DNA from: a virus
Virus record (IMG/VR): IMGVR_UViG_3300034152_000300
Span: 1-27,729 of that record
Strand: one strand, 5' to 3'
Length of the DNA: 27,729 nucleotides
The stretch's first letter is position 1; every line of letters begins with the position of its first letter. The position numbers were made by a program, and so were the translations under genes. The notes beneath the pieces are model-generated. The model did not search any database. It had not been told where the DNA came from and saw only the letters and a program-made list of their open reading frames with translations. Of this stretch, positions 1 to 27,729 are shown piece by piece.

Positions 1-258
1 GCTCTGCTCTTGGATCTGCTCTTCGGCATCGACCGCTGCTCTCCTCCCGAATCTCTTAACGAACCACTGGTCCTCTGCAACAATCCGAAGGAAGTTGCGA
101 AGCTTCGTGTCCGACAGACCTTCCTCATGCAAATCCTTTCGGAAGGCGATCTCTGCACGATAGACTCTTCGTCGCTGATAATCGCGGCCAAGGGCGGGAA
201 AGGCCTTGGCGTCCCACCGGTGTTTGGAATCGTCAAACTGGTAGTTCATGACGTCCAT
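1..258 (-). CDS. partial protein, N-terminus only; possible metallohydrolase
   Basis: This reading frame starts at an ATG at 258 (a second in-frame ATG is at 249) and stays open for 86 codons to the window edge, so only the N-terminus is visible. It contains the phrases RDYQRRRVYRAE and AEDQWFVKRFGRR. They resemble the start of a SprT-like/TIGR04338-type metallohydrolase family (pattern: Q-R-x-RVY-x-AE, then a D-x-WF-x-x-RF segment). The HExxH zinc site that would settle it lies outside the window. No convincing ribosome site precedes either ATG, so the start is uncertain. It lies 23 bases downstream of the cysteine-rich gene at 282-473 and is probably co-transcribed with it. The frame is well supported; the function is a weak guess. 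Confidence 0.5.
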   Translation of the reverse strand, partial: MDVMNYQFDDSKHRWDAKAFPALGRDYQRRRVYRAEIAFRKDLHEEGLSDTKLRNFLRIVAEDQWFVKRFGRRAAVDAEEQIQEQS

Positions 259-281
259 GTGGCGTATGCCATATATGTGGA

Positions 282-473
282 CTAAACGAAGTATGCGTAT
301 GTGTATGTAATACACTCATTGCGTTCGGTGTTCAGAATCAGACCGCAGCCCTTGCGGCATTCGCGGCCAGCCCACAGACAGACGTTGCACTGCTTGACTC
401 GCACGACGTCCGGCACTTCCTGGGCGATGGCGTCGATCTCTGCGTCACTGAGTCCGATTGCTGGCTTTGCCAT
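282..473 (-). CDS. small cysteine-rich (zinc-binding?) protein
   Basis: A 63-residue protein of unknown function. The start at 473 is fixed by a GAGGAG ribosome site just upstream. The middle contains CNVCLWAGRECRKGCG, a cluster of four cysteines spaced like a small zinc-binding knuckle, with a fifth cysteine further on. The N-terminal third (LSDAEIDAIAQEVPDVV) looks helical. Its leader is short and begins in the repeated promoter-like segment at 493-564, so it may have its own promoter. I recognise no family; small accessory phage proteins of this type are common. Confidence 0.7.
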   Translation of the reverse strand: MAKPAIGLSDAEIDAIAQEVPDVVRVKQCNVCLWAGRECRKGCGLILNTERNECITYTYAYFV

Positions 474-492
474 GATCTTCTCCTCACAAGGT

Positions 493-564
493 TTTGTTCG
501 TCACTACTTAAAGTATACACCAGATCCTGCGAGATACAAATCAGTTTGCCACTTTTTCTTCGTC
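493..564 (-). repeat. promoter-bearing direct repeat, copy 1
   Basis: About 50 consecutive bases are identical to 740-791, followed by a short variable stretch and then a shared CACTTTTTCTTCGTC block. Read on the minus strand it carries a TATACT -10 hexamer. In this copy the segment also encodes the last residues (DLYLAGSGVYFK) and the stop codon of the gene at 504-719. It therefore joins a coding end to the promoter of the next gene. Confidence 0.85.
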
Positions 565-719
565 ACGTTTGCCGAGCTTTGGCCGAATTGCCATGTTTCC
601 GCGTTTATGGCTTTTTTGGCCGTCTTGACGTCGGAATATTCGCCGACAAAGTTATCGGACGTATCCCAGACTTTCACGTGACCGATTTTCTTTTCGATCA
701 AATAGTCTCCCGCGTTCAT
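504..719 (-). CDS. small protein of unknown function
   Basis: A 71-residue protein starting at 719, where an AAGGGG ribosome site sits seven bases before the ATG. The frame is open further upstream but only into the promoter repeat. Visible features are an N-terminal strand-rich part (IGHVKVWDTSDNFVGEY) and a lysine-rich helix (SDVKTAKKAIN). The C-terminal dozen residues are encoded inside repeat copy 1, which also carries the promoter of the next gene. I recognise no family. Confidence 0.65.
   Translation of the reverse strand: MNAGDYLIEKKIGHVKVWDTSDNFVGEYSDVKTAKKAINAETWQFGQSSANVTKKKWQTDLYLAGSGVYFK
512..540 (-). promoter_or_regulatory. putative promoter in repeat copy 1
   Basis: On the minus strand, TTTGTA and TATACT are separated by 17 bases. 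The -10 matches five of six sigma-70 consensus positions, while the -35 is weak. Transcription would start near 505 and reach the ribosome site of the cysteine-rich gene (start 473) after a short leader. Support comes from exact duplication of the segment ahead of two different small genes. Confidence 0.5.
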
Positions 720-739
720 GTTTTGTCCCCTTAAAAAGC

Positions 740-816
740 TTTGTTCGTCACTACTTAAAGTATACACCAGATCCTGCGAGATACAAATCAGGTGGTTTTA
801 TCACTTTTTCTTCGTC
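740..816 (-). repeat. promoter-bearing direct repeat, copy 2
   Basis: This is the second copy of the segment at 493-564. The first ~50 bases are identical, the internal stretch is longer and different, and the CACTTTTTCTTCGTC block recurs. This copy is non-coding and lies between the stop of the gene at 835-1080 and the start of the gene at 504-719. Confidence 0.85.
759..787 (-). promoter_or_regulatory. putative promoter in repeat copy 2
   Basis: The hexamers and 17-base spacing are the same as in copy 1 (TTTGTA, then TATACT) on the minus strand. Transcription would begin near 752 and give a leader of about 30 bases before the gene starting at 719. Confidence 0.5.
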
Positions 817-834
817 TTCGAGACGCACGTTTCG

Positions 835-1080
835 TTAATCTTGGCCCGAACCCTCCGTCAGGTAATCCTGCCAGTCACCATAGGTCGCTAGGTACTTTTG
901 CACGATGCATCTCGCCTCACTGCGGGTAATGGCATAGGCGCCACAAGCGGCAGAGTTGTCGTTGGCGTCGTTGATTTCGTCGACCCACGCATCTCGCGCG
1001 GGCCGACTCGGAAAACGGTATACGACGACATCGTTGACGATGCCACGGGGGCGCTGTACTGCGTAATATTGGTGAGCCAT
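835..1080 (-). CDS. small conserved-looking hypothetical protein
   Basis: An 81-residue protein starting at 1080, preceded by AAGGGCAAGG, which can serve as a ribosome site. It is rich in aromatic and charged residues (MAHQYYAVQRPRG near the start, YRFPSRPARDAWVDEIND in the middle, YAITRSEARCIVQKY later) and looks like one compact folded domain. It is the first gene after the strong promoter at 1157-1185. I do not recognise the family. Its base composition is less pyrimidine-skewed than the large gene block to the right and matches its left-end neighbours. Confidence 0.7.
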   Translation of the reverse strand: MAHQYYAVQRPRGIVNDVVVYRFPSRPARDAWVDEINDANDNSAACGAYAITRSEARCIVQKYLATYGDWQDYLTEGSGQD

Positions 1081-1156
1081 TGCCTTGCCCTTTCTGCCCC
1101 ACTTGGGGTCTTGTGTTGAGTATTGTGGTTATTCACTTGTTATTAACTCTATGTAA

Positions 1157-1185
1157 AGCATACCCTATATGCCCGCTCCAGTCAA
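1157..1185 (-). promoter_or_regulatory. strong sigma-70-type promoter
   Basis: On the minus strand, TTGACT and TATGCT are separated by exactly 17 bases (five and four matches to consensus). Upstream lies an A/T-rich tract (about 1186-1216) resembling an UP element. The -10 region GTATGCTTTA resembles the GTATACTTTA of the two repeated promoters downstream, suggesting one promoter class. It lies between kdsD and the gene starting at 1080 and drives the left-end small genes. The ~105 bases from 1186 to 1290 hold no gene; I see T-runs on the minus strand but no convincing terminator stem. Confidence 0.7.
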
Positions 1186-1290
1186 GGAAAAAACAAAGAA
1201 AATTACAAAAAAGTGGCCCCGCCCCAGTGACAGGCGATTTGTCCATTGGTTTCGATCATCGGCAGAAGCTTACCCTGCCATCTCTCGGTA

Positions 1291-1914
1291 TCACTCATCT
1301 CTCACCCCCAATCTTAACCTCAACTGTTTGCCGAGCGACCCGCCCGGATGGAACCGCACGTAGTCCTCCACCCGGAAATGCCGCGCCTTCATCACCGTCA
1401 ATGCCAGTGCGTCGCCGACTGCCAACATACACGTCGTCGAAACACTCGGCGCAGCGCCGAGCGGACATGCCTCACTGACCTTGCCCATGCACAGCACCAC
1501 GTCGCTATGCTGGCTCAGCGTCGAATCATCGGCACTGGTAATCGCGATCAGCCGAATCCCCAGTTGCTTGACCAGGCTGATCAATCGTATGATCTCCTCG
1601 GTCTCGCCGCTGTAGCTCAGCATGATCACAATATCGTCCTGCCGCAACCGGCCCAGGTCGCCGTGCACCGCTTCGGCCGGATGCAGAAAATGACTGGGCG
1701 TCCCCGTCGAGGCCAGCGTCGCGCTAATCTTCTGTCCGATGATCCCCGCCTTGCCGATCCCGCTGATGATGCACGAGCCGGTGCACGTATACATCATCGT
1801 CACCGCCCGCTCGAACGTCTCGTCCACAATCGGCATCATGGCCGCAATCGCGTCGCCCTCAGCGCAAATCACTTCTCGCGCATAATCAAGATCGAATTCC
1901 ACCGCTCCCTTCAT
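1291..1914 (-). CDS. kdsD: arabinose-5-phosphate isomerase-like SIS protein lacking CBS domains
   Basis: The 207-residue protein matches the SIS domain of KdsD/KpsF/GutQ enzymes, which convert ribulose-5-phosphate to arabinose-5-phosphate, the first step of Kdo synthesis for lipopolysaccharide. Diagnostic stretches are SGIGKAGIIGQK, LASTGTPSHFLHPAEAVHGDLG, LSYSGETEEI, SEACPLGAAPSVSTT and FHPGGSLGKQL. The bacterial enzyme has about 325 residues with two C-terminal CBS domains; here the protein stops just after the SIS domain, so the regulatory half is absent. The start overlaps the stop of the preceding zinc mini-gene (ATGA), implying coupled translation. Its composition differs from the phage core genes, consistent with host acquisition. 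A role in altering the host surface or sugar-phosphate pool is inference. The family call is firm. Confidence 0.85.
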   Translation of the reverse strand: MKGAVEFDLDYAREVICAEGDAIAAMMPIVDETFERAVTMMYTCTGSCIISGIGKAGIIGQKISATLASTGTPSHFLHPAEAVHGDLGRLRQDDIVIMLSYSGETEEIIRLISLVKQLGIRLIAITSADDSTLSQHSDVVLCMGKVSEACPLGAAPSVSTTCMLAVGDALALTVMKARHFRVEDYVRFHPGGSLGKQLRLRLGVRDE

Positions 1915-1988
1915 AGGCAGTAGCCCTCAAGCAAATCCCACCCTGACTCAGACTTTCCACACTTCTTGCACTTGATCTTCTTAGCCAT
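1911..1988 (-). CDS. zinc-ribbon mini-protein
   Basis: A predicted 25-residue peptide starting at 1988, chosen because GAGGAG lies six bases before this ATG. An upstream in-frame start at 2030 would give 39 residues. The sequence contains CKKCGKSESGW and a later cysteine (GYC), so it could bind one metal ion. It lies between the portal gene and kdsD and its stop overlaps the kdsD start. The function is unknown. Confidence 0.5.
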   Translation of the reverse strand: MAKKIKCKKCGKSESGWDLLEGYCL

Positions 1989-2031
1989 ACCACACTCCTC
2001 ATACAACTCATACAGCTCATCCATCGTCATC

Positions 2032-3855
2032 TCATTGAATGGCCTCCTCTTCGGCATCATCCCCAGCCTCCACCTCTCTGACCATCGCCTCACCGTAGGT
2101 CATCTGCCAATTCTCCTGAATACGCCCTGCTGCGAAGCACGAATCCTTGTACCACGGAGCAATCACTTGGCTTCCCTTACCGTTGTCTTCCCACTGCACT
2201 GGTACGAACGAACACAGGTCTGTGTTCCTAGAAATCCGTCTGCCCAGCAATCTTGCCTGGATGGCTTCCTCCACTGCCAACGCTCTCTTCGCTACCTTAC
2301 CTTCCATCACCGGCGCGTCCTGCTCTTTCACAAAGTCCTCAATGTGGAAGTCTTCCAGCCTCAGGATTTTTCTAGAAAAGTAGTCGAACATCTTCTGCTT
2401 GTCCAGTGAGCCCTCACCCACTGCCTGCTCTGCCACATCAATGAACTTGCCAATCGTGTCCACGCCCTTGTCCAACGACTCACGGACAGCTTCCTCTTCC
2501 GCTGTCGATGTCTCACCCATATGCACATTGTACAGTGTTGGGTCTGGGTCCATGTTCATGTACGCCAAGTTGATCTGGCACAGACGGTAGACGCCTTCCA
2601 CGATTGCCCGCTGCAAACGTCTCGCATTACGGGCGAACCGGATGTCCAGCTCCTCGATAGCCTCACTGCCCAATGACCCTGTGGCCTCCTTCACGAACCC
2701 ACCCAGCAGGGACAGAGGTGTACGCAACGACACAGCCAGCTGGTTCCTCAACTGCTCCACGTCCACGATCCAACGGATGTCAGCCTCACCACCCACCTTC
2801 TCATATGACAGATTTCCAACATCACCCCAGACAGGAACAAAAATATCCTCCATCGATCCGAATGGATTTTGCCTACTATCATAGTATGGATTGTCGGGAT
2901 CTGTGTCAATCGCTCTGGCTCTCGTGATCATGGTAGCGTACTGATCCACAAGGGCAGCCACTGCCTCAGCACTACTCTGGTCCACGCTCAGCTTCCAGAT
3001 GTACCGGATGATACCTCTTGTGATACGAGCCATCAGAAGGCTATCCTCGGCCAACCTCAGCCTCTTGTATGTCGGAAGTGCATTGATCAACAGGCTGGTT
3101 CCATACCTTGTAGTCAGCTGGTATGTATTCTCACCTGTGACAATGTTCATGCTGCGGATTTCCCGCTGGTTCTCATACGTGCCGAATCTCTTCTTCTTAG
3201 CACCCAACAGTCTGAAGTGTACCCAATCCCACGGAGGCATAAGCTTGAATGCATCCCCGGTGTACTGACCCTGGCTCTGAATCCCACCACAGTTTGGAGT
3301 ATTCGGAGTCCAGTAGAATCCAATCAGCTGCCCTTTGTAGTCAGCTCTGCTAACTGACATAGGATGCTCATTGTCATTAACAGCAACGACTCCCATCCCA
3401 GGCCCAGCCTCTGGGCGAACAAACAGATCTCCGTAAGCACCAACGTTAAACGCCCAGTCATAGATCCGCTCCTCGATTCCTATTCTGTCCAGCATATCGT
3501 TCAGCTCATTCTCGTACTTGTCCGAGTTGGCTGTCACCCACACTGAGGCTTCATGCATCGCTGACCAGCTCGTAGCATAGTCGGCATACAGCTCCATTGA
3601 CGCTCCCACCATCCAATGATCCAAGGCCCTCTGTAGCTGACCATAGAGGCTCAACCTGTCGTAGTTCACCTGGATACTGTCCTGGATCGTCTGGGTGAGA
3701 CTCCCCTGCGTGATACCGATCTTCTTCAGCAGGTCGATCCCATCCTTGTCCAGGCCATTGATTACATCCTGTGTAGGAACGTAGGGAGGCTTTCTTGTGG
3801 TATCCCTCAGGATATCGAACTCATTCTCCTCAATGCGAAACGGATTACTTCTCAT
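2032..3855 (-). CDS. portal protein (T4 gp20-like)
   Basis: A 607-residue protein whose length and sequence fit the portal of T4-like and SPO1-like myophages. The portal is the dodecameric ring at one capsid vertex through which the terminase pumps DNA and to which the tail attaches. Supporting stretches are the N-terminal SLYGQLQRALDHW, AYGDLFVRPEAG and DWVHFRLLG, the family hallmark LLMARITRGIIRYIWKLSV (compare R-I-x-R-A-P-E-R-R in T4), and SLGSEAIEELDIRFARNARR. The C-terminus is acidic. The start at 3855 has GAGGAG six bases upstream. Unlike in T4, the genes that follow are a mini-gene and kdsD, not a prohead protease, so the usual head cluster is interrupted or lies elsewhere. Confidence 0.85.
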   Translation of the reverse strand: MRSNPFRIEENEFDILRDTTRKPPYVPTQDVINGLDKDGIDLLKKIGITQGSLTQTIQDSIQVNYDRLSLYGQLQRALDHWMVGASMELYADYATSWSAMHEASVWVTANSDKYENELNDMLDRIGIEERIYDWAFNVGAYGDLFVRPEAGPGMGVVAVNDNEHPMSVSRADYKGQLIGFYWTPNTPNCGGIQSQGQYTGDAFKLMPPWDWVHFRLLGAKKKRFGTYENQREIRSMNIVTGENTYQLTTRYGTSLLINALPTYKRLRLAEDSLLMARITRGIIRYIWKLSVDQSSAEAVAALVDQYATMITRARAIDTDPDNPYYDSRQNPFGSMEDIFVPVWGDVGNLSYEKVGGEADIRWIVDVEQLRNQLAVSLRTPLSLLGGFVKEATGSLGSEAIEELDIRFARNARRLQRAIVEGVYRLCQINLAYMNMDPDPTLYNVHMGETSTAEEEAVRESLDKGVDTIGKFIDVAEQAVGEGSLDKQKMFDYFSRKILRLEDFHIEDFVKEQDAPVMEGKVAKRALAVEEAIQARLLGRRISRNTDLCSFVPVQWEDNGKGSQVIAPWYKDSCFAAGRIQENWQMTYGEAMVREVEAGDDAEEEAIQ

Positions 3856-3865
3856 CCTCTTCTCC

Positions 3866-4009
3866 TCAAATACCCACTTCTGCGTACTCCATTCTCCTCA
3901 CGTGAATACCATGCATGATCATGATATCACCGTATGTATGCTTGCCGCCCATCCTCTTGTGCATCAGGTCAGCGGCCTCACTTGTCCTGTCTTGCTGCTC
4001 CTCAGTCAT
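3866..4009 (-). CDS. small hypothetical protein upstream of portal
   Basis: A 47-residue reading frame that starts at 4009, overlaps the end of the preceding mini-gene, and stops ten bases before the portal start. The sequence is polar with many methionines and histidines (AADLMHKRMGGKHTYGDIM). No family is recognised. Support comes from the tight packing, the frame filling the whole interval, and a GGTGCCGG run near a weak ribosome site. Confidence 0.5.
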   Translation of the reverse strand: MTEEQQDRTSEAADLMHKRMGGKHTYGDIMIMHGIHVRRMEYAEVGI

Positions 4010-4085
4010 CCGGCACCACCATTGTCAGCGCCTCACCACACCCTGGATTGTTGCACACATAGTCCATCAGCTGATCATAGGTCAT
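4002..4085 (-). CDS. 27-residue mini-protein with CxxxxC
   Basis: The start at 4085 overlaps the stop of the zinc-ribbon gene (ATGA), and the stop overlaps the next start. It encodes a short acidic peptide with the motif CNNPGCGEAL, which looks like half of a zinc ribbon. Translational coupling to both neighbours is the main support. The function is unknown. Confidence 0.45.
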   Translation of the reverse strand: MTYDQLMDYVCNNPGCGEALTMVVPDD

Positions 4086-4327
4086 TCCTGCTCTCCCACC
4101 AAGGTCATCTCGAACGCTCCCTCCTGTATCTCTATCCTATGCCTAGCCCCACAATGACTACACGGAAGCAGCTCAAACTCGTACCCCGGCTCCAGTATCC
4201 CTTGGATCAAATGGCGCATGGGCTTCCCACATCCCTCACACTTCTCTGACACCTCCAGCTTAGTGGGTACTCCCCTTGTATGAATTTTCAGAAGTCCCTT
4301 AGGCAGGCCCTTTGGTGGATGTCCCAT
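4082..4327 (-). CDS. zinc-ribbon protein
   Basis: An 81-residue protein starting at 4327, where GGAG lies a few bases before the ATG; the open frame extends further upstream but without a better site. It carries two CxxC knuckles, CEGCGKPMRH and CSHCGARH, about 30 residues apart, a classic zinc-ribbon layout. The N-terminus is basic and rich in proline, glycine and lysine (GHPPKGLPKGLLK). It is the first gene after the promoter-like element at 4416-4421. A nucleic-acid-binding or regulatory role is plausible but unproven. Confidence 0.65.
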   Translation of the reverse strand: MGHPPKGLPKGLLKIHTRGVPTKLEVSEKCEGCGKPMRHLIQGILEPGYEFELLPCSHCGARHRIEIQEGAFEMTLVGEQE

Positions 4328-4415
4328 TTTCTCTCCAACCCTCGTTAATGGCCCAGAAATGCAAATAGAGTGCTCTGAAATGTGGAAAACCACCCACACC
4401 ACGCACTCCTCCATC

Positions 4416-4421
4416 ATTATA
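4416..4421 (-). promoter_or_regulatory. perfect -10 box (TATAAT), putative promoter
   Basis: The minus strand has an exact TATAAT in an A/T-rich context (TATTTATATAATG) inside the 147-base gap between the genes ending at 4475 and starting at 4327. I find no good -35 at 16-18 bases; TGAACA lies 20 bases upstream. A promoter of an unusual or activator-dependent type could serve the zinc-ribbon to portal segment. Confidence 0.4.
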
Positions 4422-4450
4422 TAAATAGTTGGTCGCGCTTTTGTTCACGG

Positions 4451-4466
4451 AAAATGAGAAATCTCA
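4451..4466 (-). terminator. possible weak intrinsic terminator
   Basis: Just after the stop at 4475, the minus strand forms TGAGA-TT-TCTCA followed by TTTT. The stem has only five pairs with low GC content. The position, directly before the promoter-like -10 box, makes a transcription boundary plausible. Confidence 0.35.
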
Positions 4467-4474
4467 CAATTTTC

Positions 4475-4627
4475 TTACGAACCAACCACCTCTTCCACCG
4501 TAGGGAAGATCAATCTGAGCACCCTCTTGGGCCTCCTCATCCTCTGTTCACAGTCGTCCATATGCCTGATCTCCAGCAGGTGCAAATACTCCATGATCCC
4601 CACCCACTGAGTACCCATGCACATCAT
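4475..4627 (-). CDS. small basic hypothetical protein
   Basis: A reading frame of up to 50 residues, with starts possible at 4627 or at 4591 (the latter has a GGGG run close upstream). It is rich in charged residues (EYLHLLEIRHMDDCEQRMRR, then PKRVLRLIFPTVEEVV) and looks like a real helical protein. It is in the same frame as the mini-gene at 4652-4717, separated only by one TAA codon, so the two may once have been, or may still act as, one gene. No family is recognised. Confidence 0.5.
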   Translation of the reverse strand: MMCMGTQWVGIMEYLHLLEIRHMDDCEQRMRRPKRVLRLIFPTVEEVVGS

Positions 4628-4651
4628 GAATGAGTCGCTGTCTGGAGAGGC

Positions 4652-4717
4652 TTATGATGTGGCCGTTGGGCATCCTTTTCTAAATAAATCAAAGGACATG
4701 TCATAGGTCCAGCCCAT
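4652..4717 (-). CDS. 21-residue mini-protein
   Basis: A short frame beginning with ATG at 4717 and ending with TAA at 4652-4654. The peptide starts MGWTYDMSFDLFRKG. After the stop the frame remains open through the next gene down to 4475. It may be an independent mini-gene or the N-terminal part of a longer protein interrupted by the stop. Confidence 0.4.
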   Translation of the reverse strand: MGWTYDMSFDLFRKGCPTATS

Positions 4718-4719
4718 CT

Positions 4720-4785
4720 TCAGAGCGCCTTCAGCGCCAGATCATCAGGATGTGGCATACCTCCCATGCCTAGGCTCATGTCCAT
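4720..4785 (-). CDS. 21-residue mini-protein
   Basis: A short frame overlapping the 3' end of the membrane-protein gene. The ATG at 4785 has GGAG four bases upstream; an ATG at 4779 overlaps the previous stop (ATGA). The peptide is methionine- and glycine-rich (SLGMGGMPHPDDLALKAL). Support is only its place in a string of coupled genes. Confidence 0.3.
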   Translation of the reverse strand: MDMSLGMGGMPHPDDLALKAL

Positions 4786-5021
4786 ATCGCTCCAAAGATC
4801 ATTGCCACCACTGCCACGATCCCACAGTACAACTGCTTCTCACTGATATGCTCCAGCAACATAGGCACCGCCTCAATGAGCCCACAGACTCCTGCTATTG
4901 ACATGAAGAGAAACAGTGCTATGAGCCCACTCCTCAGTAACCACTTGCCCACGTTCCAGAAACTGCCTCGCTTGCAGATCCACCAGTCACGTCTGTTATC
5001 ATATGGGAACCAGAGATTCAT
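4776..5021 (-). CDS. small membrane protein, two predicted helices
   Basis: An 81-residue protein starting at 5021, where the ATG overlaps the dUTPase stop. The N-terminus is aromatic and basic (LWFPYDNRRDWWICKRG). It is followed by a hydrophobic helix (LIALFLFMSIAGVCGLIEAV) and a second at the C-terminus (LYCGIVAVVAMIFGAIW). It is probably an inner-membrane protein. A role in lysis (holin-like) is possible, but no lysozyme or endolysin is seen nearby. Confidence 0.65.
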   Translation of the reverse strand: MNLWFPYDNRRDWWICKRGSFWNVGKWLLRSGLIALFLFMSIAGVCGLIEAVPMLLEHISEKQLYCGIVAVVAMIFGAIWT

Positions 5022-5428
5022 CTCACATACCGTTTCGCCTCTTCACTCGTACAGTCATCGTCCTGCCGCTGGTGGTTCAGCTCCACCTTCTCCTTGTATC
5101 TCCACACCACATCCTCCGCTGTCATCCCAACGGCCTGCGCCAGGCTTATCCAGAAAAACAGCAGGTCCACCACTTCCTTCTTGGCTCCCATAGGATCGTG
5201 GAGCCGGAACCTCTGACCCTCGCGGGCCTCCTTGTACCAATGCTTCCAGTGTGTACAGTCTTTCAGCTCCTCCAGCTCTGATTGCATTCCCATGATGAAG
5301 TTGTTGACCCACGTACCTGCCAGCAGCTCATCGATCTTCCCATCATCCAGGAGGACATCCTCAGCCCGGAACCCGCACCGCTCATTCAGTTTCTCTTGTA
5401 TCTGAAATAGTTCTCTTAGGTCGATCAT
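5018..5428 (-). CDS. all-alpha dUTPase (dimeric dUTPase/MazG-like)
   Basis: A 136-residue protein of the all-alpha NTP pyrophosphatase superfamily, dUTPase branch, which hydrolyses dUTP to dUMP and keeps uracil out of new DNA. Visible motifs are IQEKLNERCGF at the N-terminus, SELEELKDCTHWKHWYK (the metal-binding E-x-x-E region with the family W-K-x-W), KKEVVDLLFFWISLAQ (the second E-x-x-D), and a C-terminal YKEKVELNHQRQ typical of dimeric dUTPases. The start at 5428 overlaps the upstream stop and has GAGGAAGAGG before it. It fits with the UDG domain on the DNA polymerase and with the dNMP kinase. Confidence 0.85.
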   Translation of the reverse strand: MIDLRELFQIQEKLNERCGFRAEDVLLDDGKIDELLAGTWVNNFIMGMQSELEELKDCTHWKHWYKEAREGQRFRLHDPMGAKKEVVDLLFFWISLAQAVGMTAEDVVWRYKEKVELNHQRQDDDCTSEEAKRYVR

Positions 5429-5694
5429 GCCTCTTCCTCTTTCGTCTCTTCTTGGGGTAGTGGCACCACTGGCATACCTCCATGTTCGCTGGTATCATGA
5501 TCCCACAACCTGGACATTTGACGGACATAACTCAACTCCCTCAACAGCTCATCCGCCTTCCTACATAGGTGCATGAACGTGAACATCCACACAACCAAAG
5601 CACCCGCTGCCACCGATCCCTCCGGCCAGCCAAACACGATCACACCAATCATAGCGAAGAGCAGTGCTCCAGACATCTCAAAGAACTGTGCCAT
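5425..5694 (-). CDS. small membrane protein, two predicted helices
   Basis: About 89 residues if started at 5694; ATGs at 5712 and 5676 are alternatives, and none has a clear ribosome site at ideal distance. Hydrophobic segments ALLFAMIGVIVFGW and VAAGALVVWMFTFMHLC suggest a helical hairpin in the membrane. A charged cytoplasmic tail follows with HDTSEHGG and a run of glutamates. The stop overlaps the dUTPase start (ATGA). The function is unknown. Confidence 0.55.
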   Translation of the reverse strand: MAQFFEMSGALLFAMIGVIVFGWPEGSVAAGALVVWMFTFMHLCRKADELLRELSYVRQMSRLWDHDTSEHGGMPVVPLPQEETKEEEA

Positions 5695-6085
5695 CCTCTC
5701 GTTGTTTCTCATCATAGAAGAACACCTTGTGATCCTTTCCTGCCAGCTGTGTCTTGTCGATAGTGTCTGCCGTCCCACGTGACTTCCCATCCCAAAAAGC
5801 CACCACGTAGTCTGCCTTCTCCACAAGCTGGGAGTTTCTCTTCATCCCAGCTGACTTGCCGTACCTGTCCCACTCCGCTGGTATCTCCAGGAACGGATAC
5901 CCATCATCCACCGCGAACTGCTCAGCCATGGAGTCTGCACCTCTGGCCCCACCAGAGACGATGAGGATGTCATTCAGGTCCACGCCCTTGCGAGTGCAGA
6001 TCTCCCCAATGACACTACGCACACAATCGTAGAATTCGTCATAGTTGCTGTAGTCCCTAGATCCCACCACTGCGATAGCGTACAT
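5678..6085 (-). CDS. SLOG/DUF2493-type nucleotide-binding protein
   Basis: A 135-residue single-domain protein with a Rossmann-like fold of the SLOG superfamily (DUF2493/YAcAr branch). Hallmarks are AVVGSRDYSNYDEF at the N-terminus, LIVSGGARGADSMAEQFA (the glycine-rich phosphate-binding loop), GMKRNSQLVEKADYVVAFWDG, and the final SRGTADTIDKT. Such proteins bind nucleotides or their derivatives and occur in phages and anti-phage systems; the ligand here is unknown. The start at 6085 forms a TGATG overlap with the previous stop. Confidence 0.8.
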   Translation of the reverse strand: MYAIAVVGSRDYSNYDEFYDCVRSVIGEICTRKGVDLNDILIVSGGARGADSMAEQFAVDDGYPFLEIPAEWDRYGKSAGMKRNSQLVEKADYVVAFWDGKSRGTADTIDKTQLAGKDHKVFFYDEKQREDGTVL

Positions 6086-6234
6086 CACCACGTCCCCAAA
6101 TCACAAATCTCCGCTGTAGCGAAGGACCCGAACCGAGTCTCCACCGCCGCCTGAGTCCCACCATCCAGGACCTCCACCAGCTTCACCGGCTGACCAAACC
6201 ACTCGTACTCTTTACCAATCACTAGCTCTTCCAT
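6085..6234 (-). CDS. 49-residue hypothetical protein
   Basis: The reading frame runs from ATG at 6234 to TGA at 6085-6087, filling the space between the proline-rich gene (overlap 23 bases) and the DUF2493 gene (TGATG overlap). The sequence (YEWFGQPVKLVEVLDGGTQ, then a GSFATAEICDLGTW end) has the alternating pattern of a small beta barrel, such as a KOW- or SH3-like fold. This is an impression only. No family is recognised. Confidence 0.55.
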   Translation of the reverse strand: MEELVIGKEYEWFGQPVKLVEVLDGGTQAAVETRFGSFATAEICDLGTW

Positions 6235-6421
6235 CAGCACGAGCCCTAGCGTATCTCTTGGGCCTCTGACCTGGAGGAGTCACATCCGGCTTAGGTGTTG
6301 TGGGCTTTGGCTTCAAGCCACCACGCCTAGGCCCAGATCTACCAACATACGGAGCTGGAGGCGACGGAGGAGCCTCAGGCTTTTCACCTAACGGTCCTGG
6401 ATTTCTCTCCTTCTTGCTCAT
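6212..6421 (-). CDS. proline- and arginine-rich disordered protein
   Basis: A 69-residue, strongly basic protein dominated by proline, glycine, lysine and arginine (PEAPPSPPAPYVGRSGPRRG; KPKPTTPKPDVTPPGQRPK). It is predicted to be disordered and could bind nucleic acid. The start at 6421 has AAGGAG seven bases upstream and overlaps the previous stop by four bases. No cysteine cluster or hydrophobic segment is present. The function is unknown. Confidence 0.55.
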   Translation of the reverse strand: MSKKERNPGPLGEKPEAPPSPPAPYVGRSGPRRGGLKPKPTTPKPDVTPPGQRPKRYARARADGRASDW

Positions 6422-6624
6422 CGTGCTCTCCTTCTTGATCTGGAGAATGCGTCAATGCACTCCTCTAAGTCTGCCGTCTTCGGCCTCTCATTTCCCCTCA
6501 ATATGCGCTTCGGCACCTCGATCACCTGATGGCACCTTCCATAGCAAACCAGAGATTTGGTCTTCTCATCATACTGCATGTACCACTTGTTGCAGTTAGG
6601 ACATTTGAACATGACTGTCCCCAT
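6418..6624 (-). CDS. small zinc-finger protein
   Basis: A 68-residue protein (64 if it starts at 6612). The ATG at 6624 has AGGAG seven bases upstream; the ATG at 6612 has GGGGA five bases upstream, so either is possible. The N-terminus has FKCPNCNKWY followed by VCYGRCHQV, a four-cysteine zinc ribbon. The C-terminus is basic (FSRSRRRAR). A nucleic-acid-binding role is plausible. Confidence 0.65.
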   Translation of the reverse strand: MGTVMFKCPNCNKWYMQYDEKTKSLVCYGRCHQVIEVPKRILRGNERPKTADLEECIDAFSRSRRRAR

Positions 6625-6865
6625 TCAGAAGCTCCTGCATCTCCTGATACGTCTTTCTCACTATGATCTGACCACCCGGAAGCAACAGCGCCGCCGCTGG
6701 TGTCCCCACAGGTTGCTGATCCGCACCCATGACTTCACTGGGAATCGTTGCCGGAATCACGGCACACACCAGATCCAGATTCACAAAAGCCTTCCCCTCA
6801 ATGACACCCATCTGAGTCTCACTGACATGCTGCATTGTAACGGTCTTCAGTTCCACTGTTCTCAT
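6596..6865 (-). CDS. hypothetical protein, FlbD-like pattern
   Basis: An 89-residue protein with start at 6865 behind GGAGAAGAG, overlapping the radical-SAM stop by four bases. The pattern GKAFVNLDLVCAVIP, then LLLPGGQIIVRKTYQEMQELL, resembles small FlbD-like regulatory domains (asparagine-x-aspartate-leucine, then G-x-x-x-V-x-E/K-T). The similarity is only visual. The function is unassigned. Confidence 0.5.
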   Translation of the reverse strand: MRTVELKTVTMQHVSETQMGVIEGKAFVNLDLVCAVIPATIPSEVMGADQQPVGTPAAALLLPGGQIIVRKTYQEMQELLNGDSHVQMS

Positions 6866-7692
6866 TTCTCTTCTCCTACAATGATCTCGGATTCCACCAT
6901 GTGCTTCTTTGTAATCCAATAGTAGTTAGCACAATTCATGCAATCTTTGCACTTGGCACCATCATATGTCCCACAGATTGTCACCAACCTGCCACCGAAC
7001 TTCTTCATATGCTGTATACACTGACGAATGTACTCACGAGTCGGACACCAATACGAATTGATAGTCCGCTGTCTCCAAGTGTATGCAGTCATAAAAACAT
7101 CACCATTTGTCCACTGAAATGCATCAGGCTTATCCCCATCTGTAATCCACACCGGAGAACATCCAGGAGGATCTTTGCTATAATATGCCATAAACGTGAG
7201 CACCACCGGCACGTCCTTCGCTGTCCAACACGCCACTGCATGTTCAATCAGACCCCAATTCGTAGGTGACACTCTCAACCGCACGAACATGAGCCGATCA
7301 AAGTACTTCTCATCCTGTGGACGAATCTGACGACATTTCCCAGGTTTGTTGAGCACCGGACACCACGCTGGTTCCTCCTCCTGACTATTAGCCGTAAACA
7401 CCACTGGACCAGGAAAGTCGAAATTGGGAATGGATGTGTTGAAAAACACATGCTTGTACTTCTTAGCTGTCTCCAACACCAGTTCCTTATGAACGTTTGA
7501 ATCATGCCCAGCATTCATTCGAACGATCCCATCACCAACCACTTCCGGATCAGGGATGTCAGGCTTATTGATGTCAGAGTAGAATGCTCCAGGTCGATTG
7601 TAGAAACACTCCGAACATCCATTAGGACATGGACCTGTCTGAGGACGACATGACCACAGCCCACTACCATCTTGCTTCGGATTCTCAGTCAT
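6862..7692 (-). CDS. radical-SAM-like iron-sulfur protein
   Basis: A 276-residue protein with a CxxxCxxC cluster (CPNGCSEC) near residue 23, immediately followed by FY, as in radical SAM enzymes. These use a 4Fe-4S cluster to cleave S-adenosylmethionine. A second cysteine group near the C-terminus (CGTYDGAKCKDCMNC) could hold an auxiliary cluster. In between are barrel-like segments such as HVFFNTSIPNFDF, LMFVRLRVSPTNW and VPVVLTFMAYY. The start at 7692 has GGAGG eight bases upstream. The substrate is unknown. Its place beside a DHH phosphoesterase and dNMP kinase hints at nucleotide or nucleic-acid chemistry. It could alternatively be a DUF5131-like protein. Confidence 0.65.
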   Translation of the reverse strand: MTENPKQDGSGLWSCRPQTGPCPNGCSECFYNRPGAFYSDINKPDIPDPEVVGDGIVRMNAGHDSNVHKELVLETAKKYKHVFFNTSIPNFDFPGPVVFTANSQEEEPAWCPVLNKPGKCRQIRPQDEKYFDRLMFVRLRVSPTNWGLIEHAVACWTAKDVPVVLTFMAYYSKDPPGCSPVWITDGDKPDAFQWTNGDVFMTAYTWRQRTINSYWCPTREYIRQCIQHMKKFGGRLVTICGTYDGAKCKDCMNCANYYWITKKHMVESEIIVGEEK

Positions 7693-8569
7693 CACTCTGT
7701 CCTCCAGGAAGGAACTCTTTCGGTATCTCTTTCGTCACAAACCCACCAGCGCCTACATGCCCACCACCACCATGCCGCTTAGCTACCTCTGACACATCCG
7801 TCTTGCCATCAGAGTAGAGCCGTATGACACATCGGTCCTTGGTAGGAACCACAATGACACACATGTCGTAGTGATCAATCTCATCCCCAAAGAACTTAGA
7901 AGATCGCATGGCAGACTCGTACACCACGAAACAGCTGAGCCCTTCAAACTCAGCCGGGAATCCGAACTCATCACATGCCACCTTAGCCAACTGATCCCGG
8001 AATTCCACACAGTTCCTCCCAATCTTCACGATGTCATCCACTGAATAGTCTGGACACTTCGACATCCCGAACAAGTCATCCCAAATCGTACTCTCCGGAT
8101 GACAATCAAACAGGTTCAGTGCAATCGTGAAGTATGTGGAAGCAGGACTGAACCCATGAGTCCAAGTATCGTAGTCCTGAATCAATGCCACAGCCGGAGG
8201 AACCTTCTCATGCTCAAAGAAATATGTCCATGCCAAGGAGCAACCCGACTCTGGATCTCCCTCTTCCCCGAAATCACAGAAGTGCTCGAAACATCCATCA
8301 TACTTCTCGATTCTCTCCTTCGTAGACTTGTGGTGGTCTATCAGCACCACATTCTCCGTCACCTTCAAAATCTCATCCATGACCTCCACAGGGAAACTGT
8401 AGTCCACGATGTAGACTGCCTCTCCCGGCAAGATCTGACGGAACTCATTGTTGTGATAGTTCAACTCTACAAAGTCATACTGCCCAGTGCCGTCATCCGG
8501 CTTCACCACCCGATGCACTATCGCCGCAGCACATCTGCCATCCGGATCATTGTGATGTATCACTAACAT
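7685..8569 (-). CDS. DHH/DHHA1 family phosphoesterase
   Basis: A 294-residue protein with all main motifs of the DHH superfamily: HHNDPDG at the N-terminus (first metal site), a YIVDYSF strand-aspartate motif, VVLIDHHKS (the DHH signature), an IQDYDTW motif, and a C-terminal DHHA1 glycine-rich GGGGHVGAGGF loop that binds substrate. Relatives hydrolyse short oligonucleotides (nanoRNase), cyclic dinucleotides or pApA, or act as single-strand exonucleases. The size fits the NrnA-like group more than RecJ. In a phage it could recycle nucleotides or degrade signalling nucleotides used in defence; the exact substrate is not decidable here. The start overlaps the dNMP kinase stop by seven bases. Confidence 0.8.
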   Translation of the reverse strand: MLVIHHNDPDGRCAAAIVHRVVKPDDGTGQYDFVELNYHNNEFRQILPGEAVYIVDYSFPVEVMDEILKVTENVVLIDHHKSTKERIEKYDGCFEHFCDFGEEGDPESGCSLAWTYFFEHEKVPPAVALIQDYDTWTHGFSPASTYFTIALNLFDCHPESTIWDDLFGMSKCPDYSVDDIVKIGRNCVEFRDQLAKVACDEFGFPAEFEGLSCFVVYESAMRSSKFFGDEIDHYDMCVIVVPTKDRCVIRLYSDGKTDVSEVAKRHGGGGHVGAGGFVTKEIPKEFLPGGQSDD

Positions 8570-9225
8570 ATCTTCCCTTTCATTTTATGAATTTTTATGC
8601 CCCTCATGTTTAACCATTCTCTCAAATGAGGGAGAAATGTATCATTCATCCACACCCTCGTATCTTCCAACGTCTTATCCCGATTATCATAAACATAATC
8701 AAAGTTCAACATGGAACACCCTACACTATCATCCATGACATACAATGAATCATACTCCACCTGATCTAAAGCCGTCTCACTCTCATGCTGATCCTGATCA
8801 CCAAATGGAGCACGCATCAATCTAATCACAAACCCACCCATCTCTTGGACGGCCCTCAACTCATTTGGGAACCGAACATCAGGCACTAATACCACATCGG
8901 CATCTGTCTCTGAGACTCGACGCTTCCATGCATTGATCCAACAATCCTCCCACAGACTACGAAACCAGTCAGTTCCCACCACCTGCAACACCTGACGAAT
9001 CGTTCTACCACATGGTAACATGCGATTCTTTGTCTCATCGGATTCCAAATCCTCAATCGTCAGCTTCCACTCCCACGGAGTAAAGCAGTTGATGACCGTG
9101 CGTTTCAACTCATCGGCCATCCGGATAACCTGAACATCACCCATCTTAGGCCCAAGCATGCCCAAGAATGTACTCTTGCCACCTTGCTTCTTCGCGGATA
9201 CACCAAACACAAACTTCTTACCCAT
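8563..9225 (-). CDS. deoxynucleoside monophosphate kinase
   Basis: A 220-residue P-loop kinase resembling phage dNMP kinases (T4 gp1, T5 dnk), which phosphorylate dNMPs to dNDPs for phage DNA synthesis. It begins with a Walker A loop (GVSAKKQGGKST) at residues ~7-18. It contains MADELKRTV, GRTIRQVLQVVGTDWFRSL, and the family motif VPDVRFPNELRAVQEMGGFVIRL, with the acidic Walker-B-like stretch just before it. The start at 9225 has GGGAGG eight bases upstream, and the frame overlaps the FmdB-like gene's end. It supports a nucleotide-supply role together with the dUTPase. Confidence 0.8.
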   Translation of the reverse strand: MGKKFVFGVSAKKQGGKSTFLGMLGPKMGDVQVIRMADELKRTVINCFTPWEWKLTIEDLESDETKNRMLPCGRTIRQVLQVVGTDWFRSLWEDCWINAWKRRVSETDADVVLVPDVRFPNELRAVQEMGGFVIRLMRAPFGDQDQHESETALDQVEYDSLYVMDDSVGCSMLNFDYVYDNRDKTLEDTRVWMNDTFLPHLREWLNMRGIKIHKMKGKIC

Positions 9226-9469
9226 CTTCTCTTCCTCCCATATCCTTCCGAGTCTTCTCAGCCTTCTTCGCCTCTGTGTATCCCTTACTTCGATAATCCG
9301 TCTGGTAGAACCCAGATCCTTTGAAGAGAATTCCACCGCCAGCGCCGATCAACCGCACCAACTTATGCTTCCGACAACAGGGACACACATTCTTTGGCTT
9401 GTCCTTGATGCTCTGAAACAGCTCATACGCATAACCACAATGATTGCAACGATACTGATATGTGGGCAT
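9218..9469 (-). CDS. FmdB-family zinc ribbon protein
   Basis: An 83-residue protein starting MPTYQYRCNHCGYAYELFQS and followed by CPCCRKH. This is the standard FmdB/CxxC_CXXC_SSSS putative-regulator zinc ribbon (two CxxC pairs), then a glycine-rich loop (IGAGGGILFKGSGFYQTDYR) and a charged tail. The start at 9469 has GAGGT four bases upstream. The true biochemical role of the family is unclear. It overlaps the dNMP kinase start by eight bases. Confidence 0.8.
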   Translation of the reverse strand: MPTYQYRCNHCGYAYELFQSIKDKPKNVCPCCRKHKLVRLIGAGGGILFKGSGFYQTDYRSKGYTEAKKAEKTRKDMGGREDG

Positions 9470-9476
9470 AATAACC

Positions 9477-9626
9477 TCAGATCATATAGAACCAATAATC
9501 ATAACTACACGCAAGCTTCTTGCGTCTATTTATTCGTCTTCCCAATCCAGGATTTGGCGTGAAAGTTATAGAACCCTCACCATCCAATATTCCCGCCAAC
9601 CATGCTATCTTCCCATCAATCGACAA
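9477..9626 (-). pseudogene. LAGLIDADG homing endonuclease fragment
   Basis: A 49-codon reading frame from a TTG start at 9626 (GAGAGG eight bases upstream) to TGA at 9477. It begins with the unmistakable first LAGLIDADG helix (KIAWLAGILDGEGSITF), including the catalytic acidic residue at its end. Real LAGLIDADG enzymes need at least ~130 residues, and this one stops after a basic stretch (RRINRRKKLACSYDYWF). It is therefore probably a decayed remnant, truncated on the 3' side by the FmdB gene. It lies between the sigma factor (overlap 11 bases) and FmdB, in an otherwise non-coding gap. A hairpin (ACGCAAG-AAG-CTTGCGT) lies within its 3' part. Confidence 0.65.
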
Positions 9627-10209
9627 CTGCAAACCCTCTCACTCTCTCATCGTTCCGCAGAGTATTCAATAGCCTGCGTTCCCAGTTGATGATTCCTCCA
9701 GATGATATGCCGTACATGTCAGCCAACTCTCTCACAGAAAACTCATCAACAATCTTGTGATACAGGAAGTAGAAATCCCTTCGTGTCAGCACATTCTCCT
9801 CGATGAGAAGATTGAACAACTCCCGAACTTCCACCTTGAGGTGCTCCACCTTATCCGAAACACTCTCACCCCTATTCATTATACAACATTTGCAGGCAAA
9901 CTGCCGACGAGAAAAGCTAAATTGTGAACGAAGTATGGCTTTCACATAGGCCACTACCCTCATCCGAATCTGATTCTCATCAAAGTCATCTGGGAGAGAA
10001 GTCAGTGCATGAATCACGCCAATCACTCCCATCTGATGTAGATCTTCGAATTCCACATCCACCACTCCTTGGTAAGCACGGAGCATCTGATGAATCACGC
10101 TCAACACCAGACCATCCACCAAAGCCACAATCTCATCCAAAGCTTTAGGCGAATGACTCTCTTGATACTCATGTGCATACCTCTCCAAACTACTCAACGC
10201 CGCAGCCAT
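9616..10209 (-). CDS. sigma-70-like RNA polymerase sigma factor
   Basis: A 197-residue protein with region-2-like sequence (VDGLVLSVIHQMLRAYQG, then VEFEDLHQMGVIGVIHALTS, matching the D-L-x-Q-x-G-x-x-G-L-x-x-A pattern that contacts core and -10 DNA). Its C-terminal helix-turn-helix (EFSVRELADMYGISSGGIIN) is typical of region 4. It presumably redirects host RNA polymerase to phage (late?) promoters. An odd cysteine cluster (ACKCCIMN) lies between the domains. The start at 10209 forms TGATG with the HNH stop and has GGAGG eight bases upstream; an ATG at 10224 is the alternative. Which promoters it reads cannot be told from sequence alone. Confidence 0.75.
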   Translation of the reverse strand: MAAALSSLERYAHEYQESHSPKALDEIVALVDGLVLSVIHQMLRAYQGVVDVEFEDLHQMGVIGVIHALTSLPDDFDENQIRMRVVAYVKAILRSQFSFSRRQFACKCCIMNRGESVSDKVEHLKVEVRELFNLLIEENVLTRRDFYFLYHKIVDEFSVRELADMYGISSGGIINWERRLLNTLRNDERVRGFAVVD

Positions 10210-10688
10210 CAGAACGTCCTCCATCTCTTGTGTGTCTTAATACTAGAAATCTGCTGCTTGGAAACTCCATATAACCTAGCCAACTCACTTTGACTGTAAA
10301 GCCCTCTCCGCACAAGATCCCCAATCTCCTTCACATCACGTGAGCTTCGCACTGCCATGATTTCTCCAGCATTGTCTGTCCCATGCAATCTCTTGTCCTC
10401 ATAATTCTCCTTCTTCGTTCCCCATCTCAAATTACTCACATGATTGTTCTGAGTATCACCATCCAGATGACGGCATTCCATGCCTTCTGGACATGGACCA
10501 ACGAAAGCTTCTAGGACAAGACGATGAGCAAGACGGAAATACTGCTTGCCACCACTAGATAATCCATACTGATTATATCCGTTTATGGGTTTAGATTTCA
10601 AGAATTTCCCACCGAACGAAAAGGACCAAACTCTTCCATCCTCATAAATGAGATATCCAGGGAATCCTATTACCTCTCGTCTATCCAT
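10209..10688 (-). CDS. HNH homing endonuclease (intact copy)
   Basis: A 159-residue free-standing homing endonuclease. It has an N-terminal NUMOD4-type motif (EVIGFPGYLIYEDGRVWS), then an HNH_3 nuclease core (AHRLVLEAFVGPCPEGMECR, HLDGDTQNNHVSNLRWGTKKEN). It ends with a helix-turn-helix (SQSELARLYGVSKQQISSI) for target binding. It cuts intron- or gene-less alleles to spread itself. It lies directly downstream of the large terminase with an eight-base overlap, and GGAGG precedes the start. It is a close paralogue of the interrupted copy at 13365-13988; a 96-base core is nearly identical at the DNA level. Confidence 0.85.
   Translation of the reverse strand: MDRREVIGFPGYLIYEDGRVWSFSFGGKFLKSKPINGYNQYGLSSGGKQYFRLAHRLVLEAFVGPCPEGMECRHLDGDTQNNHVSNLRWGTKKENYEDKRLHGTDNAGEIMAVRSSRDVKEIGDLVRRGLYSQSELARLYGVSKQQISSIKTHKRWRTF
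10431..10526 (-). repeat. HNH core repeat, copy 1 (pairs with 13713-13808)
   Basis: Ninety-six bases encoding the catalytic HNH region are nearly identical to 13713-13808, with a handful of substitutions and no gaps. This is much closer than the flanking parts of the two genes. It suggests recent duplication or gene conversion restricted to the core. Confidence 0.8.
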
Positions 10689-12681
10689 ATGTCCTCCGGT
10701 GAAGTCCTTTCGTTTTCGATAACAACTTCAAGTAATCACTCTTCTCCTTCTCTCCCATCGTTGATGTAGATTCGTCCTTAGGCCCATTGACTCGCTTCAC
10801 ATCCAAAAACCCAAGATCATCTTCCAACACCATTGGAGCAGGTTTCATCTTGTTGATGATGTTGGTCATGACTTCCACATCCGGAGGCATCTCTGTGTTC
10901 TTGATGGCCGCTATGACAGATCCTGCCACCGCATCAGCACAGTCCTTCGATCCCACCAACACCACCTGTCTCTGGCTTCCATCCTCCAACGTCTCGATCT
11001 CTGGCACTTCCTCTGGGTGATCAATCTTGTTCTTCACCAAGTCATCCTCAAGATGCTTCAGCTCAAAGAACAGATACGGGTTGAACGGCGTATGCCACCG
11101 CTCCTCAAACACCATATTCCTGAACTCTCGATAGTACTGAGGATTGGTGTCCATAGACAGGTAGTCACATGCCACACCTGCTCGCTCCAGGATCTGCTTC
11201 CCATCCTCTGTAGCCACTCTCAAGTCAAACGTACACAGCATGATATTGAACTTGTACACATCCCTCAGATCCAGAATGAACTGACGAATCCGATGCTGAG
11301 GAATCCTATCTCCAGGATGCGCCTTGATGCGGAGGACGAAATCCGTCTCCACCACAGCCAGCTTCTCCTTCTTGAATGTCCCATCCTGAAGCTCTCTGTT
11401 TCTCTCTGTCCACCCACGTAGGCAGGACATGGCTAGACCTGTCGCGTCACCATTACCTGAATACGAGAAGTCCTGATGGATGAACCTAGGAATGTTTCGG
11501 GCTACTTGAATGCGTGTGAAGTCAATGTACTTCGCAAAGTTGATGTCATCGTGAAGGCCCACCTTGATGGTGATGACCTTGCAAGGATTCGAAACCGTGT
11601 GGTCCATGCACTCCATGATGCTACTCTCAGCTGGGAAAAGCTTAGTGGATCTGACATGCGAGACTGAGATACCTGCCACGTCTCTCAATGCCGTCACGAT
11701 ATTCCGCTGGAATACATCCTTCTCCTCCACAGGGACAATGATAGTCTGGAAGCCCTTCTCTCTCACTTCCTTCAACTGAGCACGAGTCTCGATAATCTTC
11801 GGAGGATGGTATGGATCTCCGACACTGACCATGAAACCCTTGCCACAATACTTCTTACCCCTGCGCCCAGCCTGCGCCTCCCATTGAGGCATGTCCACCA
11901 CACGGATCACAGGAGAACTCTGCATCTTCGCAATGAAGGTGTTCAAAAACGACACCTTATCCTGCTTCGATGCGACCAAGAAGAACCGCCCACGGCACTT
12001 GCCCTGATAAACGAAACGACTCTTGAGACGCTCGTAGGCTGAGTCAAACGCTTCCACAACACGCTTCTGATGCTTCTCACTCGCCTCTGGGTTGTCAACC
12101 TCATCCATCAATGCCGCAATGACATCAAGACCCTGGACACCAAAACCCTTCATGAGAGGAGACGCAACACGGAAATCAATGAATGGAAGCTTGATGTATG
12201 GATTCTCTTTCGAACCCATCTTCGTTCCAATGTTCAAGAACCACGGAGATGAGAGAAGATACTCCTGAAATAGACCATACCCACGACTGTCACTCATGCT
12301 CTTCGTAAGGTTGAAAAACACCACCGTGAGCTTACCCAACTTCTGAGCACCCAAAGCTGTTTGAGGATTGCGATAGCACAGAATGCGATAGGTGACATAA
12401 CAGAGTGCCAAGATAGCAGTGCGTGTCTTTCCAATTCCAATGGCACCAGTGAGAACGTTGATGTACTTTCTCTCGTCAACAAACATCTGACGCAGCTCGT
12501 GCCGCCACCTCGGCCAGACAGTACAATACCCCCCATCGTCATGTGTGATAGATCCCATGTACTTTGGATCATCAATGAACGTATCGATGCTCACCGGCAC
12601 CTCTCTATAGAGACGGTGCAGCAGGGCCGCCCGCGCTGCCTTCTTCGTTCTATTTAGTCTTTTCTGTCCCTGAATCCGCAT
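10681..12681 (-). CDS. large terminase subunit
   Basis: A 666-residue packaging motor. The N-terminal ATPase has Walker A GAIGIGKT at residues 79-86 and Walker B (DVIAALMDE) with the acidic pair at 193-194. The C-terminal RNase H-like nuclease shows FSYSGNGDATGLAMSCL (first catalytic aspartate), IMLCTFDLRVA (second) and the typical closing GSKDCADAVAGSV (third). It pumps DNA through the portal into proheads and cuts concatemers at headful or defined ends. The start at 12681 overlaps the preceding gene by 32 bases, and a GAGGAAGACAGGA purine tract precedes it. Both sides of the terminase pair carry HNH endonuclease genes. Confidence 0.9.
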   Translation of the reverse strand: MRIQGQKRLNRTKKAARAALLHRLYREVPVSIDTFIDDPKYMGSITHDDGGYCTVWPRWRHELRQMFVDERKYINVLTGAIGIGKTRTAILALCYVTYRILCYRNPQTALGAQKLGKLTVVFFNLTKSMSDSRGYGLFQEYLLSSPWFLNIGTKMGSKENPYIKLPFIDFRVASPLMKGFGVQGLDVIAALMDEVDNPEASEKHQKRVVEAFDSAYERLKSRFVYQGKCRGRFFLVASKQDKVSFLNTFIAKMQSSPVIRVVDMPQWEAQAGRRGKKYCGKGFMVSVGDPYHPPKIIETRAQLKEVREKGFQTIIVPVEEKDVFQRNIVTALRDVAGISVSHVRSTKLFPAESSIMECMDHTVSNPCKVITIKVGLHDDINFAKYIDFTRIQVARNIPRFIHQDFSYSGNGDATGLAMSCLRGWTERNRELQDGTFKKEKLAVVETDFVLRIKAHPGDRIPQHRIRQFILDLRDVYKFNIMLCTFDLRVATEDGKQILERAGVACDYLSMDTNPQYYREFRNMVFEERWHTPFNPYLFFELKHLEDDLVKNKIDHPEEVPEIETLEDGSQRQVVLVGSKDCADAVAGSVIAAIKNTEMPPDVEVMTNIINKMKPAPMVLEDDLGFLDVKRVNGPKDESTSTMGEKEKSDYLKLLSKTKGLHRRTYG

Positions 12682-13372
12682 TCCTGTCTTCCTCGAACTC
12701 TACTTCTAATTCCATGCTCCCACCATCCAAGAACAGCTGAGCATCCCTAGGGTCTATGCTATCCAACTCCTTCTTCAAGAACGGATCAATATCACTAGGA
12801 AGCTGTGGCGTTCTCTCTGTAGGTGGGAGTGTCTTGGGCTCTTCATGCGCATTCACATCCAAAGACTTTCTCGCATGAGGACTTTCCAAGAAGCCCATGC
12901 CCTGCAAGAACCTCATAGTAAGATCCTGCTCATGTTGCATCTTCTCAATGACCTTCAGCTTGAGTCGCTCCATGGGCATGTCCATATCCTCATACGTCTC
13001 ACACTGCTGATCACACTTGACGCACAACCACTTTCCCTCCTTGTATGGATGAGGCCGGACAATAGAACGACAGCACACAGAAAGCCGCTTCACGGATCTC
13101 TCATTGTACTCCTTGAGCTGCTCTGTCAGCTGGTTCTGAATCTGTGCCGCCTGCGATATGAACTCCTGAGCAAAGTGATAGCTCACCCACCTCAGATTAT
13201 CCCGGCGAACCTCACGCCGGAATTTTCTATAAATTCGTATCACATAGTCATCTTTGAGACGAATCCCATAGGTCCGCTCGAAATCCTCGATGGTATCCTT
13301 GATGACCCCTCGGTTCCTCAGCAGCGCCAAACGCACCCGATGCTCTATTTCCATCTTTTGTAGATCACCCAT
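12650..13372 (-). CDS. candidate small terminase subunit, zinc-ribbon containing
   Basis: A 240-residue protein directly upstream of and overlapping the large terminase, the classic place for the small, DNA-recognising subunit. The N-terminal part is helical and could be a DNA-binding domain (EHRVRLALLRNRGVIKDTI; YVIRIYRKFRREVRRDN). The middle has a possible zinc-binding set (CC, then CVKCDQQC). The C-terminal third is acidic and proline-rich. I do not recognise a terminase family from sequence, so the name is by position. The start at 13372 lies behind GGAGG and overlaps the end of the broken HNH gene by eight bases. Confidence 0.55.
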   Translation of the reverse strand: MGDLQKMEIEHRVRLALLRNRGVIKDTIEDFERTYGIRLKDDYVIRIYRKFRREVRRDNLRWVSYHFAQEFISQAAQIQNQLTEQLKEYNERSVKRLSVCCRSIVRPHPYKEGKWLCVKCDQQCETYEDMDMPMERLKLKVIEKMQHEQDLTMRFLQGMGFLESPHARKSLDVNAHEEPKTLPPTERTPQLPSDIDPFLKKELDSIDPRDAQLFLDGGSMELEVEFEEDRNADSGTEKTK

Positions 13373-13448
13373 GATTCCTCCATCTCTTCCTTGATTTTAT
13401 CCTAGAAACTTGTGCCTCTGAAACCCCATACAACTCTGCTATTTCCCT

Positions 13449-13548
13449 GGCCATATTTCGCGTTTCATCGCAGATTGCTCCGAAGAGTCTGACACCCGCT
13501 CCACGCGCGTTTTAGGTCTCGGTGAACCCACTCCCGCGACCATCTTCA
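13449..13548 (-). ncRNA. structured repeat element, copy A (inside HNH gene)
   Basis: About 100 bases shared with 22679-22779, differing at roughly ten positions plus a one-base length change. Read on the minus strand it begins TGAAGATGGTCGCGGG and ends ATATGGCC. The ends can pair (TCGCG at 13535-13539 with CGCGA at 13458-13462). A hairpin at 13471-13491 has a TTCG tetraloop: CAGA-CTC-TTCG-GAG-CAA-TCTG. The differences between copies keep both stems, which points to a folded RNA. The family is not identified; HEARO/omega-RNA-like or intron-derived RNA are candidates because of the HNH association. Confidence 0.65.
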
Positions 13549-13712
13549 ACGCTTGCCGTCTGTGAACATAGACCATGCCGCACAAGATCTAGAATCTCCA
13601 CCACCTCTTGACGAGACAACTTAGAACTCCCATTCTTCTCCCCAATCGGATGAAAATGCGTCCCATGCCTCCGCTTATCTGCCTGATTCTCCTCTTTCGT
13701 TCCCCAGCAAAG

Positions 13713-13808
13713 ATTACTCACATGATTGTTCTGAGGATTACCATCCAGATGACGGCATTCCATGCCTTCTGGACATGGACCGACAAATGCTTCGAGGACA
13801 AGACGATG
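13713..13808 (-). repeat. HNH core repeat, copy 2 (pairs with 10431-10526)
   Basis: This is the second copy of the 96-base segment encoding the HNH catalytic core, ungapped and nearly identical to 10431-10526. It belongs to the interrupted endonuclease gene. Confidence 0.8.
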
Positions 13809-14008
13809 TGCAAATTTACGACAATACGTCCCATCCACATAAAGCTTATACCTAACATAACCATCCTTGTCCAGAGATTGCATAAGAAATTTTCCGCAAG
13901 AATTCGCAGGAAGCTTAGAATCAGACCAAACCCTCCCATCCTCATAGATCCAGTAACCTGGAAATTCAAATATCTCTTTCCTGTCCATACACATTATACG
14001 AATCCAAA

Positions 14009-14413
14009 CTACTGCTGGTTCACAACGAGCCCATGAATATCCAAAAAACCACAATACACAACCTTGTGCATTTCCCCATCTAATCCCTGCACTTGCACAT
14101 TCCATGGAACTGACTTATCATAGTACACACGACAGCCGGGAACCAGCTCCTCTGGTGGTGGAAACCACTTCATCTTCTTTGTTTTTTGATCTCTAAGCCA
14201 AACTCCAGGCCCTATCGACAATAGTAGACCAGTTCCATCCTGATGATCCTCTCGGAACTGCTCAGGGATATCCAGTATTCCCAGCTCCCCAAAGGTCTTG
14301 GGTGGAGGAGTGGGCCAGATGAAAGCTATGTGCCGCATAGCCTGCACCGGAAATTCCAGCTCACCCTTCTTCGTGTGAAACGGAGTACTGATCGCAGTTG
14401 CCACGTTACTCAT
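14009..14413 (-). CDS. GroES-like co-chaperonin
   Basis: A 134-residue protein whose pattern fits phage GroES/gp31-type co-chaperonins, which cap the host GroEL to fold capsid protein. It shows an N-terminal strand (MRHIAFIWPTPPPKT), a mobile-loop-like segment with a hydrophobic tripeptide region (FGELGILDIPEQF), GTGLLLSIGPGVWLRD (compare G-x-V-x-A-V-G-x-G in GroES), PEELVPGCRVYYDKS (compare K-V-G-D-x-V-x-F), and CGFLDIHGLV at the end (compare the final D-I-L-A). It is longer than bacterial GroES (~97 residues) because of the N-terminus and inserts. No GroEL is in the window. The start at 14413 overlaps the previous stop (ATGA). Moderate confidence. Confidence 0.55.
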   Translation of the reverse strand: MSNVATAISTPFHTKKGELEFPVQAMRHIAFIWPTPPPKTFGELGILDIPEQFREDHQDGTGLLLSIGPGVWLRDQKTKKMKWFPPPEELVPGCRVYYDKSVPWNVQVQGLDGEMHKVVYCGFLDIHGLVVNQQ

Positions 14414-14763
14414 AATCTGTCTCTCCATTCTTCAGTCGGCACACCCACCAGTGAAATCTTGTACACTGTTTCCTTCGGAGGCCATTCCAACTCTATACCA
14501 CAGTTGATTCTCATCGTCTCTGTCAGATTCACACCCATAGCTTCCGCACACTGGGTAGCCACATGCTCCGGGAATCGAATATCCCCTGCCCCGTCTGTGA
14601 GAAAGCACTCCTCCAGATCTCTAAGCCTAGACCGCACCGTGCCCTGCCAATACAGACAGCAGTAGCATTGACGGTCAGACCAGCCCGGATGCAGCATCTT
14701 CATCTTACGTGCATGTGCGCCAATGTCGAACCTCATCCACACCAAATGAAAGGGCATATCCAA
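14410..14763 (-). CDS. C-terminal half of a split metal-binding (DUF2284-like) protein
   Basis: A 117-residue frame starting with TTG at 14763, eight bases after GGGAGG; an ATG two codons on is the alternative. It begins DMPFHLVWMRFDIGAHARK and contains CYCCLYWQGTVRSRLRDLEE, then a conserved-looking domain. It reads as the natural continuation of the frame at 14733-14921: stepping back one base near 14775 joins the two into one protein. Either two polypeptides are made from adjacent starts, or a frameshift (programmed, mutational or an assembly error) separates one gene. Confidence 0.6.
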   Translation of the reverse strand: MDMPFHLVWMRFDIGAHARKMKMLHPGWSDRQCYCCLYWQGTVRSRLRDLEECFLTDGAGDIRFPEHVATQCAEAMGVNLTETMRINCGIELEWPPKETVYKISLVGVPTEEWRDRL

Positions 14764-14921
14764 TCTGAACGCCTCCCTAATGCTGGAGCCTTCGGAGGAC
14801 AGAGCGCCCTCTTCCCGTAGTTCGGACAGCCTTTCGGATGGTTAGGATATGGGAGGCGACACAGCTTGCCCGCCTCCCCATCATCCAGCATGATCACTTT
14901 GACATCTTCCTTGAACCACAT
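14733..14921 (-). CDS. N-terminal half of a split metal-binding (DUF2284-like) protein
   Basis: A 62-codon frame from ATG at 14921 (TGATG overlap with the lipoprotein gene). It includes GCPNYGKRALCPPKAP, a cysteine motif like that of DUF2284 predicted metal-binding proteins (C-P-x-Y-G-x-x-x-x-C-P-P). Beyond LCPPKAP the frame gives implausible sequence and ends at 14733. In the -1 frame the same DNA reads SIREAFRLDMPFHLVWMRFD and enters the next gene. The metal-binding call rests only on the cysteine pattern. Confidence 0.6.
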   Translation of the reverse strand: MWFKEDVKVIMLDDGEAGKLCRLPYPNHPKGCPNYGKRALCPPKAPALGRRSDWICPFIWCG

Positions 14922-15613
14922 CAGACAACGGCCCTCACCTTTGCCACTTCCTGCTGTGTAGAGGCATCCTGAGATCTGCCCAGATAAGTCTTCATCAGCT
15001 TCAGAACCTGATCTGTCTTCTCCGCTGCATCCCCGTCTTTCGACAGCAGAGAAGTGATCTCATCCTTGTGCTTCATGAATCTCTCCACACCTGTAATCAC
15101 CTGAGCAAACTGCTGATCCTTAACACCCAGCTCACCCTGAATAGGCTCGATAGCTCGTTGGAAGTCTTCCTTCGTCATGTCACCCGGACGCTTTCTGAAT
15201 AGTCCCAGCAACCCCACAAAGCTGCCAAGACCACCCGCCGTCAACGCCGTCGCCAGCACACCCCCATCCGCAAACAGCTCCTGCTCTCGCTCCTGAGCCG
15301 CCTCCAGGTTCTTCGTGACGATATCATTGAGATGGCCGTAGTCAATCTCCAGGTTCTCAATGCTTTGCTTCAACGTTGTGTAGCGGATCTCATAGGCCAT
15401 GTCCACATACGAGTCCAGCTTCAGCGCCTTGTGCAGATTAGGCCACCCCTCGAATTCATTCGGATCAGCCACACCAGACTCCACCACGAAATCCACAGCG
15501 CGCTGATTGATAATCGCAGGTGTAGCATACTCACTCAAGCTGGCACACCCAATACCCGCCGCTGCGATAAGTAGAGACACCACCAACACCATTCCAAACA
15601 GTAACTTCTTCAT
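14921..15613 (-). CDS. predicted lipoprotein with coiled-coil regions
   Basis: A 230-residue protein. The start at 15613 is chosen because GAGGAG lies seven bases upstream, although ATG/GTG codons exist just before. The N-terminus is a signal peptide (MKKLLFGMVLVVSLLIAAAG) followed by IGC, a plausible lipobox cysteine. The middle is helical (TLKQSIENLEIDYGHLNDIV; NLEAAQEREQELF). A second hydrophobic stretch (LATALTAGGLGSFVGLLGLF) may cross or touch the membrane, followed by a charged domain. It may act at the host envelope, for example in superinfection exclusion or lysis. The function is unknown. Confidence 0.65.
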   Translation of the reverse strand: MKKLLFGMVLVVSLLIAAAGIGCASLSEYATPAIINQRAVDFVVESGVADPNEFEGWPNLHKALKLDSYVDMAYEIRYTTLKQSIENLEIDYGHLNDIVTKNLEAAQEREQELFADGGVLATALTAGGLGSFVGLLGLFRKRPGDMTKEDFQRAIEPIQGELGVKDQQFAQVITGVERFMKHKDEITSLLSKDGDAAEKTDQVLKLMKTYLGRSQDASTQQEVAKVRAVV

Positions 15614-15624
15614 CTTCATTCTCC

Positions 15625-16248
15625 TCACTGAACTATGCTTACATCTGCTGTACCATCCGAACGTGTCACTAGGAACGAACGATCTGCCATCTCTATGATC
15701 TTGTTGTCATGTGTCACGATGATGAACTGCAACCCCAACAATTCATGGAACCTTCTGATCATAGCAACGAACTGATCTATCTTGTTCCTATCCATGTTCT
15801 TTCCAGGCTCATCCAGTATCATCACAGGTCTGGTACGAGGGGTCTGGATAGACCACACCACAACTCTCAGCACCATAGAGATCAGATCCAGGAGCCCGCC
15901 TCCCACCATGTCATCCTTGATTGGCGTCTTTACCCCATCCTCCACCACGTAGAGATAGGTCTCCGGCTGGTTACGAACAATCTTCGTCTCCATCTCAAAT
16001 GCGTAACCAGAACCAAATACAACTTGAAGGGCCTCAGTCACCATTCCCTCAATGAAGCCCTCAAATTCTTCCTGCGCCAAAGCACCAGTGAGGTTCATGA
16101 CCTCCTGAGCATCCTCAAGATCCCCCACCAGCACCTTCAACACATTCACACTATCAGACTTCTCTTCCACCTTTTCCAGGAGGAGCTTCTTTTCAGCCTT
16201 CACTTCGGATAAGAAGTCTGCATATTTGGAAATGCTACTCGTTGCCAT
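15625..16248 (-). CDS. Rad50/SbcC-like ATPase, C-terminal half
   Basis: A 207-residue protein carrying the second half of an SMC-family ATPase head: a short coiled coil (ADFLSEVKAEKKLLLEKVEE), a signature-like VGGGLLDLISMVLRVVVW, Walker B with catalytic acid (PVMILDEPGKNMD) and the H-loop (QFIIVTHD). It lacks Walker A. It would complement the Walker A half encoded at 18206-19282 to form a composite Rad50-like ATPase with the Mre11-like nuclease. Its coiled coil is far shorter than in the partner and has no zinc hook. The start at 16248 has a GGGGGAT ribosome site and overlaps the previous gene by 14 bases. Confidence 0.8.
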   Translation of the reverse strand: MATSSISKYADFLSEVKAEKKLLLEKVEEKSDSVNVLKVLVGDLEDAQEVMNLTGALAQEEFEGFIEGMVTEALQVVFGSGYAFEMETKIVRNQPETYLYVVEDGVKTPIKDDMVGGGLLDLISMVLRVVVWSIQTPRTRPVMILDEPGKNMDRNKIDQFVAMIRRFHELLGLQFIIVTHDNKIIEMADRSFLVTRSDGTADVSIVQ

Positions 16249-16525
16249 CTGATCCCCCATCAGGCATATAGATTCGCACCACAGTAGCCACAGGGAACTT
16301 TGTGGTGGGGAACACTACCGGCTGTCTCAAAGACAGCTTACACTCATCCTCACCCTCACCATTGTACGTATGCCAGTAAGGTTGACCCGTACTCTCATCC
16401 CTAGACAGGACCGCATAGCCTGCCAGTCCCCATCTAGAATCCAGCCCCTTACCCTTCGCGTCCTCTGTTAGCTTCTTCGATGATCGTCGCCATCTCTTGA
16501 TCCAGCTCAGCCATCTTAACTTCAT
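16235..16525 (-). CDS. hypothetical protein overlapping coiled-coil gene
   Basis: Up to 96 residues from ATG at 16525 (AAGGAG about ten bases upstream), overlapping the coiled-coil gene by 77 bases in another frame. The first ~28 residues are basic and may be only an overlap product. The rest (GLAGYAVLSRDESTGQPYWH, later PVVFPTTKFPVATVVRIYMP) looks like a real beta-rich domain. Its stop lies within the next ATPase gene. No family is recognised; its place between the halves of the split Rad50 suggests a role in that complex. Confidence 0.55.
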   Translation of the reverse strand: MKLRWLSWIKRWRRSSKKLTEDAKGKGLDSRWGLAGYAVLSRDESTGQPYWHTYNGEGEDECKLSLRQPVVFPTTKFPVATVVRIYMPDGGSDGNE

Positions 16526-16709
16526 TGTCGTCCAGCTCCTTATTCAGTTGGTCACGCTTCGCTCTTGCAGCATCCACATCATCCACACCAAAATCCTCCT
16601 TGAACTGAGCCATCAAAGCATTCAGCTCACCCTCCCTCTGATTCTGACGCCGCACCAGATCCTCAATCTTCTGGCGATTATCTTTCAGCTGCTTCACAAT
16701 GTCAGCCAT
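16449..16709 (-). CDS. small coiled-coil protein
   Basis: An 86-residue, almost entirely heptad-patterned protein (IVKQLKDNRQKIEDLVRRQN; AKRDQLNKELDDNEVKMAEL). The start at 16709 follows GGAGG and overlaps the Mre11-like gene end by eight bases. It could supply coiled-coil length to the short C-terminal half of the split Rad50, or bridge the two ATPase halves. That role is inferred only from location and shape. Confidence 0.65.
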   Translation of the reverse strand: MADIVKQLKDNRQKIEDLVRRQNQREGELNALMAQFKEDFGVDDVDAARAKRDQLNKELDDNEVKMAELDQEMATIIEEANRGREG

Positions 16710-17622
16710 TTCTTTCCTCCAATTTCTTCATGGACCCTGTAATCACTTCCCTCACTGATGTTCGGCTCTCCCTCTGCTCCATGACCCGAAGCAGAATGTT
16801 CTTCCACCCCACCTGTGATGCCTCACTCAACTGCAACTTTCGAATGAAGCCATCCAGATCAATCTGCTCCCTAGTCTCTTTCTTCTCCAGATCCATCACC
16901 TCTTCAATGGGAGGACATGGGATGGGTCGAATCTCAAACCTGCGAGACTTCGTGTCAAACATGTACACCGCAGGATCGTGCTCCATCTGCGCTTCCTTGA
17001 GAGACTTCCGCATCATGACTCCCGGATTCAGAATGATCCTATCCCGAACCCCATCATCAAACCTATAATGATAATCCCCACAACAGCACAAATCAAAGTC
17101 CTGGTGGTGCCTCAAGAACGCCCTAGGACCTACCAACTCCTGTCCAGGATACAAGGGCCGATCCCCTATCATACGATGCGTCACCAGAATATTGAACCCC
17201 TCCGTAGTCACCTCCGGCACCTCTTCTCCAAAGGAAGCTCCGTACATCGTAACGAAGTCATCCCCAGTGCCTGTGCCTATCGGACAACTTCCCAGCAATG
17301 TCACCACCCCTGCCGATCTCAGCACCCTCAGCGGAGAATTATGAAACGTAGAGGCAGAGTGCCCAGATAGGTCATGCTGACCATAGACACAATAGATATG
17401 CTTCCGACTATTCCGGATCGTCTCTATTGCCATGGCCGTCACTTTGTTGGACACAGCGTAAGAGTCAAAGAAGTCGCCCACCTGAATCCACACATCGCAG
17501 TCATCCAGAACCCTGAGCGCCTTGTGCAACTTGATCTCACACGTCCTCAGATAGTCCTTATCCAGCCTGCGCTCTGGAGCCACACTATGCAAATGCAAAT
17601 CGCCTAGGATTCCAAGCTTCAT
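16702..17622 (-). CDS. Mre11/SbcD-like nuclease (T4 gp47-like)
   Basis: A 306-residue calcineurin-like phosphoesterase with the Mre11 motif series: GILGDLHLH, WIQVGDFFD, YCVYGQHD (the GNHD motif, here GQHD), LVTHRMIGD and CCCGDYHYRF (GHxH replaced by GDYHYR). With Rad50/gp46 it processes DNA ends for recombination-dependent replication and degrades host DNA. The C-terminal region (EVMDLEKKETREQIDLDGFI) is helical and probably binds the ATPase. The start at 17622 follows a GGGGGAAG tract and overlaps the preceding stop (ATGA). The altered GQHD and GDYHY motifs are worth noting but occur in phage relatives. Confidence 0.8.
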   Translation of the reverse strand: MKLGILGDLHLHSVAPERRLDKDYLRTCEIKLHKALRVLDDCDVWIQVGDFFDSYAVSNKVTAMAIETIRNSRKHIYCVYGQHDLSGHSASTFHNSPLRVLRSAGVVTLLGSCPIGTGTGDDFVTMYGASFGEEVPEVTTEGFNILVTHRMIGDRPLYPGQELVGPRAFLRHHQDFDLCCCGDYHYRFDDGVRDRIILNPGVMMRKSLKEAQMEHDPAVYMFDTKSRRFEIRPIPCPPIEEVMDLEKKETREQIDLDGFIRKLQLSEASQVGWKNILLRVMEQRESRTSVREVITGSMKKLEERNG

Positions 17623-18209
17623 TCTTCCCCCTTCAAACGATCCCATGAGCTAACCAGCAAACCATGCTTCATCGCCTCTGACAGTTCCACAGGCTTATAC
17701 CCAGTCTCCTCCAGGGAGAACAAGAAGTGCTTAGGAGTCACCACCCTCCTCAGTTGTCGCTCCCAATGCTCCGCTGGATTATTGTGGAAATGCCCATGCA
17801 CATTGAAATCCACCCCACCAAATGAACTCTGGCCGATAGTCATAGGCTTGTGAGACAGAAGCAAACGGAAGTACCGATTCATGGGCTTCTTGATCCCCTT
17901 CTTGTACACCACATTCACTACAGCACGATCCATGACTGCCATGAATCCATTCTCCATGTACCACTTCAATGGAAACTTATCATGATTCCCACGGATCAAA
18001 ATCTTGTGCCCCGGCAACTCACGGATCAACCCAGAAAACTCACCCTTCTTGTAGAATCCCACATCTCCAAGATGATAGACCAGATCACCAGAGCCCACCA
18101 TGTTGTTCCAATTCTTCACTATCTGCTCAGTGAAGTCCACAGGACGCCCACACAGCTCTGTCATCTTGGTATGAAATAGATGAGTATCGGATATCACCCA
18201 CGTCTTCAT
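17619..18209 (-). CDS. calcineurin-like metallophosphoesterase
   Basis: A 196-residue single-domain phosphoesterase with a full metal site: WVISDTHLFH, GDLVYHLGDVGFY, ILIRGNHDKF, LLLSHKPM and NVHGHFHNNPA. The layout matches the phage/bacterial phosphoesterases of the YfcE/DUF-type small group, not Mre11. The substrate is unknown; RNA or nucleotide ends and phosphoproteins are all possible. The start at 18209 overlaps the SbcC-like stop (ATGA), so it is translated with the recombination operon between Rad50's N-half and the Mre11-like gene. Confidence 0.75.
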   Translation of the reverse strand: MKTWVISDTHLFHTKMTELCGRPVDFTEQIVKNWNNMVGSGDLVYHLGDVGFYKKGEFSGLIRELPGHKILIRGNHDKFPLKWYMENGFMAVMDRAVVNVVYKKGIKKPMNRYFRLLLSHKPMTIGQSSFGGVDFNVHGHFHNNPAEHWERQLRRVVTPKHFLFSLEETGYKPVELSEAMKHGLLVSSWDRLKGEE

Positions 18210-19282
18210 ATCTCTTCCCCAATCAGATGCGCCTTCGCATCCTCCGTCAACTCCAGCCCACACGCTGGACATGTCTTAATCTGACATAGCAACTGATGCT
18301 CCTCAGCCTGGAGATCTTTCAATGCCTCATCATCTCTCAGCGCATCACGCACCATCTCTGCTGCTCTCTTGATTTTCTGGTCCAAGACAATATCGTCCTC
18401 TACGTTTTCTTGGTAGGTTGCTATGATCTCTTCCACATCCGAAAGAAGGTCCTCTCTCACTTCCACCACCTCTGTGTCCAATACATCCCACCAAGACAAA
18501 GCAGAGGACAAGGCTCTATGCTCCTCCCTGAGTCTCTCCCCATCCTCCACGAGACGATCCATCTCATCTGACAGCATTTGGAATTTCTCTTCCGAGACTG
18601 TTGCTTGCGACTCCAGCTCCTCCACTCGATCAATCAACCTAGACAAGGTGCGGACATCCTTACGCAAAGTCTCATTCCTCTCCTCGCAATGCTCGTACTC
18701 CTCAATGGCCTCCTCCAGACGATTCACATCTATCTGCTCAAGCTCCTCCACTCTGCCCTGCAAATCCTCCAGCTCTACTTCCTCAGAGGAAAGAGATGCC
18801 TTCGCCCCACGCAACCGGGACGTGATATCTGCTGCCACCTCACTCAGCTCATCCAGCCCAGTCACAGACCTCAGGTAGGTTGCCACGGCTCCAGGAGAAT
18901 CAAACACCAAAAAGAAAGGCCCATGCTGAGTCTGCACGTTCACATCTGACATGCGCACTAGATCCGTCACGTCTTCCGGAACACTGCTACCAAATGCTGT
19001 GTAAGGTTCTGGGTTGCTGTCCAACCTGTACTCATTCTTCTTCTTGCTCTTGAATCTCTCCACCACTCCATCATCAAAAGCAATTCGAGCATACGCTTCC
19101 TTGGCCCCAGTCTTGATGTAGCTGTCACCAAGAGGACGATTGCAGTTCACCCAATTGAGCACTCTCCGGATAGCAGACTTGCCAACGTGAGAGTTACCCA
19201 CGATGGCATTCACGCCCGGAGCAAGGCCCAGAACTGTGTCCTCATGCGACTGGAAATTCTTGATGTGCATCTGCTCAATCAT
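18206..19282 (-). CDS. Rad50/SbcC-like ATPase, N-terminal half ending in a zinc hook
   Basis: A 358-residue protein with the N-terminal head of a Rad50/SMC ATPase: IKNFQSHEDTVLGLAPGVN, Walker A GNSHVGKS, and a Q-loop region (VQTQHGPFFLVFDSPGAVA). A long coiled coil follows (about residues 150-330, e.g. EDLQGRVEELEQIDVNRLEE). It ends with TCPACGLEL, the CxxC zinc hook that normally lies at the middle of Rad50. The protein stops 18 residues after the hook, so the returning coiled coil and the Walker B head are missing; these are partly encoded at 15625-16248. The start at 19282 has AGGAG six bases upstream. Confidence 0.8.
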   Translation of the reverse strand: MIEQMHIKNFQSHEDTVLGLAPGVNAIVGNSHVGKSAIRRVLNWVNCNRPLGDSYIKTGAKEAYARIAFDDGVVERFKSKKKNEYRLDSNPEPYTAFGSSVPEDVTDLVRMSDVNVQTQHGPFFLVFDSPGAVATYLRSVTGLDELSEVAADITSRLRGAKASLSSEEVELEDLQGRVEELEQIDVNRLEEAIEEYEHCEERNETLRKDVRTLSRLIDRVEELESQATVSEEKFQMLSDEMDRLVEDGERLREEHRALSSALSWWDVLDTEVVEVREDLLSDVEEIIATYQENVEDDIVLDQKIKRAAEMVRDALRDDEALKDLQAEEHQLLCQIKTCPACGLELTEDAKAHLIGEEI

Positions 19283-20003
19283 CCGTGGCTCCTAAGAAAG
19301 GACGAGCCAAGATGTTCACCGGATATGTCTTCGTCACCCGATTGAACACCTTGATCTGATTCTCTGGAAGATCCGACATCAAAAGAATCCCACTTCGCAA
19401 CTTCATCTCTGTCACTAACATCTTCCCCAACCAGTATGCATCAATCACATCCGTACCAGGACCATCCAGATCCTCGCCCTTGCTCTTGATCTTCTTCACC
19501 TTGAACAACTCATCCGGCAACATGAAACCATCCACATTTGCCGCCGCTGCTCTCATCTCCATCTTCGTTGCCTTGCCATGGCACGCAAACAACTTCACCG
19601 TCATAGGATCGTGGATACGCATCTTCCCACCACACTGGTAGATCGCATCCTTGAGCACACCAGTCAGCTCTGCAATCTGAAGCAAACGATTGGTGCTGCT
19701 CTTTCCTTGATTGATGACATACCCCTCAATACTGAAGTATGCATCCTGCAAATGAAATGGACTGTTATCGCCCAACACATGGACCTGGAAGAGCTGTCGA
19801 TAGTTTGCTGCCCGCCGTAAATCATAAGCGAGACCTGTCTCTTCCTTTCCCTTCTTCATCCCAGTGTGAATACCATGGTCCAGATCAGCCTTCACGAACT
19901 TCATCACATCATGAAAGAACCGATATCCAGACACCTGACCCTTGGCATCAAACCAACAAAACCCTCCATGGTTCAACGATACGTCACAGCCAACAACTAC
20001 CAT
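19275..20003 (-). CDS. RuvC-like Holliday junction resolvase/nuclease
   Basis: A 242-residue RNase H-fold protein with RuvC-type acidic positions. There is an N-terminal VVVGCDVSLNHGGFCWF (first aspartate after strand 1), AYFSIEGYVINQ (glutamate at the end of strand 4) and a C-terminal PGTDVIDAYWLGKM (the D-x-x-D pair). The helical part includes LLQIAELTGVLKDAIYQCG, as in resolvases. It would cut branched DNA before packaging, fitting the neighbouring recombinase and Mre11/Rad50 genes. The start at 20003 lies inside the recA 3' end (seven-base overlap). Confidence 0.7.
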   Translation of the reverse strand: MVVVGCDVSLNHGGFCWFDAKGQVSGYRFFHDVMKFVKADLDHGIHTGMKKGKEETGLAYDLRRAANYRQLFQVHVLGDNSPFHLQDAYFSIEGYVINQGKSSTNRLLQIAELTGVLKDAIYQCGGKMRIHDPMTVKLFACHGKATKMEMRAAAANVDGFMLPDELFKVKKIKSKGEDLDGPGTDVIDAYWLGKMLVTEMKLRSGILLMSDLPENQIKVFNRVTKTYPVNILARPFLGATDD

Positions 20004-21028
20004 ACTCGCTTCTTCCTCTCCGGAGCCTTGTGCAGCTCCTGCCATGCAGCCCACACAGCTTGGCGCAGCTCTTCCTCCAAGCCCTGATCTTCAATGAGAG
20101 GAACCCACTTCTTGATAGAGAACTCCTCACCTTTGAATGCTACCTTGGTCATCAGCTTCATGCAGTCCGCATCAGACTTCCCTTGGCACTTCGCCAGCAA
20201 GGCCAGATTCGTAGAGATGTCATCCAGACCATAGTCAAACTGAAGACGGAATCTGCCACCACGGAACGGAGGGCCAAACCTAGTCTTCTTCGCCACACAG
20301 TCCACCCACGTGCCAATTGCCACATCCTTGCTGTTCTTGATGATTGTCTTGTGCTTCAGATGAATTCGCACAGACGACCAGAACTCCAAGCCCTTGCCGC
20401 CCACAGTAGTCTCACCACCGAAGGCAGACTTCAGGTTGTCACGAGTCTGGTCCACACACAGCAGTGTCACCCCAGCTTCAGCCATGCGACGATTCCAGGT
20501 CCGCAACCCCTGATGGATCTGCTTGGCACGATATGCACCAAACCCCTGCTCATCCATCTTCTTATCCTGCTCAATCTTCGCAGGGAGCGCTGTCAAACTG
20601 TCCACAATGACCAGCTTGCTCTTCCCCGACTTGGAGTCTACTGCGCCCTTCAGGAATCCATCAAAGAACTCGCCCAGATTCGCAGAAGTGCCTAAATGGA
20701 AATCAGGATGATTGAGATCGAATCCACAACTCTCTGCGAACTCCGGATTCATGGAATTCTCAACATCATCATAGTATGTCTCCATCCCGGCCCGCTGCGC
20801 ATAGCCCATAATAGTATATGCAAACAAGCTCTTGCAGGTACTGTTGCCACCGAAGACCTGAACTATACGACCAATGGGAAGCCCACCGGGGAACCGATTA
20901 GCGACAGCCAGATCCAACAAGGTACAGCCCGTCTGGAGCCACTCTGTCACCTCTGGAAGATCGATGACCTCACAGTCATTCGCCACATCTTCCACATCAT
21001 CTATCACATCCTTCTTTCGTCTAGACAT
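19997..21028 (-). CDS. RecA/UvsX-type recombinase
   Basis: A 343-residue strand-exchange ATPase. Key features are QVFGGNSTCKSLFAY (P-loop, residues 60-67), ETYYDDVENSMNPEFAESCG, KLVIVDSLTALP (Walker B), and CVDQTRDNLKSAFGGETTVG followed by GLEFWSSVRIHL (L1/L2 region and DNA-binding core). The P-loop is unusual: the usual G-K-T/S glycine is replaced by cysteine (T-C-K-S, Cys65). The N-terminus is charged and the C-terminus basic (APERKKRVW). It forms filaments on single-stranded DNA for recombination-dependent replication and works with SSB and the UvsY-like protein upstream. The start has GAGGTGAG upstream. Confidence 0.85.
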   Translation of the reverse strand: MSRRKKDVIDDVEDVANDCEVIDLPEVTEWLQTGCTLLDLAVANRFPGGLPIGRIVQVFGGNSTCKSLFAYTIMGYAQRAGMETYYDDVENSMNPEFAESCGFDLNHPDFHLGTSANLGEFFDGFLKGAVDSKSGKSKLVIVDSLTALPAKIEQDKKMDEQGFGAYRAKQIHQGLRTWNRRMAEAGVTLLCVDQTRDNLKSAFGGETTVGGKGLEFWSSVRIHLKHKTIIKNSKDVAIGTWVDCVAKKTRFGPPFRGGRFRLQFDYGLDDISTNLALLAKCQGKSDADCMKLMTKVAFKGEEFSIKKWVPLIEDQGLEEELRQAVWAAWQELHKAPERKKRVW

Positions 21029-21036
21029 TGCTCACC

Positions 21037-21576
21037 TCAATCCTCGCGCACAACTTCCACATCATCCATATCCCTCTGCCTACGATGCCTATTACGTAAC
21101 TCCACTATGGCTTCCACATTCTGTTCACTTCGTCTACCTTTCATCTCAGAAATATCTCCACTATTAAAGTAGTGATGCACAATCAGCTCGACCAGATTCT
21201 TCAGCATCGCACGTCGCTGCTCTGCCGCTGTCTGCAAGATGGTCAAAGAGTCCGCAGCCCTGTTAGCTTCAATGTGCTCACGGATGGCATCCTGAGTATC
21301 GTCATGCGCCTGCACCGCTGCCTCCAGGGACTTGTCTGTCACCTTCTCCAACCCATATGTCTGTGGGTTAGATCTCATCTCACCCTTCAATCGGGCCTTG
21401 ATGAACTCCACGTGCTCCTTGGCTCTCTTCGCATCAGATCTGGCCTGAGATGCCAGCTCCCCAATCTCGGAGAACAGGAGTGGTTGGCGAATACACTCCT
21501 GTTCCAAGTCATCAGGATCAATGGAGAGCTGGCCTTTGAAGGCACTAAGATGAGATCTCAGTTCTTCCTCAGTCAT
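21037..21576 (-). CDS. UvsY-like recombination mediator (candidate)
   Basis: A 179-residue helical protein placed between SSB and RecA/UvsX. Its pattern resembles UvsY: an N-terminal SIDPDDLEQECIRQPLLFSE (compare I-D-x-x-x-L-x-x-E-x-x-x-x-P-x-L in T4 UvsY). It has a long charged helix (EHVEFIKARLKGEMRSN), then a KVTDKSLEAAVQAHDDTQD segment and a C-terminal helix near AAEQRRAMLKNLVELIV. UvsY loads UvsX onto SSB-coated DNA. It is longer than the T4 protein, with an extra charged C-terminus. The start at 21576 follows GGGAGG and overlaps the SSB stop by eight bases. Context is strong; sequence similarity is by eye only. Confidence 0.55.
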   Translation of the reverse strand: MTEEELRSHLSAFKGQLSIDPDDLEQECIRQPLLFSEIGELASQARSDAKRAKEHVEFIKARLKGEMRSNPQTYGLEKVTDKSLEAAVQAHDDTQDAIREHIEANRAADSLTILQTAAEQRRAMLKNLVELIVHHYFNSGDISEMKGRRSEQNVEAIVELRNRHRRQRDMDDVEVVRED

Positions 21577-22537
21577 CTTCGCCTCCCTCATCCTCCACAA
21601 TCTGACTCACGCGAGACGCCACATCATCCGAAGGACCATCATCGCCACGACCACGCCCACGCCGACTTGACCGCTCTTCTCTCTCCGGCTCTGCATCACG
21701 CGAACGACGTTGACGACCACCACTGTCTTCCACCACAGTTTCTCCCTCGTCACGACCACGCCGACGTTCGCCACTGTCATCGCGAGAACGACGCTCACCA
21801 TCACCACGAGAACGGCGCTCACCACGCTCACGACGGGAGGCACCACCAGAGACTGCCGTAGAAACCTCATCATAGGTCGGCTTCTTCAGGATCTCTTCGA
21901 AGTCCTCAGGAGCATCTTCCAGCCACGCATCCGGAATAGGATCGTTGTCATGGAACCGGAATCCCTTATACTTCGTGCTGAGCCCAGTGCCAAAACGGAC
22001 GAACTCAATGTCCTTCCCTTTGTCCGGATCGCTCGGATCAATGATCCCACCACCACGACGATCCTGAGACAGCTCTGCCACGTTGTCATTGAAGGACACC
22101 GGAGCATCGTACCAACGCAGCCCCTTAGATTCTGTCGTCTTGTCAGTCACATCGACCACCAAGAACAGATACCGCAGCTTCGGAGCCAAGTCCTTCAAGC
22201 GTGCGTCATCCGAATCCTGCTCCTTGATCTGCTCCATCAATTCACAGACCGGACACGGCTCGCCAAACATCTTCCGCAGGCACAGGAAGGTACTCTCATC
22301 CGCACCAATCTTCGTGTGCATGTAGATCTTCTTCCCGAAGTACGGAAGCTTATCATACGTATCGAACTTCGGAGAAATGATACGCACGAAGTTGGCTCCG
22401 CTTTCCGTCTTGTACTGTGTGATGCCCATACGCTCCAACTTCGCAGTGTCCACATAGAAATATCGGCTACCTCCACGGTTGTTAGCCTCACGCTGTTCTT
22501 CCTGAATCGCCTCTGACCGATCTCTACCTCTACCCAT
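21569..22537 (-). CDS. gp32-like single-stranded DNA-binding protein
   Basis: A 322-residue protein with the gp32 plan: a basic N-terminal arm, then an OB-fold core with a zinc site of His74, Cys86, Cys95 and Cys98 (FLCLRKMFGEPCPVCELMEQ), the same His-Cys-Cys-Cys order as T4 gp32. Core segments such as LRYLFLVVDVTD and GIIDPSDPDKGKDIEFVRFG follow. The C-terminal third is an unusual low-complexity Arg/Ser/Asp/Glu linker (RRERGERRSRGDGERRSRDD) ending in an acidic tail (VEDEGGEDD) that would contact partner proteins. The start at 22537 has GGAGG seven bases upstream; the open frame begins further up at 22606, but without a ribosome site. Confidence 0.85.
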   Translation of the reverse strand: MGRGRDRSEAIQEEQREANNRGGSRYFYVDTAKLERMGITQYKTESGANFVRIISPKFDTYDKLPYFGKKIYMHTKIGADESTFLCLRKMFGEPCPVCELMEQIKEQDSDDARLKDLAPKLRYLFLVVDVTDKTTESKGLRWYDAPVSFNDNVAELSQDRRGGGIIDPSDPDKGKDIEFVRFGTGLSTKYKGFRFHDNDPIPDAWLEDAPEDFEEILKKPTYDEVSTAVSGGASRRERGERRSRGDGERRSRDDSGERRRGRDEGETVVEDSGGRQRRSRDAEPEREERSSRRGRGRGDDGPSDDVASRVSQIVEDEGGEDD

Positions 22538-22571
22538 TGCATTTCCTCCAAATACTGGTTGACTTATCGTC

Positions 22572-22637
22572 TCACCATACGTGTTTTCTTTCAGCCCTAG
22601 CGGCACGTCTACGTTTCTTGTTCCCCTGGTTTACCAA
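22572..22637 (-). CDS. possible 21-residue basic peptide
   Basis: A short frame with a TTG start at 22637 and a TGA at 22572, encoding VNQGNKKRRRAARAERKHVW. The composition is strikingly basic, and GGCAGG lies just before the start, but the length gives little statistical support. It occupies the gap between the structured repeat copy B and the SSB gene. It could also be the remnant of a longer gene. Confidence 0.25.
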   Translation of the reverse strand: MVNQGNKKRRRAARAERKHVW

Positions 22638-22678
22638 ACCTGCCTAGACCACAGCAGGCCGGAAGGCCGCCTTTCTTC

Positions 22679-22779
22679 GGCCATATTTTCACGTTTCATC
22701 GCAGACCGCCCCGAAGGGTCTAACATCCGCTCCACGCGCGTTTTAAGTCTCGGTGAACCCACTCCCGCGACCATCTTCA
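22679..22779 (-). ncRNA. structured repeat element, copy B (intergenic)
   Basis: This is the second copy of the element at 13449-13548. It lies 13 bases after the clamp-loader stop and ends about 140 bases before the SSB start. The closing stem is TCGCG (22766-22770) with CGTGA (22689-22693), where C-to-T keeps pairing as G-U. The hairpin at 22702-22722 (TAGA-CCC-TTCG-GGG-CGG-TCTG) shows a paired T-A to C-G swap relative to copy A. It would be transcribed within the replication operon mRNA. Protein reading frames through the two copies differ mainly at amino-acid-changing positions, arguing against a peptide-coding role. Confidence 0.65.
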
Positions 22780-22792
22780 CGGAAAAAACCGA

Positions 22793-23740
22793 TCAATCTT
22801 TACCAGCATCCCCAAAACATGCTCGAACAACCAGTGCCGCCAAAGCACCCTTTCCACCATAGTACACGTTGACAGAGAAGGTCCGAATAACGCCAGCTAT
22901 GTCCTCCGCATCCTCTATGTCATCACACTTCCTCAAGTTCGTCAACATGAATGACAACAATGCTTTCCGGAGCCTCTCAGGATCATCCTCGATAGCGTAG
23001 AACAGCTCCAGAATCTTCTTCCAGTCCCGCTTACGCTTGTCTGCACGTCGCAGCAACATCTTGCCAAGACTGATCACGTTCTCATCCTTCTCCGTTCCCT
23101 TCACGATGAGACGAATCGCTGTGTCCAAATCTGTCTCATCATGAACCATTTCCAGGGAGACCAGCGCCTCACGAGAACACCCCTTGGCAATCATAGCCAC
23201 CGCCTCCAGGATCTTCTCATCCACCTTCCACTCCATCTTCTCACATGCGTTCTGGAGAACCTTCATCGTCTCCTTGAACGTGAGCTTCTGGACAGAATAC
23301 TCTGTACATCTACTACGGATGCCCTTAATGAGATTCTTAGGAGCCGTTGTACAGAAAATGTAGTACACGTCTTCCGGAGGCTCATCCGTAGGATCTAGCA
23401 ATGCCTCTTGTGCTGCTGGCGTCAGCTGATGACTCTCATCAAAGATGAACGTCTTAGGGGACCCATCCACAGCAGTCATCATAGAGCTGTGTATAACCTC
23501 CCTTACGGTCTCAATGCCACGTGTGTTCGCTGCATTGTACAAAAAGGTGCTACTTTCTGTAGAACCAAACGTCGTCGCCATGATCCTAGCCAGCGTCGTT
23601 TTCCCACACCCGAACGGACCATGCAGCAGGAACACATGGGGACGTACAGTGCCCTTGAGTGTCCTACTCAGAGCACTGATCGTCTCCTCATTACCCACAA
23701 CTTCTTCCAGGGAGGAGGGTCTAACAATCTGATACAGCAT
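22793..23740 (-). CDS. clamp-loader AAA+ ATPase (DnaX/gp44-like)
   Basis: A 315-residue clamp-loader subunit. Walker A is GPFGCGKT (residues 41-48), Walker B FIFDESHQ (101-102 acidic pair), the sensor-1 region IFCTTAPKNL, and the Ser-Arg-Cys arginine finger IRSRC (143-145). The lid domain and a C-terminal collar helix domain follow. It opens and loads a sliding clamp for the phage polymerase; the clamp and small subunit genes are not seen in the window. The start at 23740 has GGAG seven bases upstream. Confidence 0.85.
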   Translation of the reverse strand: MLYQIVRPSSLEEVVGNEETISALSRTLKGTVRPHVFLLHGPFGCGKTTLARIMATTFGSTESSTFLYNAANTRGIETVREVIHSSMMTAVDGSPKTFIFDESHQLTPAAQEALLDPTDEPPEDVYYIFCTTAPKNLIKGIRSRCTEYSVQKLTFKETMKVLQNACEKMEWKVDEKILEAVAMIAKGCSREALVSLEMVHDETDLDTAIRLIVKGTEKDENVISLGKMLLRRADKRKRDWKKILELFYAIEDDPERLRKALLSFMLTNLRKCDDIEDAEDIAGVIRTFSVNVYYGGKGALAALVVRACFGDAGKD

Positions 23741-23752
23741 AGTCCATCTCCA

Positions 23753-24763
23753 CTACAGAATCACCTGATGGCAAGACTCACACATCGCATAGTCCTTAGT
23801 GATCTCACCCGCCACCAACTGCAAGTCACGTGCCGATGCTTGAGATAGGGCCTGATTATGCGTCCCCACCGCCGTCACCGCATTGTAGATATCGTACATC
23901 GTCTGAGCACCCATGCCGTCATTTTGCTTCGCCAACTCATCACGGATGATGCCCTGTGTCCGTGTCGGAATACCGAACTTGCGGAAGATACTCTTCAGCG
24001 TGCTGTCCAACTGCCCAACAACACCCACCTCTGTGAGCTGCTTGATGCGGTTGAACTCACACTTCAATTCCTTCGCACTCCGATTCGCTGCCGTCTGCGC
24101 CCACAACGCAATGTCATCGTTGTTGTTACTTCTCCGAGACCACTTGCTCAGACTCTCAGACGTGATAGCCCCATTCGAACACCACTGACGGAAGATGTAC
24201 GGCGTGACCTCCAATGCCTTTGATCCAAATATACTATTTTGCACTGAGATCCCGCCGTACAATGTGTCTCCCGTCTTCGGCTCAAACGTCTCATTTAGGA
24301 CGACGCAGAACCGTGAGTAATCCAAGTCAGTACTGACCTGATGATAGCCCAGAACCTCAACACCATCCAGGCCCGCAAGAATGTTGTCATGCAACATCAT
24401 GTTGGAATGATAGTCCGGACGATTCTTGTAAGCGCCCACCACTTTACCATCCCTCAAGAAGAACCGCATCTTCTGCCCCGGCACACCACACCAATAGTTC
24501 AGGTGATCCCTAAGCATATGATACGGGCACTTGCGAGAATAGGACGCCGGAATCCCAATACAGGTCGCTGCCTGCTGCAATCCAGTGTCCGTCAAGGTAT
24601 GTTCTTCACCAATGATCGCCACCCTCGCTGGCTGTCCCTGCATCACCTCCTGGAACTCCACCGCCTTCTCCGTGCCCAGATCCACATCCTTATGTGTGAG
24701 TCCTTCGGTGGGCTCCAGTGTAGCAACCAGTTGATCCCTAGTAATCAAATTCAACTCTGACAT
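23753..24763 (-). CDS. DUF932 phage/plasmid-like protein
   Basis: A 336-residue protein of the DUF932 (phage/plasmid-like, TIGR03299-related) family. It shows EVLGYHQVSTDLDYSRFCVV, LYGGISVQNSIFGSKALEV and RQWCSNGAITSESLSKWSRR, the conserved middle of the family. A helical region and a CxxC near the C-terminus (MCESCHQVIL) follow. The biochemical role of the family is unknown; members are often found in replication regions of mobile elements. The start at 24763 follows GGGAGG and has a dedicated promoter at 24800-24829. Confidence 0.75.
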   Translation of the reverse strand: MSELNLITRDQLVATLEPTEGLTHKDVDLGTEKAVEFQEVMQGQPARVAIIGEEHTLTDTGLQQAATCIGIPASYSRKCPYHMLRDHLNYWCGVPGQKMRFFLRDGKVVGAYKNRPDYHSNMMLHDNILAGLDGVEVLGYHQVSTDLDYSRFCVVLNETFEPKTGDTLYGGISVQNSIFGSKALEVTPYIFRQWCSNGAITSESLSKWSRRSNNNDDIALWAQTAANRSAKELKCEFNRIKQLTEVGVVGQLDSTLKSIFRKFGIPTRTQGIIRDELAKQNDGMGAQTMYDIYNAVTAVGTHNQALSQASARDLQLVAGEITKDYAMCESCHQVIL

Positions 24764-24799
24764 TCTGTTCCTCCCAAAATCGTCTCTCCCTTCACTATC

Positions 24800-24829
24800 A
24801 TTATACACCATCAATCCAAAGCGTGTCAC
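24800..24829 (-). promoter_or_regulatory. sigma-70-type promoter for DUF932 operon
   Basis: On the minus strand, GTGACA (five of six -35 matches) lies 18 bases from a perfect TATAAT, with TGGTG before the -10. The -35 overlaps the stop codon of the DNA polymerase gene. It would start transcription near 24793 into the DUF932, clamp-loader and SSB genes. The GGTGTATA context also occurs in the two repeated promoters at the left end. Confidence 0.65.
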
Positions 24830-27546
24830 GCTTCTGGAAGAATTTCCACTTTTTCTACAAAACCACACTCCATGCAATCGTAGATGTGGAACTTCTTGTC
24901 CTCCTCTTTCACCTTCTGATCCGAATGCGCCGTCTCATTGCCACAGTCTCCACATACCCGAATAGCCAGACCGTGCATATCATACCAGTTCCGTCCCACT
25001 TCCCATTCGAAGACCATAGGAACATCACGCTGCCACTCAAAATAATGATGCGTCATGATCGAATCCACCATAGGAACTATGCGAGTGATCTCATTGGGGA
25101 TAGCATCAAACGTCACACTGTCATGCACCTCAATGATCGGCAAAGATCGGATACCCTCATCCACAAACATCTTCGCCACCAGATCCTCCTCGATACGAAT
25201 GATCCCATTCAGAACCAAGTGGAATGCAGGACCCTGGATCGGATAGTTCACCAGCTGGTTGTAGCTCAATGGGCCATGGCTCCGGAATCCAGTAACACCT
25301 TCCAAGTACCCATTTAATAGATAATGCTCCCTGTTCTCAGCCTGCCACTTCTTCACACCGGCAAACTCTTCCCAGAACTCAGCCTGCACCTTGAAGACAT
25401 GCTCCTTGGTCACACCCAGAGGTGCCATGTTCTTGGCAATGGAATCCGCAGTCGATCCAAAGAAAGAGGGGAAGACGAATAGGTTCTTGGCCCAGAATCG
25501 CTCTGTGTCCCGATCAATCTCAGACTTTGGTTTTTGGAAGAGACGGATCGCCCACTTCATATGCATGTCCACGCCTTCCTTGAGCTGTCGAATCAGCTCT
25601 CGGTCATTAGACGCCATAGCGATAATGCGAACCTCAAGAGATCCCTGATCGCCTTCCAAGAATACTCGCCCCTCAGATGGCTTGATGCATCTTCTGAACT
25701 TCTTCAACTCAGGATCGTGCTTGAAGACATTCTGCACATTCGTATCAGAAGCAGAGGATCTGTAGGTTGCCGCCCTATTCAGATTATAGTTCGGATGAAT
25801 GTACCCATCAGCTCCCATGACCTTGCGGTAGCCCTCTACCCTCTCCAATGCGGAACATGTCTTACGGAATCTCAACACGTTAGACAGCAAACGGCGCACA
25901 GAAGCATTCTTCGTGCTCTTCTGAATCTCCACCAATGTGGCCTCATCCGTGCTGGGATTCTTCCCCTTGGTCATCTTAGTGGACTCTATCTTGTACCCAT
26001 CATAGATCACCTTGCCCACCTGAGCTGGAGAATCCACATTGAATGTCTTCTCCTGTTCTACCTCATATGCCTTCACCTTAGGATCACCATACACATCAGC
26101 CAGACACCGATCCTGCTCTTCTTTGTACTTCTTCTCAAATGCCGCCAGTTCATCCAAATCAATCCGCACACCTCGATGCTTATAGCTTGCCAAAGCCTTC
26201 GCACCCCGCATCATAAAGCCATGGAAGAACGCACCCAATGTCTCATGTCTCTCGAAGAACCTACGCTGCCTCTTATATGCCAAGAATGTGTAACGCGAAT
26301 CCAGAACGCTGTACGTGACCTGATCCTTCAATGAAGCATCCGGAAAATGTACCACATCCAAGATCTCCTTATAGTCATCTCCACGCATCTGAAATGCCTG
26401 AAAACCCAGACCAGTAGACTTACTATTGCAATACATGACATGAGCACCAATCATCGTATCATGGATACAGTTGACTACCGGTGTATCGAAGAACCTACGA
26501 CTCCACGAATCTTCCATGTTCAGGTTCTGTACAATCTTCGGCACATCACTAGCTAGAAGCTGACCCAACGTTCTGCATACATAGGACAACTCCACATCAT
26601 TGAAGTACGGATTCCCATTCTCATCAATCAATGAGAGAGGAATCATCACACCATGGGCAGGGTCTGTAGAAAATGACACGCAGTAAATGTCCGTCCCATC
26701 CAAATGCGCATGAAGCTCATTGGTCTCAAAGTCAAAAGAGAACGGATCTCCATTATTGATCAACGCCTCCATGTAGGCAATAGCCTCATCTGGGTCCGTA
26801 ATCAGTTCACACCCTTCTCGATCCAAGGGCTTAGGAAGCTTCTTCCCCAACTTCGCCACACACCTAGCCAAATCATACAAGAACAAATTCTTATCCGCTG
26901 GACTGTACTTGTCCTTCTCTCGTGCCAAATAGAAACTAGGCTTGTGAGCGCCGCCCACCCAGCACCCATACTCATGATATGGCAACACCTGCCCATGCAT
27001 CAGCTGTGTATTAAACTTCACCTTCTTCAGGTACTGAGGACGCAACACAGACTTGATAGCAGGAGTCCCTAGGCAAATGATGAGCTGAGGATTGACAATT
27101 CGAATGTCTTCCAGAAGCCTGCCCCGACACGCCTTCATTTGTGTCTCTGTGGGCTCCTTCTCCACGTATGCGTTCTTCATTCCAGGGAAGCAATCCACCA
27201 CGCTAGTGCGAACACAGTCCCGGTCTAAGCTGATGCCCAGCTGTTGCAATGAGGATCTCAACAGATCCCCATCATTCCCCATGAACGTCAAGCCATCTCT
27301 ATCGTCTATACGACTAGGGGCCGTACTGATGATAAGAATACCCTTCTCTCCCTTACCAAACCTCTTGATCTTCGGAGACTGGCACGACTGATACAGTTTG
27401 CATGTTTCACAGTTGTACACCTTGGCCTTGGCCGGAGATGCCTTCCTAGCTCCTCGCTTCGCTCTAGTCAGAGCCTTCCCAGTATCGTTCTTCAGCTCTG
27501 CTGAAAAGTCATCTGGAAAGAAGAATGCCTTTTGCTTTCTTACCAT
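24826..27546 (-). CDS. UDG / 3'-5' exonuclease / family A DNA polymerase fusion with C-terminal zinc ribbon
   Basis: A 906-residue replicase. Residues ~43-200 form a family-4-type uracil-DNA glycosylase domain: the cysteines of YNCETCKLYQSC as iron-sulfur ligands, and LIISTAPSRIDDRDGLTFMG as the active-site loop. Residues ~265-440 are a DnaQ-type proofreading exonuclease (FDFETNELHAHLDG with catalytic D and E; later SVLDSRYT). The polymerase domain has motif A EGDQGSLEVRIIAM, motif B RFWAKNLFVFPSFFGS (a Phe in place of the usual final Tyr), and motif C EVHDSVTFDA (HDS for the usual HDE). The last ~45 residues hold a zinc ribbon (CGDCG then CMEC). The start at 27546 follows GAGGGAG. UDG-polymerase fusions are known in phages; the zinc tail is less usual. 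Confidence 0.9.
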   Translation of the reverse strand: MVRKQKAFFFPDDFSAELKNDTGKALTRAKRGARKASPAKAKVYNCETCKLYQSCQSPKIKRFGKGEKGILIISTAPSRIDDRDGLTFMGNDGDLLRSSLQQLGISLDRDCVRTSVVDCFPGMKNAYVEKEPTETQMKACRGRLLEDIRIVNPQLIICLGTPAIKSVLRPQYLKKVKFNTQLMHGQVLPYHEYGCWVGGAHKPSFYLAREKDKYSPADKNLFLYDLARCVAKLGKKLPKPLDREGCELITDPDEAIAYMEALINNGDPFSFDFETNELHAHLDGTDIYCVSFSTDPAHGVMIPLSLIDENGNPYFNDVELSYVCRTLGQLLASDVPKIVQNLNMEDSWSRRFFDTPVVNCIHDTMIGAHVMYCNSKSTGLGFQAFQMRGDDYKEILDVVHFPDASLKDQVTYSVLDSRYTFLAYKRQRRFFERHETLGAFFHGFMMRGAKALASYKHRGVRIDLDELAAFEKKYKEEQDRCLADVYGDPKVKAYEVEQEKTFNVDSPAQVGKVIYDGYKIESTKMTKGKNPSTDEATLVEIQKSTKNASVRRLLSNVLRFRKTCSALERVEGYRKVMGADGYIHPNYNLNRAATYRSSASDTNVQNVFKHDPELKKFRRCIKPSEGRVFLEGDQGSLEVRIIAMASNDRELIRQLKEGVDMHMKWAIRLFQKPKSEIDRDTERFWAKNLFVFPSFFGSTADSIAKNMAPLGVTKEHVFKVQAEFWEEFAGVKKWQAENREHYLLNGYLEGVTGFRSHGPLSYNQLVNYPIQGPAFHLVLNGIIRIEEDLVAKMFVDEGIRSLPIIEVHDSVTFDAIPNEITRIVPMVDSIMTHHYFEWQRDVPMVFEWEVGRNWYDMHGLAIRVCGDCGNETAHSDQKVKEEDKKFHIYDCMECGFVEKVEILPEA

Positions 27547-27548
27547 CT

Positions 27549-27729
27549 CTACTCCCTCGTCCGAAGCAGGTATGATGCTGGCCCAGAAGTGAACATCACC
27601 ACGCCCTCATCCGCATAGAAATCGAAGGAGGTGCATGTCTTTTCTACGCCCTCAAACAGCGCCGGGTTCACGAAAAACCCCAATTCCTCCTCTCCAAAAT
27701 CAGCATCAATTTCCACCTCTTCCTTCAGC
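27549..27729 (-). CDS. partial protein, C-terminus only
   Basis: An open frame enters from the right edge and ends with TAG at 27549-27551, giving the last 59 residues. It is acidic and then beta-like: ADFGEEELGFFVNPALFEGV, and later SFDFYADEGVVMFTSGPASY. The alternating pattern resembles the final strands of a sliding clamp, which would suit a gene upstream of the polymerase in a phage with a clamp loader. This is only a positional guess. It lies two bases upstream of the DNA polymerase start. Confidence 0.55.
   Translation of the reverse strand, partial: LKEEVEIDADFGEEELGFFVNPALFEGVEKTCTSFDFYADEGVVMFTSGPASYLLRTRE

Follow-up and report, generated by a model that had tools for sequence, protein, structure and literature searches.

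What is the segment of about 100 nt that a phage carries twice, once within an HNH endonuclease gene? The window (the whole stretch of DNA analysed) is a virus record of 27.7 kb, and the same virus is present in another assembly (L001) that is 99.4% identical. The initial annotation had described a repeat of about 100 nt in two copies, and this repeat is real: copy A (13449-13548, minus strand) and copy B (22679-22779, minus strand) share 91% identity over 93–101 nt, far above chance. These coordinates are confirmed, but each element in fact extends further: A covers about 13446-13559 and B about 22625-22783. The two copies had also been thought to end alike at ATATGGCC; in fact B runs about 55 nt further to a conserved transposon end, ...GGTAAACCAGG, and the part 3' of ATATGGCC is mostly deleted in copy A. 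Judged from sequence, we consider both copies, with a probability of about 0.92, to be solitary right ends of IS607-type TnpB transposons, namely orphan omegaRNA (reRNA) genes. A seemingly unknown phage RNA is thus assigned to an identified type of TnpB guide RNA, with a kink-turn-like scaffold and orphan copies in a phage.

Searches of phage and plasmid DNA gave a sole match, 26 of 27 nt in Rhodobacter phage RcXuper at 2800-2826 (L002:2501-2527), which concerns the 5' part of the element. Since this match lies in an unannotated tRNA/tmRNA region, is not conserved in the relative RpAliso and is left unscored by the family model, we regard it as chance or unexplained. Patterns made from the 5' half and the 3' half matched only in the same virus or at chance sites in coding genes, and the ORF reading by itself had no Pfam or PHROG match and no credible phage match. 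Separately, tmRNA-like genes that carry no GenBank annotation were noticed in RcXuper (L002:2931-3353) and RpAliso (L065:2812-3118); they match Rfam tmRNA_permuted and alpha_tmRNA, with the ARAGORN tag ANENFAPMEMRLAA in RcXuper.

A gapped kink-turn pattern (the pair GGAGC...GCGATGAAACG) was run against 85,000 species genomes and found two copies (L074 and L076) in one Anaerolineae MAG, CSSed11_269R1 (Chloroflexota, here G017), while the other 11 matches look like chance. A 5' motif search across the 85,000 genomes gave no match. G017 contains at least 41 copies of the element and 59 TnpB Zn-ribbon matches in about 5 Mb, a very heavy TnpB burden, and many of its contigs are broken at right ends. 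Its copies join the tnpB 3' terminus to a conserved right end, ...CAGTTTGGTAAACCAGG, beyond which the flanks differ; 30 right ends terminate in ..TGGTAAACCAGG or close variants and then diverge, and copy B carries their conserved right-end sequence. Moreover, a covariance model (R1), built from 21 G017 right ends only and without the window copies, finds B at full length (22625-22780, 148 bits, E=6.6e-35) and A (E=4.6e-22), and does not find the RcXuper site. Copy B is 85% identical in DNA to the right end G017:C207, and copy A is 89% identical to G017:C292 across 13449-13557. Weak matches to the model, with TnpB directly upstream, were found in two more Anaerolineae (G183 and G354).

The G017 homologues overlap a guided_TnpB ORF, and the window copies align to TnpB residues 331-382. 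One such TnpB (L088) passes NF040570 guided_TnpB, scoring 216 against a cut-off of 100, as well as PF01385 (OrfB_IS605) and PF07282 (Cas12f1-like_TNB); its reading frame traverses the RNA to a stop codon within the right end, as in copy B. In copy A, 34 codons remain recognisable (residues 331-364 at 13558-13457, 79% identity). In copy B, 50 codons are in frame (residues 333-382, 58% identity, E=3e-8 by tblastn with the L088 TnpB), and the frame is open to the native stop, at the same position as in L088. Apart from this 3' end (34 + 50 codons), the window and the sister-phage stretches that were checked contain no tnpB, and they contain no tnpA either. Because orphan reRNAs are known (36% of RAGATH-18 RNAs do not adjoin an IS607 TnpB; PMC11061315), the missing tnpB in cis lowers the case for a complete element, not the case for an reRNA. 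Candidates weighed on sequence grounds and dropped upon the tnpB homology were a DGR, an integron attC, a BHB intron, a translational bypassing element and an inverted-repeat MITE.

For L088 the IS200_TnpB and IS607_TnpB NCBIfam models score similarly, both under their cut-offs, and do not decide between the two, so that the IS607 label rests on a TnpA fragment and on GG sites. A partial IS607-type TnpA lies upstream of the L086 and L162 tnpB genes, with PF00239 over its cut-off; the fragment upstream of L086 reaches 77 bits with NF033518 against a cut-off of 110, as a partial serine recombinase. For A as for B, the right junction and the inferred empty site place the insertion at GG, as expected of IS607, which inserts at GG without duplication (PMC6188088), and no target-site duplication was seen. 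A left end was recognised in neither A nor B, and among the family copies no complete IS607 copy with a left end was found.

It had been proposed that the repeat is a structured RNA element of mobile DNA without a full ORF of its own, and this is borne out by the tnpB and right-end homology together with covariation. The single-sequence folding energies of A and B are no better than those of shuffled sequences (z = +0.2 and +0.5), so the case for structure rests on the homologues. In the fold on 24 sequences, 93–95% of cells are paired and 10–11 pairs show two-sided changes, and 0 of 500 shuffles matched the family fold. Besides hairpin I (columns 19-26/38-45), this fold has a central hairpin and a UUCG-type tip, followed by two hairpins on the 3' side. 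The internal loop of the central hairpin, GGA / NNN-GAA, has by eye what we take to be a Kt-7-type kink-turn arrangement; two registers are possible for the outer helix, and in the register beside the kink-turn no more than 79% of cells are paired. Hairpin I shows a compensatory C-G to G-C change common to both window copies, and the last hairpin of copy B is strongly different yet re-pairs. Set against seven references, copy A loses no pair of any of them (P<=0.011), and copy B keeps more pairs than randomised substitutions do for six of the seven (P 0.001–0.025; 0.075 against L086). As for the details first drawn from the two copies, the TTCG-capped hairpin and its U-A/C-G change hold in the family alignment, and the UCGCG/CGYGA closing stem is not the stem that the homologues support.

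Copy A and the gene that it interrupts include the following features:

13446..13559, minus strand: copy A, predicted truncated IS607-type omegaRNA/right end in the HNH gene (model R1)
13512..14105, minus strand: 5' part of the HNH gene (NUMOD4/HNH_3 endonuclease), whose ORF is closed by an in-frame TAA that lies within copy A
13365..13445, minus strand: 3' part of the HNH gene (EIAELYGVSEAQVSRIKSRKRWRNHG, then stop), from comparison with the paralogue at 10209-10688 and the relative L058
10209..10688, minus strand: uninterrupted HNH paralogue serving as the empty-site reference (86% DNA identity over 154 nt; PF13392)

The position of copy A inside an HNH gene, as originally reported, agrees with the paralogue and with the HNH gene of the related virus L058, both of which are continuous there. 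Relative to them, the window carries 111 additional nt, which contain an in-frame TAA and are flanked by TCACAG and AGGGAAATA, and the inferred empty site reads TCACAGAGG/GAAATA (slash, insertion point). The 5' part of the gene matches PF13392 (E=1e-16) and phrog_1492 (E=3e-36); the 3' part is intact and in frame with it across the insert, including the C-terminal helix-turn-helix codons. The whole gene (13365-14105) is absent at the same intergenic place in three sister phages (G003, G004 and G006), and is therefore probably a separate, earlier insertion. We read the HNH gene as a mere victim of the insertion of copy A. The 5' edge of copy A starts in tnpB codons, with a left join that shares GA with the L083 version of tnpB, and its right end is a shortened version of the conserved transposon end. 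Compared with B, copy A lacks the 51 nt that separate ATATGG from CCAGG, and the join shows a CC microhomology; without these last 51 nt of the scaffold, it is probably inert. In a comparison of L001:14242-14342 with window 13449-13549, four of the few differences fall within about 11 nt of copy A, where L001 has the GGGGCGGTC of copy B; this cluster looks like gene conversion from B.

The features at copy B are as follows:

22625..22783, minus strand: copy B, predicted orphan IS607-type omegaRNA/right end, its scaffold complete from the 3' codons of tnpB through the CCAGG end
22634..22783, minus strand: residual TnpB C-terminal frame (VKMVAGVGSPRLKTRVERMLDPSGRSAMKRENMAEERRPSGLLWSRQVW, stop TAA within GTTTGGTAAACC), from tblastn with the L088 TnpB
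22605..22624, minus strand: putative 20-nt guide of copy B (GGAACAAGAAACGTAGACGT), the flank directly after the transposon end
22558..22624, minus strand: what is left of a small ORF for a basic protein (MGQPKKGNKKRRRAARNERKKTRMVRR in L008), into which copy B is inserted and which is frameshifted downstream

Copy B had been placed between genes, and it does lie between the clamp-loader and SSB genes, though within the remnant of a small phage ORF. In L008, L010 and L011 this small basic-protein ORF is whole, directly after the clamp loader and before SSB, and the inferred empty site reads GAAGG/GTAACAAG. The guide position was set by analogy with reRNA guides (PMC8612924). The putative guide matches the uninterrupted sister-phage allele at 18 of 20 positions in L008 and 17 of 20 in L010, with a mismatch at position 2, and the matching sequence is preceded by GAAGG in both phages. 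The IS607 TnpBs that have been tested use the purine-rich TAMs AGGAG or GAGGG (PMC11061315), with which the empty sites of A and B agree. Copy B still looks like a complete guide RNA addressing the uninterrupted site of sister phages, which makes this a testable case of a phage with a guide RNA but without the nuclease, the guide fitting sister phages.

In established TnpB biology the transcript is processed to a scaffold with a flank-derived guide and loads TnpB (PMC8612924, PMC10278001). In the intact element, the present segment would likewise make up the 3' portion of the tnpB mRNA, fold into the scaffold and bind TnpB, its 3' end carrying about 16–20 nt of flanking DNA as the guide. We infer that an IS607-type element entered the phage genome at GG dinucleotides via its serine recombinase, at one point inside the HNH gene and at another inside the small phage ORF, and that tnpA and nearly all of tnpB would have been lost later, in this order of events, with the guide-RNA segment remaining. 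By default we lean, somewhat, towards regarding both copies as passenger remnants today. Given TnpB in trans, the guide of copy B would address the uninterrupted allele of sister phages. Copy B may be transcribed or used, and its function with TnpB in trans is a possible and live alternative; since the nuclease and the transposase are both missing, any such action would depend on proteins supplied by the host, by a co-resident element or by a part of the phage genome not seen here.

That copy B is retained as a working orphan omegaRNA, with a scaffold under selection, so that a host TnpB would cut co-infecting sister phages without the insert, is an explanation we rate as doubtful; its role would be homing or phage–phage competition. 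The scaffold and the end are complete, the pairs exceed randomised substitutions as given above, and the terminal hairpin is re-paired by compensation (CCGG-CCUGC/GCAGG-U-UUGG versus CCAAAC-C-GUG/CAC-A-GUUUGG); the guide fits the empty alleles beside a purine-rich GAAGG, and the family is carried by a tnpB-rich genome. However, the structure may already have been conserved before the element entered the phage, the guide is mismatched at position 2, the host is putative, a tnpB was found neither in the window nor in the sister-phage stretches checked, and copy A, from the same source, is degraded. The fuller proposal, that a tailed phage keeps copy B as a weapon or homing device whose phage-borne guide exploits a host transposon nuclease, seems unlikely to us; if it were true, host TnpB with this guide would cut sister phages at the uninterrupted allele.

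Alternatively, a short unit without tnpB (omegaRNA plus right end) could have been mobilised in trans by a host TnpA in the manner of a MITE, with no later deletion. The 5' edges of A and B fall within 11 nt of the same point in tnpB, which random loss of tnpB does not predict, and for this reason the short unit stays a candidate; both right junctions fit GG, and the net insert in A is about the size of such a unit. We nevertheless judge it improbable, as neither copy has a recognised left end, copy A has an additional internal deletion of 51 nt, and no second exact instance came to light in G017, where many copies end at contig edges.

It is very improbable that the segment is only a protein-coding fragment, the tail of tnpB without RNA function: the tnpB frame is indeed open in B to its native stop, but the RNA pairs covary strongly, the substitutions between A and B are distributed across all codon positions, and the segment extends past the stop to the conserved end. 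An HEARO/IscB omegaRNA, a group I/II intron or another Rfam class, which the HNH gene context and the omega-RNA-like look might suggest, is refuted by the tnpB homology and can be virtually dismissed: the homology is to the 3' end of tnpB and not to the 5' region of iscB, 111 nt is too short for a self-splicing intron, and Rfam, scanned at gathering thresholds and at E<=10, gave nothing for A, a weak babR match for B and nothing for the G017 homologue, with no match to HEARO or to a group I or group II intron. HEARO, the IscB omegaRNA, is a mobile-element guide RNA that sometimes occurs without its ORF, but its place is 5' of the ORF and it folds differently. The early guess of an omega-RNA-like element was thus right as to the omega type, in the form of a TnpB guide RNA, and wrong as to HEARO and the minimal intron, while the suggested retrotransposition is unsupported, the element being the right end of a DNA transposon.

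The statement that the repeat belongs to no known family holds for Rfam, but its kind is known, for TnpB right-end RNAs are well described (PMC8612924, PMC11061315). Like the reRNA of ISDra2 (IS200/IS605), the present RNA derives from the 3' end of tnpB and the right end, is about 150 nt long and has the flank-derived guide last (PMC8612924); its sequence and fold differ, and the window holds two orphan phage copies without a tnpB gene. The RAGATH-18-derived IS607 reRNAs share the IS607 context, purine-rich TAMs, and a kink-turn in a central part of about 70 nt between conserved 5' and 3' flanks (PMC11061315). Unlike them, the present RNA is contained in the tnpB reading frame as far as the stop codon, and its family occurs in Anaerolineae and a phage, most RAGATH-18 cases being of gut-metagenome origin; the family has no Rfam match at E<=10, in a library that may not include RAGATH-18. 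With IS607 transposons (PMC6188088, PMC4058570) the family shares the serine-recombinase TnpA fragment upstream of L086 and insertion at GG with no duplication seen, but in the window copies tnpA is missing, tnpB is reduced to its 3' end and no left end is recognised. What is new is a TnpB guide-RNA family of Chloroflexota that has no matching Rfam model, its presence in a phage, and a suggested host.

As to this host, the virus has no close named relatives, and the single MAG in which the element is shared hints at a host of Anaerolineae type. In the first 19.9 kb of the window the element is the sole match to G017, so that the suggestion comes without a spacer or other host link.

Two further observations were made. 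First, 24 of the 30 G017 right ends (L083-L112) stop 4–10 nt upstream of a start codon whose ORF has at least 80 aa, against 21% of control positions (binomial p ~1e-11). The G017 family appears to insert in Shine-Dalgarno sequences, which its CCAGG end may replace, and guides of inserts at such sites would address gene starts. Second, the window contains two 66-nt repeats (479-544 and 726-791), 92% identical and each lying across the end of an ORF and the start of the next, which look like a repeated leader or promoter.
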